Positions 1 to 64,000 of a stretch of DNA of 64,000 bases are shown piece by piece. The stretch covers positions 806,001-870,000 of the forward strand of contig NZ_CP039734.2 of assembly GCF_011769985.2 (NCBI RefSeq), written 5' to 3'. Made by a program: the position numbers and the translations under genes. The DNA comes from Sulfurospirillum diekertiae (GTDB taxonomy: Bacteria > Campylobacterota > Campylobacteria > Campylobacterales > Sulfurospirillaceae). The notes under the pieces are model-generated. The model made no database searches. It was not told the DNA's origin and saw nothing but the letters and a program-made list of their open reading frames with translations. Position 1 is the stretch's first letter; every line of letters begins with the position of its first letter.

Positions 1-381
1 CCAACATCATACTCAACAGTGTCTGCTGGTGAGTCAAAAACGATTCAAAGGTCGTTTGAAAATGCACCTCCGTTGATTCCACATGATGTGGAAGGAATGC
101 TCGATATGACGAAAGAGAACAATGCGTGTACGGGTTGCCACATGCCTGAAGTTGCTGAGGCAGTGAAAGCGACTCCGATTCCGAAGTCTCACTTTTTCGA
201 TATGAGAACGCAAAAAGTGCTTACAGAGATGAGTTCTGCACGCTATAACTGTTCAGCATGTCATGTGCCTCAATCTGCCAACGAGCCTTTGGTTCAAAAT
301 AATTTTAAACCAGACTATCGTAAAGAGAGTGAGAAAAGTCGTTCAAACCTCATTGATAACCTTAATGAAGGTGTGAAGTAG
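1..381 (+). CDS. napB: Periplasmic nitrate reductase small subunit NapB (5' partial)
   Basis: Di-heme c-type cytochrome that passes electrons to the catalytic subunit NapA in the periplasm. Two CxxCH haem-binding motifs are visible (CTGCH and CSACH), separated by about 40 residues, as in NapB. The reading frame is open from base 1, so the start codon and signal peptide lie outside the window; the GTG at 19 is only an internal valine. The gene is followed after 2 nt by napF, then napL and napD, which is the gene order of epsilonproteobacterial nap operons. The identification rests on the haem motifs plus this context. Confidence 0.92.
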   Translation, partial: PTSYSTVSAGESKTIQRSFENAPPLIPHDVEGMLDMTKENNACTGCHMPEVAEAVKATPIPKSHFFDMRTQKVLTEMSSARYNCSACHVPQSANEPLVQNNFKPDYRKESEKSRSNLIDNLNEGVK

Positions 382-383
382 CC

Positions 384-902
384 ATGACAAATGGTAGCAG
401 AAGAGGGGTTTTTACCTCTCTTTTTGGTAACAAAAAGGCGCAAAAAAATCAAAATGAGTTGTGTGTGCGCCCTCCTTACCATCATGTGGGGTATGACTTT
501 TTGGATCATTGCGTTACATGTAAAGATACGCCTTGCATGAATGCGTGTGAAGAAAAGATTATCGTCCTCTCTGCTGCCACCCATATCCCTTACTTAGACT
601 TTACCAAAGGTGGATGTACCTTTTGTGAAGCGTGCGCAAGGGCGTGCCCAAGTGGTGTTTTAAGTCTTACATGTAACGATGAAAAAGATTTACATGTAAA
701 AGCGAAGATTGATATAATAGCCTGTATGGCATGGCATCAAAGTCTGTGCAATAGCTGTTTGGATGCGTGTGAACCTAGAGCCATTCAATTTTTAGGGCTT
801 TGGAAACCGCAAATAGAGATGGATGTCTGTAATGGATGTGGCATGTGCGTCGGTATCTGCCCCAGTAGTGCGATTATAATCCAAGAGGAGAAAAAGACAT
901 GA
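384..902 (+). CDS. napF: NapF-type polyferredoxin
   Basis: A 172-residue cytoplasmic-type ferredoxin with four Cys-rich clusters: a CxxCx4CxxxC motif near residue 46, CTFCEACARACP near 73, a third Cys group near 113-128 and CNGCGMCVGICP near 149. This suits NapF, thought to help electron supply to or maturation of NapA. It begins 2 nt after napB and overlaps napL by 4 nt, so it is part of the operon. Three copies of the TTACATGTAA palindrome (514-523, 667-676, 690-699) lie inside it and are translated as Val-Thr-Cys-Lys, Leu-Thr-Cys-Asn and Leu-His-Val-Lys, the densest intragenic cluster in the window. Confidence 0.88.
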   Translation: MTNGSRRGVFTSLFGNKKAQKNQNELCVRPPYHHVGYDFLDHCVTCKDTPCMNACEEKIIVLSAATHIPYLDFTKGGCTFCEACARACPSGVLSLTCNDEKDLHVKAKIDIIACMAWHQSLCNSCLDACEPRAIQFLGLWKPQIEMDVCNGCGMCVGICPSSAIIIQEEKKT

Positions 903-1846
903 AATTATTTCTGTTTCTAAATCTCTTGACAAGTGTGCTGTTAAGTGCAGCGTTAGTACCAGAACGAACAATAGAAACTGCTGGAACGGTGCAGCACATA
1001 GCTTTGGTTGAGGGAAAGATCATCGCAGGAACAAGCGCAGGAACTCTTGAGGTGTATCAACTGAGTGATGCGACCAAACTTTCTCAAACCAAATTTCCGA
1101 ATATAAAAGATTTTACTGGCGATGAAGTTGCTCCTAAAGTTTTTTCAGTTGATATGCTAGGCAACACGCTTCTTGCTGTCGTTCAAGCCAGTAACGGTGC
1201 GCGTGAGTTATACCTTATAGAAGAGGGTAAGCCTAAAGTGCTCATAGACGCTACGGCTAATCTTTTCATCTCCAAAGCACAATTTGTCGATAAAAAGCAC
1301 ATTTTGGTGGCACTTCTCAGTAATGAGATTTTTTTGTGGGACATTCAAACGAAAAAAGAGATTTACCGCATTCAACCTTCCTCTTCACACTTTAGCGATT
1401 TTGCATTGAATGAAACAAAAAGTAGGGTTGCAAGTGCATGTGAGTCGGGTGAAATCACTCTCTTTGATGTTTTAAGTGGCAAAATCACTCAAGTGCTCAA
1501 AGGCGGTAATGTGGACAATGTTTATACTGTGGATTTTAAAAAAGATAAAGTGCTCTGTGCGGGTCAAGACAGACGTGGCATTGTTTACACTCTTCAAAAT
1601 AGCACGTATGAACGATTTGATGGCTCGTTTCTCATCTATGCGGGAGCACTGAGTCCTAGCGTAACGTTGGGTGCGTTTGCCTTTAATGAACAGAATGATA
1701 TTGTTGTGTTTGATCTTGCCACAAAAGCGAAAGTTCATACGCTTAAAGGGCAAAAAAGTACGCTCAATACCATCATCTTTGCGACGGAGAAAGAGCTTGT
1801 CAGTAGCAGTGACGATCAATTTATTATGATTTGGAGAATCCCATGA
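899..1846 (+). CDS. napL: NapL, periplasmic beta-propeller-like nap protein
   Basis: A 315-residue protein with an N-terminal signal peptide (Lys, then a hydrophobic run, ending near Ala18-Leu) and repeated WD40-like blade sequences, for example the FLWDIQTKK and FMIWRIP segments. Epsilonproteobacterial nap operons carry napL at this position; its exact role is unsettled, though it is linked to NapA maturation or activity. ATG at 899 overlaps the napF stop by 4 nt, and the stop (TGA, 1844-1846) overlaps the napD start. The assignment depends largely on position plus the propeller-like sequence. Confidence 0.82.
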   Translation: MKLFLFLNLLTSVLLSAALVPERTIETAGTVQHIALVEGKIIAGTSAGTLEVYQLSDATKLSQTKFPNIKDFTGDEVAPKVFSVDMLGNTLLAVVQASNGARELYLIEEGKPKVLIDATANLFISKAQFVDKKHILVALLSNEIFLWDIQTKKEIYRIQPSSSHFSDFALNETKSRVASACESGEITLFDVLSGKITQVLKGGNVDNVYTVDFKKDKVLCAGQDRRGIVYTLQNSTYERFDGSFLIYAGALSPSVTLGAFAFNEQNDIVVFDLATKAKVHTLKGQKSTLNTIIFATEKELVSSSDDQFIMIWRIP

Positions 1847-2196
1847 ATATTTCAAGTATTGTGATACAAACGAAGCCTTTACATGTAAAAGAGATTATTG
1901 CGATTTGTGAGGCGAGTGATTTTTGTGACTACCATTTTCATGACGAGCAAACTGGCAAAATTATTGTCACGATTGAGGGTGCAGACCTTGACGAAGAGAT
2001 GGCGAAAATGAAAAAAATTGAGCAGATTCCTCATGTCATTTGCGCTGATATGATGATGGCTTACAGTGAAGATGAGCTCGACGCGGAAAGAGAAAAGCTA
2101 GCGCAATCCCCTAGTGTACCAGATATTCTCAACGATGAAACGGTTGCCCTCAAAGATATTGTCTATAAGGGTGATTTGAAAAAGAAAATCAACTAA
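1843..2196 (+). CDS. napD: NapD chaperone for NapA
   Basis: Small cytoplasmic chaperone (117 residues from ATG 1843) that in known systems binds the Tat signal peptide of NapA and controls its export. The sequence starts MNISSIVIQ, typical of the ferredoxin-fold NapD family, and contains the acidic middle typical of epsilon NapD. The frame also has an upstream TTG at 1831, but ATG 1843 gives the usual N terminus and a 4-nt ATGA overlap with napL, favouring translational coupling. A TTACATGTAA palindrome at 1879-1888 is read as Leu-His-Val-Lys near residue 14. Confidence 0.85.
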   Translation: MNISSIVIQTKPLHVKEIIAICEASDFCDYHFHDEQTGKIIVTIEGADLDEEMAKMKKIEQIPHVICADMMMAYSEDELDAEREKLAQSPSVPDILNDETVALKDIVYKGDLKKKIN

Positions 2197-2205
2197 GGAA
2201 GGGTT

Positions 2206-2742
2206 ATGCAAACGACGTATCAGATGTTTATTGAAACTATTGTGCCAAGTGATGAGCTTATTGTCTCTCGTACCGATTTGCATGGAAACATAACCTACGC
2301 CAATGAAACGTTTGCCCATATTTCGGGCTATGAGATTGATGAACTCATTGGAAAGCCCCATAACATCGTTCGTCATCCCGATATGCCTCATTCCGTTTTC
2401 AGGACACTCTGGCAGACTTTGAAGCAAGAGCAGATGTGGAAAGGGTATGTCAAAAATCTGCGAAAAGATGGCGGTTACTACTGGGTTTACGCCGAAATTT
2501 CGGGTGTCTATAAAGATGGCGTATTGGTTGAATACAAATCATTGCGAGCACCTATAGAAGAAGAGACGAAAATTAAGATGCAGCGCGAATATGATGAAAA
2601 ATGTGAAAAAGAAGAGGGAAAAAGCCGAGTTGTTGTCTATTTGAAAAGCGATATTGTTCATAAAGTTGAAACACTTGCACGTGAAAAAGCCTGTTTAGGC
2701 GATACGATCATGAATGACATTTTAAGCGATTCCCTCTTTTAA
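2206..2742 (+). CDS. PAS-domain protein, Aer-like sensor module
   Basis: A 178-residue soluble protein. Residues about 15-115 form a PAS domain with the motif GKPHNIVRHPDMP followed by WKGYVKNLRKDGGYYWVYA, the signature of redox- or flavin-binding aerotaxis (Aer-type) PAS domains. The last ~60 residues are charged and probably helical, with no kinase, receptor or GGDEF output domain. It begins 9 nt after napD and is probably co-transcribed with the nap operon, suggesting a link between nitrate respiration and redox sensing. Closely similar PAS segments occur in the proteins at 25.7-26.7 kb and 38.6-40.8 kb. The partner is unknown. Confidence 0.75.
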   Translation: MQTTYQMFIETIVPSDELIVSRTDLHGNITYANETFAHISGYEIDELIGKPHNIVRHPDMPHSVFRTLWQTLKQEQMWKGYVKNLRKDGGYYWVYAEISGVYKDGVLVEYKSLRAPIEEETKIKMQREYDEKCEKEEGKSRVVVYLKSDIVHKVETLAREKACLGDTIMNDILSDSLF

Positions 2743-2826
2743 TTCCTCCCTCTGGGTTGAAGTTGACCCTTCAATCCTCCCCATGATTTCATTAAGACTA
2801 AATCCTAGCCATTTTTATTTATGATT

Positions 2827-2880
2827 TTATAATTAATAAAAGTATATTCTTATAATTATATTTAGTATAAATTATAATTA
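2827..2880 (+). promoter_or_regulatory. Three 22-23 bp spaced TTATAATTA repeats
   Basis: The 9-mer TTATAATTA occurs at 2827-2835, 2850-2858 and 2872-2880, that is every 23 and 22 bp, about two helical turns, ending just before the ribosome-binding site of the SLAC1-type gene. The array could be an operator cluster, although the region is very AT-rich and the repeats also resemble -10 boxes. An imperfect hairpin near 2757-2781 precedes it and may terminate the nap transcript. Confidence 0.4.
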
Positions 2881-2889
2881 GGAGTGTCA

Positions 2890-3858
2890 ATGGATGAGGT
2901 TCTTACGTGCGAGAACAGTAGAGTAAAATTTTTCCCTATCATGATGTATGCGATGGTTATGGGAATGAGTGGTTTAACGATTATGTACCAAAAAGCTGCC
3001 CTTTGGTTAGGCTTTACGGATATGATTGGTCATCTCTTAATGATGGTTTCAACCACATTATTTGTTGTTATTTCTCTCATCTATCTTAGTAAATACATCA
3101 AATATGCACCCATGGTAAAAAAAGAGTTTTCACACCCCATTAGACTCAATTTTTTTGCAGCGATTTCGATTTCTATGTTAATGCTAGCGATTATTTATAA
3201 AGAGGTCAATGTCAATGTCGCTTCCATGTTTTGGTATGCAGGAACGGTTTTGCATTTTTACCTTACCATGTACACGATCTCTTTTTGGATCAATAATAAT
3301 CAAGAACTAGACCACTCTAATCCTGCATGGTTTATTCCTGTGGTGGGCAATGTCCTTGTTCCTGTGGGCGGTGTAGGGTTTGCAAGCCAAGGGGTTCTGA
3401 TGTACTTTTTTAGCTGTGGTATCTTTTTTTGGGTAATTCTGTTTGCTATTTTGCTCAATCGTATTATTTTTCACCATCAATTAGCCGTAAAGTTTATGCC
3501 AACGATGTTTATTCTTATCGCTCCACCCGCGGTTGGCTTTCTGGCATACTACAAAATGTACGGTGTGATTGATGTTTTTGCCACGATGTTGTTCAATCTT
3601 GCCCTTTTCTTTACGCTTTTGGTCGCTTTTATGTACAAAAATTTCATTAAAATCAAATTTTTCATCTCTTGGTGGGCCTTTGTTTTTCCCCTTGCAGCTA
3701 TGAGTATCAGCGCGATGTTAATGTATCATGAAACTAAAGATGTTATACTTTTATCACTCTCGTATGTGATGGTTGGTGTGACAACAATGGTCATCTCTGT
3801 TGTGATGTATCAAACGGTATCGCATGTGCTCAAAGGTGAAATCTGCGTACAAGAGTAA
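2890..3858 (+). CDS. SLAC1/TehA-family ten-helix membrane channel
   Basis: A 322-residue integral membrane protein with about ten hydrophobic helices and the family segment NPAWFIPVVGNVLVPVGG. The SLAC1/TehA family (C4-dicarboxylate transporter/malic acid transport fold) includes anion channels and tellurite-resistance proteins; the substrate here cannot be told. An in-frame GTG at 2884 exists, but GGAG at 2881-2884 is well spaced for ATG 2890. The triple TTATAATTA repeat lies directly upstream, so regulated expression is likely. A small conserved-looking protein follows 24 nt downstream. Confidence 0.8.
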   Translation: MDEVLTCENSRVKFFPIMMYAMVMGMSGLTIMYQKAALWLGFTDMIGHLLMMVSTTLFVVISLIYLSKYIKYAPMVKKEFSHPIRLNFFAAISISMLMLAIIYKEVNVNVASMFWYAGTVLHFYLTMYTISFWINNNQELDHSNPAWFIPVVGNVLVPVGGVGFASQGVLMYFFSCGIFFWVILFAILLNRIIFHHQLAVKFMPTMFILIAPPAVGFLAYYKMYGVIDVFATMLFNLALFFTLLVAFMYKNFIKIKFFISWWAFVFPLAAMSISAMLMYHETKDVILLSLSYVMVGVTTMVISVVMYQTVSHVLKGEICVQE

Positions 3859-3882
3859 ACAACACTTTACAAGGAAAATTAG

Positions 3883-4269
3883 ATGGAAAAAACACTTTTT
3901 TTAGATCAATATCCTATTCATTCACTAACCCTGAAGAAAGAAGGATTTCGTTATCAGCATATGTCTCAAATCGTTGATTATTTTAAAGAGAAGATCAACG
4001 CTGATCCTGTGGCGCACTTTATCGCAATTTTTGACCATTATGCCCATACAAAAGCACTGGGTGGAGAGATGATGGAAGGGCTCAAAGATGTTCAAAATGT
4101 TATTTTTTGTTTTGGAAAAACTATCCAAAATACCAAAATCGTAGCAGTCCGTCCACGAAGTATCGGAATCTGTGAGTTTGAAGATCGCTTTGTGATTGAA
4201 TTTATGGAAGCACCCAAAGAGGAGATTCATACGATTATGCAACTGTGGATAAAAGCCTTGGTAGCTTAA
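3883..4269 (+). CDS. Conserved hypothetical protein (DUF6858-like)
   Basis: A 128-residue soluble protein without signal peptide or membrane segment. It resembles a small epsilonproteobacterial family I associate with DUF6858, but I recognise no catalytic motif. It follows the SLAC1-type gene by 24 nt and is convergent with the DUF134 gene, whose stop is 1 nt away. The pairing with the membrane channel suggests an operon; no function can be assigned. Confidence 0.6.
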   Translation: MEKTLFLDQYPIHSLTLKKEGFRYQHMSQIVDYFKEKINADPVAHFIAIFDHYAHTKALGGEMMEGLKDVQNVIFCFGKTIQNTKIVAVRPRSIGICEFEDRFVIEFMEAPKEEIHTIMQLWIKALVA

Positions 4270-4270
4270 A

Positions 4271-4861
4271 CTACCAAAGTGCCGTAATCTCTTCGTCTGT
4301 AATTTCTTCTTTTAAAAGCACGGGTATTCCTTTTGTGGAAAGCATGCTTTTAAATCCTTGCCCAATGGTTCCCGTGACAAATACATTGACACGTTGATTG
4401 ACAAAAAGCTCTGTTAAGACTAAAGGGGGTTTCATCTGGTTAGATGTCAGAGGATTTGGAATCATCTGGTGCTCACTAATGTGGTGATTTTCAAGTGTAA
4501 AAAAATGAATATATCTACTTTTAGGGCTCAAAGAGCTATAAGGGGAGGTTTCATTTTCACTGCAGAGTGCAACCACATAACGCTCTTTCGTATTTTCCAG
4601 ATGTAACGTATGTCCACCCAGTAGTGCTAAAGCCACCTTATTTCGAGCAGATTTAATAATACGTGCAAACGTAGGGCGAGAAACTTCCATCTTTGCTGCA
4701 GCCTCTTCTTGATACAACTCCAATAAATCCATAAGATAAAGCGCTTCCACCTCTTCGGATAAAAGTGTGATCGTCTCTTGATGTGTTTGAAATTCACGAG
4801 GGTTAAATTGGCAACACGGCGGTCTGAATGAAGTAAACCGTTTGCATTTTTGCCGTGGCAT
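4271..4861 (-). CDS. DUF134 DNA-binding domain fused to a NifX/NifB-like domain
   Basis: A 196-residue protein. Residues 1-90 match the DUF134 family: MPRQKCKR start, then a helix-turn-helix around EEAAAKMEVSRPTFARI. Residues about 110-196 resemble the dinitrogenase iron-molybdenum cofactor (NifX/NifB C-terminal) fold, ending with the NVFVTGTIGQGFKSML segment. AAGGAG lies 7 nt before the ATG. It is read away from the promoter at 5078-5106, which controls two more NifX-like genes. I infer a transcription factor that senses a metal cluster or related ligand through its own NifX-like domain and regulates these neighbours. Confidence 0.75.
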   Translation of the reverse strand: MPRQKCKRFTSFRPPCCQFNPREFQTHQETITLLSEEVEALYLMDLLELYQEEAAAKMEVSRPTFARIIKSARNKVALALLGGHTLHLENTKERYVVALCSENETSPYSSLSPKSRYIHFFTLENHHISEHQMIPNPLTSNQMKPPLVLTELFVNQRVNVFVTGTIGQGFKSMLSTKGIPVLLKEEITDEEITALW

Positions 4862-5046
4862 AATTCTCCTTTACATGTATAGACTTTTTGCATAACCCAT
4901 TGAAAAAAGAGTATCGCTTATAGCACATCACTTTTTAAAACTAAAAACATCGCTGAAGCTAAAGGCTATGACTCAATTTTGAGTTTTAAAAATTAACGCA
5001 CTCTCAGCAAACTCTTTATCTTTTCAAGGGTCATACAAAAAGTTTA

Positions 5047-5128
5047 ATATGCTCATTATAACATGATTTAAAAATACTTGACATATGTCCATTATGAGAG
5101 TATTATTTTGAACATATGCTCATTAAGG
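5047..5128 (+). promoter_or_regulatory. Sigma70-type promoter with three ATATG(C/T)(T/C)CATTA operators
   Basis: A near-consensus promoter, TTGACA at 5078-5083, 17 bp spacer and TATTAT at 5101-5106, precedes the NifX-like genes. Three copies of an ATATGNNCATTA-like motif start at 5047, 5083 and 5114, spaced 36 and 31 bp. One lies upstream, one overlaps the -35 box and spacer, and one lies downstream of the -10, an arrangement suited to repression. The obvious candidate binder is the divergent DUF134-NifX protein. Confidence 0.65.
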
Positions 5129-5135
5129 AGTTTCA

Positions 5136-5522
5136 ATGATAGCAGTACCTGTTAAAACAGAAAAAGGCGATGTGATAGCACCCCTTTTTGGAAAAGCAAA
5201 CTATTTTAGTTTGATCGATGCGCAAGGTCATATAGCAACACGCGAATGCAGTGTTCAAGGAGGCATGAATGTTGTCCCTTGGTTACAAAATTTGGGCGTT
5301 AAAACGGTTTTACTCAATCACGTGGGCGAAAAACCTTTTCATGCACTTTTGGGTGCAGGCATCGATATTTATTATGTCGGTAAAGAGCGAATTATGCTCA
5401 AAGAGGCTTTGGATCAATTATATAAGGGCACACTTGAAAAAGTGACAGTTATGAATTATATGAAGCTTTTAGGCGATGACGGAGATCATCATGATAGTGG
5501 TGGTTGTGGCTGTGGGCACTAA
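5136..5522 (+). CDS. NifX/NifB-like dinitrogenase cofactor-family protein
   Basis: A 128-residue single-domain protein of the dinitrogenase iron-molybdenum cofactor biosynthesis family, with the typical N terminus (MIAVPVKTEKGDVIAPLFGKA) and a GVKTVLLNHVGEKPFHALLGAGI core. The C terminus is a His/Gly/Cys-rich tail, HHDSGGCGCGH, a plausible metal or cluster ligand set. AAGGAG precedes ATG 5136. No nif structural genes are visible, so a role in nitrogen fixation is not shown; many members act in other metal-cluster contexts. Confidence 0.8.
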   Translation: MIAVPVKTEKGDVIAPLFGKANYFSLIDAQGHIATRECSVQGGMNVVPWLQNLGVKTVLLNHVGEKPFHALLGAGIDIYYVGKERIMLKEALDQLYKGTLEKVTVMNYMKLLGDDGDHHDSGGCGCGH

Positions 5523-5565
5523 ACCATAAAATACAAAACTCTATTAACATAAAAAAGGATCGCAA

Positions 5566-5931
5566 ATGACAATTATATTTCCAACCATGAAAGACGAAGG
5601 GATTGGAGCAAAGAGAGGCGCACATTTTGGTAAGGCAACTTTTTATACAGCCGTTACGGTTGAAGATGGTGCGGTGAAAGAGGTCAAGGTGCATAAAAAC
5701 CCTGGTCACGTAACGGGAGGATGTGCGAATGCTGTGGCAAACATACAAGCTTTAGGTGCTGATACACTGGTAGTTTCAGGCATCGGTGGAGAGCCTTTGA
5801 AAAAGTTTTTAGCGGTGAATGTTTCTGTCTATTTTGATGATAAAAATGAAACGGTAGAAGATTCGTTAAGAGATTTTCTAGCCGGGAAAACAGCTAAAAT
5901 TGACCCAAACCATACGTGTGCTCACCATTAA
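5566..5931 (+). CDS. Second NifX/NifB-like cofactor-family protein
   Basis: A 121-residue paralogue-like protein of the same fold: RGAHFGKATFYTAVTVEDG, then a GGCANAVANIQALGADTLVVSGIGGEPLKKF core. It ends with CAHH, again a Cys/His tail. It lies 43 nt after the first NifX-like gene and is followed by a strong terminator, so the pair forms a two-gene operon. The likely role is binding or carrying a metal cofactor or cluster; specificity is unknown. Confidence 0.8.
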   Translation: MTIIFPTMKDEGIGAKRGAHFGKATFYTAVTVEDGAVKEVKVHKNPGHVTGGCANAVANIQALGADTLVVSGIGGEPLKKFLAVNVSVYFDDKNETVEDSLRDFLAGKTAKIDPNHTCAHH

Positions 5932-5942
5932 GTATTTTTGAA

Positions 5943-5976
5943 TTTCTGCAAGGAAGTGTTCTTGCAGAAATTTTTT
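5943..5976 (+). terminator. Intrinsic terminator after the NifX-like pair
   Basis: Perfect 10-bp arms (TTTCTGCAAG at 5943-5952 and CTTGCAGAAA at 5961-5970) with an 8-nt loop, followed directly by a T run. It closes the two-gene operon. Confidence 0.9.
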
Positions 5977-6064
5977 GGATCACACTTTATAACCAGATAA
6001 CAATGTGTATTTTTAATTAATATTTATTATTATTTAGTTATAATTTTGAAAAGGTTGATTTAAA

Positions 6065-6274
6065 ATGCAATGGGTTAAACAGATCGTTTTTTTCTACCGT
6101 GATGGTTTTAAACAGATGCGCGTTGGCAAACAGCTCTGGCTCATTATTGCCATCAAGTTTTTCCTTTTTTTTGTTGTTTTAAAGCTCTTCTTCTTCCCCA
6201 ATATCCTCCAAACACACTTTTCAAATGACATGCAAAGAGCAGACTCCGTGCTGGAACATTTGATGCAAAAATAA
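6065..6274 (+). CDS. DUF4492 small membrane protein next to cydA
   Basis: A 69-residue protein with one strong membrane helix (about residues 23-43) and basic N-terminal residues, matching the DUF4492 family usually found just upstream of cytochrome bd genes in Campylobacterota and Bacteroidetes. It starts the cyd operon, 12 nt before cydA, after an AT-rich leader with a TATAAT at 6039-6044. A role in assembly or stability of the bd oxidase is likely by context but not proven. Confidence 0.8.
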   Translation: MQWVKQIVFFYRDGFKQMRVGKQLWLIIAIKFFLFFVVLKLFFFPNILQTHFSNDMQRADSVLEHLMQK

Positions 6275-6286
6275 AAGGTATTTCCG

Positions 6287-7813
6287 ATGGATCACACACT
6301 TCTTGTTGAGTTGTCGCGTGCGCAATTTGCGCTTACGGCACTGTATCACTGGCTTTTTGTCCCGCTTACGTTAGGACTTTCATTTATTATCGCTATTATG
6401 GAGAGCATTTACGTCAAGACAAAAAATCCTGAGTGGAAAAAATTGACGAAATTTTGGATGGCGCTCTTTGCGATCAATTTTGCGATCGGTCTTGCGACGG
6501 GCATCATCTTAGAGTTTGAATTTGGTACCAACTGGTCAAATTACTCATGGATCGTGGGTGATCTTTTTGGCGCACCGCTTGCGATTGAGGGCATTATGGC
6601 ATTCTTCTTGGAATCAACCTTTTTTGCCGTCATGTTTTTTGGTTGGGAGAAAGTTTCGCCTAAAATGCACCTTTTTTCCACATGGCTTGTGGCGATTGGC
6701 TCGAACCTTTCAGCACTTTGGATTTTGGTTGCCAATGGGTGGATGCAACACCCTGTGGGGATGGAGTTTAACCTTGAGCGTGCGCGCTTTGAGATGAAAA
6801 GTTTTGCCGATGTTCTCTTCAACCCAAACGCCGTTTCCAAATTTTTACACACGATCGGCAGTGGTTATGTGATGGGCTCCCTCTTTGTCGTGGGGGTAAG
6901 CAGTTGGTTCTTACTCAAAAATCGCCATACGCTTTTCGCCAAACGCAGCATCATCGTGGGCGCTTCTTTTGGATTTTTGGCTTCCATTTTCTTGCTGGTT
7001 ACAGGCGATGAATCCGCGCATCAAATAGCACAAAGCCAGCCGACCAAACTGGCTGCGATGGAAGGACTTTACGATGGAAAACATCGAGCAGGCATTGTGG
7101 CGATCGGTCAGTTGAATACGAACAAAAAAATTGGCGATACGCAAGATGAATTTATCTGGTCGATTGAGATTCCTTACGCACTCTCTTTTCTAGGCTTTCA
7201 CAACATCAACGCATTTGTTCCGGGCATTGATGACCTCGTACTTGGAAACACAACACTGGGTATTGAACCTGCTCAAAGCAAACTGGACAAGGGCAAACAG
7301 GCGTTAGAGGCGTTGCGTACCTACAAAGAAGCGCAGCAGATGAACAATGTTCCAACTCAAGAAGAAGCTTTAGCACTGTTTCGCACCAATGAGTCTTATT
7401 TGGGCTATGGCTACTTAGACAAACCCGAAAAAATCATCCCGCCCGTTGCGTTAACGTTTTACAGCTTTCACATCATGGTGGGGCTTGGCAGTTGGTTTTT
7501 GGCACTCTTCTTTTTCGTACTCTACTTTAGTATGATCGGCAAGATTGGGAGCAAAAAACTCCTGCTTTACGCGGGGCTTTTTTCCATTCCGTTGGGCTAC
7601 ATCGCAGGTGAAGCGGGTTGGATTGTCGCAGAAGTTGGCAGGCAGCCGTGGGCGATTCAGGGCATGCTTCCTGTGGGCATGGCAAGTTCGCACATTGATG
7701 AAGTCTCAGTCATGATCACACTAGGGCTTTTTGCGATTATCTTTACCGCACTTTTAATTGCGGAAGTGAAGATTATGCTCAAACAAATTACAATCGGACC
7801 TGAGGAGGCATAA
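6287..7813 (+). CDS. cydA: Cytochrome bd quinol oxidase subunit I
   Basis: A 508-residue integral membrane protein with the CydA N terminus (LSRAQFALTALYHWLFVPLTLGLS), in which His is a haem b595 ligand candidate, and the conserved GEAGWIVAEVGRQPWAIQG segment. It oxidises quinol and reduces oxygen to water at the cytoplasmic membrane with cydB. The quinol-binding loop region (about residues 250-380) is of ordinary length. It is co-transcribed with DUF4492, cydB and a 41-codon ORF. Whether it is cyanide-insensitive (CioA-like) cannot be decided by eye. Confidence 0.95.
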   Translation: MDHTLLVELSRAQFALTALYHWLFVPLTLGLSFIIAIMESIYVKTKNPEWKKLTKFWMALFAINFAIGLATGIILEFEFGTNWSNYSWIVGDLFGAPLAIEGIMAFFLESTFFAVMFFGWEKVSPKMHLFSTWLVAIGSNLSALWILVANGWMQHPVGMEFNLERARFEMKSFADVLFNPNAVSKFLHTIGSGYVMGSLFVVGVSSWFLLKNRHTLFAKRSIIVGASFGFLASIFLLVTGDESAHQIAQSQPTKLAAMEGLYDGKHRAGIVAIGQLNTNKKIGDTQDEFIWSIEIPYALSFLGFHNINAFVPGIDDLVLGNTTLGIEPAQSKLDKGKQALEALRTYKEAQQMNNVPTQEEALALFRTNESYLGYGYLDKPEKIIPPVALTFYSFHIMVGLGSWFLALFFFVLYFSMIGKIGSKKLLLYAGLFSIPLGYIAGEAGWIVAEVGRQPWAIQGMLPVGMASSHIDEVSVMITLGLFAIIFTALLIAEVKIMLKQITIGPEEA

Positions 7814-7814
7814 G

Positions 7815-8939
7815 ATGTTTGGAACTTTATCTCTTTTAACGCTTCAACAGTATTGGTGGTTTTTGGTGAGCCTGATTGGGGCGTTTTTTGTGTTTATTAC
7901 CTTTGTGCAAGGAGGACAAACCCTACTTTACGCCATCGCCAAAGATGACAAACAACGCAACATGCTCGTCGCCTCACTGGGTCGCAAATGGGAACTCTCC
8001 TTTACCTCATTGGTTCTTTTTGGAGGTGCGCTTTTTGCGGCATTTCCTCTGTTTTATGCGGTCAGTTTTGGTGGAGCTTATTATGTCTGGATGGCGATTT
8101 TGTTCTGTTTTATCCTGCAAGCGGTTTCGTACGAATACCGTGTAAAACCCAACAACTTTTTAGGCAAACGCACGTATGAAGCCTTTTTGTACATCAACGG
8201 AAGTGTCGGCATTATCCTCATCGGAATTGCGCTTGGTACACTCTTTACAGGTGGAAATTTTATGCGCAACAGCATGAATTTTTCGGCTTGGACACTGCCA
8301 AGTTACGGGCTTGAAGGCGCACTCAATCCCTTTAATGTGGCATTTGGCTTGAGCCTCTTTTTCTTAGCGCGCGTACAAGCAGCGCTTTATTTTATCAATA
8401 ATATTGAGGATGTTCATATCATCGCCCGTGCCAAACAACAGCTTTTTAAAGACGCTCTTTTGTTTGTGGGCTTTTTTATACTGCTTGTGGTGATGCTCTT
8501 GGTGATGAACGGCTTTACGTACCATATGGGCGTGGTCTTTCCCGAATCGCATAAGTTTTTGAACAACTTTTTAGCCACGCCACTGCTTATCGTTACCTTT
8601 CTTAGCGGTACACTTTTGGTATTGTATGCCATCTTTAGTACGCTTTTTAAAGGAAGCAGGTGCGGCATTTGGTTCAGTGGTTTTGGCGTGATTTTAGTCG
8701 TAACGAGCCTGCTCTGTCTGCTTGGTTTTAACGCCACACCTATTTATCCTTCGCTTTCCGACTTGGCGAGCTCGTTGACCATTGAAAACAGCTCCTCTTC
8801 ACACTATACGCTCAGTGTCATGAGTTATGTCTCGTTGGGCGTTCCGTTTGTCCTTGGCTATATTTATTTTGTATGGCGCGCTATGGATAAAACCAAAATG
8901 ACATCAGCCGAAATCGAAGCTGATTCACATCATTATTAG
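7815..8939 (+). CDS. cydB: Cytochrome bd quinol oxidase subunit II
   Basis: A 374-residue polytopic membrane protein. It has the typical CydB N terminus with LQQYWWFLVSLIGAFFVFITFVQGG and an exchangeable eight- to nine-helix layout. It begins 1 nt after the cydA stop, with GAGGAGG just upstream, so the two are translationally coupled. Together with CydA it forms the high-affinity oxidase expected for a microaerophile or for oxygen defence in an anaerobe. Confidence 0.95.
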   Translation: MFGTLSLLTLQQYWWFLVSLIGAFFVFITFVQGGQTLLYAIAKDDKQRNMLVASLGRKWELSFTSLVLFGGALFAAFPLFYAVSFGGAYYVWMAILFCFILQAVSYEYRVKPNNFLGKRTYEAFLYINGSVGIILIGIALGTLFTGGNFMRNSMNFSAWTLPSYGLEGALNPFNVAFGLSLFFLARVQAALYFINNIEDVHIIARAKQQLFKDALLFVGFFILLVVMLLVMNGFTYHMGVVFPESHKFLNNFLATPLLIVTFLSGTLLVLYAIFSTLFKGSRCGIWFSGFGVILVVTSLLCLLGFNATPIYPSLSDLASSLTIENSSSSHYTLSVMSYVSLGVPFVLGYIYFVWRAMDKTKMTSAEIEADSHHY

Positions 8940-8947
8940 GAGTTATT

Positions 8948-9073
8948 ATGGAAGCAATCAATTATACCTCAGGGTTTTTGTGGCTCTGCACATGGCCTGT
9001 TATTATTTACGTTTCATATCGCTTCATTGCGCTTAATATTGACCATTTTGAAGCGTATTTGAAAGAGAAATAA
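8948..9073 (+). CDS. 41-residue single-helix protein, CydX-like candidate
   Basis: ATG 8948 to TAA 9071-9073, 8 nt after cydB, preceded by AGGAGTTATT. The product starts MEAINYTSGF and has one hydrophobic helix at about residues 9-30 with two Trp (LWLCTW) and then a polar tail ending EAYLKEK. Length, single helix and position are those of the CydX/AppX small subunits of bd oxidase, but the sequence is not clearly CydX, so homology is inferred from context. A TTTACATGTAAA palindrome lies 3 nt after the stop. Confidence 0.7.
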   Translation: MEAINYTSGFLWLCTWPVIIYVSYRFIALNIDHFEAYLKEK

Positions 9074-9075
9074 CC

Positions 9076-9087
9076 TTTACATGTAAA
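9076..9087. repeat. TTTACATGTAAA palindrome after the cyd operon
   Basis: One intergenic copy of the dispersed 12-bp palindrome, 2 nt after the stop of the 41-codon ORF. It can form a short stem with a CATG loop. There is no T-run of note directly after it. Confidence 0.85.
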
Positions 9088-9183
9088 GCTCAAATCCTAT
9101 ACTTGTAGATTGAGGACATATGTCAGTTTTTAAGACGATTTAAGGTAAAATCCCCCTTAAAAGTTAATTAAAAAGGTCAATCT

Positions 9184-10284
9184 ATGGGTTTAGGTGTCGG
9201 TATCGTAGGACTCCCCAATGTCGGAAAATCAACCACGTTTAATGCGCTGACTAAAGCGCAAAATGCAGAATCTGCAAACTATCCTTTTTGTACCATCGAG
9301 CCTAATAAAGCCGTTGTTCCAGTTCCTGATCCAAGACTTGAAGAGCTGGCTAAGATCGTCAATCCTGAGCGTATTCAGCACTCAACGGTCGATTTTGTCG
9401 ACATCGCAGGACTTGTAAAAGGTGCGAGTGCGGGCGAGGGGCTTGGCAATCAATTCTTATCAAACATTCGTGAAGTCGAAGTTATTTTACACATGGTACG
9501 TTGTTTTGAAGATGAAAACATCACGCACGTTGAAAACAGCATCAATCCGCTTCGTGACATCGAAATCATCGAAAGCGAACTCATTTTTGCGGACGTTCAA
9601 CAACTCGATAAAAAACTCGATCGTCTGAAACGCCAAGCGAAAGTCGACAAATCGGCCGCAGGTATCGCTGAGATCGCCGAAGCACTTCGCGCACACCTTG
9701 ATGAGATCAAACCGGTCAGTACGTTTGCTAGGCGTGATGATGAAAACTTTCAAATCCTTGATAAAGAGCTACGTTTTCTTTCCAACAAAACGATCATTTA
9801 CGGTGCCAATGTCGATGAAGCAGGACTTTTAGAAGAAAATATTTTTGTCAAAGCCGTCAAAGAACATGCTAAAGCAGTGGGTGCGGACGTTGTTGTGCTT
9901 TGTGCCAAAGTTGAAGAAGAGATGATAGCACTTGAAGAGGATGAGGCCGAAGAGTTCTTAAAAGAGCTTGGCATTGAAGAATCAGGACTTAAACAGATCA
10001 TTCGTCTTGCGTTTGACAAACTTGGACTTGCATCTTACTTCACCGCAGGGGTTAAAGAAGTGCGCGCATGGACGATTGAAAAGGGTTGGAAAGCACCTAA
10101 GGCAGCTTCTGTCATTCACAACGACTTTGAAAAAGGATTTATCCGTGCCGAAGTCATTTCTTACAATGATTTTATCGCGTACAAGGGTGAGGCTGGCTCA
10201 AAAGAAGCGGGTAAAATGCGCTTAGAGGGTAAAGAGTATGTCGTCCAAGATGGCGATGTAATGCACTTTAGATTTAACGTTTAG
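9184..10284 (+). CDS. ychF: YchF/OLA1-type redox-regulated ATPase
   Basis: A 366-residue P-loop protein of the Obg-related YchF family. The Walker A GLPNVGKSTTFNAL is at residues 8-21, followed by DIAGLVKGASAGEGLGNQFL (G3) and a C-terminal TGS-like domain ending DGDVMHFRFNV. Members bind ribosomes and hydrolyse ATP and act in stress and translation control. Length equals the family norm. It is a stand-alone gene, closed by the long inverted repeat at 10294-10327. Confidence 0.96.
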   Translation: MGLGVGIVGLPNVGKSTTFNALTKAQNAESANYPFCTIEPNKAVVPVPDPRLEELAKIVNPERIQHSTVDFVDIAGLVKGASAGEGLGNQFLSNIREVEVILHMVRCFEDENITHVENSINPLRDIEIIESELIFADVQQLDKKLDRLKRQAKVDKSAAGIAEIAEALRAHLDEIKPVSTFARRDDENFQILDKELRFLSNKTIIYGANVDEAGLLEENIFVKAVKEHAKAVGADVVVLCAKVEEEMIALEEDEAEEFLKELGIEESGLKQIIRLAFDKLGLASYFTAGVKEVRAWTIEKGWKAPKAASVIHNDFEKGFIRAEVISYNDFIAYKGEAGSKEAGKMRLEGKEYVVQDGDVMHFRFNV

Positions 10285-10293
10285 TCTGCTTTA

Positions 10294-10327
10294 AATGTTT
10301 ACATGTAAGCTTTTACATGTAAACATT
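10294..10327 (+). terminator. Terminator built from two TTACATGTAA palindromes
   Basis: Perfect 15-bp arms, AATGTTTACATGTAA (10294-10308) and its complement (10313-10327), with a GCTT loop, followed by a T-rich run. Each arm carries one copy of the dispersed palindrome. It is placed 9 nt after ychF and looks like an effective intrinsic terminator. Confidence 0.8.
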
Positions 10328-10365
10328 CTTCTTTTTTATTTCAAATTTTTTTTAGGGAGTTATTC

Positions 10366-10962
10366 ATGAAATTATGGGTTACTTTAATGTTTTCAGCAAT
10401 GGTTCTTTTGGGTGCTGAGACACATTATGCAGTCGAGGATTTAGATGTCAGGGAAGATGGCACTTTAATAGAGGTTAAAACACAAAAACTTGCCAATGGT
10501 ATCGGTCAATTTTTCTATGAATCGGGAAAAATTAAAAGTGAGACACCGTTCAAAGAGGGCTTACGTGATGGTCTTGGTAAGATGTATTATGAATCAGGAA
10601 AGCTCCAAAGTGAAACGCCGTTTAAAAACGATAAGATTGAAGGACTCAAAAAAGAGTATTATGAATCAGGAGTGCTTCGAACCGAAGTTACTTTTGTTAA
10701 TGACCAAGCCGAAGGTGTAGGCAAGTTTTACTATCCCACAGGTAAACTTCAAGGGGAAACTCCTTTCAAAAAGAACCAACCTGATGGCATTACGAAGCTT
10801 TTCAATCCAGCAGGTAAGTTGATCCGTACGATTGAGTTTAAAGAGGGCAACATCGTCAAAGGCTATGATTATAATGATCAAGGAACCAAACTTGAACTGA
10901 GCCGTGAAGAGCTTTTAGAAGCGACGAAGGAAGTATCAAATCCAGAAGAAGCTACGAAGTAA
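10366..10962 (+). CDS. MORN-repeat (YwqK-like) exported protein
   Basis: A 198-residue protein with a signal peptide (MKLWVTLMFSAMVLLGAET) and five tandem repeats of about 22 residues of the form YYESGKLQSETPFKNDKIEG, the MORN_2 motif found in YwqK-family proteins. Such repeats bind lipids or serve as scaffold; the name antitoxin applied to the YwqK family does not imply a toxin here, as none is adjacent. It is convergent with the FTR-rhodanese gene, with a 19-nt gap. Confidence 0.75.
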   Translation: MKLWVTLMFSAMVLLGAETHYAVEDLDVREDGTLIEVKTQKLANGIGQFFYESGKIKSETPFKEGLRDGLGKMYYESGKLQSETPFKNDKIEGLKKEYYESGVLRTEVTFVNDQAEGVGKFYYPTGKLQGETPFKKNQPDGITKLFNPAGKLIRTIEFKEGNIVKGYDYNDQGTKLELSREELLEATKEVSNPEEATK

Positions 10963-10981
10963 CTTCTTCCTCGATAGAGTG

Positions 10982-11725
10982 TTACTCTCCGTTTTCACAT
11001 TCCCCATCATATGCCATAATACCGTGTTCAAGGTTGAGCACGGTTTTGTAGCCCATTTGCAGTAATATGCGCTGACAGTATGCGCTTCGACTTCCACTGT
11101 AACAGTATAAAATAACAGGGATGTTCTCTTTGCCACTGAGTTGGGAGAGCGCGTCATGAAAACTGGTAGTTGGGATGAGGAAGTCCGTTCCTGTGATGCG
11201 ATTGCTGATCCATTCCATCCATTCACGAGTGTCTACAAGATTAAAATTCACAACGCCATGCTTTCGTGCTTCGAGCAACGCTTCAAGTTCATTGCCATCA
11301 ATCTGCTTTTTCTTCATTAACGCGTCACACTCTTCTTTGCTGAGTCCTCTGGTATGCGTATGCGCTATCTCTTCCATATTTTCTTCTTTTGCGAGTTCTC
11401 GCGCATGTTCAGGTGTACAGAAGATCGTGCAGTGGCATTTGCCCGTTTGGGGAATTTCAACGGTGAGTGCAGGCGTGCAAGGACACAAGCGGTTACCCGC
11501 ATTAGCTTGTTCTTCGGGTGTGCTACCTATCACCATAAAACAGGGACAGTAACGTTTGCCATAGATGAGTTTATTGCGGGTTAAGCCTTGTTGAATGGAC
11601 TCTTTGACTTCATCAAGGGGTGTGTAGGCAAATCCAAATTGTTCGCAAACTTTATCGGTAAATGCTTCTGTTTTTTCAAATTCGGCTAAAAATTCGGGAG
11701 AGTTCATATCTATTTTAGTTATCAA
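10982..11725 (-). CDS. Ferredoxin-thioredoxin reductase-like domain fused to rhodanese
   Basis: A 247-residue cytoplasmic protein. Residues about 20-120 carry the spaced CPC, CPC and CHC motifs (KRYCPCF, NRLCPCTP, GKCHCTIFC) of the ferredoxin-thioredoxin reductase catalytic chain, which holds a 4Fe-4S cluster beside a redox disulfide. Residues about 150-240 are a rhodanese-like domain with the active-site loop YCYSGSRS, where Cys is the sulfur carrier. The fusion suggests electron transfer to a disulfide or persulfide, fitting sulfur metabolism. The substrate is not known. Confidence 0.78.
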   Translation of the reverse strand: MITKIDMNSPEFLAEFEKTEAFTDKVCEQFGFAYTPLDEVKESIQQGLTRNKLIYGKRYCPCFMVIGSTPEEQANAGNRLCPCTPALTVEIPQTGKCHCTIFCTPEHARELAKEENMEEIAHTHTRGLSKEECDALMKKKQIDGNELEALLEARKHGVVNFNLVDTREWMEWISNRITGTDFLIPTTSFHDALSQLSGKENIPVILYCYSGSRSAYCQRILLQMGYKTVLNLEHGIMAYDGECENGE

Positions 11726-11996
11726 AGATATTCCTTTTATTTATTTTTATGCACCATTATAAAGAGTTTGCATTGGAAAAAAATTAAAGAAAGGTTTTAC
11801 ATGTAAAGCATCAAGAAAGAGAAGGGGTTACGCTTTACATGTAAAACGATTGTGTTCCTTTTTGACTCAGTTACCTCCTTTACTTTAAAAATGTCAAATT
11901 CTTACATGTAAAATCTTTCTTGCGATTTTTTTGCTCTTTTTTTGCTTTACCATTTCCCTAGTTGGTTAAAAAAATAAATTAAAAAAAGAGTTTAAG
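11726..11996. promoter_or_regulatory. Control region upstream of the torD-oxidoreductase operon
   Basis: A 271-bp divergent intergenic region. It holds three TTACATGTAA palindromes (11798-11807, 11835-11844, 11902-11911) and then a tandem 11-bp direct repeat, TTTTTTTGCTC (11926-11936) and TTTTTTTGCTT (11937-11947), about 50 bp before the torD-like start. The 23 bp from 11921 match 23263-23285, upstream of the porin, at 22 positions. The direct repeat has the form of an OmpR-family operator. Confidence 0.6.
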
Positions 11997-12554
11997 ATGC
12001 AAACTTTTCAACCGCAAACGACTTCCAGACTCGATGACATCAAACACCTTCGTGATATCTTTAATGCCCAAAATTCTAAAGAGCTAAAAGTTGCGTTTGA
12101 TGCGCTGAATCCTTCCTTCACTATTTCAGAAGAGGATTTAGAAGTGCAGTTTAATCGCTACTTTGTAGGTCCCATGGAAACCGTTGCCGATCCATTTGCT
12201 TCCGTTTACCTTGATAATCCTGATGTTTTTATGTCTAAAAGTACCTTACATGTAAGAGATTTGTACGAAACAATGGGATTTTCCTATTCGCTTAAAAACG
12301 TCATACCAGAGGATCATTTAGGCGTTGAACTTGACGCGTATTACCAACTACTTTTTCTAGAAGAGGCTAAAGAGATAACTTATTTGAGTGACCTTCGTCA
12401 CTATTTTTTACACGAACACTTAGCCCTTTGGATACCGCGCTTTTTGGAGCGTGGTTTAGCGCAGAGTGAGAAAGATGCACCTGCTATTACCTTTATTTTA
12501 CAACAGCTCAAATCGTTACTGATAAGAGAAACCACGACAACAAGGAGTTCTTGA
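11997..12554 (+). CDS. TorD-family molybdoenzyme chaperone
   Basis: A 185-residue all-helical cytoplasmic protein of the TorD/DmsD/NarJ group, with the GPMETVADPFASVYLD segment and the HLALWIPRF motif near residue 140 that recalls the family EPxDH/HxxxW region. It would bind the Tat signal peptide or apoenzyme of the molybdopterin protein encoded immediately downstream (stop and next ATG are adjacent). A palindrome at 12246-12255 is read as Leu-His-Val-Arg. Confidence 0.82.
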   Translation: MQTFQPQTTSRLDDIKHLRDIFNAQNSKELKVAFDALNPSFTISEEDLEVQFNRYFVGPMETVADPFASVYLDNPDVFMSKSTLHVRDLYETMGFSYSLKNVIPEDHLGVELDAYYQLLFLEEAKEITYLSDLRHYFLHEHLALWIPRFLERGLAQSEKDAPAITFILQQLKSLLIRETTTTRSS

Positions 12555-14831
12555 ATGAGTTATTCCAAAGAAAAAGTTGAGAGCATTCTCAACAACGGCA
12601 TCAGCCGAAGAAGTTTTCTAAAAGGCTTAGCAGCCAGTGGTGTATTATCGTCACTTCCAGGAGGCATTCTCCAAGCCAATGAAGACCTTAATACTAAAAT
12701 CCCCTACCTTGGGCAAAAAAATTATCAAACCTTCCGCAATGCGTGTCCTAGAAACTGTTACGACACGTGTAGTATTAAAACCTACGTTAAAGATGGGGTT
12801 ATGCAGTTTATCGAAGGTGCAACGGAATCCACATACACCCGAGGTGGTTGTTGTGTGAAAGGAAATTCGTACGTTAAGAGAGTTTACTCAGCACGACGTC
12901 TTAAATTTCCGATGATGCAAGTGGGCGGCAAAGGTTCAGGCAACTGGAAACGTGTCTCTTGGGATTATGCGATGGAAACGATTGCTAAAAAATTATTAGA
13001 GATGAAAAAAGAAGATGGAACTTTGTTGGGGGCAGCACTCACCAAATACTCTGGTAACTTTGGTATCACGCATTATGGTGTTGAGGGAATGTTTAACTCT
13101 ATTGGCTATACGACACGCCTTGCAGGAACGCCATGCTGGCCAGCGGGAATTGACGCGCAAAACCTTGACATGGGTGATATGTGGTGTAACGATCCTGAAG
13201 AGATGAAAGACAGTAAATTTATTATTCTCTGGGGTGTTAATCCTGCGAGCAACTCGGTTCACTCGATGAAATACATCTATGAAGCCAAGAGCAAAGGGGC
13301 AAAAGTTGTAGTGATTGACCCTGTATTTACCGAAGCCGCTTCAAAAGCAAGTCAGTACATTCAGATTAAAACAGGTACAGACGGCCTTTTAGCGCTTGGA
13401 ATGGCAAAAATTATTATTGATGCCAATTTACACGATCAAAAATGGCTCGATGCAAACTCAAAAGGGTACAAAGAGTACAAAGCGTATTTGGATAAAGAGA
13501 TTAAATTAGACAACGTTTCCAAAATCACAGGTATTCCTCTTGCAATGATTAAAGAGTTGGCTTTATCATTTGTAAAAGCAAAACCTGCGACCATTTGGAT
13601 GGGCTATGGTATGCAACGTCACACCAATGGTGGCTCAATGATTCGTGCGATTGACGCGTTGGTGGCGGTTTCTGGCAACATCGGCAAATACGCAGGTGGT
13701 GCTCGTTATGGACACCTTAGCACATGGGGCTTTAATTATGCGGCACTCAGCCAAACTAAGCCAGAAGGTAGTGTAGGGTACACAGGTCCAGAAGGGGCTA
13801 AAGGTGAATTTGCTCAAGTGGGTGGTGAAAAAGCGGCGTATACCGATCGTTTCTTAAACATCAACAAAACGGCACGTGAACTTCTCAATGCAAAAGAGCC
13901 AAAAGTAAGACTCTTGTGGGTAGCGTGCAAAAATGTCTTTTCTCAAGATTTTGACCGTAATCAACTCATTCGTGCCTTTCAACAACTTGATCTCGTTGTC
14001 GTTGCCGATCAGTTCTTTAATGAAACGGTGAAATGGGCAGACATTGTCCTTCCTGTTGCGACACAGTTTGAAGAGTACGATGTCAATGTCTCTTACTGGC
14101 ATTACTGGTTGAGTCTTAATGAACAAGCGATCAAACCTCTTTTTGAAGTCAAATCGGACGTTGAAATCGCAGCACTGCTTTCCAAACATATGAATAAACT
14201 AGAAGCTGGCTCATGTACCTTCCCTCAAAGTGTTGATACCAAAGCGATGACGATCAAAGAGTTTAACCCTGGCATTTACGAGCAATTTGGCATCAAATCA
14301 TGGGAAGAGCTTAAAAATGGTTCTGTAAAAGCTAAAGCGGTCATTCCGTATGCTGATGGCAAATTTAAAACACCCAGCGGTAAGTTTGAGTTTTATTCAG
14401 ACAAAGCATTAGAGCTTTTTGGAAGTGCATTGCCAACCTACCTTGAAGTGCGTAAACCGTACGACAAATTCCGTATGACGTCACCTCACAGTAGATGGAG
14501 CTTGCACTCACAGTTTCAAAACTTAGAGTGGATGGAAGATATGCATCCAGAACCGTACGTGTACATCAACCCTGATGATGCTGAAGCCAAAATGGTTAAA
14601 GAGGGCGACACGGTAGCCGTTTTTAACAAACAAGGACTCTTACGTGTGAAAGCCAAAGTGACCGATAACGTTCAAGCAGGTACGGTTTTGATGTACGAGC
14701 AATGGTACAACAACAATATTTACAACGTCAATGAACTCGTTGATGACACCAGTTCAGACATGGGTGCGTTTAAAACGGGAGCACCAGGTGTTGCTCTTCA
14801 TGATACCTTTGTCAATTTTAGAAAACTATAA
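12555..14831 (+). CDS. Tat-exported molybdopterin oxidoreductase, catalytic subunit
   Basis: A 758-residue protein of the DMSO reductase superfamily. The twin-arginine signal SRRSFLKG is at residues 18-25. A 4Fe-4S site is formed by Cys64, Cys68, Cys72 and Cys99 or Cys100. The Mo-bis-MGD folds follow, with the FKTPSGKFEFYS segment and a C-terminal dinucleotide-binding domain. Cys194 in GTPCWPAG is a candidate molybdenum ligand. The enzyme should act in the periplasm with the 4Fe-4S subunit next door. No membrane anchor gene is present. The substrate (sulfur, selenium, N- or S-oxide compound) cannot be read from sequence. Confidence 0.85.
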   Translation: MSYSKEKVESILNNGISRRSFLKGLAASGVLSSLPGGILQANEDLNTKIPYLGQKNYQTFRNACPRNCYDTCSIKTYVKDGVMQFIEGATESTYTRGGCCVKGNSYVKRVYSARRLKFPMMQVGGKGSGNWKRVSWDYAMETIAKKLLEMKKEDGTLLGAALTKYSGNFGITHYGVEGMFNSIGYTTRLAGTPCWPAGIDAQNLDMGDMWCNDPEEMKDSKFIILWGVNPASNSVHSMKYIYEAKSKGAKVVVIDPVFTEAASKASQYIQIKTGTDGLLALGMAKIIIDANLHDQKWLDANSKGYKEYKAYLDKEIKLDNVSKITGIPLAMIKELALSFVKAKPATIWMGYGMQRHTNGGSMIRAIDALVAVSGNIGKYAGGARYGHLSTWGFNYAALSQTKPEGSVGYTGPEGAKGEFAQVGGEKAAYTDRFLNINKTARELLNAKEPKVRLLWVACKNVFSQDFDRNQLIRAFQQLDLVVVADQFFNETVKWADIVLPVATQFEEYDVNVSYWHYWLSLNEQAIKPLFEVKSDVEIAALLSKHMNKLEAGSCTFPQSVDTKAMTIKEFNPGIYEQFGIKSWEELKNGSVKAKAVIPYADGKFKTPSGKFEFYSDKALELFGSALPTYLEVRKPYDKFRMTSPHSRWSLHSQFQNLEWMEDMHPEPYVYINPDDAEAKMVKEGDTVAVFNKQGLLRVKAKVTDNVQAGTVLMYEQWYNNNIYNVNELVDDTSSDMGAFKTGAPGVALHDTFVNFRKL

Positions 14832-14843
14832 CAGGAGATTGTG

Positions 14844-15482
14844 ATGCAAAAAGCTTTTTTAGTCGATGGCAGTATCTGTCTAGGATGTAATACGTGTGCA
14901 ATGGCCTGTAAAAATCAGTATCATCAAGACGATGGAATTTTATGGCGCAAAGTAAGAGAGATTGGGGCAGAAGATTATTTGATGGATAACAACAATATCT
15001 TGCCAACTTTAACGTCGTATCAAAAAGCACCCAAAGTGAAAATGCCGATGGAGCGTTTCTACTTTTCACTGGCGTGTAACCACTGCGAAAACCCAGCCTG
15101 TGTGGCAATTTGCCCTGTGGGAGCGCATACGAAAGACCCTGAAACGGGTATCTGTAAACACGACCAAACGATTTGTATTGGTTGTGGTGGTTGTGTCAAA
15201 GCGTGTCCATTTGGTGCGTCTAAATTCAATACCAAAATGGGACAAGCTGAGAAGTGCAGTATGTGTTGGGAGAGACAAGCTGATGGTAAAACAACGGCAT
15301 GTGTTCAATCATGCCCAGTGCATGCCATTACGATTATTGACTTGCATGATCCAAAATACAAAGAGTATGCCAATGCGTCTCCAATAGGAATCGACTATGC
15401 GATCAATGCGGAAACACATCCAAGTACACGGTTTATTCTTCCTCATATGCCTAAAGAGGTTTACAGGCAAGCAAAAGGATAG
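14844..15482 (+). CDS. Four-cluster ferredoxin subunit of the molybdoenzyme
   Basis: A 212-residue DmsB/PhsB/NrfC-type protein with four Cys groups: CLGCNTCAMAC near residue 12, CNHCENPACVAIC near 75, CIGCGGCVKAC near 108 and CSMCW..CVQSCP near 135-155. It transfers electrons to the catalytic subunit. AGGAG at 14833-14837 fits ATG 14844 better than the adjacent GTG 14841. There is no Tat signal of its own, so it is probably co-exported with the catalytic protein. Four nt separate its stop from the next gene. Confidence 0.88.
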   Translation: MQKAFLVDGSICLGCNTCAMACKNQYHQDDGILWRKVREIGAEDYLMDNNNILPTLTSYQKAPKVKMPMERFYFSLACNHCENPACVAICPVGAHTKDPETGICKHDQTICIGCGGCVKACPFGASKFNTKMGQAEKCSMCWERQADGKTTACVQSCPVHAITIIDLHDPKYKEYANASPIGIDYAINAETHPSTRFILPHMPKEVYRQAKG

Positions 15483-15486
15483 TCTC

Positions 15487-15849
15487 ATGAAAACAACGCT
15501 GCGATGGATTTTGAGTCTTTGTGGTGTTTTTCTTTCACTCGCTTGGGGGCAAATTGCCCCAAGCACCTGTAGTTTTGGTGATCCACTTTTTAGTGAATTG
15601 TCCCATCAAAAAGCTGTTTTGATTGAGCCCAAAAACTACGTGGTTGGCGAAGAAAACTTCGTTATAATACAACTTGAAAAGCCAAGTCTTCCTTCGGGCT
15701 ACATGGTGAGTGTCTTTGTCGATACGATTCAATCACCCAAGAGTGAACCTGAAGTGCAAGGGTGGTATCCAAAAACAAATATCAAGCCTTTAAAAGAGGG
15801 ATTTTATGAATTATCGGTTCGCGTGAACCTCATGTATAAAGGAAGTTGA
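15487..15849 (+). CDS. Small periplasmic protein of the molybdoenzyme operon
   Basis: A 120-residue protein with a clear signal peptide (MKTTLRWILSLCGVFLSLAWG) and a predicted beta-rich remainder containing one Cys near residue 28. I do not recognise the family. It is the fourth gene of the operon and occupies the place where a membrane anchor subunit is usually found, yet has no membrane helix beyond the signal. It could be a docking or accessory protein for electron delivery in the periplasm; that is inference only. Confidence 0.65.
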   Translation: MKTTLRWILSLCGVFLSLAWGQIAPSTCSFGDPLFSELSHQKAVLIEPKNYVVGEENFVIIQLEKPSLPSGYMVSVFVDTIQSPKSEPEVQGWYPKTNIKPLKEGFYELSVRVNLMYKGS

Positions 15850-15939
15850 GGCGGTATGTTGGTTGCAAGTCTTGCAAATACGAAGATTAGCTTTACCGCA
15901 AAGAAATCTAAATAACACTATGTTCAAGGAGTCTCAAAC

Positions 15940-16632
15940 GTGGATAAACCCTTTTTAGAACGATTGAAGACGCTCACAATTCTTTATGCTGAAGATGAAG
16001 AGGGTATACGAAAAAATATTGCCGCATCGCTTCGCTATTATACTAAAGAGGTGATCGAAGCAGAAAATGGCAAAATTGCCTTAGAGCTCTACAAAAGTGA
16101 AAAACCTGATATTGTGATTACCGATATTTTAATGCCTGTGATGAATGGCGTTGATCTTGTAAGAGAAATTCGTAAAACCGATGAAATGACTCCCCTTGTC
16201 ATTATTTCGGCACATACGGATAGGGAGTATCTGCTCAAAGTCGTGGATCTTCATTTAGAGCAGTACATCATCAAACCGGTGACACTCAATGGCCTTTTAG
16301 AGGCACTTTCACGCTGCCTCAAACGTATTACTCAAACGCATACGATTGTCTATGAACTTCCTTGTGGCTACTTGTACGATGTTGATCATAAGTTACTGAC
16401 GTATGAGGGAGAGATCATTCATCTCAATAAAAAAGAGGCGGGATTTTTAGAATTACTGTTGCATAATAAACAACGCATTGTCTCCTACGATGAGTTACAA
16501 GCCCATGTGTGGCAAGACGATGTGATGACCGATAGTGCGCTTCGTTCACTGGTGCGTAATTTACGCAAGAAGTTACCGAAAGATTTTATTACCAATTTAT
16601 CAGGGGTTGGGTACCGATTTGAGATGTGCTAA
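15940..16632 (+). CDS. OmpR-family response regulator
   Basis: A 230-residue regulator: receiver domain at residues 8-125 with phosphoacceptor Asp62 (PDIVITDILMPVMNG) and Lys near 112, then a winged-helix Trans_reg_C domain at about 145-228 (HLNKKEAGFLELLL, ALRSLVRNLRKKL). Translation starts at GTG 15940 behind AAGGAG. Its stop overlaps the next gene. I infer that it controls the neighbouring respiratory operons, since three upstream regions share T-tract direct repeats of OmpR-site type (11926-11947, 20091-20109, 23263-23285). Confidence 0.88.
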   Translation: MDKPFLERLKTLTILYAEDEEGIRKNIAASLRYYTKEVIEAENGKIALELYKSEKPDIVITDILMPVMNGVDLVREIRKTDEMTPLVIISAHTDREYLLKVVDLHLEQYIIKPVTLNGLLEALSRCLKRITQTHTIVYELPCGYLYDVDHKLLTYEGEIIHLNKKEAGFLELLLHNKQRIVSYDELQAHVWQDDVMTDSALRSLVRNLRKKLPKDFITNLSGVGYRFEMC

Positions 16633-18289
16633 ACTCTTACTTTTAGTGCTTGTGTGTGTGACCTTTGGTAGGGCACAAGAGTGGAAAAATCCTTTTTATT
16701 ACCGCAGTGATGATACCACTTCGGTACTGATTAATGAACGCGTTTCGGGTTCTCACATCAAAGTCTTTTTACCGACCATGCCTTATTTGTATGTCTCTAA
16801 ACTGGTCAATGGTACGCTGGTTCGCTCGAGTGGTAACCATGAAGGATGGGAGTATATGATGGCAACATCGTATACCAAGATAGACGATCTTACTTATGAA
16901 TTTTCCCTGCGAAAAGGAGTGCTTTTTCAAGATGGAACGCCGTTTAACGCGGATTCAGTGGTCGAAAATTTCACCTATTTTATGAAAGATCCTGTGGTTT
17001 ATTCGGATATTCATAAGCGACTTAAAGGTGTGAGTAAAGTGGATGATCATACCATTCGTATTCACCTGTATAAACCCTATGGGTTGCTCTTTAGCGATCT
17101 GACTTCTATCAATTTGTACACATCCGCCTACCTCAAACGTTATGGATGGAGTACGAAAGAGGGCTCTACGTGTAACAGCATGCAAGCTCCAGGTCCTTAT
17201 GGATTGGGTCCGTATATCTTAAAGCAAGGCTACGCAACAGGGCGGTTTCAAACGCCTATTTTAGAGCTTCAAGCCAATCCAAACTATTATGAAGCGGGTT
17301 TGCCTTACATTGAGAATGTAACCATTTATACAGAACTGACATCTGCCCAATCGGTCAGTATGGCGTTGGAAGAAGAGCGTTTGGATATAACACCGATTCC
17401 TTTCAATAAAAAAGTAGAGACGGTTCTTTCTAAGTATGCAAGACTCTATACGAAACCTTCAACGCACAGTATTTCGATCTATTTTAACCTGCTTAAGCCC
17501 AACAGTAAATTGAGAAATCAAAAAATACGTATAGCGCTTAATAAAGCGGTCAATCAAGCCAATTTGCTTAATTTTGTCTACAAAAAAGAGGGTGAGCTTG
17601 CACCTACAGAAGCTTCCGTGAATTATCGTTCTGTAAAACTGGCAACGGCAAACCTTCAAACATGGGGTGAACATACACTTCATAATCCAGATGAGGAGAA
17701 GGAACTTAAAGCGATTTTAAATGGGTTGGAGCTGGATGTCATTACGATGGATCGTTTTATGTTTTTATGGCGAGGCATTGAGTATCAGCTCAAAAAATAC
17801 GGTGTTACGCTTCATTACACCACAACACCCAATGAAAAAGAGATCTATGAGCAACTTCTCACGAACCGTCAGTCACCTAAAACATGGGATATTTTAACAT
17901 GGGGTAATGACGATTGGAGCAGTAACAATCCTTGGACAGCGTTCTTTGCGTACCGTATCTCCGATAAATGGTCGGCGATTGATAAAGATGATATCATGCA
18001 AGAATACATTGAACATTTTTTTGATGTTGAATTTCAAAGTGAGGCTTTTGATGAGGTCGTCGCAAAGATTGTCAAACGGGCATATGAAAAAGCGTATATG
18101 CTTTTTGTTCCATCTCCAAACATTGTGTTAGCGGTCAATAAAGAAGTACGTTATGAGCCTTCATCGGTTTTATTGATGCCTCTATGGAAGGCAAAACTGA
18201 CCAAGTATCACTGGTCGATTAGGGGTAATGCTGCTTATCCTAAAGAGCGTGAAGCACCCATGTTACCTTTAAGGTTTGATTATGATTAA
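16619..18289 (+). CDS. Family 5 extracellular solute-binding protein in a two-component operon
   Basis: A 556-residue periplasmic protein of the SBP_bac_5 (oligopeptide/nickel-binding DppA/NikA) family: signal peptide MRCAKLLLLVLVCVTFGRA, then LRKGVLFQDGTPFNADSVVENF, the family signature. The frame is open from 16535, but TTG 16619 gives a proper signal peptide and a 14-bp overlap with the regulator. It lies between response regulator and kinase, and no ABC permease or ATPase genes are near. It therefore probably acts as a ligand-binding sensory partner of the kinase and not in transport. The ligand is unknown. Confidence 0.78.
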   Translation: MRCAKLLLLVLVCVTFGRAQEWKNPFYYRSDDTTSVLINERVSGSHIKVFLPTMPYLYVSKLVNGTLVRSSGNHEGWEYMMATSYTKIDDLTYEFSLRKGVLFQDGTPFNADSVVENFTYFMKDPVVYSDIHKRLKGVSKVDDHTIRIHLYKPYGLLFSDLTSINLYTSAYLKRYGWSTKEGSTCNSMQAPGPYGLGPYILKQGYATGRFQTPILELQANPNYYEAGLPYIENVTIYTELTSAQSVSMALEEERLDITPIPFNKKVETVLSKYARLYTKPSTHSISIYFNLLKPNSKLRNQKIRIALNKAVNQANLLNFVYKKEGELAPTEASVNYRSVKLATANLQTWGEHTLHNPDEEKELKAILNGLELDVITMDRFMFLWRGIEYQLKKYGVTLHYTTTPNEKEIYEQLLTNRQSPKTWDILTWGNDDWSSNNPWTAFFAYRISDKWSAIDKDDIMQEYIEHFFDVEFQSEAFDEVVAKIVKRAYEKAYMLFVPSPNIVLAVNKEVRYEPSSVLLMPLWKAKLTKYHWSIRGNAAYPKEREAPMLPLRFDYD

Positions 18290-19946
18290 GTATCTTTCCA
18301 TGCGTTATAAATTTTTTCTGATGGCCTCTTTGGGCATTTGTGCGATTGTTACGCTCTCTTTTTTAGCGTTTGACATTACTAACAAAGGGGTCGTGAATGT
18401 CAACAATGTTTTTGAAGGCTCGAAGCGGGTTCAAACGATTCAGCAGACCTACATTTTACCACTGTTTAAACTCAGGGAACAATCCCTTTCATTGATTATG
18501 GCGCCGAATGAAGACTTACGTAAGGATATTCTCAAAAAAATCAATGAGATGCACACGCAAATGGAAGAGCCCTTTAGTAAACTGCCAGCAACGCTCTATT
18601 ATCAGTGGAAAAACTATGTCACACTCATCTTAGCCAACCAAGCCTACCTCAAAGATGACTTTGAAGAGGGCGCATTTATCAATGCCAATACGGTTGAACG
18701 TGATCAGTTTTATGCGCTGATGGATTCACTCGAAGTATTACAGCAAAACGAGCTGACACACTCTTCTGAGACCTATGCCAAAGCCAATAAAGAGGCGATC
18801 AATTCGCGTTATTTTATTGCCACTTGGTTGATTATTATTGTGCTTTTGACTTTTTTGGTGGGCTTTTTTATTGCCAAAAATATTGTCGATTCTATTTTAC
18901 ATGTAAGGCATGGACTAAGAGAATTTTTTGACTATCTCAAATCTCCTTCCACTGAAGAAGCCACACGTATTCATATTCCTCTGACGAACAAAGATGAGTT
19001 GGGCGATATGGCAAGGCAGATCAATCAAAACATTGAGATCATTCAAGCCAATTTGGAACAAGACAGCCAACTCATTGAAGATGCTACGAATGTCGTAGAA
19101 GATTTAAAATTAGGCAATCTCAACCGCAGACTCGTGGCTTCAGGCAATTCCGATCAGCTTAACTTACTCAAAGCTGTGATGAATGAGATGCTGGATAATT
19201 TGGAGCTTCGCATTCAACAAGAGATCGATGAGCGCACCCGTCAAGAACAGCTCTTAATTCAGCAAAGTAAACTCGCCGCAATGGGCAATATGATCGGCAA
19301 TATCGCGCATCAATGGAGACAACCTCTTGGTGAGATCAATGCGCTTTTGATGATCATTCAAGTCAGGCAACACTTTGATGACTTTAATGAAGCCTTTTTA
19401 ACAGAGAAGATTGAAGAGTGTAATCGCATCACGGCGTACATGTCCAACACGATCAGCGACTTTCAAAACTTTTTTAAACCCTCTAAAGATAAAGAGATTT
19501 TTGAAATCAATTATGCGTGTGAACGGGCGAGCTCCATTATCCAAGCTTCGCTTCGTTATCACTCCATTGAGTTCTCATTTAAAGCCACTGAAGAGATCAA
19601 AGTCCTTGGCTATCCCAATGAGTTTGCTCAAGCATTGTTAAACATACTCTCCAATGCCAAAGATGTTTTAACCGACAGGCAGATAGAAAACCCTTTCATT
19701 CGAATGAATGTCAAAAATGGGGAACAATACACGCTCATTAAAATCGAAGACAATGGCGGTGGTATTTCTGAAGAGTATTTGGAGCGTATTTTTGAGCCTT
19801 ACTTTACGACCAAACACGCTAAGCAAGGTACGGGAATTGGACTGTACATGACCAAGATGATTATTGAAAACAATATGAATGGCATCGTGACCGTTAGTAA
19901 CACAGAGCATGGTGCACTCTTTACGATCAAAATAAAGCACCATTAA
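18282..19946 (+). CDS. Membrane sensor histidine kinase
   Basis: A 554-residue kinase from ATG 18282 (8-nt overlap with the binding-protein gene). The first helix is at about residues 10-30, a ~150-residue periplasmic part follows, and the second helix is at about 180-202. HAMP-like and coiled-coil regions lead to the HisKA-type box NIAHQWRQPL with His343. The ATPase domain has the N box (ALLNILSNAKDVL), DNGGGI and GTGIGLYM. The periplasmic domain could contact the binding protein. A palindrome at 18897-18906 encodes Leu-His-Val-Arg just after the second helix. Confidence 0.9.
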   Translation: MIKYLSMRYKFFLMASLGICAIVTLSFLAFDITNKGVVNVNNVFEGSKRVQTIQQTYILPLFKLREQSLSLIMAPNEDLRKDILKKINEMHTQMEEPFSKLPATLYYQWKNYVTLILANQAYLKDDFEEGAFINANTVERDQFYALMDSLEVLQQNELTHSSETYAKANKEAINSRYFIATWLIIIVLLTFLVGFFIAKNIVDSILHVRHGLREFFDYLKSPSTEEATRIHIPLTNKDELGDMARQINQNIEIIQANLEQDSQLIEDATNVVEDLKLGNLNRRLVASGNSDQLNLLKAVMNEMLDNLELRIQQEIDERTRQEQLLIQQSKLAAMGNMIGNIAHQWRQPLGEINALLMIIQVRQHFDDFNEAFLTEKIEECNRITAYMSNTISDFQNFFKPSKDKEIFEINYACERASSIIQASLRYHSIEFSFKATEEIKVLGYPNEFAQALLNILSNAKDVLTDRQIENPFIRMNVKNGEQYTLIKIEDNGGGISEEYLERIFEPYFTTKHAKQGTGIGLYMTKMIIENNMNGIVTVSNTEHGALFTIKIKHH

Positions 19947-19963
19947 CCTTATTAAACGCTTGA

Positions 19964-20048
19964 CACGTCTTTAAAGTAAAGTTTCAAAGATTACGTTAAC
20001 ACTGCGTACACTTGGGCAGAGTGTCCACTCACTTTTGTGCTCTATTAA
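19964..20048 (+). ncRNA. Duplicated non-coding element, copy 1 (candidate structured RNA)
   Basis: Shares ordered blocks with 23114-23205: ACACG, TTTAAAG, TACG/TAACACTG, GGCAGA, CCAC and CAC, with spacings equal or within 1 nt up to GGCAGA. A small hairpin, GGGCA-GAG-TGTCC, is conserved in the other copy with a G-U to G-C change. It starts 18 nt after the kinase stop and 180 nt before the cytochrome c gene, so it may be a 3' UTR RNA, a 5' leader or an independent transcript. I recognise no known riboswitch class. Confidence 0.45.
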
Positions 20049-20084
20049 CTTAAAAAGAAGAATTAACTTCTATTTTTCATCTCA

Positions 20085-20110
20085 GCCACATTTTTTTGCC
20101 ACTTTTTTTC
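20085..20110 (+). promoter_or_regulatory. T-tract direct repeat upstream of the cytochrome c/bc1 operon
   Basis: GCCACATTTTTTT followed by GCCACTTTTTTTC, with T7 runs at 20091-20097 and 20103-20109 (12-bp period). It resembles the direct repeats before the torD-like operon and the porin, 34 bp ahead of the cytochrome c start codon. Possible site of the response regulator at 15940-16632. Confidence 0.45.
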
Positions 20111-20143
20111 ACTACTATTCTCGAAACATTTAAGGAGTCGTAG

Positions 20144-20434
20144 ATGAAAATTATCTCAAAATCACTTATTATTGCCACAACATTGGCAATCAGTGCACAA
20201 GCAACCCCATTGTACACCAAATGTGTTGCGTGTCATGGTGCTGCGGGTGAGAAATCTGCTTTAAACAAAAGTCTTATCATTAAAGATATGAGCAAAGTAG
20301 ATTTTATCAGCGCTATGAAGGGCTATAAAGATGGCAGTTATGGAAAAGATCAAAAAGCGTTGATGAAAGTCCAAGTGGCACCACTCAGTGATGCTCAGAT
20401 TGAAGAGATCGCCTCTTTTATTACAAAAAAATAG
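20144..20434 (+). CDS. Small periplasmic class I cytochrome c (c553-like)
   Basis: A 96-residue protein: signal peptide ending near Ala20, a single CVACHG haem site near residue 27, and a C-terminal Met ligand candidate in ALMKVQ. This is the standard soluble cytochrome that accepts electrons from bc1 and feeds oxidases or periplasmic reductases. It starts the bc1 operon, 11 nt before the Rieske gene, behind AAGGAG. Confidence 0.9.
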   Translation: MKIISKSLIIATTLAISAQATPLYTKCVACHGAAGEKSALNKSLIIKDMSKVDFISAMKGYKDGSYGKDQKALMKVQVAPLSDAQIEEIASFITKK

Positions 20435-20445
20435 CGGTCTTTACG

Positions 20446-20952
20446 ATGGAAACTTGTCAAAAAAGACGTGATTTTATTGGCATGGCACTCGCAGGCGTTA
20501 CCGCAGTGGGCGGTGTCTGTGCATTGAGTGCGATGAAAAAGAGTTGGGATCCACTCCCAAGTGTTCAATCGGCGGGCTTTGTTACGGTGGATATTTCCAC
20601 GATAGAAGAGGGTGAAGCGCGCAGTTTTGCTTGGCGTGGGAAGCCCATCTTTGTATTGCGCAAAAGCGCAGACACCCCTAAAAATGCAAGCCGTGATGTG
20701 GTCATTGGCGAGAAAGTCTTTACCCTCGTCATTGGACTTTGCACCCATTTAGGGTGTATTCCTTCGTATGAAAGCAGTTCTAAAACGTTTAAATGCGCAT
20801 GTCATGGTGGCGTTTTTGATGCTAGTGGCATTAATACCTTTGGCCCTCCACCTCGCCCTTTGGATATTCCTCCCTTTAAAATTGCCGGTGAAACACTTGT
20901 CTTAGGCGAGGAAGGCGAAGAATACAAAAAATTAACCGCGAAAAAAGCGTAG
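20446..20952 (+). CDS. petA: Rieske 2Fe-2S subunit of cytochrome bc1
   Basis: A 168-residue protein with an N-terminal twin-arginine-poor anchor helix (about residues 10-27) and the two cluster motifs CTHLGC near residue 100 and CACHGG near 123 followed by GPPPRPL. It passes electrons from quinol to cytochrome c1. It is followed by petB after 9 nt. Length and motifs are normal. Confidence 0.94.
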   Translation: METCQKRRDFIGMALAGVTAVGGVCALSAMKKSWDPLPSVQSAGFVTVDISTIEEGEARSFAWRGKPIFVLRKSADTPKNASRDVVIGEKVFTLVIGLCTHLGCIPSYESSSKTFKCACHGGVFDASGINTFGPPPRPLDIPPFKIAGETLVLGEEGEEYKKLTAKKA

Positions 20953-20961
20953 GAGTAGGGC

Positions 20962-22212
20962 ATGGCAGAAATTAGAAAAAGCGAAGGCTTTATGGACTGG
21001 CTTGACCAACGTCTCGCGGTCAAAGCGTTTATGCGCGTGATGATGACCGAATACTGGATTCCTAAAAATATCAATTTCCTTTGGGCGATGGGTGTCGTTT
21101 TGGTGGTTCTTTTTGGCGTGTTGTTGGTAACGGGGCTACTTTTATTGATGTACTACAAACCAGACATCAACCTTGCGTTTGACAGTGTAAACTATACGAT
21201 CATGCAAGAAGTAGAGTACGGTTGGTTGTGGCGCCATATGCATGGTGTGGCGGCTTCAGCGACGTTTCTCATCATCTATGTTCACCTTTTTACGGGTATT
21301 TACTATGGTTCGTACAAAAAAGGGCGTGAGATGATTTGGATTACGGGCATGGTGCTGTTTATTGCGTTTTCCGCTGAAGCGTTTAGTGGTTATATGCTTC
21401 CGTGGGGACAGATGAGTTACTGGGCGGCGCAAGTGATTACCAATCTGTTTAGCGGTATTCCTGTGATTGGTGATGACGTCGTCATTTGGATACGCGGTGA
21501 TTATGTGGTGGCAGATGCGACGTTGACACGTTTTTTTATGCTTCATGTGGTACTTTTGCCTTTGGTCATTATTCTCGTGATTGCGGTGCATTTTTACTCG
21601 CTTCGCTTCCCGCATGTGAATAATCAAGATTCTGCTGAGTTTGACTTTGAAATCGAGTCCAACAAGTTTTTAGAAGGGCGCAAAAAAGAGTCCAAGGTCG
21701 TGCCATTCTGGCCTGTTTTTCTCTCAAAAGACTTCTTTGTGGTTGGCTTTTTTATGACATTTTTCTTTTTCCTTGCATGTTATCAGTTTGATTTTGCGAT
21801 GGACCCGATCAACTTTGAGCCTGCCAATTCGATGAAAACACCGGCACATATCTACCCTGAGTGGTACTTCTTGTGGAACTATGAAGTGCTTCGAGGCTTT
21901 TTCTTTGACATCGGTGGCATTGCGGCAATGAATATTGGTTTGGTTGCTTTTGTGATCGCTAACATCGTCTTTATGATTTTGCCTTTTTTAGATCGCAATC
22001 CGATGAACACAGCCCCTGCGCACAAACGACCTATCTTTAAATACTGGTTTTGGCTTTTGGTGTGCGATATGATTGTGCTCACCGTCTATGGAAAACTTCC
22101 TCCCACAGGTATGAACGCATGGGTTGGATTTGTCGCAGCCGTTATTTTTCTAGGATTGTTTATCGCCCTGCCATTTATTACCAAGCACGAAGCCAAAGGA
22201 GATGAACAATGA
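20962..22212 (+). CDS. petB: Cytochrome b subunit of bc1 complex
   Basis: A 416-residue membrane protein with paired haem-binding His residues in helices B and D (WLWRHMHGVAAS and LHVVLLPLVI), the quinol-site motif PEWY (EWYFLW) and about eight helices. The full-length single-chain form with both N and C parts fits Campylobacterota. It overlaps the downstream di-heme cytochrome gene by 4 nt. Confidence 0.95.
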   Translation: MAEIRKSEGFMDWLDQRLAVKAFMRVMMTEYWIPKNINFLWAMGVVLVVLFGVLLVTGLLLLMYYKPDINLAFDSVNYTIMQEVEYGWLWRHMHGVAASATFLIIYVHLFTGIYYGSYKKGREMIWITGMVLFIAFSAEAFSGYMLPWGQMSYWAAQVITNLFSGIPVIGDDVVIWIRGDYVVADATLTRFFMLHVVLLPLVIILVIAVHFYSLRFPHVNNQDSAEFDFEIESNKFLEGRKKESKVVPFWPVFLSKDFFVVGFFMTFFFFLACYQFDFAMDPINFEPANSMKTPAHIYPEWYFLWNYEVLRGFFFDIGGIAAMNIGLVAFVIANIVFMILPFLDRNPMNTAPAHKRPIFKYWFWLLVCDMIVLTVYGKLPPTGMNAWVGFVAAVIFLGLFIALPFITKHEAKGDEQ

Positions 22213-23063
22213 AAGAGATCAAAATTTTAGCCATTGTGCTCTTTTTTACAGCGGTGACCTATTGGGGTGTGGAACCTTATGCTCATTCACAAATGCACCC
22301 ACATGTCGCCCCTGCTGACTTTAGTTTTAAAGACATGGAACCTTTACATGTAAACGGAAATATTGACAATGGCAAAGCCCTTGTCGAAGCCAATTGCATC
22401 GCGTGTCATAGCATCAAAAGTTTAGGTTTGCAAGCGCCTATGAGCTTTGAAGAGGCTGCAAGTGCCTATGGTGTTGTACCACCGGATCTCAGTCATGCAG
22501 GGGTGATTTACGATAAAAATTACCTTGCAGGCTTTTTGAAAGACCCTGTGGGGGCGACCAAACTTTCGCATAAATTTAGCGATGCCAAACCTTACGCGAT
22601 GCCGAGTTTTGCTTTTTTAAGTGAGCAAGAGATCGCTGATGTGGTGGCGTATCTAGGTAATATTGTCGCTACCAAAGCTTCCAATAAAATGGTGTTTGAA
22701 GAGGCATGTGGCAGATGCCATAGTATGAAGTATGATGGACTTAAAGCGCAAACGCCTACACTGTCTATTCAAAACTATCTTGGAGCCGTTGCTCCTGATG
22801 TGTCGATGATGATTCGTTCTAAAAAAGCAGAGTATTTAAACACGTTTATCAACGAGCCACTGAAGATGGTTGAAGGCATTGCCATGCCTCGTGTGGGTCT
22901 GACCGAAGCGTCTCAAGAGCAAGTGATCGCTTACATGGAAAGTGTGGGAGATCGTAAAAAAGCTGAGCGTGAAAGCTTAGGCTTAAAGCTCATTGGATTT
23001 ATGGCTATTTTTACCCTAATAGCGTATCTGTGGAAAGTTCAAATTTGGAAGGAGGTGGAGTAA
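22209..23063 (+). CDS. petC: Di-heme cytochrome c subunit of bc1 complex
   Basis: A 284-residue membrane-anchored cytochrome. There is an N-terminal hydrophobic helix, two haem motifs (CIACHS near residue 62 and CGRCHS near 167) and a C-terminal helix (LIGFMAIFTLIAYLW). The di-heme form in place of canonical c1 is typical of epsilonproteobacteria. A palindrome at 22344-22353 is read as Leu-His-Val-Asn. The stop codon lies in the loop of the terminator hairpin. Confidence 0.93.
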   Translation: MKEIKILAIVLFFTAVTYWGVEPYAHSQMHPHVAPADFSFKDMEPLHVNGNIDNGKALVEANCIACHSIKSLGLQAPMSFEEAASAYGVVPPDLSHAGVIYDKNYLAGFLKDPVGATKLSHKFSDAKPYAMPSFAFLSEQEIADVVAYLGNIVATKASNKMVFEEACGRCHSMKYDGLKAQTPTLSIQNYLGAVAPDVSMMIRSKKAEYLNTFINEPLKMVEGIAMPRVGLTEASQEQVIAYMESVGDRKKAERESLGLKLIGFMAIFTLIAYLWKVQIWKEVE

Positions 23064-23076
23064 TCCACCCCCTTTT
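23054..23076 (+). terminator. Terminator overlapping the petC stop
   Basis: GGTGGA (23054-23059) and TCCACC (23064-23069) pair around GTAA, which contains the stop codon, followed by CCCTTTTAC. A second perfect hairpin, TTAGAGTTCT-TAC-AGAACTCTAA, lies at 23091-23113. Confidence 0.65.
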
Positions 23077-23113
23077 ACTTCGTTTTCTCATTAGAGTTCT
23101 TACAGAACTCTAA

Positions 23114-23205
23114 ACACGCTTTTAAAGCCAAGCTCTAAAAGCTACGCTAACACTGTGTTTTCTTCGGCAGAATGCCCACGCACCTTGGGTGCTTTTACTT
23201 CTTCT
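23114..23205 (+). ncRNA. Duplicated non-coding element, copy 2 (candidate structured RNA)
   Basis: Second copy of the element at 19964-20048, with the same block order and spacing. It contains GGCA-GAA-TGCC and ends with a GCACC-TTG-GGTGC hairpin plus TTTT, so it has its own terminator-like end. It starts 50 nt after the petC stop and lies 268 nt before the porin start. The rest of the 409-bp gap holds the T-tract site (23263-23285) and one palindrome (23436-23445). Confidence 0.5.
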
Positions 23206-23262
23206 AAATTTAATTTTGCAAAAAATCTACTATTTTTTTTCGTCAATAAAACTCTTTTTTCC

Positions 23263-23285
23263 TGCGATTATTTTGCTCTTTTTTT
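23263..23285 (+). promoter_or_regulatory. T-tract direct-repeat site upstream of the porin
   Basis: 22 of 23 bases equal those at 11921-11943, before the torD-like operon; the only difference is A for T at the eighth base. The site has an 11-bp half-period (TTATTTTGCTC then a T8 run). It is likely bound by the same regulator in both places. Confidence 0.55.
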
Positions 23286-23472
23286 TATTTAAAATTTTCC
23301 TTGAAGCTTCAAATTAATTATTAAAACAACGGGCATATTAAAGGTTTTAGGCAGATGCGTTTATGGGTCTGTCTGGATGCGGTTTTGATTGAAAATAGCG
23401 CATCGTTTTTGGCATAAATTAACGTCATAAATACTTTACATGTAAAGTGTTTTTACTACAAAGGAGAAACGG

Positions 23473-24672
23473 ATGAAATTGGCAAATCTTAGCTTGGCAG
23501 CTCTTTGTGTTGCAGGACTTAGTACCTGTTCTTTTGGTGCCGATACGTTGGCGGATGCTTTTAAAGAGGGCAAAATAAGTGGCGAGTTAAAGGCATTTTA
23601 CTGGGATCGTGATCGCAATCCATCCATTCCGAGTGATTCTATTTTTAATATGGGTGTCATGCTCAATTATAAAACAGGTTCTTTGAATGGCTTTAGCCTT
23701 GGCTTAACGGGACAATCCAATAATGCCCCCTTTGCGAGTTCCAATGCAAAACAACAATTTGGTTGGGATGAATACGGCTCTGGCGCACAACTTTCTGAAG
23801 CATATCTTGCTTACCATACAGGTAAAACTACCGTTCAGGTGGGGCGTATGTTCTTAGATACGCCACTCATTGCCTCGTTAGGTAATCGTATCATCAAAGA
23901 GTCCTTTGAGGGTGCAAGCATCGTCAATACCGACCTTCCCAATACGACATTAACCGCAGCCTACGTTCAAAAATTCCAAGCGCAAACCGATGGGGCTGGA
24001 AACGTCGGCAAATTTACCACGTATAACAATCCTTACGGAACATCCCCTCTTTTGGAAGATGGCGCATATACCCTCGTAGCGGTGAATAAATCCATCACTG
24101 GTTTGACGTTAACCGCAGCGTATGCGGAAGACATTAACACCAAAGGATCCATGGCGTATGCTGAAGCGGCGTACAGTGTTGCTGTGAATGCGTTTACCTA
24201 TGGTTTGGCGGCGCAATACTATTACAACGACAAAGAGATTACGGGTACGAAAAGCTCTGACTTGTACGGACTCAAAGCAAGCCTTGGATACGGTGCTGTG
24301 AGTGGTTATGTAGCCTACACCAGTGTCAGTAACGACGCAACCGTCACACCGGGCATTGGTTGGGGTGCAGACCTTGCATATACGGGCACGATCATACTTT
24401 CAAGCAGTTATCCTGCCAATACCGATGCTTATGCCATAGGTCTTGGATATGCGTTTACACCAACGACGACGGTGAATGTCGCTTATACGGTAACGGACGA
24501 TGATGACCTCTCTTACGGCAAAGCAACCTACATTTCATTGACGGGTAATTATGCCTTTGATGGAGCGTTAAAAGGGCTTAATTTCTTAGCAATGTACGAT
24601 AAAGAAAATCGTGATTATGCAGGTGCTAAAGATAAAGATGAATTTAGATTTAGTGCCGTGTATAAGTTCTAA
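23473..24672 (+). CDS. Outer-membrane porin (epsilon OprD/MOMP-like)
   Basis: A 399-residue beta-barrel protein. It has a signal peptide with cleavage near Ala22 (SFGADTLADAFKEGKISGELKAFYW, the common epsilon porin start), alternating aromatic strands, and a C-terminal Phe (FSAVYKF) as needed for barrel assembly. It forms a diffusion channel in the outer membrane; selectivity is unknown. Its promoter region shares a site with the molybdoenzyme operon, so it may supply that enzyme's substrate or release its product (inference). Confidence 0.85.
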   Translation: MKLANLSLAALCVAGLSTCSFGADTLADAFKEGKISGELKAFYWDRDRNPSIPSDSIFNMGVMLNYKTGSLNGFSLGLTGQSNNAPFASSNAKQQFGWDEYGSGAQLSEAYLAYHTGKTTVQVGRMFLDTPLIASLGNRIIKESFEGASIVNTDLPNTTLTAAYVQKFQAQTDGAGNVGKFTTYNNPYGTSPLLEDGAYTLVAVNKSITGLTLTAAYAEDINTKGSMAYAEAAYSVAVNAFTYGLAAQYYYNDKEITGTKSSDLYGLKASLGYGAVSGYVAYTSVSNDATVTPGIGWGADLAYTGTIILSSSYPANTDAYAIGLGYAFTPTTTVNVAYTVTDDDDLSYGKATYISLTGNYAFDGALKGLNFLAMYDKENRDYAGAKDKDEFRFSAVYKF

Positions 24673-24681
24673 AACCAATAC

Positions 24682-24716
24682 ACTCTTTTACATGTAAAGT
24701 TTACATGTAAAAGAGT
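24682..24716. terminator. Bidirectional hairpin from two palindromes
   Basis: Perfect 17-bp arms (24682-24698 and 24700-24716) around a single G, each arm containing TTACATGTAA. It lies between the convergent porin and the broken EAL gene and can serve both strands. Confidence 0.7.
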
Positions 24717-24719
24717 CTT

Positions 24720-26710
24720 TTAAAACATTTCAGGTCTTCCGAAGTAATAGCCTTGTGAGTAATCAATACCCATTTCACACACAATCTCATAAATTGCTTC
24801 ATTTTCAACAAATTCAGCGACCGTCGTGAGATGCTGTTTTTTTGCAAAAAGAACCATTGTCTCAACAATGTGTTGATTGAGTTCGTTGTGTTGAATATTT
24901 TTAATGATGCTTCCATCAATTTTCAGGATATCAGGCTCATAAGAGAGCAATCGCTCAAAATTTGAGTAACCTGTGCCAAAGTCATCAATCGCAATTTTGA
25001 CTCCTTGGGCTTTAACCGTTTGAATGAATTTCTTAATCATTAAAAAATCTTTGATATCTTCGCTCTCTAATAGCTCGAAAATAATGCGATGTGCTTCTGT
25101 ATGGTGTTGATGAAGAAGGGTTAAAATGTACTGGGTAATCTCTTCACGTTCAATGTCATGCATGGAAAGATTGATAGAAATAGAAGCTTCGGGTATTTTG
25201 TAGAGTGCTGCAAATGAATTGTCTAAGACGATTTTAGTAATTTTAGTATAGTAACGCCCTTTTTTGGGCGGTTTCTAAAAAGTACGCAGGTGTTAAGAGC
25301 TGTCCATCTTCGGTAATAAGGCGCACTAAAGATTCGTATTTTTCAATTTTTTGGGTTGTATTGTTGATGATAGGTTGAAAATAAGAGATGATTTTACCTG
25401 TATCAATCGCTGTTTTGATCATATGAATGGTCTCTATATTTTTCAGAGCATTGTCATACTCAATACCTGAGAGTCCATCGGCATAGACGATAGATTGTTT
25501 ATTTTGAATTGCATGGTCGATACCGATTTTAGCGTCTTCAAAAACTTTAAAAATGCCATACGTGAAACTGCAAATAACGGAAATGTCATACTCGATAGAA
25601 TCGATTTTGACGATGTGTTCTTTAACATTAAGAAGAAACTGCTCTAAAACTTCATAGATTTCTTTCTTTTTTAGCACGGCAACTTCGCCTATCGATGGCA
25701 AAGGCATAAAGACCATTTTCAAGATTGTAAACGCGCTGAAATCCCCAGCGATTAGGCATCAGATAGAGCATAACTCTACCAAATGTATCTTCGATTTTAC
25801 CGACACTGGCTTTGTCGTAAAACTTTTCCAAAATAGGATAGTCTTCAATTTGCACTAAAATGAGAACGGAAAGACGGTTCGCTTCCAAAAAATCAAAAAG
25901 CTGTTTTTTATCGCTCATAATAGCCGTAATGTCGTGGCGCAAGGAGATGTACTCTTCAACCTCGCCCTCTGGGTTTAAAATGGGCTGGACGGTTGTTTTA
26001 ACATAGTACGTATCGCCGTTCTTTGCGCAGTTTTTGACAATGCCTTGCCATGTTTGTTTCTCATCTTTAATTGTTTTCCAAAGGTCTCGAAAAGCAGCTT
26101 TGGGCATATCGGGATGACGAATGACGTTATGCGATTTACCAAGAAGCTCTTCTTTGGAGTACCCTGAAATTTGACAAAATTTATCATTGACAAAAGTGAT
26201 AACACCCTTAGGATCGGTTTTAGAGATGATTGAACTGACGTTGGTAATGTTTTCGTACTGTTTGAGTAAAAGTGAATTTTTCTTGTTTTCATAGCGTAAA
26301 TGCAGTTTTTCAAGAACACGGTTGAGTGTTTGTGTCAGTTGTGCTTGATGCAGAGGTTTGAGCAGGTATCCATCGACACCTATTTCGATGGTTTGAGTGA
26401 AATCATGTGCCTCATCCTGTGAAGAAAGGACAATAATTGCAACTTCAGGATTAACCTTTCGTATACTCTGAATCATCTGAATGCCGTTCATGCGAGGCAT
26501 CGTAATGTTGGTTATAACAAGATCGATAGTATCGTGGTAGCGTTCATATAAATGGACACCATTTTCTCCATCGACTCCTACGATTATCTTGGCAAAAAAC
26601 TCTGAAAAAAGGTTTGTTGCTATCTCTCTATCGTGGGCATTGTCTTCAATGTAAAGAAGCGTCTTCTCTTGACTGGTCTGTTGGATGGGCGCTGTTTGCA
26701 TGAATTCCAT
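24720..26710 (-). pseudogene. Response regulator-PAS-degenerate GGDEF-EAL protein, broken by two frameshifts
   Basis: Read from 26710 leftwards, the intact parts are a receiver domain (residues about 14-130, DLVITNITMPRMNG), an Aer-like PAS domain (GKSHNVIRHPDMP), a GGDEF-like domain lacking the motif, and an EAL domain (FQPIINN, IFELLES, DFGTGYSNFERL, TVAEFVEN). The reading frame changes near 25690 and again at CGCCC-T6-GGGCG (25256-25271). In each case skipping one base restores homologous sequence; both shifts go the same way. The start has AGGAGG behind it and overlaps psd by 65 bp. It is a real pseudogene or carries two sequencing errors. Confidence 0.75.
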
Positions 26711-27536
26711 TGATTAATCCTCCTATAGGTTGCCCAAACTGGACTTGTGTGATACCACCAAGTTCGAGATTGATAGATTCTTTTTCAAAAAGCATAACAA
26801 TGGTTGAACCCATTTCAAAATGACCAAGTTCATCGCCTTTTGAAATGAAAAGATCGTCATAAAGATAGCATTGCTGAAGGCTTGACTTGGCATTGGTTTG
26901 GATGGTCTTATCAAAGGTAAATGCCATTTTCCCGACATTTAAAGCACCCACAAAAACCATGTAAAAAAGGGTGTCTTCTTTGGTATAGCATTCTAGTACA
27001 ACACGTTCATTTTCGAGAAACAATCCCTGCACTTTTTTTAACCAACAAAAATTGACAGGATACAGTTTACCTGGAATATGTAACGCTTTTGTAACACGCA
27101 TATCAATCGGTGCATGGTAACGGTGATAATCACGAGGAGAGAGGTAAAAATTAACATAAGAGCCGCCCTCTAAACGGTCTTTCTCCTGTTTTGCAATGTA
27201 ATCACCTAGCAATTTTCTTACACTGTAGCTAAACCCTTTAATTTGAAGGGCTAACGCATTTTCTATGGTTCCAAAAGCACTGACAAGACTATCGCATGGC
27301 GAGATGATCGTTTCTTTATTGATATTAAAAAGGCGTCTGGTTTTAAATTTTCGGGTAAACAGCTTATTTAAACTTTTGTAAGCAGAAGCTTCTTCAAATT
27401 CCATCAGATCAACCTTCATCATGGAAACATAGGTTTGATTAATGATGCGTTGTATTGGACTTGGAAACTCTTTGGATGCAAAAATACCAAAAAGACGAGA
27501 CGCAATAGAACTTTTAAAATTAGGATAGCGTTGCAT
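26646..27536 (-). CDS. psd: Phosphatidylserine decarboxylase
   Basis: A 296-residue enzyme that makes phosphatidylethanolamine from phosphatidylserine at the membrane. The self-cleaving pyruvoyl site is MGST, in HFEMGSTIVMLFE near residue 242, and the RDYHRYHAP motif is near 135. The C terminus runs about 20 residues beyond the usual QPIG end (GLINGIHANSAHPT...), overlapping the start of the next gene by 65 bp, so an older stop may have been lost. Confidence 0.93.
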   Translation of the reverse strand: MQRYPNFKSSIASRLFGIFASKEFPSPIQRIINQTYVSMMKVDLMEFEEASAYKSLNKLFTRKFKTRRLFNINKETIISPCDSLVSAFGTIENALALQIKGFSYSVRKLLGDYIAKQEKDRLEGGSYVNFYLSPRDYHRYHAPIDMRVTKALHIPGKLYPVNFCWLKKVQGLFLENERVVLECYTKEDTLFYMVFVGALNVGKMAFTFDKTIQTNAKSSLQQCYLYDDLFISKGDELGHFEMGSTIVMLFEKESINLELGGITQVQFGQPIGGLINGIHANSAHPTDQSREDASLH

Positions 27537-27722
27537 ATGACCCTTTTATATAACCTTTTTCGCCTTTTAAGAACGGTAAAAAAAGTATGAAATTTTTAAA
27601 AGAATAGATTATACCAAATGAAATAACTTTTTTGTTGTTCAAAGAGTATACAGGCTAAAATTATGCTACGATTTGACATCTTAGAAAGAATGAATTTTAT
27701 TTAAAATTATGCAAAGGTTTCC

Positions 27723-29093
27723 ATGTTTAACGCGTTTATCACCGAGCCTAAAATGCTCCAAAACCTCAATGATTTGGGCTATGTGTCCATGACACCGATT
27801 CAAAAAGCGTGCATTCCTTTAGCGCTTGCAGGTCGTGATCTTGTTGCTAAAGCCAAAACAGGTAGTGGCAAGACAGCCGCATTTGGAATACCCCTTTTGA
27901 TGGCGTTACATGTAAACTCCATGCGCATCCAATCGGTGGTACTTTGCCCAACCCGTGAGCTAGCCGAACAAGTCAGCGCGGAGCTAAGAAGGCTTGCCAG
28001 ATTTGCCCACAATATCAAGATCGTCACCCTTTGTGGTGGAGCTCGTTTTGTACCGCAGTGCATCAACCTAGAGCATGGCGCGCACATCGTGGTAGGAACT
28101 CCTGGGCGCATTTTGCAGCATTTGCAAGAGAAAACCATCAATTTTGAACACATTAAAACGCTCGTACTTGATGAAGCGGATCGCATGCTCGACATGGGTT
28201 TTTACGAAGACATCGAAAAAATCATCGCCAAAATGCCAACCAAACGCCAAACGCTACTTTTCTCTGCCACGTTCCCCAAAGAGATCGAGCGCATGTGCAA
28301 TGAAGTGCAAAATGACGCTTTACATGTCAGCATCGAAGAAGAAGCAACCACGTCTCCCAACATCACCCAAATCTGCTACACCGTCGAGCCACGCGAAAAA
28401 GAAGAAGCACTTAAAGGTGTTTTACTGGAAAGCGATGCTAAGTCGGTCATCATCTTTTGCAAAACCAAAATCGGTGTAGCGGAACTTCAAGGCTACCTTT
28501 TAGACGAAGGCTTTGATGCACTTTCCTTGCATGGCGATTTAGAACAAATCGACCGTGACGAACACCTACTTCTCTTTGCCAACGGCAGTGCGCAAATCCT
28601 CGTAGCGACCGACCTTGCCTCACGTGGCTTGGATGTCAAAGATATCGAAATGGTCATCAACTACGAACTCCCCCAAACCATGGAAATCTACACCCATCGC
28701 ATCGGACGAACAGGACGCATGGAAAAAGAAGGCATGGCAGTCAGCTTTGTCACGCCACGCGAAGAGAGCTTCCTTGAAGAGCTTAAAGAAGCCAATTTTG
28801 CCTTTACATGTAAAAGCCTCAGCGACTTAAATCCAACCCTATCAAAGCCCAAAAAAGCCCAATACATCACGCTTTGCATCGATGCAGGCAAAAAACAAAA
28901 AATGCGCGCCGGCGACATCTTGGGCACACTCACCAAAGACTTGGGACTAGAGGGCAAATTCATCGGCAAAATTGACATCTTAGAAAAATTTTCTTACGTC
29001 GCCATAGCGCGTGAATACGCCGATAAAGCGTTTGATGGACTGTGCGCCACGACGATTAAAAACAGACGGTTTAAGATATGGAAGTTGGGGTAA
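27723..29093 (+). CDS. DEAD-box RNA helicase, DbpA-like
   Basis: A 456-residue helicase with all core motifs: AKTGSGKTAA (I), PTRELAEQ (Ia), VLDEADRMLDMGF (II), SATFP (III), IIFCKTK (IV), ATDLASRGLD (V) and HRIGRTGR (VI). The C-terminal 75 residues (RAGDILGTL, GKIDILEKFSYVAI) match the DbpA RNA-binding domain that directs 23S rRNA assembly. Two palindromes (27906-27915, 28804-28813) are translated as Leu-His-Val-Asn and Phe-Thr-Cys-Lys. Confidence 0.88.
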   Translation: MFNAFITEPKMLQNLNDLGYVSMTPIQKACIPLALAGRDLVAKAKTGSGKTAAFGIPLLMALHVNSMRIQSVVLCPTRELAEQVSAELRRLARFAHNIKIVTLCGGARFVPQCINLEHGAHIVVGTPGRILQHLQEKTINFEHIKTLVLDEADRMLDMGFYEDIEKIIAKMPTKRQTLLFSATFPKEIERMCNEVQNDALHVSIEEEATTSPNITQICYTVEPREKEEALKGVLLESDAKSVIIFCKTKIGVAELQGYLLDEGFDALSLHGDLEQIDRDEHLLLFANGSAQILVATDLASRGLDVKDIEMVINYELPQTMEIYTHRIGRTGRMEKEGMAVSFVTPREESFLEELKEANFAFTCKSLSDLNPTLSKPKKAQYITLCIDAGKKQKMRAGDILGTLTKDLGLEGKFIGKIDILEKFSYVAIAREYADKAFDGLCATTIKNRRFKIWKLG

Positions 29094-29097
29094 ACCA

Positions 29098-30612
29098 ATG
29101 AAAAAAACGCTTGCCGATTTTCAGCCTTTAAAACCTGCGGAACAAGAACTTTTTGAGTGTTGTCAACGTGGAGATATTGCTATTATTGGTGAAGAGAGAC
29201 CAACAGAAAAAATAGAAACGAATGAAATACGAGCAGAGTTTTTACGATGGCTTATCCTTTTTTCAAAAATAGACATTAATCCAAAAGGTATACAACTTTA
29301 TGGTGCCTGGATTAGTGGCATCCTTAATTTAGATAATGCTCAGTTTTTAAATGTTTTGGGTTTTTGGAAATGTGTTTTTGAACAAAAGCTCTCTATCATA
29401 AGGACTACTATAAAAGACATTTATATGGATGGTTCTTTATGTGAACAAGGTATTCGTGCTGATGGATTTAGGTGTCATGATTTACATTTACGAAATGGTT
29501 TTGAAGCAAAAGCAGAAGTTCGTTTTGCAGGTGCTAAAATTAAAGGAAATTTTGATTGTACTAATGCAATCTTTAAATCACTAGATAAAAAACAGAAAGC
29601 TTTAGATTGCAATGGCATATATGTTGATGGGCATGTATTTTTACGAGATGGTTGTAGTGCTGACGGAACAGTGCGCTTTTCAGGAGCAAAAATTAAGGGT
29701 AATTTTTCTTGTTTAAAAGCAACATTTAAAGCTTTCACTGAAGAAGAAAAAGCTTTAAATTTTAATGGAATGATTTTAGGAGGGGGGTTACAATTACGTG
29801 ATAATTGCACAATATTAAATGGAAAAGTTGATTTAATCAATTTAACTGTCAATGTATTAGATGATAAAGAATTTTGGGAACAAGTTACATTAAAAACGGT
29901 TTATCTAGATGGTTTTAATTACGGACATATTTATGGTGATACCTCTGCTTCTTTCCGCCTTAAAAACATGCTTGGCAAAGTGTCAGAATTTAGTCCACAA
30001 CCATATAAGCAACTTACCAAAGTCTTACGTAATATGGGACATGATAGAGATGCCGATGAGGTAATGATAGCTTTACATGATAAAAAGCTAGAATTTAGCA
30101 AAGAGTCTTGGCTGTATAAAGTGTTTCGTAAGATTTACAAATGGACTTCAGAGTATGGCTATCGCCCGATGCGTATCTTAAAAATCATGTCAGGTATTTG
30201 GTTCCTTTTTGGATGTATTTATTGGTATGGTGCAAATGTTACTGTTTTCGCTCCTTCCAATCCATTGATTTTTCAAAAGCAAGATTATAACTGCACGATT
30301 GATAAAAATGGTACAAAATGGTTTGCTTCTCCCCAAGATTACAATGCTACTAATAACTGGTATAAAGCATCGCCTCCTGAATACACAACGTTTCAACCCT
30401 TTTGGTATTCGCTTGACATCATCTTGCCTGTGGTGGATTTGAAGATGGAGAAAGATTGGGGTGTGGTGATTCCTTCGCCTGATGGAAGTTTTTTTACAAC
30501 CTTCAATTATTTTATTCGTTTTTTAACATGGAGCGAAAATATCATTGGTTGGATACTCAGTTTATTGCTTGTTGCGATTTTATCGGGACTTGCGAAAAAC
30601 GAAAAAGAGTAA
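29098..30612 (+). CDS. Repeat-containing membrane protein of unknown function
   Basis: A 504-residue protein from ATG 29098; an upstream extension of the frame overlaps the helicase and is unlikely. Residues about 95-310 contain imperfect repeats such as VRFAGAKIKGNFDC and VRFSGAKIKGNFSC, of right-handed beta-helix or pentapeptide-like type. Residues 360-504 have two hydrophobic segments (LKIMSGIWFLFGCIYWYG and IIGWILSLLLVAILSG). Its sequence is more AT-rich than its neighbours and lacks the TTACATGTAA repeat, so horizontal acquisition is possible. I assign no function. Confidence 0.55.
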   Translation: MKKTLADFQPLKPAEQELFECCQRGDIAIIGEERPTEKIETNEIRAEFLRWLILFSKIDINPKGIQLYGAWISGILNLDNAQFLNVLGFWKCVFEQKLSIIRTTIKDIYMDGSLCEQGIRADGFRCHDLHLRNGFEAKAEVRFAGAKIKGNFDCTNAIFKSLDKKQKALDCNGIYVDGHVFLRDGCSADGTVRFSGAKIKGNFSCLKATFKAFTEEEKALNFNGMILGGGLQLRDNCTILNGKVDLINLTVNVLDDKEFWEQVTLKTVYLDGFNYGHIYGDTSASFRLKNMLGKVSEFSPQPYKQLTKVLRNMGHDRDADEVMIALHDKKLEFSKESWLYKVFRKIYKWTSEYGYRPMRILKIMSGIWFLFGCIYWYGANVTVFAPSNPLIFQKQDYNCTIDKNGTKWFASPQDYNATNNWYKASPPEYTTFQPFWYSLDIILPVVDLKMEKDWGVVIPSPDGSFFTTFNYFIRFLTWSENIIGWILSLLLVAILSGLAKNEKE

Positions 30613-30617
30613 TTGCT

Positions 30618-30631
30618 CTTTACATGTAAAG
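30618..30631. repeat. Palindrome at a convergent junction
   Basis: CTTTACATGTAAAG between the convergent membrane protein (stop 30612) and YheO-like gene (stop 30639). It forms a short stem with a CATG loop. Confidence 0.8.
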
Positions 30632-30638
30632 CGGTGAG

Positions 30639-31250
30639 TTAACCTCTCACCACCTTCAACCAGTTATAAATCGTAGCTTTCGAGACATTTAACACCGAGC
30701 AGATATACCCCACGACGTTGCGAATGGCGAAGATGCCTTCGCTTTCTAAGAAAATCACCAACTCTTTTTTATCGTCGCTTGAAAGACCTGATAGGGCGAT
30801 GTTTTTACTGCTTAAGTACTTCTCTATCGTCTCCTCGGTATGTTCTCTCCAACTTTGGGAAAAAAGTACGGAAGGTTTGGGCGCGGAGTCGTTTACATGT
30901 AAAAAGCCTTTGAGCGATTCAAACAGCGTTTCGATGGGTTCAGTGTTGTAATTAATGCAGATCATTCCGATGGGTTTTTCCTCCATGTCTCGCACGATGA
31001 TGCTCACCGCCTTAAGGCGTTTGCCATCACTACTGGTTTTATCGTACGGTCCGACCCAGTTTTCTTTGATGCCATCTAAGTCTTTGAGCTCACTAATCAT
31101 CGCATCACCCACACGACGCTTTGAGAAGGCATTGACGATGTGAACGAGCTTCTTGGCTTCCAAGTCGTGCATGACGACTTCAACATTGGGGTAAAACAGT
31201 TTCGTGATGGCATCGCACAAGGCGACATAAGGTTTAAGTTCTTTTTTCAT
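30639..31250 (-). CDS. YheO-like PAS/HTH transcriptional regulator
   Basis: A 203-residue protein: an N-terminal YheO-type PAS domain (KPYVALCDAITKLFYPNVEVVMHDL) and a C-terminal HTH_22 domain ending VSKATIYNWLKVVRG. Known relatives include DauR, which responds to amino-acid degradation. The start is uncertain: ATG 31250 is used, a TTG lies at 31268. It is divergent from the dehydrogenase at 31340, a plausible target. A palindrome at 30893-30902 is read as Leu-His-Val-Asn. Confidence 0.8.
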   Translation of the reverse strand: MKKELKPYVALCDAITKLFYPNVEVVMHDLEAKKLVHIVNAFSKRRVGDAMISELKDLDGIKENWVGPYDKTSSDGKRLKAVSIIVRDMEEKPIGMICINYNTEPIETLFESLKGFLHVNDSAPKPSVLFSQSWREHTEETIEKYLSSKNIALSGLSSDDKKELVIFLESEGIFAIRNVVGYICSVLNVSKATIYNWLKVVRG

Positions 31251-31339
31251 AGGGAAATCATAACACAACTTTTGAAAAATTATCTTGATAAAGTGTCTAA
31301 TTTAGACTATAATTCTAAAAACTACAACAAGGAATGAAC

Positions 31340-32191
31340 ATGGCAATCGGTTTTATAGGACTCGGAAATTTAGGAACGGCGATCGCAAAACGGTTAATGA
31401 GTATGAATGAAGAGGTTTTAGTGTGGAATCGCACCAAAGCGAAAGCCGAAGCCAAAGGTTTTGTGTGTGAAAGTTCCCCCAAAGCACTTATCGAAAAATG
31501 TGACACGGTGCTCATGTGTCTGTTTGACTCAGCAGGTGTACGCAATGTTCTCACGATGGAAAACGGACTTTTAAGTGTCAATCTCAAAGGCAAAACCATC
31601 ATCGACCTTACGACCAACCATTTCAACGATGTCATTGAATTTCATGCGATGGTTGAAAAACACGGAGGCAGTTACCTCGAATCGCCTGTTTTAGGCAGCG
31701 TTGTGCCAGCCAGTAAAGGTGAGCTCACTGCCGTTTGCGCGGGGCGTGAGAGTGTTTATCTTACATGTAAACCACTTCTTGAAAAATTTGCCTCAACCAT
31801 TTTTCATCTCAAAGAAGCTGGATTTGCGGCGAAGATGAAGCTGATTAACAACCTCTGCTTAGGATCATTTATGGCGACCATCGCAGAGTGTACGGCTCTT
31901 GGTGAGGCGTGTGGCATTGATAAAAAAGAGCTTTTAGAGATTTTGGGCGCGGGTGGTGGAAAGTCATTGGTATTGGCAGCAAAAACACAAAAACTCATCG
32001 ATGAAGACTTTAGTCCGCATTTTAGCACTTCTGCGATTACGAAAGATTTGCATTGTCTGCAAGACTTGGCGTACAGTCTGAACCGTCCGCTTTACACCGC
32101 AAGTGTCACCAAAGAGCTTTTTTCCAAAATGAAAATGATGGGCAAAGGCGATGAAGACTTTAGTTCGATCTATCAGCTTTTCAAAGCGTAA
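31340..32191 (+). CDS. NAD(P)-dependent beta-hydroxyacid dehydrogenase
   Basis: A 283-residue enzyme of the 3-hydroxyisobutyrate/tartronate semialdehyde/glyoxylate reductase family. It has the Rossmann start IGFIGLGNLGTAIAKRL, the substrate motif ESPVLGSVVPASKGEL and the catalytic Lys region KLINNLCLGSF. AAGGA abuts ATG 31334, so ATG 31340 is the better start. The exact substrate is unknown. A palindrome (31761-31770) encodes Leu-Thr-Cys-Lys. Confidence 0.88.
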   Translation: MAIGFIGLGNLGTAIAKRLMSMNEEVLVWNRTKAKAEAKGFVCESSPKALIEKCDTVLMCLFDSAGVRNVLTMENGLLSVNLKGKTIIDLTTNHFNDVIEFHAMVEKHGGSYLESPVLGSVVPASKGELTAVCAGRESVYLTCKPLLEKFASTIFHLKEAGFAAKMKLINNLCLGSFMATIAECTALGEACGIDKKELLEILGAGGGKSLVLAAKTQKLIDEDFSPHFSTSAITKDLHCLQDLAYSLNRPLYTASVTKELFSKMKMMGKGDEDFSSIYQLFKA

Positions 32192-32203
32192 TTTCACCCT
32201 TCG

Positions 32204-32227
32204 GAGAGCTTTACATGTAAAGCTCTC
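32204..32227. terminator. Perfect 24-bp palindrome at a convergent junction
   Basis: GAGAGCT, TTACATGTAA and AGCTCTC form a continuous palindrome: a 10-bp stem with a CATG loop. It is placed between the convergent dehydrogenase and chemoreceptor genes and probably ends transcription both ways. Confidence 0.65.
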
Positions 32228-32249
32228 TTGCTGGAAAAAGGATGCTCTC

Positions 32250-33851
32250 TTAGAGTGTTTTAAATTGAGCGAGAGAGAGGTTCAGGTCTTCGGAGAGTTT
32301 GGCAAGGTGTTCAGCCGCTGCGGCAATTTCTTCGACACTTCTAGCATTCGTATTTGAGATAGAACTGATGTGTCGAATACGATCAATGACATGAATGGCT
32401 TTTTCACGACCCATATTGGCATCACTGGCGGTTTGAATCGCTCCCGTTTTGGCGTTCTCCATACTGGTAACCGTTGTTCTCATCAGCGTTTGTGTCGTTT
32501 CCGCTCGATCTCCTAGCTGTTGAATTTCTGTTGCACTCTTACGCATCATCTCTGAGGCAGCACTGACGGATTGAACAATGACGGCAACGGTTGCATTACT
32601 TTCCACAAGGCTTTTTTGGGTACGTTCCGCAAGTTTTCTCACTTCATCTGCGACCACGGCAAAACCACGACCATGTTCACCTGCACGAGCCGCTTCTATG
32701 GCGGCATTGAGTGCTAAGAGATTCGTTTGCTCGGCAATATCGGCGATTACGGAAAGGACTTGTTTAACTTGCGCAACGTCTTGATCCAAATGTTCAAGTC
32801 TGGAAGAGAGGTCTGTTTGATTGACAACGACGTTTTTGAGTTCATCGGAAACGGCAAGCACCTCTTCTGAAGCATTGGTCAGTTCGTTTGAAACATTGGC
32901 AATCACGTGACCCGATTGTTGAGAGCTATTGGAACTTACTTCTAAAATAGAGACAACGGATTCTGTTTCTTGTGTGGTCTCTTCAATCTCGCGTGCTGCA
33001 TTTTCGGTACTTCGACCAATATGAAGTGAAGTGCTTGAAAGCTCTTCTGCCACGGCTGCATTTTCTTGAGCACTCTGTTTTGCTCCATCGATTGCTTTGG
33101 CAAGTTGGGCTAAAAGGGCATTGAAGATGTTCATCATTTGTGCAATTTCATCCTTCTCACCCGTTTGTATTTTATAATTGAGATCTTTATTTTGAGCGAT
33201 GTAGGTGCAACCATCAGAAGCTTTTTGGATTGAAAGACGAATTTTGCTGATAATAAATAAAAAAAGTAACGTGACTACAACCATTAAAATAACAGAAGCT
33301 GTAATGCCGATAATTTTTGAGGTTTCCAGTGATTTAAATTCAGACTCTTGAATCGTACTGCTTAATTCTTTGATCTTTGTTAGAAGTTTAAAATAATGCT
33401 CGGCTCCTTCTTCACTCAGCTTTTGAAGCAGTTGACCGTCTTTAGAATCGATAAACTCTGGCGCATGGATTTTATACGTATGTTCTTTAATAATACGAAA
33501 ACGTGTTTCATTGCCTGTATGATAGGCAACCGTGCTCTCTTTGATCGTATCCAAGTTTTTGGAATACACTGGATTTTTGACTTCTTCCCTTAAGATATCA
33601 ATCGTTTTGATGATTTCTTTATAGGTTAAATCATAGCCGTCATAATTTTTTGTGTCATAGTTGAGTTGATAGCCTCTAGCATAGGTTCCAAGCGTAGCAC
33701 TTAAAGAACGCAATGCACCGACTGTTTCTATCGTAGTCGCTGTATTACGGGCGATTGTTGTACTTGAAATGAGAAGATAGGTGAGACTTCCGGTACTGAG
33801 AAGAAACAGTAATAATAAAAATATCATTTTGGATTTGATCGTTAATAACAT
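32250..33851 (-). CDS. Methyl-accepting chemotaxis protein
   Basis: A 533-residue chemoreceptor: N-terminal membrane helix (about 9-28), a ~160-residue periplasmic helical sensor, second helix (about 190-212), HAMP, then a signalling domain with the conserved hairpin tip [29 protein letters not shown]. The signal is unknown. A long inverted repeat lies between it and the IS element upstream. Confidence 0.93.
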
Positions 33852-33876
33852 GTGTTGCCTTTGTAAAAATAATATA

Positions 33877-33911
33877 ACCTGAAGTGTTATAGATTGACAA
33901 CACTTCAGGTT
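33877..33911. terminator. Inverted repeat upstream of the chemoreceptor
   Basis: Perfect 13-bp arms (AACCTGAAGTGTT at 33877-33889 and its complement at 33899-33911) with a ~9-nt loop, 26 bp before the chemoreceptor ATG. It may terminate leftward transcription coming from the IS or act as an operator. Confidence 0.5.
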
Positions 33912-33974
33912 ATTTCTAACCAGTCAAACTGGAATCTAAGCCCTTTGTTTTTCATATTAGACATCTTGCAAAAC

Positions 33975-34439
33975 TCATTTGTATTCCACAGCAAAACCAC
34001 GGTCAAAGTTGATTAATCCACATATCAAATTAAAGCGTAGATTGAATCGTTTTCTTCTGTTTCTGTATTTTTGGGTGAGTATCTGAAATGTTTTGATTTT
34101 AGCATTCACATGTTCAACACATATTCTAGCACTTGCTTTTTGTCTGTTTTCCTCTTTTTGCTCCTCACTCAAAGGATGAAGTTTGGAGGCTTTATGGGGA
34201 ATTTGACAATGGCTATGTTCTTTGGCAATACCCAGATATCCCAAATCAACATAAACACAGGTCTTGGGCATCAAGGGGAGATTAGATTCTTGAAACAGTC
34301 TAAAATCATGTGTCGTACCTTTAGCGGTATGCACACACATAATCCTCTCCTCTTTATCAATCACAATCTGTCCTTTAAGGGTATGACGCTTTTGCTTACC
34401 TGAGTAGTACTCTCTTTGCTTTTTTTGGGTCTTTGACAA
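33975..34439 (-). CDS. IS5-family transposase, OrfB part (DDE domain)
   Basis: A 154-residue C-terminal part containing the DDE_Tnp_4-type core: GTTHDFRLFQES, VYVDLGYLGI (second Asp) and the ARICVEHVNAKIK segment (catalytic Glu). It lacks its own good start and is presumably translated by frameshifting from OrfA. The element looks intact and could be active. Confidence 0.85.
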   Translation of the reverse strand: MSKTQKKQREYYSGKQKRHTLKGQIVIDKEERIMCVHTAKGTTHDFRLFQESNLPLMPKTCVYVDLGYLGIAKEHSHCQIPHKASKLHPLSEEQKEENRQKASARICVEHVNAKIKTFQILTQKYRNRRKRFNLRFNLICGLINFDRGFAVEYK

Positions 34440-34834
34440 GGCGTTTCTGTCGCATCAATGACAACAAAAGAGAGGGCAACATCACTTTTATAGAGTTCTC
34501 TCTTGCTTGGCAATGAAAATCTACCAGACTTAATCAACACTTCTTCTACTTCACATACAATCCTTGAAGCCGTTGATTCACTCACACCATAATCAAATCC
34601 AATATGTTCAAGGGTGCGATACTCACGATAATAGCCAAGCATCAAAAGTACTTTATTTTCTGGTGAAAGAGATCTCCTCCCTCCTACACCTAATCCTTTT
34701 TTACGATTCTCATCGTATTGCCTAAACACCTCTATCATTGCGTTAAATGTCTCTTCATTAACGCCAATATGGCGCTTAAAATCTTTGGGTTTATGCTTTT
34801 GCATTTGTTCATATTTTTTCATGCCTCTTGCCAA
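34361..34834 (-). CDS. IS5-family transposase, OrfA part
   Basis: A 157-residue N-terminal part of the transposase with a helix-turn-helix (GYYREYRTLEHIGFDYGVSESTASRIV). It ends shortly after the first catalytic Asp region (FVVIDATE). The frame passes into OrfB at CCC-AAA-AAA-A (about 34416-34425) by a -1 slip, so full-length transposase is probably made as a fusion. Confidence 0.85.
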   Translation of the reverse strand: MARGMKKYEQMQKHKPKDFKRHIGVNEETFNAMIEVFRQYDENRKKGLGVGGRRSLSPENKVLLMLGYYREYRTLEHIGFDYGVSESTASRIVCEVEEVLIKSGRFSLPSKRELYKSDVALSFVVIDATETPCQRPKKSKESTTQVSKSVIPLKDRL

Positions 34835-34972
34835 GCATTTTTAGTGCCTTTTATTTGAGTTTTGCAAGATGTCTATTAAAAATTTTATATCAAATTTATA
34901 GCATGAGAATAGCATGCTCAAAAATAGTACCAAAGTAATATTGTTTTAATATAAATTATTTTTTAATGTATT

Positions 34973-35001
34973 TTGCGATTTTTCAACTTCTGTGCTATAC
35001 T
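34973..35001 (+). promoter_or_regulatory. Promoter of the leu leader
   Basis: TTGCGA (34973-34978), 17-bp spacer and TATACT (34996-35001). The predicted transcript starts about 25 nt before the leader ORF. Confidence 0.6.
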
Positions 35002-35032
35002 ACGCTTTATAAATTTTCTTAAAGGAGAACAG

Positions 35033-35134
35033 ATGGAAACTTTTATCACCCATCAAACCATACACCAACCTCAGAGCATTGCGCAATTTTCTAACGCATC
35101 ACTCGTCGTCGTCCTCCTCCTGAAGCTCCGTTAA
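35033..35134 (+). CDS. Val/Leu-rich leader peptide of leuA (attenuator)
   Basis: A 33-residue ORF with AAAGGAG 5 nt before the ATG. After an ordinary N-terminal half it ends SLVVVLLLKLR and stop, with three Val and five Leu in the last ten codons (from 35102). This is the pattern of a transcription-attenuation leader for branched-chain amino acid genes; leuA starts 191 nt downstream. A T8 run is at 35153-35160, but I find only weak stems before it, so the mechanism is less certain than the peptide. Confidence 0.8.
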   Translation: METFITHQTIHQPQSIAQFSNASLVVVLLLKLR

Positions 35135-35325
35135 ACCTTCATTCTTAACCCCTTTTTTTTCACTGTTGATTTTTAAATTGGCTTTTTAGCCCTGAGGACA
35201 CCTCTACCTAATCAGCTCAATTTTTATCATTTTCATTGTTGTTTTTCTTGTCCTAACACAAGATTTTCTGCCTGATTTTGGCATGTATGAGCCTATAGCT
35301 CATTTGAACACTTAAGGATATTTCT

Positions 35326-36642
35326 ATGCAAACTGAACAAACTTTTAAAAAATACAAACCGTACCCGTTGGTACATTTAGCTCACCGCGAGTGGGCAAGT
35401 AACGTTATCACAAGAGCGCCTATTTGGGTTAGTACGGATTTAAGAGATGGCAACCAAGCTTTGGTTGAGCCGATGAATGCGACCAAAAAATTGGCGTATT
35501 TTCAAAAATTGGTCGAGATGGGATTTAAAGAGATCGAGATCGCGTATCCGAGTGCGTCGCAAACGGACTTTGACTTTTGTCGAACATTGATCGAACGGAA
35601 CTTAATTCCTGAGGATGTTAGGGTTGCGGTTTTGATGCCTTCCATCGAAAAATACATCAGAAAAACGTTTGAAGCGATGAAGGGGGCTAAAAAAGTAACG
35701 ATGCACCTTTACAACCCAACGGCGGACAATCAGCGCAAAATTGTGTTTGACAAAAGCAAAGCGGAGATCATCGCTTTAGCGGTTGAAGGGACACGCATTA
35801 TCAAAGAAGAGGCGGCAAAATTTAAAGGTGATGTGATGTTTCAGTACTCACCCGAGAGCTTTTCGCAAACGGAGTTGGAGTTCGCACGCGATGTGGTGAA
35901 TGCGGTTATCAGCGAGTGGATGCCCACGAAAAATGCACCGATGGTCATTAACTTGCCGAACACCTTGGAAGCCTGCACGCCGAACATTTATGCCGATCGA
36001 ATCGAGTGGATGAGCAAACAGATGTTGGAACGCGACTCCGTTATTTTAAGCGTTCACCCGCACAATGACAGAGGGTGTGCGGTAGCGAGTGCGGAGATGG
36101 CGATCTTAGCAGGGGCACAAAGAGTAGAGGGAACGCTTTTGGGCAATGGCGAGAGAGCGGGCAATGTTGACTTGATTACCTTAGCGTTCAATCTTTACTC
36201 GCAAGGGATCGATCCGATGTTAGACATCTACAACATCGATACGATTTTACAGGAGATCATTACATTGACGCACAGTAGCATTCCTCCCCGTCACCCTTAT
36301 GTAGGTTCTATGATTTACACGGCTTTTTCGGGTACCCATCAGGACGCAATAAAGAAGGGTATGGAGTACCAGAAGGTGGCGTTAGATGGTTATTGGCACG
36401 TACCGTACCTTGTGATCGACCCCAAGGATATCAAGCGGGATTATCGCGATGTGGTGCGCATTAACTCCCAATCGGGCAAAGGGGGCGTGGCGTATGTGCT
36501 GAAGGAGTTTTACGGCATTGAGACGACCAAAAACATGCAAATTGAAATTGCGTTGGAAGTCCAAAGGCTTTGTGATGAGAAGGGTATTGAAGTTACGGCA
36601 GAAGAGATTTTTAAAGTTTTCAGGCAAATATGCAAGCTTTGA
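35326..36642 (+). CDS. leuA: 2-isopropylmalate synthase without the regulatory domain
   Basis: A 438-residue enzyme for the first step of leucine synthesis (acetyl-CoA plus 2-ketoisovalerate). It is of the LEU4/actinobacterial type: WVSTDLRDGNQAL near residue 33, HPHNDRGCAVA near 246 and NGERAGNVDL. Such enzymes normally run to 550 residues or more with a C-terminal LeuA dimer domain that binds leucine; here the chain ends where that domain should start. Feedback inhibition may therefore be absent, leaving control to the leader peptide. Confidence 0.9.
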   Translation: MQTEQTFKKYKPYPLVHLAHREWASNVITRAPIWVSTDLRDGNQALVEPMNATKKLAYFQKLVEMGFKEIEIAYPSASQTDFDFCRTLIERNLIPEDVRVAVLMPSIEKYIRKTFEAMKGAKKVTMHLYNPTADNQRKIVFDKSKAEIIALAVEGTRIIKEEAAKFKGDVMFQYSPESFSQTELEFARDVVNAVISEWMPTKNAPMVINLPNTLEACTPNIYADRIEWMSKQMLERDSVILSVHPHNDRGCAVASAEMAILAGAQRVEGTLLGNGERAGNVDLITLAFNLYSQGIDPMLDIYNIDTILQEIITLTHSSIPPRHPYVGSMIYTAFSGTHQDAIKKGMEYQKVALDGYWHVPYLVIDPKDIKRDYRDVVRINSQSGKGGVAYVLKEFYGIETTKNMQIEIALEVQRLCDEKGIEVTAEEIFKVFRQICKL

Positions 36643-36665
36643 GCTTTACATGTAAAGAGGAGAAA

Positions 36666-37433
36666 ATGATGAGTGGACAATGGAAAGCAGATGCCTACGC
36701 GGCAAATTCAAAAGGGCAAGCGGTTTGGGCGCACGAGTTAATTGAAAAGATGGAGCTTATGGGTGATGAATCCATTTTGGATATTGGATGTGGCGATGGA
36801 AAGATTACGGATACGCTCAGTCGCCGCACCCGTAGTGAAGTGGTTGGCATTGACTTTAGTGATGAGATGATCGCGTATGCTAAAGCGTCTTTTTCAAAGC
36901 CTACATTTATGCAGATGGACGCACAAGCTCTAAGCTTTAACGAGCGTTTTGATGTGGTGTTTTCCAATGCCGCGTTGCACTGGGCAAAAGACCATCACGC
37001 CATTTTAGAAGGTATCTATCAAGCGCTAAAGCCAAAGGGCAGAGCGATTTTACAGATGGGAGGAGCGGGGAATGGCGAAAAAGTGTTTGAAGCCTTCACC
37101 CAAATTCTTCCAGACTATGCAGCATATTTCGGAAGATTTGAGTCACCTTATACCTTTCATTCGGACATTACGTACGAGGCATTGTTAAACAGTATAGGTT
37201 TTAGTACGCATCAAGCGCATTTAGTGTTTAAAGATATGGTACATGAAAATCTTAAAGCATTTCGCGGTTGGCTTGAAACCGCGTGGTTTCCATTTATCAA
37301 TCCTGTGCCACATGCGCTCAAAGAGACATTTGTTGAGGCGTGGATAGAGGCGTATAGTGCGCTTTGCCCACCCGATCATGAGGGTAGAGTGCATGTGGGT
37401 ATGATGCGCCTTGAAGTGCAATTGAGCAAGTAA
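36666..37433 (+). CDS. Class I SAM-dependent methyltransferase (Tam-like)
   Basis: A 255-residue methyltransferase with motif I ILDIGCGDGKIT near residue 37 and the DVVFSNAALHW segment near 97, like trans-aconitate methyltransferases and related enzymes. The frame is open further upstream into the leuA end, but AGAGGAG at 36656-36662 points to ATG 36666. A TTACATGTAA copy (36646-36655) lies between leuA and this start. The substrate is not known. Confidence 0.8.
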   Translation: MMSGQWKADAYAANSKGQAVWAHELIEKMELMGDESILDIGCGDGKITDTLSRRTRSEVVGIDFSDEMIAYAKASFSKPTFMQMDAQALSFNERFDVVFSNAALHWAKDHHAILEGIYQALKPKGRAILQMGGAGNGEKVFEAFTQILPDYAAYFGRFESPYTFHSDITYEALLNSIGFSTHQAHLVFKDMVHENLKAFRGWLETAWFPFINPVPHALKETFVEAWIEAYSALCPPDHEGRVHVGMMRLEVQLSK

Positions 37434-37474
37434 AAACGTTTACATGTAAAGATAAGGATTCAAAGGATGAAGCG

Positions 37475-37870
37475 ATGATGATCAGTGAAAGTCAACACGA
37501 AAAGTATCTCACACGTTTTACCAATGGTATGTTAAGTGCCTACGCCGATACGACAAAAAATAAAGGAGGTTTAGAGCAAGGCTTTAGACCTCATGAACTC
37601 TTGGAAGCGGCGTTGGCGTGTTGTATGAATATGTCACTTAGAATGAATGCCGAAAAACTTTGTATTCCCCTTAAAGAGGTGAAAGTGCAGGTTTCTTTAA
37701 ATCGAGAAAACTCTGAGCAGTCAACATTTGAATACAGTGTATCGTTTGGAGAATCACTCTTATATGAAGACGAACAAAAACTATTGAGAGCGCTTGAGTG
37801 TAGTTCGGTTCGTTCGACATTATCAAAGCCATTAGCGTTTAAGCTCGTCAATGAAAAAGCGAATCTGTGA
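37475..37870 (+). CDS. OsmC-family protein
   Basis: A 131-residue OsmC/YhfA-like protein with the GFRPHELLEAALACCMNMSL motif holding the reactive Cys pair and the SFGESLLYEDEQKLLRAL helix. The family includes thiol-dependent peroxidases. It begins 41 nt after the methyltransferase, with a palindrome (37440-37449) in the gap. It overlaps nothing, but the LysE gene follows closely. Confidence 0.82.
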   Translation: MMISESQHEKYLTRFTNGMLSAYADTTKNKGGLEQGFRPHELLEAALACCMNMSLRMNAEKLCIPLKEVKVQVSLNRENSEQSTFEYSVSFGESLLYEDEQKLLRALECSSVRSTLSKPLAFKLVNEKANL

Positions 37871-37907
37871 TAAAATCGTTCTACTCTTTTACTCTAAAGG
37901 TCGTGTC

Positions 37908-38525
37908 ATGATAAGTGTTGAATTTTTGATTACCGCTTTAATTGTAGTACTAATTCCTGGTACGGGCGTTCTTTTTACGATTTCCACGGGATTAGCGCAA
38001 GGGAAAAAAGCGAGTATGTATGCGGCTCTTGGGTGTACAGCAGGGATTGTTCCGCATCTTTTAGCGACGATTTTTGGGCTTGCGGCTATTATGCACACGA
38101 GTGCCCTCGCATTTGAAATTCTAAAAATTGCGGGGGTTATGTATCTGTTTTATCTGGCGGTTATGACATGGAGGGACAAGGGTGGTTTTGAAACAGAGGC
38201 GATTTCAGCGCGCACCAGTGCTTTTTCGCTAGCGTCTAAAGCATTTTTACTGAACATCCTCAATCCCAAATTAACGATTTTCTTTTTAGCTTTTTTACCG
38301 CAATTTATTGCACCAGAGACACCATCGCCAGTGTTGGATATGATGGTGTTAAGTGTTGTGTTTATGCTAATGACCTTTGGTGTATTTGTTCTCTATGGTC
38401 TTTTAGCGCACGTCTTTCGCCAGCGTGTCATAGCGTCACACCGTGTCCAAACATGGCTACGACGTGGGTTTGCATTGACGTTTGCAGGACTTGGTATACA
38501 ACTAGCTTCTTCTTCACAGAAGTGA
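37908..38525 (+). CDS. LysE/RhtB-family amino-acid exporter
   Basis: A 205-residue inner-membrane protein with about six helices and the family start FLITALIVVLIPGTGVLFTISTGLAQGKKAS (given here by its key PGTG and GKKAS parts). The C terminus ends in a further hydrophobic helix. Start ATG 37908 is chosen over the in-frame ATG 37851, which overlaps the OsmC gene. Export of an amino acid or homoserine lactone-like compound is typical of the family. Confidence 0.85.
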   Translation: MISVEFLITALIVVLIPGTGVLFTISTGLAQGKKASMYAALGCTAGIVPHLLATIFGLAAIMHTSALAFEILKIAGVMYLFYLAVMTWRDKGGFETEAISARTSAFSLASKAFLLNILNPKLTIFFLAFLPQFIAPETPSPVLDMMVLSVVFMLMTFGVFVLYGLLAHVFRQRVIASHRVQTWLRRGFALTFAGLGIQLASSSQK

Positions 38526-38532
38526 CGAAAAA

Positions 38533-38546
38533 CTTTACATGTAAAG
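38533..38546. repeat. Palindrome at a convergent junction
   Basis: CTTTACATGTAAAG between the convergent LysE-type gene (stop 38525) and the HD-GYP gene (stop 38606). Confidence 0.8.
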
Positions 38547-38605
38547 CTTTGTGAGTTTCGAATGATCGTCTTTCAAAGAGGTCAATACCTCTTTAGCATT
38601 CTTAA

Positions 38606-40810
38606 TTAGATAGCATAGGTAAGAGCATCTTTAAGACTATCGCGGATGGCTAAAAAATCCTCTTTAGCATTCAGGAAAAGATCAACAATTTGCGGATCAA
38701 AATGTTTTCCACGCTCATTTTCAAAAAATTCAAAAATAGCCGCATCTTCCCATGCTTTTTTATAACAACGGTCATGGCTCAGAGCATCAAAAACATCGGC
38801 AACACTCACAATGCGTGCATAGAGATGAATCTCTGTGCCTTTAAGATTCATGGGATAGCCTGAACCATCGTATTTTTCATGGTGCTCTTTAGCAATGGTC
38901 GCGGCTGCTTTAAGGAGTGGTCGCGTAGAGTTTTGTAAAATGGTGTAGCCAATCATCGAGTGTGTACGCATAACCGTCCACTCTTCGTCGCTTAAAGAAC
39001 CTGGTTTATGTAAAATAGCATCGGGAATCCCCACTTTTCCTATATCGTGCATAGGTGAAGCTGATGCGATGAGGTCGGATTCTTTTTTATCAAGACCGTA
39101 TTTTTGAGCTAATAGGTGAGAATAGGCCGCGACACGCCTGACATGATTGCCTGTCTCTTTACTGCGGCTTTCTGCAATCTCGCCCATGCAGTAAATAACC
39201 TCTTGTTGCGTTGCTTCAAGCTCTACATGTAAGGTAATGATTTCGCTGACATCACGCCGTATTGCCATATATTCTAAAGGGGTATTGTTCTTGTTGAAAA
39301 TCGGTAATATCGTTGAATAAACCCAATACGCTTGACCATTTTTCTTCTGATTTTTCAAAACGCCTTTCCAGACTTTGCCTTTTTTAAGTGTATCCCATAA
39401 ATCAATAAAGACTTCGTTGGGGGTATCTTTATGGCGAGTAATGTTGTGATTTTTCCCAATGACTTCTGCTTCTTTAAAACCGGTTGTTTTATAGAAATTT
39501 TCATTGGCAAAGGTGATGTTACCATCCAAATCCGTACGCGTCAGGATGGTACTTTTATTGATGGCATTTTCATATTGTTTGGACATATGGTACGCATCTT
39601 CAAAGTTCTTTTCAGAAATTTTAAGTTGATTTTGAAGAGAGTCATGAATTTCACGCACATTGCTAATATCGGTTCGAATGCTAATGAATTCAACAATGTT
39701 GCCATTGTGGTCAACAATGGGATTAATCACCGCATTGACCCAATACGCGGTACCATCTTTGCGTCTATTTTTGACCACACCTTCCCACTTTTCACCTTTT
39801 AAAAGAGTGTCCCACATCTGTTTAAACGTCTCTTTGGGCACACTTGGGTGACGCACAATGCTATGCGGTTGTCCTATTAGCTCTTCATAACGATAGCCTG
39901 AGATTTTACAAAATTTATCATTGGCATAGGTGATAATGCCTTCTTTATTGGTCTTTGAGACAATCGTACTGCGATCAACCGCATTTTTATACTCTTGTAA
40001 AATCGTTTTTTGATAGAAATTTTCTTTGGTTTTTCGCCCAAAATCAATCCAATAATCGACTTTTTGTAAAAGCTCTTCTTCAATAAAAGGCTTATGAAAA
40101 AACTCATTAGCACCTTGCTTAATAAGCTTTCTCACCGTATGCGCATTGTACTGTTCTGTAAGAATAAAAATAGGGATGTGCATACTTTGGGGCATAGATC
40201 GAAACTCTACTAAAATGGCTTCGCCCATAGCGTTTGAAGAGGAAAAATCAAGGATTATAAGATCAAAGGGTGTGTTTTTGAGGAGCCCTTGCGCACTGGG
40301 ACTATCATATGCAATCTCTACGTGATAGTTTAACGGTTCTAAAAGTTCTTGAATATGCTGTGCACTTGTAGGTGAATCGTCAATGACTAAAATGGAGTTG
40401 GTTGTATTTTTTAAAAGGGCTTTCATGGTTCTATCAATCTCTTGACCCACAAATGAAAGGGGGGAAGTTTTACACAAATAGCCTAAAACACCATAGTGCG
40501 CCCACTCATCACATTGTTGGGTTGTAGCATCGGACGTATAAACAAGAATCTTATGTTTTTCAAAAATATGAAGATTTTGTAAAATAAGCTCCCCTTCACC
40601 ATCGGGAAGTGTGAGATCTAAAACAATCAAGTCAAAGGATAAAAAAGTGAGAAGTTCTATCGCTGCGTGTAATGTGTTCGCATGTCGTATTGTGTAACCC
40701 AAAGTTTTGAGTTCTTTTTGAAGCATTTTTGAAAACATTCGTGAATGATCAATGATAAGAATTGAGCCAACATTGGCTTCCTTTTGAATTGATTTTAGGT
40801 CAATTGTCAT
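38606..40810 (-). CDS. Two-receiver, two-PAS, HD-GYP phosphodiesterase
   Basis: A 734-residue cytoplasmic signalling protein: receiver domains at about 15-130 and 140-260 (DLIVLDLTLPDGEGE, DLIILDFSSSNAMGE), two Aer-like PAS domains (about 290-395 and 415-515) and an HD-GYP domain with HDIGKVGIPDAIL and GSGYP. HD-GYP enzymes hydrolyse cyclic di-GMP. GAGGA fits ATG 40810 better than ATG 40816. No partner kinase is adjacent. Confidence 0.9.
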   Translation of the reverse strand: MTIDLKSIQKEANVGSILIIDHSRMFSKMLQKELKTLGYTIRHANTLHAAIELLTFLSFDLIVLDLTLPDGEGELILQNLHIFEKHKILVYTSDATTQQCDEWAHYGVLGYLCKTSPLSFVGQEIDRTMKALLKNTTNSILVIDDSPTSAQHIQELLEPLNYHVEIAYDSPSAQGLLKNTPFDLIILDFSSSNAMGEAILVEFRSMPQSMHIPIFILTEQYNAHTVRKLIKQGANEFFHKPFIEEELLQKVDYWIDFGRKTKENFYQKTILQEYKNAVDRSTIVSKTNKEGIITYANDKFCKISGYRYEELIGQPHSIVRHPSVPKETFKQMWDTLLKGEKWEGVVKNRRKDGTAYWVNAVINPIVDHNGNIVEFISIRTDISNVREIHDSLQNQLKISEKNFEDAYHMSKQYENAINKSTILTRTDLDGNITFANENFYKTTGFKEAEVIGKNHNITRHKDTPNEVFIDLWDTLKKGKVWKGVLKNQKKNGQAYWVYSTILPIFNKNNTPLEYMAIRRDVSEIITLHVELEATQQEVIYCMGEIAESRSKETGNHVRRVAAYSHLLAQKYGLDKKESDLIASASPMHDIGKVGIPDAILHKPGSLSDEEWTVMRTHSMIGYTILQNSTRPLLKAAATIAKEHHEKYDGSGYPMNLKGTEIHLYARIVSVADVFDALSHDRCYKKAWEDAAIFEFFENERGKHFDPQIVDLFLNAKEDFLAIRDSLKDALTYAI

Positions 40811-40880
40811 AAACATTCCTCATAAAACATTAAAGATAGAAAGCAATCAAATAGGATCAAACGATCATTTGTCAATACGT

Positions 40881-40921
40881 TTACATGTAAAGTAAGGAGG
40901 CTTTCCTTTCTTTACATGTAA
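40881..40921. repeat. Two palindromes between HD-GYP and chemoreceptor genes
   Basis: TTACATGTAA at 40881-40890 and 40912-40921, separated by a 21-nt spacer containing AAGGAGGCTTTCCTT, itself an imperfect inverted repeat. The two genes here run in the same direction. Confidence 0.7.
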
Positions 40922-40932
40922 AAAATATAATT

Positions 40933-42540
40933 CTACTGAAACTGTCCTAATTTTAGATTGAGATTTTCGGCCAATTTAGAGAGATGATCCGCAGCAGAGG
41001 CGATTTCTTCAACACTTCTCGCATTTTCACTGGTAATGGAGTTGATGTTGGTGACAAGGTCAACAATTTTATCCGTATCTTTTGCAATTTGATGCGAATT
41101 ATTAGCACTAATAGTGACAGATTCCACGCTCTCGTTCATAACCGAAGTTGTGCTAATAATGCTCTCTTCCACATTGATGGAAACAGAAGCTAATCGCCTG
41201 ATATTTTGAGCATTCTTGGTCATCTTATCGGAGGAATCGATAATGGATTGAACAATAATATTGATGGTTGCATTAATCTCTTGTAAACTTCGCTGTGTGC
41301 GTTCAGCCAACTTTCGGACTTCATCGGCAACCACGGCAAAACCACGTCCATGCTCACCTGCACGTGCCGCTTCAATCGCCGCATTGAGTGCCAGTAAGTT
41401 GGTTTGATCAGCAATATCAGAAATGACCGTTAAAATTTCTTTAACCTGTTCTGCATCTTTGCTCATTTGCTCTAATTGTCCTGCTAAAGTTGTTTCTGCT
41501 TCACTGGCAAGTTCCACATCGTCTTTCAACATAATGACCTCTTTCTTCGCTGATTCCAGTTTATCTCCAGCAAGTTCAATACTTTTTTTCATCTCTTCTG
41601 AGAGAATAGCCGTTTCTTGAACAAACTTTTTAATGGTGACAATCTCTTCAATCGTATTATTGACAATCACGGTGCTGTTTTCAGCATTACGCCCAATTTG
41701 CATACTGGTGGTTGAGAGTTCATGAGAAACAGAAGCATTTTCAGACGATGAATGTTTGACATCATCAATAATGGTTTCTAGGGTATCGACTAAACTATTA
41801 AAGCTATTGACGATCTCTTGAATCTCATTGTTTTTGCCATATTTTATTCTAAACTTGAGCTCTTTATTTTGAACAAAGCCTGAGATGCCATCACGAATAA
41901 GGAAGACTCCATTCATGATGTTATTGCGTATGATAATGACAAGAACAATGACAGCAAGCGTGACCATCAGGGATAAACCTATCATGATGGTTGTTGCACT
42001 ACTTTTGGCACTCATTGCTTCTTTGGCATCATTTTGAGCTAAAGTTTGGTTATATGCCATGTGCGCTTCAAGTGTTTTTACCATATCACCAACGATTGAG
42101 CCATGATCGTAAGCAGATGTTTTTGCTTCAGCATTTTTTCCGTCATCAGAAAGTTTAAAAATTTTATCAACCACGGGAATATAAATAGCCATTATTTCTT
42201 GTTCTTTTTTGTAAAATGCTTTGTCTGTATCATCGGAAAGCATGACTTCATATTTCTTAAAATAGGTATCAAAAGAGGCATGATACTCTTTGAATTTTGC
42301 TTCAAGTCTTTTTTGTTCATTTCTATCCTCTGTCGCTAGATGTTCCCACATCGTAACACGCATCGTGCTAAAATCCTGTAGCATATTGCCCATTATTAAT
42401 ACGCTAGGTAATGAATTGACATTGCACGTATTTGTCTTTTCGTAGACTTGCTCCATCTTCTGGATACTTATGATAAAAACTGCCCCAATACCTAAAATGG
42501 CAATAGCTAATATTGCCATCAACTGTTTTGATATGCTCAC
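40933..42540 (-). CDS. Methyl-accepting chemotaxis protein
   Basis: A 535-residue chemoreceptor starting at GTG 42540 behind AAAGGAG. Membrane helices lie at about 8-28 and 188-210, with a four-helix-bundle-like periplasmic domain between, HAMP and a signalling domain with [30 protein letters not shown] at the tip. Its C terminus resembles that of the receptor at 32.2 kb. The ligand is unknown. Confidence 0.93.
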
Positions 42541-42718
42541 AATTGACTCCTTTTGAATTAGTGTATTTTAATTTTTAGTGTAAGTATTAAGGACTTTGTG
42601 AGTTTTTTTAATTTTTAGACTAATGTATTGTTTCGCGAAGAGTGAATTTAAAAAATATACTAAATGGATATAATGACCTCTTATCAATACGTTTCACACT
42701 AAAATCCCTGCATCATTG

Positions 42719-42775
42719 CTAATAAAAAAATAATAAACCTAATAATAATAAAACTGCTAAAATTTCGATTTGCAT
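42719..42775 (-). CDS. Possible 18-residue hydrophobic peptide
   Basis: MQIEILAVLLLLGLLFFY, preceded by AGGAAG 6 nt upstream. It is one membrane helix in length. Such short hydrophobic ORFs arise easily in AT-rich DNA, so this is only a candidate. The rest of the 42541-42971 gap holds the 26-bp palindrome and AT-rich sequence. Confidence 0.2.
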   Translation of the reverse strand: MQIEILAVLLLLGLLFFY

Positions 42776-42871
42776 TTATTCTTCCTGAAAATACAAAATA
42801 ACGAAACAATGATAGAATAAGAATTGATTAAAAATTAATACTACGTGTATTGTAAGCCAATATATAAAATA

Positions 42872-42897
42872 CATCAATGTCCCATGGGACATTGATG
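42872..42897. promoter_or_regulatory. Perfect 26-bp palindrome (candidate operator)
   Basis: Half-site CATCAATGTCCCA followed directly by its exact complement. It lies 75 bp before the start of the frameshifted XRE regulator, a usual place for an autoregulatory operator. Confidence 0.6.
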
Positions 42898-42971
42898 CAA
42901 AAGAGTTATCAAAGTAAACTCATAAAAAAGTCTACCTATGTCAGGAACTGTTTAGAAAGAGCAAGAAGGTC

Positions 42972-43215
42972 ATGAATTCATATGATGCTGAAGCAATTCA
43001 TGCTCAAATACGCCATAATGTAAAGCTATTGAGAGAAAAAAAGAGGTAAAAGTCAGCTTGAGATGGCTTTGGCGATTGGACATTCTTCAGCAGCATTTTA
43101 TGCCAAGGCGGAGCTTGGTATCCAGCATAAAAAATTTAATGTTGAGCACTTATGTAAAATTGCTAATGTATTGGAAGTCGATATTTGTGATTTTTTTAAA
43201 AATATGGAGGAGTAG
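42972..43215 (+). pseudogene. XRE-family regulator with a +1 frameshift at an A7 run
   Basis: ATG 42972 opens a 25-codon frame (HAQIRHNVKLLREKK) that stops at 43050. Skipping one base in GAGAAAAAAAGAGG (about 43031-43045) joins it to a second frame giving GKSQLEMALAIGHSSAAFY, EHLCKIANVLEVDICDFF and a stop at 43213. Together this is an ~80-residue Cro/C1-type helix-turn-helix protein. Six As instead of seven would restore it. Options are decay, phase variation or a base-calling error. Confidence 0.75.
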
Positions 43216-43234
43216 GGCTTTACATGTAAAGCCC
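43215..43234. terminator. Perfect 20-bp palindrome at a convergent junction
   Basis: GGGCTTTACATGTAAAGCCC, an 8-bp stem with CATG loop, between the XRE remnant (+) and yebC-like gene (-). Confidence 0.65.
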
Positions 43235-43243
43235 TTGGAAAGG

Positions 43244-43954
43244 TTATCCGATGTTGGTATAAACGGCTTGTACGTCGTCATCATCTTCGATTTTTTCGAT
43301 GATTTTTTCGACATCAACCATTTGTTCTTCCGTAAAAGTGATAGGTGTGTTTGCAATGCGCTCTAGGTTTGCTTTGGTTAAGCTAATTCCAAGACGATCA
43401 AATGCGGCAGAAAGTGTTCCAAAATTGGTGTAGTCAGCATAAACCAGTACCACGCCATCTTCTTCCTCAATCTCTTCAAGACCTGCATCAATCAGTTCAA
43501 GTTCTAATTCTTCAATGTCCATATTTGCAGTCTTAGCAAACTCAAAAACAGCCTTACGAGAGAACATAAACTCCAATGAGCCATTATTAAGCATCTCACC
43601 GCCCGCTTTTTTAAAGGCACTTTTGATGTTAGCGACTGAGCGAGTATTGTTGTCCGTTGCACACTCGACAAAAAAGAGTGAACCATGCGGTCCTTTGCCT
43701 TCAAACGTAACTTCATTCAGGGTCTGTGCATCTTTGCCAAGCGCTCGTTTAATCGCGGCATCGATGTTGTCTTTAGGCATATTTTCCGCTTTAGCATTGA
43801 GGATAGCCGTGCGGAGTTTTGCATTACTCTCAGGGTCTCCACCGCCTTCTTTAGCCGCCATCATGATCGTACGGCCCAGTCTTGGAAATACGCGTGACAT
43901 ATTTCCCCATCGTTTCATTTTCGCTGCTTTTCGGTATTCAAACGCTCTTCCCAT
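43244..43954 (-). CDS. YebC/PmpR-family protein
   Basis: A 236-residue protein from ATG 43954 ([16 protein letters not shown]), with the KRALGKD and [19 protein letters not shown] segments of the YebC/TACO1 family. Members act in translation of proline-rich stretches or as transcription regulators. Length and N terminus are ordinary. It probably has its own promoter. Confidence 0.93.
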
Positions 43955-44075
43955 AGGGGTCAATTCCTTGTATGATATTCTAAATAGTGCATTATTATAG
44001 CTTGTTTAACCCTTGTTTAAAATAAGAGTTTTTTCTATAATGCTTCAGCACTTCATGCATTCAAAGGATAGTAGA

Positions 44076-44672
44076 ATGGAAAATCTCAAAAAAATTTACA
44101 AGAAACATGGGTTTGAACTCATTTGTGTTCCCACAAAAGAGGAAGCACTTAGTGTTGCGATGAGTTTCATTAAACCGCATATGAGTATAGGTTTGGGTGG
44201 ATCAACGACAGTGAAAGAGGTAGGTTTGTACGATCATGTTACTTCTCGTAAGGATATTACACTTTTTAATCAGTACGAATCTGGAATTAGTATGGAAGAG
44301 AATAGCAATCGTAGACACAAAGGAATACTGGCTGACTTGTATATTACGAGTACAAACGCACTGACTAAAAACGGTGAGCTTGTCAATGCCGATGGCAGTG
44401 GAAACCGAGTCGCAGCACAGATTTTTGGACCTAAAAAGGTGTTAATTATCGCAGGAGTCAATAAACTGGTTGAAAATGTGGAAGAGGGCTTTAAGCGTAT
44501 TCATGATGTGGCAAGTCCTAAGAATATTGAACGTATCAATAATCTTGCCATTAGCATGGGAAAAGAACCTCGCTATAACATCAATAATATTGGTAAAAAA
44601 TTCACGTATATCAATGGTGATGATGAAGGTCGTACCACGATTATTTTAGTGGATGAAGTGCTTGGCTATTAA
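44076..44672 (+). CDS. LUD-domain protein
   Basis: A 198-residue stand-alone LUD (LutC/YkgG-like, DUF162) protein with the GLGGSTTVKEVGLYD and NALTKNGELVNADGSGNRVAAQIFGPKKVLIIAGVNK core (key residues Gly-Gly-Ser-Thr and Asp-Gly-Ser-Gly). In Lut operons such domains take part in lactate oxidation, but no LutA or LutB genes are near. Start ATG 44076 follows AAAGGAT. Confidence 0.82.
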   Translation: MENLKKIYKKHGFELICVPTKEEALSVAMSFIKPHMSIGLGGSTTVKEVGLYDHVTSRKDITLFNQYESGISMEENSNRRHKGILADLYITSTNALTKNGELVNADGSGNRVAAQIFGPKKVLIIAGVNKLVENVEEGFKRIHDVASPKNIERINNLAISMGKEPRYNINNIGKKFTYINGDDEGRTTIILVDEVLGY

Positions 44673-44765
44673 AATGTTTCTATACGAAGCATTTTACATA
44701 TACTAAACGGGTATTTTTGTTAGATTCTCCAAGGAAATTTGCATTAACGTAAAATTATAAGAAGT

Positions 44766-44810
44766 TTATTAAGCTCCTATCGTTAGGATAAGACAAATAG
44801 GGCTTAATAA
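44766..44810 (+). promoter_or_regulatory. Long inverted repeat upstream of the TRAP operon
   Basis: TTATTAAGCTCCTAT (44766-44780) pairs with ATAGGGCTTAATAA (44797-44810) except for one bulge. Nested inside is TCCTA-TCGT-TAGGA (44775-44788), an alternative stem. No T-run follows directly. It lies 40 bp before the binding-protein gene, so it could be an operator or a leader RNA switch. Confidence 0.45.
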
Positions 44811-44849
44811 CTCATTTTTGTAATATTAAAATTTCATAAGGAGTCATCA

Positions 44850-45791
44850 ATGAGAAGATCACTTTTGGTAAGTGCGGCAGCGGTGTGTCTTGGGGCATCT
44901 CTCTATGGGGCAGAGTTTATCAACGTTTTGACGGGTGGAACAAGCGGTATTTACTATCCCCTCGGTGTTGCGCTTTCTCAAATGTATGCTAAAGCAATTC
45001 CCGATTCTAAAACAGCGGTTCAAGCGACAAAAGCCAGTGTTGAAAACCTCAATCTCCTTCAAGCAGGGCGCGGTGAAGTTGCGATCTCTTTAGGCGACTC
45101 TTTTTCGGATGCGTACAAAGGTGATGTTGATGCTGGTTTTAAAGCTCCCCTTTCTAAACTTCGTACTATTAGTGCTTTATATCCTAACTACATTCATTTT
45201 GTTGCAGCAGCCGATTCGGGTATTAAATCGTTTGCAGATATTAAAGGAAAACGTATCTCTGTGGGTGCACCAAAATCAGGCACCGCATTAAATTCTAAAA
45301 AGATTTTAGAAGCTGCAGGGATTAAATACGAAGATTTTTCTAAAGTTGAGTACCTCTCCTATGCTGAGTCTGTAGAACTTATGAAAAACAGACAACTGGA
45401 TGTCACTTTACTCTCATCAGGTGCGGGTGTTGCAGCCCTTCGTGATCTTGCAACTTCACAAAAAGTCGTCTTTTTGAGTATTCCTGAAGAGATCGTAAAA
45501 AAAATTGACGATCCTGCGTATCAAGTAGGCATTATTCCCGCCAATACCTATGAAGGCCAAACAAGCGATGTTCAAACTATTTCTGTTCAAAATTTCCTTG
45601 TAACTCATTCAGGGGTATCTGAAAAAACGGTTTATACCATGACAAAAACAATGTTTGAAAACTTAGACCAGATGGTAGCAGCACATGCCGCAGCTAAAGG
45701 AATTAGTCTTGCGAATGCGGCTAAAAATCCTCCGGCACCTTTGCATCCTGGTGCTGAGAAATACTACAAAGAGATGGGAATTATTAAATAA
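44850..45791 (+). CDS. TAXI-family TRAP solute-binding protein
   Basis: A 313-residue periplasmic protein: signal peptide to about Ala20 (GASLYGAEF), then INVLTGGTSGIYYPLGVALSQMY, the TAXI signature, and GKRISVGAPKSGT. It delivers substrate (glutamate, dicarboxylates or similar in known cases) to the TRAP permease encoded 20 nt downstream. Confidence 0.92.
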   Translation: MRRSLLVSAAAVCLGASLYGAEFINVLTGGTSGIYYPLGVALSQMYAKAIPDSKTAVQATKASVENLNLLQAGRGEVAISLGDSFSDAYKGDVDAGFKAPLSKLRTISALYPNYIHFVAAADSGIKSFADIKGKRISVGAPKSGTALNSKKILEAAGIKYEDFSKVEYLSYAESVELMKNRQLDVTLLSSGAGVAALRDLATSQKVVFLSIPEEIVKKIDDPAYQVGIIPANTYEGQTSDVQTISVQNFLVTHSGVSEKTVYTMTKTMFENLDQMVAAHAAAKGISLANAAKNPPAPLHPGAEKYYKEMGIIK

Positions 45792-45811
45792 AAATTGTTG
45801 AAGGAATCAGT

Positions 45812-47878
45812 ATGTCTGCCTTAGTAACCGAAGAAGTTCACGAAGATACTTCCGATTTTGAAGAGCACGGTCACCAACGCCAACTTATAGGCTGGGCGTC
45901 ACGGCTAGTGATGTTTGGTGCGCTCGCATTTTCTGCCTATCAGATATCTGTTGCAGCATTTCATCCGTTTTCGAGTTTGATTATTAGAGCTTTACATGTA
46001 AGCTTTTTGATGTTTCTTATCTTTATGCTTTATCCCGCTACCTCAAAGGGACGTACACAGAAAAGTATCCCTTGGTATGACCTTTTACTCGCACTTCTTG
46101 GCTTTGCGCTTGGTTTTTACCATTTGGTTTTTGAAGCAGACCTCATTGAGCGTTCAGGCGATCCGACAACCGCCGATCTCGTCGTTGCAACACTCGCTTC
46201 ACTGTTGGTATTTGAAGCGGCACGCCGTGTAGTGGGGTTTGCTTTAACGCTGGTATGTGGACTCTTTTTGGCATATGGATTTTTTGGGCAGTATTTGCCT
46301 CTTTCCATTGCACACCGTGGATTTGGTTTTGATCAAATTGTGAGTCAACTCTACCTTGGAAGCGATGGCATTTTAGGGACACCTACATTGGTTTCTGCTA
46401 CCTATATCTTTTTGTTCATTCTTTTTGGCACGTTTTTGGAAAATGCGGGCATGATTCGTCTTTTTAATGCGCTTGCTCTTGGACTCGTAGGTCGCGCACA
46501 AGGTGGACCTGCTAAGGTTGCCGTTATCTCTTCTGGACTTATGGGAACCATTTCAGGCTCAGGTGTTGCCAACGTCTTAACCGTAGGGCAATTTACGATT
46601 CCATTGATGAAGCGCTTTGGATATAGCTCCGTTTTTTCGGGTGCGGTTGAAGCGACTTCCTCCATGGGTGGACAGATTATGCCTCCGGTTATGGGTGCAG
46701 TTGCCTTTATTATGGCAGAGACGTTGAATGTAGCATATTCGGACATTGTTATGGCGGCGATTATTCCTGCTATGTTGTATTACTTTACCGCTTTTTGGAT
46801 GGTCCATCTTGAAGCAGGACGTTTAAAGCTTTTAGGAATTCCTGCCGATCAATGCCCAAATCCTTGGAAAGAACTCAAAGCAAGCTGGTATTTAGCGCTA
46901 CCTTTGGCAGCATTGGTTTACATGCTTTTTCATGGTTTTACACCTATGTTTGCAGGTATGATGGGCTTGACACTCACTTCGGTGTTAATCTTAGGAGCGG
47001 CTCTTGCCGCACGCATTTCTCAAGTTGCATTGCGTTATGTCTTTTGGATCGCCATTGCCTTTGGAGCATCAACCTTTTTACAATGGGGCATTGTTCCAGT
47101 TTTAGGGGTGATTGCTCTTTTGGTTGTCCTTAACTTTGTGGTTCAAGGGGGGCGTGATACGCTTCGTACCATGAAAACGGCGCTGGTTGATGGTGCAAAA
47201 CAAGCATTGGGCGTGGGAATCGCTTGTGCAATTGTCGGTGTCATCATCGGTGTTTTAACCCTTACGGGTGCTGCATCAAACTTTGCAGGGTTTATTCTTG
47301 AAATTGGAGAAAAAAGCCTCTTTCTTTCATTGCTTTTAACGATGGTGGCGTGTTTGATCCTAGGTATGGGCATTCCAACCATTCCTAACTACATTATCAC
47401 CAGTTCTATCGCGGCACCCGCACTTTTAAAACTGGGTGTTCCTCTTATCGTCAGTCATATGTTTGTCTTTTACTTTGGTATTATGGCAGACCTTACCCCT
47501 CCCGTCGCCCTTGCCGCTTTTGCCGCTGCTTCCATTGCGAAAGCTTCTGCTATGAAAATTGGCTTTAAAGCAACACAAATAGCCATTGCAGGGTTTGTTG
47601 TGCCGTTTATGGCGGTGTATGATCCTGCTTTAATGCTTCAAGGTGATCCAACGATTATGGCTGTGGTGTATATTGTTATCAAAGCTTTGCTGGCGATTTA
47701 TCTCTGGGGTTGCGCGGCGATTGGGTATCTGTGGTCACCTCTGCATGTGTATGAGCGTGTGATAGCCGCATGTACGGCGGCGCTCTTGGTAGCGGCACTC
47801 CCTGCAACGGATGAAGCTGGATTTGCGTTAGGATTCCTATTTATTGCATGGAATTGGTGGAAAAATCGTAAACGATGA
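45812..47878 (+). CDS. Fused TRAP transporter permease (DctQM-like)
   Basis: A 688-residue membrane protein with about 18 hydrophobic helices: a small DctQ-like N-terminal part, then the large DctM part with GLMGTISGSGVANVLTVGQFTIPLMK and GGQIMPPVMGAVAFIMAE. Fused permeases of this type go with TAXI binding proteins. A palindrome (45992-46001) is read as Leu-His-Val-Ser in the first helix region. It overlaps the next gene by 4 nt. Confidence 0.93.
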   Translation: MSALVTEEVHEDTSDFEEHGHQRQLIGWASRLVMFGALAFSAYQISVAAFHPFSSLIIRALHVSFLMFLIFMLYPATSKGRTQKSIPWYDLLLALLGFALGFYHLVFEADLIERSGDPTTADLVVATLASLLVFEAARRVVGFALTLVCGLFLAYGFFGQYLPLSIAHRGFGFDQIVSQLYLGSDGILGTPTLVSATYIFLFILFGTFLENAGMIRLFNALALGLVGRAQGGPAKVAVISSGLMGTISGSGVANVLTVGQFTIPLMKRFGYSSVFSGAVEATSSMGGQIMPPVMGAVAFIMAETLNVAYSDIVMAAIIPAMLYYFTAFWMVHLEAGRLKLLGIPADQCPNPWKELKASWYLALPLAALVYMLFHGFTPMFAGMMGLTLTSVLILGAALAARISQVALRYVFWIAIAFGASTFLQWGIVPVLGVIALLVVLNFVVQGGRDTLRTMKTALVDGAKQALGVGIACAIVGVIIGVLTLTGAASNFAGFILEIGEKSLFLSLLLTMVACLILGMGIPTIPNYIITSSIAAPALLKLGVPLIVSHMFVFYFGIMADLTPPVALAAFAAASIAKASAMKIGFKATQIAIAGFVVPFMAVYDPALMLQGDPTIMAVVYIVIKALLAIYLWGCAAIGYLWSPLHVYERVIAACTAALLVAALPATDEAGFALGFLFIAWNWWKNRKR

Positions 47879-48252
47879 TGGCTTTATGTATGAGTTCAGG
47901 AGCAGTTACGGTGACACTGTTTCTGAATTCTTTTACCCTTGCATGGATGCATTCCGTTGAGAAGATTCGTTGGGAAGAGCAGTGGAGAATAGAAGGAAAC
48001 TCTTTACATGTACTCTCTGCAAGCATACGTGGAAGTGGGGCAGGGATGGAACCACCGCTAGATTCTATTTTCAAAGAAGGTGCTTGGCACTACACGCCTC
48101 ATGTCCCACCCCAAAAAGAACTTAGACTTGCCCATTCACCTTTTACCAAAGAGTATGAACTCTGCTTTGATGAGCGATGTACCCCTTTAAATGAGTTTTT
48201 TACTTCGCTTCCTCAAATCGACACTATTGTTCTTGAAGCCTGCGAACGCTAG
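47875..48252 (+). CDS. DUF1850 protein of the TAXI-TRAP operon
   Basis: A 125-residue protein with the DUF1850 features LAWMHSVEKIRWEEQW and RGSGAGMEPP. This family is commonly encoded beside TAXI-type TRAP genes and may help the transporter. The ATG overlaps the permease stop by 4 nt. There is a hydrophobic N terminus but no sure signal cleavage site. Confidence 0.8.
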   Translation: MMALCMSSGAVTVTLFLNSFTLAWMHSVEKIRWEEQWRIEGNSLHVLSASIRGSGAGMEPPLDSIFKEGAWHYTPHVPPQKELRLAHSPFTKEYELCFDERCTPLNEFFTSLPQIDTIVLEACER

Positions 48253-48286
48253 AATACCGCCACTTTTTACATGTAAGGCAGTTTTT

Positions 48287-49120
48287 GTGAAATCAGAATT
48301 TAAAAATTACAGTTATATCTTTTTAGGCTCACTTTTTTTGAGCTTTGGCGTGGTCTCTTTATTTATTCCCAATGCGTTAGTAACGGGTGGAACATCGGGT
48401 ATGGCGCTTTTGGGACACTATATTTTTCAACTCCCAGTAGGTGTGTTGATGGTGGCGATTAACGTACCACTGTTGTTCTTAGGCACCAAATATTTTGGCA
48501 AACACTTTACGGTTCGAAGTATCATTGCCATTGGGTTTACCTCTTTGTGTATTGACTTCATGGTAGAGTATTTACATGTAAGTGCTCTCAGCCATGATGT
48601 GATTTTGGCGGCTATCTTTGGTGGTATTGCGGTAGGTATTGGCTTAGGATTTATTTTAAGCGGCCATGCTTCAGCAGGAGGGTCGACTATCATTGCTAAA
48701 ATTGTGGCATCCAAAACGAGTATCAAAGCCTCATCGGTGATGTTTTTTATCGATATGCTGATTATTCTCTCTATTGCATTGATCTCCCAAAATATAGACC
48801 TAGCCCTTTGGAGTATGGTGAGTATTTATATTAGTGCTAAAAGTATCGACATGTTTTTAACGCGTGGCCCTTCTAAAAAAGTAGTTCATATCGTCTCCAC
48901 AAAAATCGAAAAGCTCTGCGCTGAGATCGTACTGCATTTAGGCAAAAATGGCACCATTGTGGAAGGTGATGGTATCTATGCGCATGAAAATAAACGTATG
49001 ATCTTTTTGGTGGTGGAAAATCGTAAAATTCCAACGCTTAAAGAATTGATTCAAAAAGTGGATAACGAGGCATTTATGGTCGTGATGGAAGCATCAGAAC
49101 TATTGGGGCGTGGACACTAA
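48287..49120 (+). CDS. YitT-family membrane protein
   Basis: A 277-residue protein from GTG 48287: five or six helices with PNALVTGGTSGMALL and SGHASAGGSTIIAKI, then a cytoplasmic DUF2179 domain (VVHIVSTKIEKL, GRKMI-like end). The function of the YitT family is not settled. The frame is open upstream into the DUF1850 gene, but the GTG gives the normal length. Palindromes lie just before it (48267-48276) and inside (48572-48581, Leu-His-Val-Ser). Confidence 0.8.
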   Translation: MKSEFKNYSYIFLGSLFLSFGVVSLFIPNALVTGGTSGMALLGHYIFQLPVGVLMVAINVPLLFLGTKYFGKHFTVRSIIAIGFTSLCIDFMVEYLHVSALSHDVILAAIFGGIAVGIGLGFILSGHASAGGSTIIAKIVASKTSIKASSVMFFIDMLIILSIALISQNIDLALWSMVSIYISAKSIDMFLTRGPSKKVVHIVSTKIEKLCAEIVLHLGKNGTIVEGDGIYAHENKRMIFLVVENRKIPTLKELIQKVDNEAFMVVMEASELLGRGH

Positions 49121-49902
49121 AACTTACTTTTAATGTTAATACTAAACTGGTCACTTTGTTTATCAATCCCTGTTTTATCGTACGACAAACCAAGGTTGAG
49201 TCCTTTGGCAATTTCATTAAGTTGAAAGTTGCTGTAAACACCCGTGTAGGAAAGATTTGTTTGCACCTCATTGGCGATAACATAGCGAGAACCTAGCGTA
49301 ATGTCTTTTCGAGGCGAATAGTTGACATCAACAGCATAGGCGGCAGTATTGGGTGTGTAATTGTTGGAGCTGAGCACTGAAGAGGTTGGCAAAAGGTGGT
49401 CTTTTCCCTCTAGGTCACCGTTGGCACCGCGAGCACCACTCAACACTTTTGAGTAAGCGATATAGCTACCAAAATTCTCATAATTCATTTGCGCTTTGGT
49501 TCCAAATGCGTTGGTTGTTTCAAAACCACCTTGCATCAAACTTTGACGGTAGGTGTCAGCATAATAGTTAGCACTCAGTTTATACCCAATATCTTCGGTA
49601 TTTCCATGGTAAAGAGCTTCTGTGTAGTAGATCGTATTGTCGGTACTGGTTTGATGTGTTTCTGTGGCAAAGGATTGGGTAGCAACTTCCAATTTCAATC
49701 CCCCGAGCGGAGCTGTTTGATAATGAAAAAGAATTTTTTGTGTTTTGGTGCTCGAAAAGGGTGTCTCTTCCTCTTCATCACCTTCTTTGTAATTAGAACT
49801 AATTTTATGGGTAAGATTGCCATCTAAGAGAGCATCCATAAGCGAATCTGCTGCGAAAAGGGAATGAGATAAAATGATGAGGAAGAAAGTGAATTTTTTC
49901 AT
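49117..49902 (-). CDS. Small outer-membrane beta-barrel protein
   Basis: A 261-residue protein with a signal peptide (SHSLFAADSLMDALLDGNLTHKIS, resembling the epsilon porin start) and a C-terminal Phe (INIKSKF). It is about two thirds the length of the porin at 23.5 kb, so it could be a shorter barrel or an internally reduced porin. It overlaps yitT by 4 bp at its 3' end. Confidence 0.75.
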   Translation of the reverse strand: MKKFTFFLIILSHSLFAADSLMDALLDGNLTHKISSNYKEGDEEEETPFSSTKTQKILFHYQTAPLGGLKLEVATQSFATETHQTSTDNTIYYTEALYHGNTEDIGYKLSANYYADTYRQSLMQGGFETTNAFGTKAQMNYENFGSYIAYSKVLSGARGANGDLEGKDHLLPTSSVLSSNNYTPNTAAYAVDVNYSPRKDITLGSRYVIANEVQTNLSYTGVYSNFQLNEIAKGLNLGLSYDKTGIDKQSDQFSINIKSKF

Positions 49903-49935
49903 GGTATGATAAAGCGTAAAGCCACCGAAATGACT

Positions 49936-49945
49936 TTACATGTAA
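49936..49945. repeat. Palindrome between groEL and the barrel gene
   Basis: TTACATGTAA 17 nt after the groEL stop. It is the last copy before a 9.1-kb stretch without any (to 59069). Confidence 0.8.
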
Positions 49946-49961
49946 AGCAGGAGGGAATGAA

Positions 49962-51617
<1,656 letters not shown>

Positions 51618-51628
51618 CTAGTGATTGA

Positions 51629-51895
51629 TTATAAAACGCCTAAAAGGTCGTCAATGTTCATTACAAGGTATGTTTTACCATCTATGGTAAGCTCAGTACC
51701 AGCATATTTAGCAAATACTACTTTATCACCAACTGAAACAAGACCTTTCTCTGCAACTTTTGGACTTATCGCTCTAACAATACCGCTTAGAGGTTTTTCC
51801 TTAGCATTGTCAGGGATGATAATACCAGAAGCAGTGGTAGTTGCTTCTTCGATTCTTTCAAGAAGCACTCTTTTTCCTAATGGTTTGAAAGTCAT
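51629..51895 (-). CDS. groES: Co-chaperonin GroES
   Basis: An 88-residue co-chaperonin with [14 protein letters not shown] and the [18 protein letters not shown] region. It caps GroEL. It is the first gene of the groESL operon and follows the CIRCE operator by 25 nt. Confidence 0.98.
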
Positions 51896-51920
51896 TTGTA
51901 TGTCCTTTTAACTAAAATTT

Positions 51921-51947
51921 TTAGCACTCGTTTGTTTTGAGTGACAA
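51921..51947. promoter_or_regulatory. CIRCE element (HrcA operator)
   Basis: TTAGCACTC (51921-51929), N9, GAGTGACAA (51939-51947), one of the best-known heat-shock operators, with two deviations from GAGTGCTAA. It lies at the transcription start of groESL, which implies repression by HrcA encoded elsewhere. Confidence 0.92.
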
Positions 51948-51948
51948 A

Positions 51949-51977
51949 ATTTTACACAAATATAGTAAAAAAGTCAA
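51949..51977 (-). promoter_or_regulatory. groESL promoter
   Basis: On the minus strand, TTGACT (51972-51977), 17-bp spacer and TAAAAT (51949-51954), directly upstream of the CIRCE site. Confidence 0.75.
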
Positions 51978-52106
51978 GAAAAAAGAGCTTAACGTTTAGT
52001 CCTATATACTCAATGTTTTTTAATTTTTTGCATGTTCTTAGAATGGGGCTATAATTAACCAAAGTATAAGTTTGATGACTATATAATGCCAACCTCTTTT
52101 AACCAT

Positions 52107-52183
52107 GTCAAGGTAGCTCAGCTGGTTAGAGCGCTGGTCTCATAAGCCGGAGGTCGAGGGTTCGAGTCCCTCTCTTGACACCA
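52107..52183 (+). tRNA. tRNA-Met (CAT), elongator type
   Basis: A 77-nt cloverleaf with GTCAAGG/TCTTGAC acceptor, TAGCTCAGC D arm, anticodon CAT at 52141-52143 and TTCGAGTCC T arm, with encoded CCA. The G1-C72 pair excludes initiator tRNA; an Ile2 (lysidine) tRNA with CAT cannot be ruled out by eye. An integrase gene ends 42 bp away, so the 3' end is a likely attachment site. Confidence 0.93.
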
Positions 52184-52224
52184 CTAAAACCCCGATATTA
52201 CGGACTTCCAAAGACTTTAAAACT

Positions 52225-53322
52225 TCACAGTGCCATTATGGTGTCCTTGTTTTCATTCACACTGTATATATCTATTGTCTTATTAAACGGTTTTCGCTCT
52301 GCTGATATGCTTCTTGTATAACGTTCAAACAACATTTGTGGTGTCGTATGCCCTAAAACGGATGCAATCTCATTGACACTGTATTGACCGCTCATAAGAA
52401 GATTCGTTGCACACGTATGGCGCATTTCATACATTCTTCGATGAGTAAGTCCACATTTTTTGAGAATATCTACCCACTGATTAGAACCTATAGTCTTGTA
52501 ATCATAAAAAGGTCGTCCAAAGTGATTTACAAATACATATTCTTTGTCACCACTGAACTCTTTTTGACTCTCAATAAAAGGAGCTAATGTATCAATGATC
52601 GGGATGTACCGAATACTACTTTGTGTTTTTGTAGTTCCTTCGACACCCATTGACCTTGATGCACATACATAGATTTCTCGTGTCTCAAGATTGACATTTT
52701 CCCACTTTAAAGCCACAATCTCACCTACACGCATACCCGTCATAAATCCAAGTGCTAGATAGTTTTTAAACCATCCGTGCGCTGTATCTAAAATGAGTTT
52801 GACCTCATGAGGCATAAAAGGTACCACATTGGGCTTTTTCACTTTTAAAGAGTCCAACGCATCAAAGGGATTTTTATTCACTTCTTCATCTTGAAGTGCT
52901 TTTTGAAAAATACCTCTAAAGACAATTTGATACTCTTTAACCGTTTTGGCAGTAAAACGTTGTAAAAGATCACTACGCCATTTATCAATATGTGAAATTC
53001 TTAAATCCTTAATAGGTGTATCGCCCAACAAAGGTAAAATTCCATTCTCAATAATTGACTCGTAACGTTTATGTGTCTTTGCAACAGTAGTTTGTCGCTT
53101 AGATACGATAAATGACTCAGCATAGTAGCGCACCGTTTTAATGCGCTCTTTTTGAAGGGATAACGTTCCTGTCATAACGCCCATTCTAAGCTGTGGTATC
53201 AGCTCTTTTTCGACCTTTTTGACATTGGACGCTGTCCACTCCAGACCTGTAGACTTTCTGATTCTCGCTCCATTGGCGAACAAATCTATCCACACCCGAT
53301 TGTTTTTTTTGAATACTGACAT
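52225..53322 (-). CDS. Tyrosine-type site-specific integrase
   Basis: A 365-residue phage-type integrase from ATG 53322 with AGGAG 7 nt upstream. Catalytic residues can be seen: Arg in TGMRVGEIVALKW, His and Arg in YEMRHTCATN, His in VLGHTTPQML and Tyr in FERYTRS. The N-terminal SAM-like DNA-binding region is present. It lies beside tRNA-Met and probably recombines there. Confidence 0.9.
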   Translation of the reverse strand: MSVFKKNNRVWIDLFANGARIRKSTGLEWTASNVKKVEKELIPQLRMGVMTGTLSLQKERIKTVRYYAESFIVSKRQTTVAKTHKRYESIIENGILPLLGDTPIKDLRISHIDKWRSDLLQRFTAKTVKEYQIVFRGIFQKALQDEEVNKNPFDALDSLKVKKPNVVPFMPHEVKLILDTAHGWFKNYLALGFMTGMRVGEIVALKWENVNLETREIYVCASRSMGVEGTTKTQSSIRYIPIIDTLAPFIESQKEFSGDKEYVFVNHFGRPFYDYKTIGSNQWVDILKKCGLTHRRMYEMRHTCATNLLMSGQYSVNEIASVLGHTTPQMLFERYTRSISAERKPFNKTIDIYSVNENKDTIMAL

Positions 53323-53575
53323 TGTTTGACTCCTGAGTTGTTTCCCAAAGCCAAGTATCCAGTTTCTCTTTTGCAAATAGTATTTTACCTGCTTTATCTG
53401 AATAATGAACTCCAAGAATAAAAGTTTGATCGGCAATTTTATGCCTTATGGTATGTGGGGAGAGGCGCAAATAACTTGCCACCTCTTCAACGGTCATTAA
53501 GGGTTTTGCATAGCCCATAATGAGTGCTTTTAACTCCTCTAAATCCTCTTTAGTGATAAGTTCTACGCTTGCCAT
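53186..53575 (-). CDS. HTH_17 excisionase-like protein
   Basis: A 129-residue protein whose middle (TVEEVASYLRLSPHTIRHKI) is an excisionase/MerR-type helix-turn-helix. The C-terminal 45 residues overlap the integrase in another frame by 137 bp, an unusual overlap; a shorter native product or a lost stop is possible. It overlaps the Rep-like gene by 13 bp. Confidence 0.65.
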   Translation of the reverse strand: MASVELITKEDLEELKALIMGYAKPLMTVEEVASYLRLSPHTIRHKIADQTFILGVHYSDKAGKILFAKEKLDTWLWETTQESNNVSIQKKQSGVDRFVRQWSENQKVYRSGVDSVQCQKGRKRADTTA

Positions 53576-54999
53576 AGTTCAAGCTCACTTTGCTCATACT
53601 TACGATTTTTAATCTCTGATTCGATAGTTTTGAGGTTCTTCATAATCAACGAAATATCCCAATCTTTTTCTGCTAGCTCACTGTGTAAAGCTCTCAAAAG
53701 CGCTGATTCAAATTGTTTTAACTCATGAGTGCTTATGGGTGATAAATTAGAGGGGAGGGTTTTAATGGGTGTACGATTACGAGAAAGAACATAATTCACT
53801 CCATCTACAATCAAAGGAAGAGGCTTAAAAGGTTTTAAGAGTTTTTTAGTGCGTTCAGTAAGCCAAAGACCACTTCGTTTTAATATCTCTTTCACATCCT
53901 CTTGCGATAAATAGACATCATTTTCGACACCTTTATTAAGGAGACTTTCAAATTCAGTCATAAAGACTTTAGAATCATAAACGCTCTTTTTAGGGATAAT
54001 CTTTTCCAATGCTTCGTATGATTGAGGAATGGCATTAAAGGTATAAGATTGGTCGATATACTCCCATAAAGGATGTGTCTTAGCACGATGTAAACGATTT
54101 GCTTCTAAGTCTTTTTGAGAGAGGGTTGTTTTATCCACAAAGCGGATGATTTTCATAGAATGATGAAAGAGTGTCTCTACTTTTTTAAGCCCATCTTCTA
54201 CGGTTCTAATGCCATAGCGTTTGAAAAAATCACGATGCCATTCAAACTCAAAGTTCCAAATGGGTTTATTAAGGTCAAAGCCATGAAACAAAAAATACGT
54301 CTCCATTAACGAGCGTTTTTCTTTACCAACTAGCTCTATTCTTTTATCGTAAAAACGTGCTAAAAAAGGATTGTCACCGATTTTGAGCGATTGATAGCCT
54401 CTTCGTCCGCCATCTTCTCGTCTATGTTTGCGCTTTTTACTGACAATAAAGTCTTTTTCAATGACAGAGCTTAGATCAAACTGCACAAAAATATTGCCAT
54501 CAATACGCGTTAATTCAGATTGAATAATTGCTATAGGAAAGAGGAGGGCTTCAATATGCTGTATTAAACCTACAAGCCCTAATAAGTAGATGCCTGTTGC
54601 TTCACATTGCACTTGAATATCTAAAAGATTGGTATTTTTAGAGGGATGCTTTAATCCAATACGAACCCAACGAGAGGTATCAATAAAGAAGTAAAAACCT
54701 TTACTCATGCCATTAAAGAAAAACTCTTTATCGCCTATAGAGATGCGAAGTGTATCTTTGGGGATAAAGCCACCGTTTAGCTCTTTAGCAGATACTATCT
54801 CTTTTTCTAGTGATTCAAAGAAACCACGATATGCTTCATTGCTTGGATAATAACAATACAGTGTATCGACACCGCTTATCGTTTTAAAATCATAGCCCTT
54901 TGAAAGGGAAACATTTTTTAGACACCAGTATCTCATTTGAAGTTGAGACAAGACTTTTTTTATTAGACATTTAGACCTCAATAATGAGGCTCCACACAA
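53563..54999 (-). CDS. Rep-like replication initiation protein
   Basis: A 478-residue protein. The SELTRIDGNIFVQFDL segment and the FLARFYDKRIEL motif, with a Tyr followed by Asp-Lys, resemble the Rep_trans/phage RstA-type rolling-circle initiators. The start is uncertain: the frame opens at 54999, with another Met at 54933 (MRYWCLKN) and no good ribosome-binding site. The IS21-type element begins 27 bp upstream, so the native promoter was probably separated from the gene. Confidence 0.6.
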   Translation of the reverse strand: MCGASLLRSKCLIKKVLSQLQMRYWCLKNVSLSKGYDFKTISGVDTLYCYYPSNEAYRGFFESLEKEIVSAKELNGGFIPKDTLRISIGDKEFFFNGMSKGFYFFIDTSRWVRIGLKHPSKNTNLLDIQVQCEATGIYLLGLVGLIQHIEALLFPIAIIQSELTRIDGNIFVQFDLSSVIEKDFIVSKKRKHRREDGGRRGYQSLKIGDNPFLARFYDKRIELVGKEKRSLMETYFLFHGFDLNKPIWNFEFEWHRDFFKRYGIRTVEDGLKKVETLFHHSMKIIRFVDKTTLSQKDLEANRLHRAKTHPLWEYIDQSYTFNAIPQSYEALEKIIPKKSVYDSKVFMTEFESLLNKGVENDVYLSQEDVKEILKRSGLWLTERTKKLLKPFKPLPLIVDGVNYVLSRNRTPIKTLPSNLSPISTHELKQFESALLRALHSELAEKDWDISLIMKNLKTIESEIKNRKYEQSELELWQA

Positions 55000-55135
55000 T
55001 CCGAGTATTATCTATTTGTCATATGTGTCAAGCGAAGCGCAGAACTGGTCAGTTTATAGTGTAAAAAAGTTGCGAATTGAAACTTAAACCACCTCTTGAT
55101 TTTGACCTTCTATGTTTGAAGATTTAGCTTCAAAC

Positions 55136-55960
<825 letters not shown>

Positions 55961-55981
55961 TCATCGTAACATTGAATGTCT

Positions 55982-57004
55982 CTATTGGGGATATATAATT
56001 TCCAAGTCTTTGTGAGAATTGATTGGGGAATATTTTTTAGCTACACTTTCAATCAAAGCTTTAGGGTGGATTCCTTGATAGGCTTTAGGCACAGGAAGTA
56101 GCTGTAACTGCTCCTGTGCTAACAACTCAAATGGCATCTGTAATGTCGTTTGGTGGATGCGTTTATTGGCGGTATTGTCCAACCATTTTAGAACTTCCGC
56201 ATTTGCATTATCAAGCGTTAATGTGTAATGTTTCATAGAGAGTCTCACTCGTAATCCATTATGAAAGTTATACCGCAGATAATGGTTAAATCTCTCAACT
56301 TTTCCTTTGGTTTTAGCGCGATAGGGTTTGCATACTTTGATACTAAATCCACAGTGTTTGGCAAAGTCAGCAAACAAGGGATTGAATCTATGATCACCTT
56401 TACCATAGTCATTTCGTGACAATATGACAGTTTTCATATTGTCATATAAACACTCTTTTGGAACACCACCAAAGTAGGCAAAAGCGTTCATATGGCACCC
56501 TATCAAGGTCTCAATCTTCTCATTATTAACGTATTCCACATAAGATGCTCTAGAGTAACCCATCGTCGCTACAAAGGCGGATAAATTATCCTTGGGAAAC
56601 TCTACCCAGTCAACTTGCATCTGCTGGGCTGGTTTGGTTTCAAAGCGTATAATAGGCTCATCTAATTTGGCTCGAGCTCTAAGCTCATATCTTAGTATGA
56701 CTTGTTGAAGCCACCTTAGACTTCCATCATATCCAAGCTTCTTAATCTCTTCATAAATGACGGTTAAGGGTATTTCACTTTTCTGCTGCTCTGCCGTCTC
56801 TAACATCTTGGCGATATGTGGCAAATAAGGATCAACACTGTTAATCACAGGAGGTCTATTGATATGGGGAATATAATCATCTGGAAGATTGGCATAGCGC
56901 CTTACAGTTTCTCTTGAAATACCTAACTTTCTAGCAATGGCACTTTTACTAAACCCTTCAGCTAAAAACTTCTTTATCATTTTAATTTCACCTTTTTTTA
57001 ACAT
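55982..57004 (-). CDS. istA: IS21-family transposase IstA
   Basis: A 340-residue transposase: N-terminal helix-turn-helix (FSKSAIARKLGISRETVRRY) and a DDE integrase core with MQVDWVEF, ECLYDNMKT and KGKVERFNHYLR holding the acidic residues. It appears complete. Confidence 0.92.
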   Translation of the reverse strand: MLKKGEIKMIKKFLAEGFSKSAIARKLGISRETVRRYANLPDDYIPHINRPPVINSVDPYLPHIAKMLETAEQQKSEIPLTVIYEEIKKLGYDGSLRWLQQVILRYELRARAKLDEPIIRFETKPAQQMQVDWVEFPKDNLSAFVATMGYSRASYVEYVNNEKIETLIGCHMNAFAYFGGVPKECLYDNMKTVILSRNDYGKGDHRFNPLFADFAKHCGFSIKVCKPYRAKTKGKVERFNHYLRYNFHNGLRVRLSMKHYTLTLDNANAEVLKWLDNTANKRIHQTTLQMPFELLAQEQLQLLPVPKAYQGIHPKALIESVAKKYSPINSHKDLEIIYPQ

Positions 57005-57129
57005 TCAACTCCTTTCCAAAAAATTGAAAATGGAGTTTAACCAATTTAACTTGGTTCTTTAAGGTTTTAAATCAAAATGCAACTCTCAAATTACATTTTC
57101 TACTGACCAGTTTAGCAGTTCGTTTGACA

Positions 57130-57606
57130 GTACCTGAAGGTCAAGTAAGGCTTTACGTTGAAAATAAAACAGATCCAGCAACACCGATGGAAAAACGCTA
57201 TGTACGTGTTTCGTGTCAGCAGTGTGAAGATGCGCCCTGTGTTGCAGTGTGTCCTAGTAAAGCATGTCACAGAGATAGCAAAACAGGCATTGTGACGATG
57301 AATCCAGATGATTGTATTGCCTGTAAATACTGCATTGTAGCGTGTCCGTATGATGTTCGTTTTATCAATGAAAAAACAAAAGCAGCGGAGAATTGTAATT
57401 TCTGCCTCAATACCAATTTGGCAAAAGGGCAAGCACCGGGCTGTGTGGAAGCTTGTAAATATAAAGCACTGGTATTTGGTGATTTAAACGATGAAAATGC
57501 GTACATCAACCAAATTTTACAGGTTAAAGATTCGGTACGTATGAAGCCGACGTATGGAACAAAACCGAGCTTGCGATACATACCTGTTGTAAAGGTGGGG
57601 GTGTGA
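57130..57606 (+). pseudogene. NrfC/MccC-like ferredoxin, 5' end removed at the IS21 border
   Basis: The remaining ~159 residues hold three Cys groups (CQQCEDAPCVAVCP, CIACKYCIVACP, CNFCLNT..CVEACK), whereas this family normally begins with a CxxCxxC group about 50 residues earlier. The open frame enters the IS end at TTG 57124, which cannot supply the missing cluster. It is followed after 1 nt by a NrfD-like gene, as in mccCD and nrfCD pairs. The context (CcsBA, NosL, ABC permease) favours the sulfite-reduction (mcc/sir) type. Confidence 0.8.
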
Positions 57607-57607
57607 T

Positions 57608-58570
57608 ATGAATGGAGCTATTAATTTTACACATGGATTTTCACATGGCGTTGAGTGGGGATGGCCCATCGCGGTGTATCTTCTCCTTGCGGGTATCTCA
57701 GGGGGTGCATTGATCGTTGCTTTGTTGGTACGTTTCTATAAAAAACAACATGAAGATACGCCACTGCTCAAAGCGGCTTCTTTAGTCTCCTTTGTGACGA
57801 TTGCGTTTGGTATGGTCTTTTTGGTGGGTGATCTTGAAAAACCACTCTATTTTTGGAAAATTTTGATTCATTATAATTTCACATCGGTCATGTCCATTGG
57901 TGTTATGGCGATTTCGATCTATATTCCCTTAACACTCATTATGTGTCTTTATATGTTTGAGAAAGAAATTTCAGTGGTGCTGGCAAAGAAGAGCCAACTG
58001 GTAAGCTATTTTGCGATGATTATGGCTGTATTGACGCGATTTCGCCCTTTCATTGAAGTGTTAAGCGTCATTTTTGCAGTCGTTATTTGTGCTTATACCG
58101 GTTTTTTAATTTCAGTTTTGGTACGCTTTCCTATCTTAAATACAGCGATTTTACCAGCCCTTTTTGTGGTTTCTGGACTTTCTGCTGGAACGGCGTCAGC
58201 GAGTATGGTAGCTTCGTATCTATTCAAAGAAGATACGCACTCCTCTGATCTTAAAACACTCCATACGATTGAATGGCCTATTATGGCAGTTGAGATTATG
58301 TTGATTGCGATGTTATTTGTCTCTTTATTGGTGGGCAATGAGTTTCAACAAACGACCACGGTTGCCTTTAAAAGTGGTATCTATGCAACGTTGTTTTGGG
58401 TCGGTGTCATGGGAGTTGGTTTTGGACTTCCTCTTGTTCTCAACTTTGTTTTAGGCAAAAAAATTGCTTCGACACACATGGCGTTTTACCTTTCTGGGTT
58501 GGCAAGTGTTTTAGGTGTTTTGTGCCTTAGAATGTTTATTATTTACGCAGGACAAACGTTTGGCGTGTAA
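57608..58570 (+). CDS. NrfD/MccD-like quinol dehydrogenase membrane subunit
   Basis: A 320-residue protein with eight or so helices, an N-terminal HGVEWGWPIAVYLLLAGISGGAL segment (the NrfD family signature residues Trp-Pro and Gly-Gly) and GLSAGTASASMV. Such subunits oxidise menaquinol and hand electrons to the ferredoxin partner. That partner is truncated here, so the pair is probably inactive unless complemented. Confidence 0.85.
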   Translation: MNGAINFTHGFSHGVEWGWPIAVYLLLAGISGGALIVALLVRFYKKQHEDTPLLKAASLVSFVTIAFGMVFLVGDLEKPLYFWKILIHYNFTSVMSIGVMAISIYIPLTLIMCLYMFEKEISVVLAKKSQLVSYFAMIMAVLTRFRPFIEVLSVIFAVVICAYTGFLISVLVRFPILNTAILPALFVVSGLSAGTASASMVASYLFKEDTHSSDLKTLHTIEWPIMAVEIMLIAMLFVSLLVGNEFQQTTTVAFKSGIYATLFWVGVMGVGFGLPLVLNFVLGKKIASTHMAFYLSGLASVLGVLCLRMFIIYAGQTFGV

Positions 58571-58600
58571 GATGTATCAATTTGATTTTAAAGGTTTAGC

Positions 58601-61294
58601 ATGAAGTTCATCAGCATTTTAGGAAAACTCTTTTTTTCGTATAAGTTTATCCTCTTCATGTTATTTCTCTTAGGTTTGGGTGCGGGTGTTGCGACGTTTA
58701 TTGAGAGTGTTTACGACACCCAAACCGCCAAAATATTAGTCTATGATGCTTCATGGTATGAAGCCGTGATGCTTTTGTTGACGCTTGCCCTTATAGGGAT
58801 TATCTACAAAAATAAAATGTGGAAAAAGCTGGGTGCTTTTATCTTGCATCTTGCATTTGTTGCCATTCTCATTGGTGCAGGATTGACGCGTTATACGGGA
58901 TATGAGGGCATTATTCACATCAGAGAGGGACTCAGTGAAAATGAGATGCTCAGTGTTAAAGCCTACTTACAAATTAAAACAGAGAAAGAATCCTTTGAAT
59001 ATCCGCTAGCCTTAGCGCAAATGGGCAATAATAGCTTTTCCTATCGTGAAATAATCGATGGGAAACCTTTACATGTAAACTACAAAAGCTATCATGCAGG
59101 CTCCAAAGGGGAACTTGGTACGCTGATGGTGGAAGTCACCTATGATAATAAAACAAAAACAGCCAAGATAGAAGGTGGAGCAGGGTGGATAGAACCTCCA
59201 ACACTGCTTCATTTTGATAATGTTGAAATAGCGCTCGCTTGGGGTTCAAAAGTGGTCGAACTTCCTTTTGCCCTTAAATTGGTTAATTTTCAACTAGAGC
59301 GATATGCTGGCTCACAAAGTCCCTCTTCGTATGCCAGCGAGATTGAAGTGCACGATAAAGCAGAAGAGCGCACCTTGCCTTACCGCATTTTTATGAATCA
59401 TCCTTTGCACTATAAAGGGTATACCTTTTTTCAATCTTCCTACGATACCGATGAAAAAGGAACGATTTTGGAAGTCAATAAAGACCCTGGCAAATGGCCA
59501 ACGTATTTTGGGTATTTACTGCTTTGCGTAGGATTTATCGGTAACTTTTTTACCAAAGGAAGCCGATTTTTAAAATTGCGCTCTTTCCTTCAAAAAAGCG
59601 CTTTGACCCTTTTCTTACCGCTACTTCTTTGTTCATCTACTTTTTTAAAAGCAGATACCGCCGATTCGCTTGAGCAGTTTCGCAAAAACTCACGTGATCA
59701 TGCCAATGGAGCGTTTAGTGCTTTATTGGTGCAAGATTATATGGGACGCATTAAGCCTATTAGCACCGAAGCGGTTGAAATTGTCAATAAAATAGCGGGC
59801 AAAAGCTCTCTTTTTGGACTCAGCCCTGAGCAGGTGATCTTAGGGATGAGCTCCAACGCCGTTCTTTGGCAAGAGCTTCCTATCATCAAACTCTCCAACG
59901 CTAACATTAAAAAAGCGCTCAATCTACCCCCTGAAACAGAGTATGTAAGTTTTGCTTCTATGTTTGATGCAGAAGGCTACTATAAACTGGCAAAACAGGT
60001 GGCAAGTGCCAATCAAAAAACGCAAAAAAGACGGGATACCTTTGATACCGATGTCATTAAATTTGATGAAAAACTCAATGTCGCTTACCTTACGTTAAAA
60101 GGTGTCTTTTTTAAATTTATTCCGATTCCCAATGATCCTGCGCATAAATGGATCGCTCCGAATGACGCCTTTGACCATCCGATGATTAGTAGTGACGTTA
60201 AAAGCATGCTGAATGACTACTTTGTAGCGCTTCAAGACGGTGTGACAAATAACCACTGGGAGAGTGCCAACATAGCACTTGCGAAGCTCAAAGAAAATCA
60301 ACGCAGTACCAGTGGCGATATGTTGCCAAGCGATACACGCGTACAGGCTGAAGTGCTTTATAACCATATGGGGCTGTTCCAAAAACTTGTTGGATTTTAC
60401 TTTGTGCTTGGCATTGGTGCATTCATGTTGGCTGTCTTTTCCATCTTTACATGTAAAAGTTATCCAAAGCTTGAAAAAGGTGTTCTATACCTCTTTTTGG
60501 CAGGATTTATCGTGCATACATTAGGGTTGGCATTGAGGTGGTATATCTCAGGACATGCCCCATGGAGTGACTCGTATGAGTCGATGGTCTATATCGGTTG
60601 GTCAGCAAGTTTTGCAGGTGTGATGGTCTTTCGCAAATCCATTCTCTCCCTCTCAGCAGCTGCCATACTCGCTGCCATCGTGATGCTGGTCGCACACATG
60701 AGTTTTGTCAACCCTCAAATCACCAATCTAGTTCCTGTTTTAAAATCGTATTGGCTGACGATTCATGTCTCGGTGATTACGGCAAGTTATGGCTTTTTGG
60801 GCATGGGTGCACTGCTTGGTTTAATGGCTTTAGTATTGATGCTCTTTAAAAATAAGAAAAATGCGTTACGCATTAACGAGCAGATCAGGCATATCGCCGC
60901 AATCAATGAAATTAGCCTTATCATCGGGCTTTCCATGCTTACGGTTGGAAACTTCTTTGGGGGAATTTGGGCAAATGAGTCATGGGGACGTTACTGGGGT
61001 TGGGATCCTAAAGAGACATGGGCATTTGTCTCTATCATTGTGTATGCCATGATCGTACATCTTCGTTTTATCCCAAAACTGAACTCCATCTATGTCTTTT
61101 CCATTGCGTCACTTTTGGGTTATACGTCCATCATTATGACTTATTTTGGGGTTAATTTTTACCTGACGGGTATGCACTCGTACGCCGCAACGGGTGAAAG
61201 TCCTGACGTTCCAAGTTTTGTTTATTATACGTTGATCATGCTTCTTAGTCTTTGTGCGTTAGCGTATAAAGGTAGAGATGTTAAGGGCATTTAG
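58601..61294 (+). CDS. CcsBA-type fused cytochrome c haem lyase
   Basis: An 897-residue fusion of ResB-like (residues about 1-330) and ResC/CcsA-like (about 560-897) parts with some ten helices, and the Trp-rich haem-handling motif WGRYWGWDPKETWAF near residue 805. Wolinella has three such lyases, of which CcsA1 serves the unusual haem site of the sulfite reductase MccA. The locus suggests a CcsA1-like role here. Palindromes at 59069-59078 and 60447-60456 encode Leu-His-Val-Asn and Phe-Thr-Cys-Lys. Confidence 0.88.
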   Translation: MKFISILGKLFFSYKFILFMLFLLGLGAGVATFIESVYDTQTAKILVYDASWYEAVMLLLTLALIGIIYKNKMWKKLGAFILHLAFVAILIGAGLTRYTGYEGIIHIREGLSENEMLSVKAYLQIKTEKESFEYPLALAQMGNNSFSYREIIDGKPLHVNYKSYHAGSKGELGTLMVEVTYDNKTKTAKIEGGAGWIEPPTLLHFDNVEIALAWGSKVVELPFALKLVNFQLERYAGSQSPSSYASEIEVHDKAEERTLPYRIFMNHPLHYKGYTFFQSSYDTDEKGTILEVNKDPGKWPTYFGYLLLCVGFIGNFFTKGSRFLKLRSFLQKSALTLFLPLLLCSSTFLKADTADSLEQFRKNSRDHANGAFSALLVQDYMGRIKPISTEAVEIVNKIAGKSSLFGLSPEQVILGMSSNAVLWQELPIIKLSNANIKKALNLPPETEYVSFASMFDAEGYYKLAKQVASANQKTQKRRDTFDTDVIKFDEKLNVAYLTLKGVFFKFIPIPNDPAHKWIAPNDAFDHPMISSDVKSMLNDYFVALQDGVTNNHWESANIALAKLKENQRSTSGDMLPSDTRVQAEVLYNHMGLFQKLVGFYFVLGIGAFMLAVFSIFTCKSYPKLEKGVLYLFLAGFIVHTLGLALRWYISGHAPWSDSYESMVYIGWSASFAGVMVFRKSILSLSAAAILAAIVMLVAHMSFVNPQITNLVPVLKSYWLTIHVSVITASYGFLGMGALLGLMALVLMLFKNKKNALRINEQIRHIAAINEISLIIGLSMLTVGNFFGGIWANESWGRYWGWDPKETWAFVSIIVYAMIVHLRFIPKLNSIYVFSIASLLGYTSIIMTYFGVNFYLTGMHSYAATGESPDVPSFVYYTLIMLLSLCALAYKGRDVKGI

Positions 61295-61368
61295 TTTTAC
61301 ATGTAAAGGATGCGTGATATGATCTTGTCAAAAATTGAAAATACAGCAGGGATTAAAAAGGAAGAAAA

Positions 61369-62208
61369 ATGAAAAAAGAGCTACTGATCTTAATAGCGTG
61401 TGCCGTGATGGCTCAGGCAGGTTTTATCAAAGAAGGTATAGAAGCCAAAGAGAGTGGTGATCATCAAAAATTGGTTGAAATTTACGACAAAGCGTGCAAT
61501 GAAGGCAAAGCTTCAGGGTGTTATAACCTTGCGGTACTTTATGCTGAAGGTACTGGCAATGTCACCAAAGATTTTACAAAAGCGGTTAAACTGTATGAAA
61601 AAGCGTGCGATGGCAACTTTGCTTCTGCTTGTTACAACCTAGCGCTCTTATATGCAGGTGGCACGGATGGTGTGAAGCAAGACTTCACAAAAGCAAGCGA
61701 ACTGTATGAAAAATCGTGTGCGGATAATGAAGGATGTACCAATTTAGGACTCTTGTATGCCAATGGCGCGGGTGTCAAACAAAGCTATACCAAAGCGGCA
61801 GAACTGTACACCAAAGCGTGTAAGAATGAAGATTTGATGGGATGCAATAACCTAGGCTTCCTGTATGCTGGTGGAAAAGGGGTGACACAAGATTATAAAA
61901 AAGCAAGTGAATACTACCAAAAAACCTGCGATGGTAATGTGGCGGTAGGATGCGATAATCTAGGGCTTTTATACGCAGCAGGAAAAGGGGTTGCGCAAGA
62001 TTATAAAAAATCAAGTGAATTATACGAAAAAGCCTGCAAGAGCGGTTACGATCAAAGCTGTAACAATCTTGGTATTTTATACGCAGAGGGTAAAGGGGTA
62101 AGCGTGGATAACGCAAAAGCCAAAGAGCTCTTTAAAGGTACCTGTGACAAAGGACTTCAAGTCGGTTGTGAAAATGCTCAACTCTTAGAGAAAATAACCA
62201 AAAAATAA
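61369..62208 (+). CDS. Sel1-repeat, cysteine-rich exported protein
   Basis: A 279-residue protein: signal peptide to about Ala18, then seven Sel1-like repeats of about 36 residues, each with a Cys near NLAVLYAEGTG and one near YEKACDGN. They are like the Helicobacter Hcp proteins, where the Cys pair is disulfide-bonded. A periplasmic chaperone-like or scaffold role is plausible. A palindrome lies on each side (61297-61306, 62211-62220). Confidence 0.83.
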   Translation: MKKELLILIACAVMAQAGFIKEGIEAKESGDHQKLVEIYDKACNEGKASGCYNLAVLYAEGTGNVTKDFTKAVKLYEKACDGNFASACYNLALLYAGGTDGVKQDFTKASELYEKSCADNEGCTNLGLLYANGAGVKQSYTKAAELYTKACKNEDLMGCNNLGFLYAGGKGVTQDYKKASEYYQKTCDGNVAVGCDNLGLLYAAGKGVAQDYKKSSELYEKACKSGYDQSCNNLGILYAEGKGVSVDNAKAKELFKGTCDKGLQVGCENAQLLEKITKK

Positions 62209-62230
62209 GTTTACATGTAAGGAAGAACAG

Positions 62231-63091
62231 ATGATGTTACGAGCGGTTTTCATTTTATCTATTTTACTCAATATTTCCTATGCGCAGATGTTTCAAACCG
62301 TTCCTGAAGTCAATGCAACCCTTATCCAATCTGGAAATGACAAATACGCGTGTCCGAATTGTGGGATGCATTTGGTCAAGTTTTACAAAACCAGTCACAC
62401 CCACGCCAACCATCAGTATTGCTCCATTCACTGCCTTTATGAAGCGACCCAAGGGGTAATCCCCGAAGATGCCAAAGTGGTCGATACGATCACGCTAGAG
62501 CTCATTGATGTGAAAAAAGCGTTTTACGTTGTGGGGAGTAAAGTGCGAGGTACGATGACGCGCACGAGCAGTTACGCCTTTGGAAGCGAAAAAGACGCAC
62601 AGACGTTTGCCACAGACAATGGCGGTAAAATCATGAATTTTGAGCAAGCGTATGCGGTTGCGGCAGAGGATTTTCCCAAAGATTTTGCCAAACCAACACC
62701 TTCCAAATTAGCGTCAAGTGCTAAAATCGAAGTACCTCAAGATGCCAAATGCCCCGTGTGTGGCATGTTTGTTGCCAAATACCCGCAATGGGTTGCGATG
62801 ATTGAGGGTGAAAAAACGTACTATTTTGATGGCGTGAAAGATATGATGAAGTACTATTTTGCGCAAAAGATCAGTGCGGAGAAGCTTTTTGTGAGTGATT
62901 ATTACAAGCTTTTAAAACTCGAAGCCACCAAAGCGTTTTACGTCCAAGGCTCGAATGTGTATGGACCAATGGGCAGTGAACTAATCCCTTTTGCCACGCA
63001 AGAAGAAGCGCTTGGTTTTGCACATGACCATGATGGTCAAAAGGTGCTTCCTTTTGAAGAAATTACCGAAATGATGGTCAAAAACCTATGA
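62231..63091 (+). CDS. Tandem NosL-domain copper-binding protein
   Basis: A 286-residue exported protein with a signal peptide and two NosL-like modules, each with a CPxCGM motif (CPNCGMHLVKF near residue 40 and CPVCGMFVAKY near 175) and the FYVxGSxVxGxM strand. NosL proteins bind Cu(I), and sulfite reductase MccA contains copper, so a copper-delivery role in the mcc-type locus is likely. It overlaps the next gene by 4 nt. Confidence 0.85.
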   Translation: MMLRAVFILSILLNISYAQMFQTVPEVNATLIQSGNDKYACPNCGMHLVKFYKTSHTHANHQYCSIHCLYEATQGVIPEDAKVVDTITLELIDVKKAFYVVGSKVRGTMTRTSSYAFGSEKDAQTFATDNGGKIMNFEQAYAVAAEDFPKDFAKPTPSKLASSAKIEVPQDAKCPVCGMFVAKYPQWVAMIEGEKTYYFDGVKDMMKYYFAQKISAEKLFVSDYYKLLKLEATKAFYVQGSNVYGPMGSELIPFATQEEALGFAHDHDGQKVLPFEEITEMMVKNL

Positions 63092-63276
63092 AATTTTTAG
63101 CAATGCTTGCCGCCTCTTTCTCCATCATTTATCTGGTGTTGGTGGTGCATGCATTGCATTATCCAAGTCAGCAAAAAGCCGAAGAGATTGAAGTACTCTC
63201 TTTACATGTAAAAGATACCAAAGCTTCTTTGAGCTTTCCAACACCTGCGTATCAAAGGTTTGTGTATGCCCAGTAA
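63088..63276 (+). CDS. 62-residue single-helix membrane protein
   Basis: A small protein with one N-terminal helix (about 4-24) and a polar tail. It overlaps the NosL gene by 4 nt and the ABC permease by 11 nt, so it is surely co-translated. I do not recognise the family. The palindrome at 63202-63211 is read as Leu-His-Val-Lys. Confidence 0.65.
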   Translation: MKFLAMLAASFSIIYLVLVVHALHYPSQQKAEEIEVLSLHVKDTKASLSFPTPAYQRFVYAQ

Positions 63277-64000
63277 AAATTTTATAGAGTATGCGATTTT
63301 ACTGCTCTTTAAAGACCGCAATGATCATCTTTTTAGCTTTTTGATCTTCTCTTTTATTGTCTTTATTTTAAGTTCGGTGCTCTTTATCTCTGATTCGCTG
63401 CAATACGATCTGATTCAAAGTATCAAATCACATCCGCAGATTGTGGTCGAAAACACCAGAGCGGGGCGTGCGTATGAGATGCACGATGGTTATGTCTATG
63501 ATATTACGCAGATCACGGGAGTGAGCAACGTCGAGGGCGTTGTGGACGGGTACTATTATTTTGCGCAAAAACGGGTGTGGTTTCACGTCATTGGCGATGC
63601 TCATTTGGCTAAAGATGAGATGGTCATCGGGCAGGGCGTGCAAAAAGAGATGGCGGAGCTTTACTATAAAGATGTGTTTCATTTTCTCAACGAAGAGCGC
63701 ATGATCGCCGTCAAAATCGATAAAATTGCTCCCAAAGGCACCAACATTATCTCCAATGATGCGATTTATCTCAATCCCAACACGGCGCGTGCTGTTTTGG
63801 GCATGGAGATGGATGAGTACTCAAAGCTCTATGTCACCGTTCCCAATCCAAATGAAGTGAGCGAAATCGCACTCAAAATTGTCGAGCTTTACCCCAGTGT
63901 CAAAGCCACTTCGCAAGCCGATGCCATCGGTGCCGTGCGCCATTTGTACTACTACAAAGGGGGCATTTTTATGATTCTCTACGTGATTGCAATGGTTTCG
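63266..64000 (+). CDS. FtsX/MacB-like ABC transporter permease (3' partial)
   Basis: The first 245 residues are visible: N-terminal membrane helix (FLIFSFIVFILSSVLFISDSL), a long extracytoplasmic domain, and the start of the second helix at the window end. This is the MacB/FtsX permease topology. ABC permeases of this kind occur beside NosL genes in copper or sulfite-reductase maturation loci. Start ATG 63266. Confidence 0.8.
   Translation, partial: MPSKNFIEYAILLLFKDRNDHLFSFLIFSFIVFILSSVLFISDSLQYDLIQSIKSHPQIVVENTRAGRAYEMHDGYVYDITQITGVSNVEGVVDGYYYFAQKRVWFHVIGDAHLAKDEMVIGQGVQKEMAELYYKDVFHFLNEERMIAVKIDKIAPKGTNIISNDAIYLNPNTARAVLGMEMDEYSKLYVTVPNPNEVSEIALKIVELYPSVKATSQADAIGAVRHLYYYKGGIFMILYVIAMVS

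Follow-up and report, generated by a model that had tools for sequence, protein, structure and literature searches.

A classical terminator-type Val/Leu attenuator most likely precedes leuA2 of Sulfurospirillum diekertiae, the gene of a feedback-free accessory isopropylmalate synthase. We hold it to be quite probable that a ribosome-mediated transcription attenuator controls this accessory 2-isopropylmalate synthase, an enzyme that would not be directly inhibitable by leucine. The leader, the terminator, the complementarity between them, the loss of a domain, the conservation of these elements and the existence of a paralogue (LeuA1) are supported by sequence and comparison. Most likely, leucine supply would control the amount of LeuA2 through an ordinary type of RNA switch.

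Leader peptide, hairpin and predicted switch

The features of the locus (Table 1) lie in the window, i.e., the whole stretch of DNA analyzed, with a length of 64,000 nucleotides (C1:806001-870000 of genome G000). The promoter ahead of the leader is putative, and TGTGCTATACT of the promoter region is found again across the aligned homologues. Between the leader stop and leuA2 there is a gap of ~190 nt. A transposase gene in two overlapping frames (HTH_Tnp_4 and DDE_Tnp_4, window 33975-34834, minus strand) sits upstream of the promoter-like site, at a distance of ~140 bases, and is not present at the corresponding site in a genome of the same species (L004). At gathering score, Rfam gave a single match across the window, to a tRNA, and none to the leader region, while a permissive Rfam search gave matches near the leader at chance level only.

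Table 1. Features of the leuA2 locus in window coordinates, with the LeuA1 leader in genome coordinates.
Feature	Position	Strand	Basis
Putative sigma-70-like promoter, TTGCGA-17-TATACT, extended -10 (TG)	34973-35001	+	consensus scan
Leader ORF, 33 codons plus stop	35033-35134	+	sequence; 16/16 genomes
Control codons L24-V25-V26-V27-L28-L29-L30	35102-35122	+	sequence
Control codon L32 (stop codon at 35132)	35126-35128	+	
Antiterminator 5' half (GUCCUC, CUGAAGCU, UUAA)	35111-35136	+	predicted pairing with 35172-35200
Terminator hairpin, AAAUUGGCU..UUAG..GAGG(ACA)CCUC..CUAA..AGC.CAAUUU	35175-35223	+	folding, 16 homologues
U-rich tract UUUUUAUCAUUUU, overlapping the last stem bases	35219-35232	+	sequence, aligned homologues
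leuA2, 438 aa, HMGL-like + IPMS_D2, PRK03739 type	35326-36642	+	domain and family scans
LeuA1 leader	G000:C1:2055875-2055967 (region L101:9850-9980)	minus	sequence, order-wide profile

The leader peptide reads METFITHQTIHQPQSIAQFSNASLVVVLLLKLR up to its stop codon, has a ribosome-binding site (AAGGAG) upstream and ends in ...SLVVVLLLKLR, i.e., ...NASLVVVLLLKLR, directly followed by the stop. An earlier note on this DNA had described a 33-codon ORF with a terminal Val/Leu run and had taken it for an attenuation-type leader. The ORF is confirmed, and the reading as an attenuation-type leader is supported by its conservation and by the conserved hairpin and U-tract described below. For the comparison we used the 16 Sulfurospirillum copies with a readable upstream region, out of 17 genomes with leuA2. 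The leader ORF is intact and indel-free in all of them, with a leader-hairpin spacer of variable length, and the run [LV][LV]VVLL..KLR is always kept directly ahead of the stop. The pN/pS of the leader ORF is 0.36 over these genomes, and pS falls from 0.51 in the enzyme ORF to 0.22 in leader codons 2-22 and 0.11 in codons 24-33, a scarcity of silent changes that is expected if this last stretch doubles as an RNA element. Judged from the lack of indels, the constant run and these substitutions, conservation of the leader ORF exceeds chance. Either Val or Leu may be the sensed amino acid, and codons 24-27 are the best placed.

In the earlier note the terminator stem was considered not obvious, and Rho or another mechanism was suggested in its place. 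Neither view is supported, since a conserved intrinsic-type hairpin with a U-tract is present between leader and gene, giving the locus the anatomy of classical attenuation. The hairpin has a folding energy of -13.8 kcal/mol (z -3.55, with none of 200 shuffles equally stable), and folding finds the same architecture of hairpin and U-tract in 16/16 homologues, with 97.8% of the cells of the terminator stem paired. In L011 the arm reads AAAUCGGCU and the 3' side is altered too, so the stem is rearranged at about equal stability. Base-pair covariation was sought in the terminator stem of the 16 homologues and none was found, as the 5' arm is almost invariant. The consensus terminator scan of the window did not detect the hairpin because its stem is interrupted. 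We conclude from sequence and folding that an intrinsic-type terminator is present between the leader and leuA2, termination itself being predicted. The distance from hairpin to leuA2 differs strongly between species, and species-specific insertions are seen there in six genomes (L005, L006, L008, L010, L086, and L093), some of them with a common sequence (GCGTTCTTGCAAAATAGCAAGAAC). These insertions indicate that the spacer is probably outside the switch.

The end of the leader (GUCCUC...CUGAAGCU...UUAAA) is complementary to the terminator's 5' arm and apical region (UUUAA...GGCUU..UUAG...GAGGAC), and the antiterminator 5' half overlaps the Val/Leu codons at the end of the run together with the stop codon. 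This pairing reaches -16.9 kcal/mol, a value that only 0.55% of shuffles equal (p 0.0055), and 98.3% of its cells are paired in the 16 sequences. The partners TCGTCGTCCTCCT, AAGCTCCG, and GGCTTTTTAGC show little or no variation among homologues, and a search for covariation or double changes in the antiterminator pairs of the 16 sequences, whose arms hardly vary, found none. In equilibrium folding the terminator prevails over the antiterminator in most species at any ribosome position, and stalling shifts the equilibrium clearly to read-through in few of them (from 1.00 to 0.28 in G020 and from 0.97 to 0.03-0.77 in G018). In none of the 16 species is the terminator likelier with a stalled ribosome than with one that has reached the stop codon. 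Given this dominance of the terminator at equilibrium, the switch, if real, must be kinetic and depend on the order in which the structures fold as the RNA is transcribed. Such a dependence is usual in attenuators.

The mechanism that we infer would begin with transcription starting just upstream of the leader, at the putative promoter. When charged tRNA-Leu and tRNA-Val are ample, the ribosome would reach the stop codon and cover CUGAAGCUCCGUUAA, the hairpin would form, and RNA polymerase would stop at the U-tract. Under a shortage of charged tRNA, the ribosome would instead stall in the L-V-V-V(-L-L-L) run. Standing on codons 24-27 (L/V-L/V-V-V), it would leave the CUGAAGCU and UUAA parts free, and this free leader segment would pair with the terminator 5' arm (GGCUUUUUAG, UUUAA), allowing leuA2 to be transcribed. 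The product would be an active LeuA2, presumably insensitive to leucine.

An accessory synthase lacking its leucine domain

The domain scan of the window protein places HMGL-like at residues 32-308 and IPMS_D2 at 329-393 of the 438-aa LeuA2 and finds no LeuA_dimer (PF08502), which bears out the earlier suggestion that the enzyme stops where its leucine-binding domain should begin. LeuA2 scores 667.9 bits against PRK03739 (cut-off 455), a full-length model of 550 positions of which it covers 2-431, and its top functional match is 2-isopropylmalate synthase. It aligns to residues 55-485 of the 644 of Mycobacterium tuberculosis (Mtb) LeuA, keeping nearly all of the aligned region to residue 485 and ending at the PF08502 boundary. 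As placed by its catalytic part only, LeuA2 is a domain-less variant of the PRK03739 (LeuA2/yeast-type) subfamily. The isopropylmalate synthase rows of a fold comparison align residues ~1-324 (the catalytic barrel) only and are uninformative on the C-terminal part, because model confidence is lower in the linker and at the C-terminus. A methyltransferase gene starts ~24 bases past the leuA2 stop, so there is no remnant of the lost domain. Supply of a hidden regulatory domain by another protein had also been contemplated; the genome search found a lone PF08502, inside LeuA1, and none for LeuA2. The genome also has a third HMGL-type gene (G000:C1:1029000). Two further genes (G000:C1:15186-16349, L104), following a divergent regulator-like gene, encode another LeuC/LeuD-like pair of 416 and 169 aa and are located apart from leuC (G000:C1:2687378) and leuDB (near G000:C1:1708702).

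Of the Mtb LeuA positions for substrate and metal that were checked, LeuA2 retains R80, D81, L143, H167, S216, E218, P252, T254, H285, H287, N321, H379, and Y410, the exceptions being T319 and V255. These catalytic residues and a pN/pS of 0.08 for the leuA2 ORF argue that LeuA2 is under selection. On the other side, 15 positions nearly or fully invariant in 24 relatives are replaced and fixed in Sulfurospirillum LeuA2 (G73A, F74Y, Q105P, R107I, V214L, and T278A at invariant sites), and the clade sits on a long branch of 1.37 changes per site. With these changes, the kinetics or substrate of LeuA2 may have shifted.

The gene is found in 17/24 Sulfurospirillum genomes and in none of 20 other genomes of the family, and every intact copy ends at the same point. 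Its relatives outside the genus (~50-55% identity) are longer, 541-568 aa, and PF08502 is present in both of those scanned. An RNA model running from leader to terminator gave strong matches (E < 1e-27) in each of the 17 genus genomes with leuA2; across 399 genomes of the order there was no strong match in the seven genus genomes without leuA2, nor elsewhere. Weak matches (E 1e-3 to 1e-2) were dismissed, none of them preceding leuA. LeuA1 is full-length (519 aa, with PF08502) and present in 44/44 family genomes, which suggests that LeuA2 is probably dispensable for basal leucine synthesis.

Full-length LeuA2 genes of other Campylobacterales have leucine leaders too, e.g., MTSTNNFHIPTIGNKALLLLSLLLLNL (L040) or MIQNQTVQNSTTRTKSFLLLSLLLLSF (L022), such leaders being common in the group. 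In six genomes (L022, L024, L025, L035, L040, and L076) leaders of this other type, such as MIxNQTVQN...KSLLLLSLLLLSL, lie 71-100 bases upstream of a full-length leuA2, the leucine domain of the enzyme being confirmed by scan only in L035. Leader-like ORFs are also seen in Rhizobiaceae (L014, L017, L021, L026, and L036), 146-235 bases upstream of full-length leuA2; they end in ...ALSSLLLLDLIRGCRVR/H or ...ALSLLSLDLTRGCRVQ, and the tail past the leucine run is conserved. The earlier idea that attenuation balances the loss of allosteric control survives in part. The leader is probably the sole leucine control on LeuA2 visible in the sequence; the leaders on LeuA1 and on full-length LeuA2 elsewhere in Campylobacterales imply that attenuation did not originate as a substitute for the lost domain.

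Alternative readings and known leucine leaders

Some observations count against the attenuator, namely a gap between leader stop and leuA2 that exceeds the need of a minimal attenuator, the lack of covariation in the pairs examined, and a terminator favored at equilibrium in most species. That the antiterminator is not dominant in equilibrium folding would suit a leader acting on translation or on Rho access, with the hairpin as a pause or stability element only, and the leuA1 leucine leader, ~50 nt from the start and without a terminator, indicates that leaders of a non-terminator type are present in this cell as well. We find such a role unlikely, because hairpin and U-tract occur in 16/16 species with a 5' arm complementary to the leader end, and because the variable distance between hairpin and leuA2 leaves the ribosome-binding site of the gene outside the conserved element.

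The enzyme itself might have shifted to another 2-oxo acid after the domain loss, the leader then sensing branched-chain amino acids as a nutritional signal only. The long branch, the fixed replacements and a family-wide LeuA1 that probably makes LeuA2 unneeded for basal leucine synthesis would all agree with this; we nevertheless give it a small probability, as the checked Mtb LeuA positions are kept except T319 and V255, the top functional match is still 2-isopropylmalate synthase (668 bits), and the control codons, Val and Leu, stand for the amino acids of the expected substrate and product. Much less credible is a relic leader, with leuA2 as what is left of a full-length gene in decay. The enzyme does lack its C-terminal domain and 7/24 genus genomes are without the gene, but leuA2 has the low pN/pS given above, its 438-residue end is the same in every intact homologue, and no domain remnant lies ahead of the next gene, so that decay appears very unlikely given these data on selection and conservation.

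The preferred reading, a terminator-type Val/Leu attenuator, has several known counterparts. Leucine leaders have already been reported for leucine genes of Epsilonproteobacteria: LeuL of Campylobacter jejuni is a short leucine-rich ORF ahead of leuABCD, short RNAs end just past the leader stop, and tRNA-coupled termination/antitermination was proposed for LeuL and its predicted orthologues (PMC3847290, Porcelli et al., 2013). Translation of LeuL has been seen by Ribo-seq (PMC11955535). The leuA2 leader is likewise a short leucine-rich ORF before a leuA gene, but it precedes the R-domain-less leuA2 instead of leuABCD and has a run of Val and Leu. It has no peptide core in common with the LeuA1-type leaders found here. 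In the attenuator of the enterobacterial leu operon, a leader with control codons is combined with competing antiterminator and terminator hairpins, and the leuA2 element resembles it in the control-codon leader and the predicted competing hairpins. It differs in its mixed Val/Leu codons, the lack of an Rfam match at gathering score, the absence of leuBCD behind leuA2, and an enzyme without a feedback control domain.

The actinobacterial LEU element upstream of leuA also has a leucine-codon leader before a leuA gene, and it acts through a pseudoknot in which the leucine run pairs with the Shine-Dalgarno box of leuA, without a terminator (PMC1262725, Seliverstov et al., 2005). Here the terminator is conserved and lies well upstream of leuA2 at a species-variable distance, so identity with the LEU pseudoknot was rejected.

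For the enzyme a close parallel is provided by Leptospira, which, like Sulfurospirillum, pairs a full-length LeuA1 with a domain-less LeuA2. In the portion of PMC12345160 drawn on here, Leptospira LeuA2 (428 aa, without the leucine domain; structures 4OV4 and 4OV9) is reported as not leucine-inhibited and as induced by superoxide, and no leader is described for it. The two LeuA2 proteins have 29% identity over the aligned core and belong to different subfamilies (PRK03739 vs. IPMS_Lepto). Membership of Sulfurospirillum LeuA2 in IPMS_Lepto (NF042434) was rejected at 192 bits against a cut-off of 500, the likeness being one of domain layout and not of family. With different subfamilies involved, domain loss in the two genera is best seen as parallel.

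The leader peptide of leuA1

The LeuA1 leader (MNSVDIGIMKSIKVLPKIEIKNALLQKLLFF, then stop) lies 52 nt upstream of leuA1, and no terminator was found between the two. Its core, K[SA]xKxLPKIE[IT]KNxLL, is conserved order-wide and has a pN/pS of 0.08 in 19 family genomes, as strict as an enzyme. A profile of the peptide matches in 102/399 genomes of the order, from 19 genera (a few of the weakest matches may be chance), and all 20 matches examined outside the family are directly upstream of leuA1, at 34-77 nt in 19 and at 285 nt in one. Within the core, residues L, P, I, E, and K are invariant and the codons for them vary, a pattern by which the peptide is under selection at the amino-acid level. 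The string LPKIEIKN had no match in the literature text searched.

Since the core is located just ahead of the leucine run, where the nascent chain would be placed in the ribosome tunnel at a stall, a peptide-assisted stall is a reasonable hypothesis, and the LeuA1 leader peptide is a candidate nascent-chain leucine sensor. A rival explanation would be that the peptide acts in trans. We propose tentatively, as a possibility still short of an even chance, that the two isopropylmalate synthases are under two distinct leucine-sensing leaders, LeuA2 via the terminator-type Val/Leu attenuator only and LeuA1 via a nascent peptide that would act in the tunnel and assist stalling at leucine codons. 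Of the two leaders, it is the LeuA1 one, with its conserved peptide, that gives the more surprising lead.

The leuA2 locus offers a natural, testable example of a committed step that has lost its allosteric control and keeps control of expression by attenuation, and it hints that in Campylobacterota leucine attenuation of the terminator type also acts on a gene other than those of the leuABCD locus already known. A comparison of the two LeuA paralogues within a single cell led in turn to a leader peptide conserved order-wide at the amino-acid level, possibly a leucine sensor of a new kind; if true, peptide-assisted stalling at leucine codons would make this a novel type of amino-acid leader.
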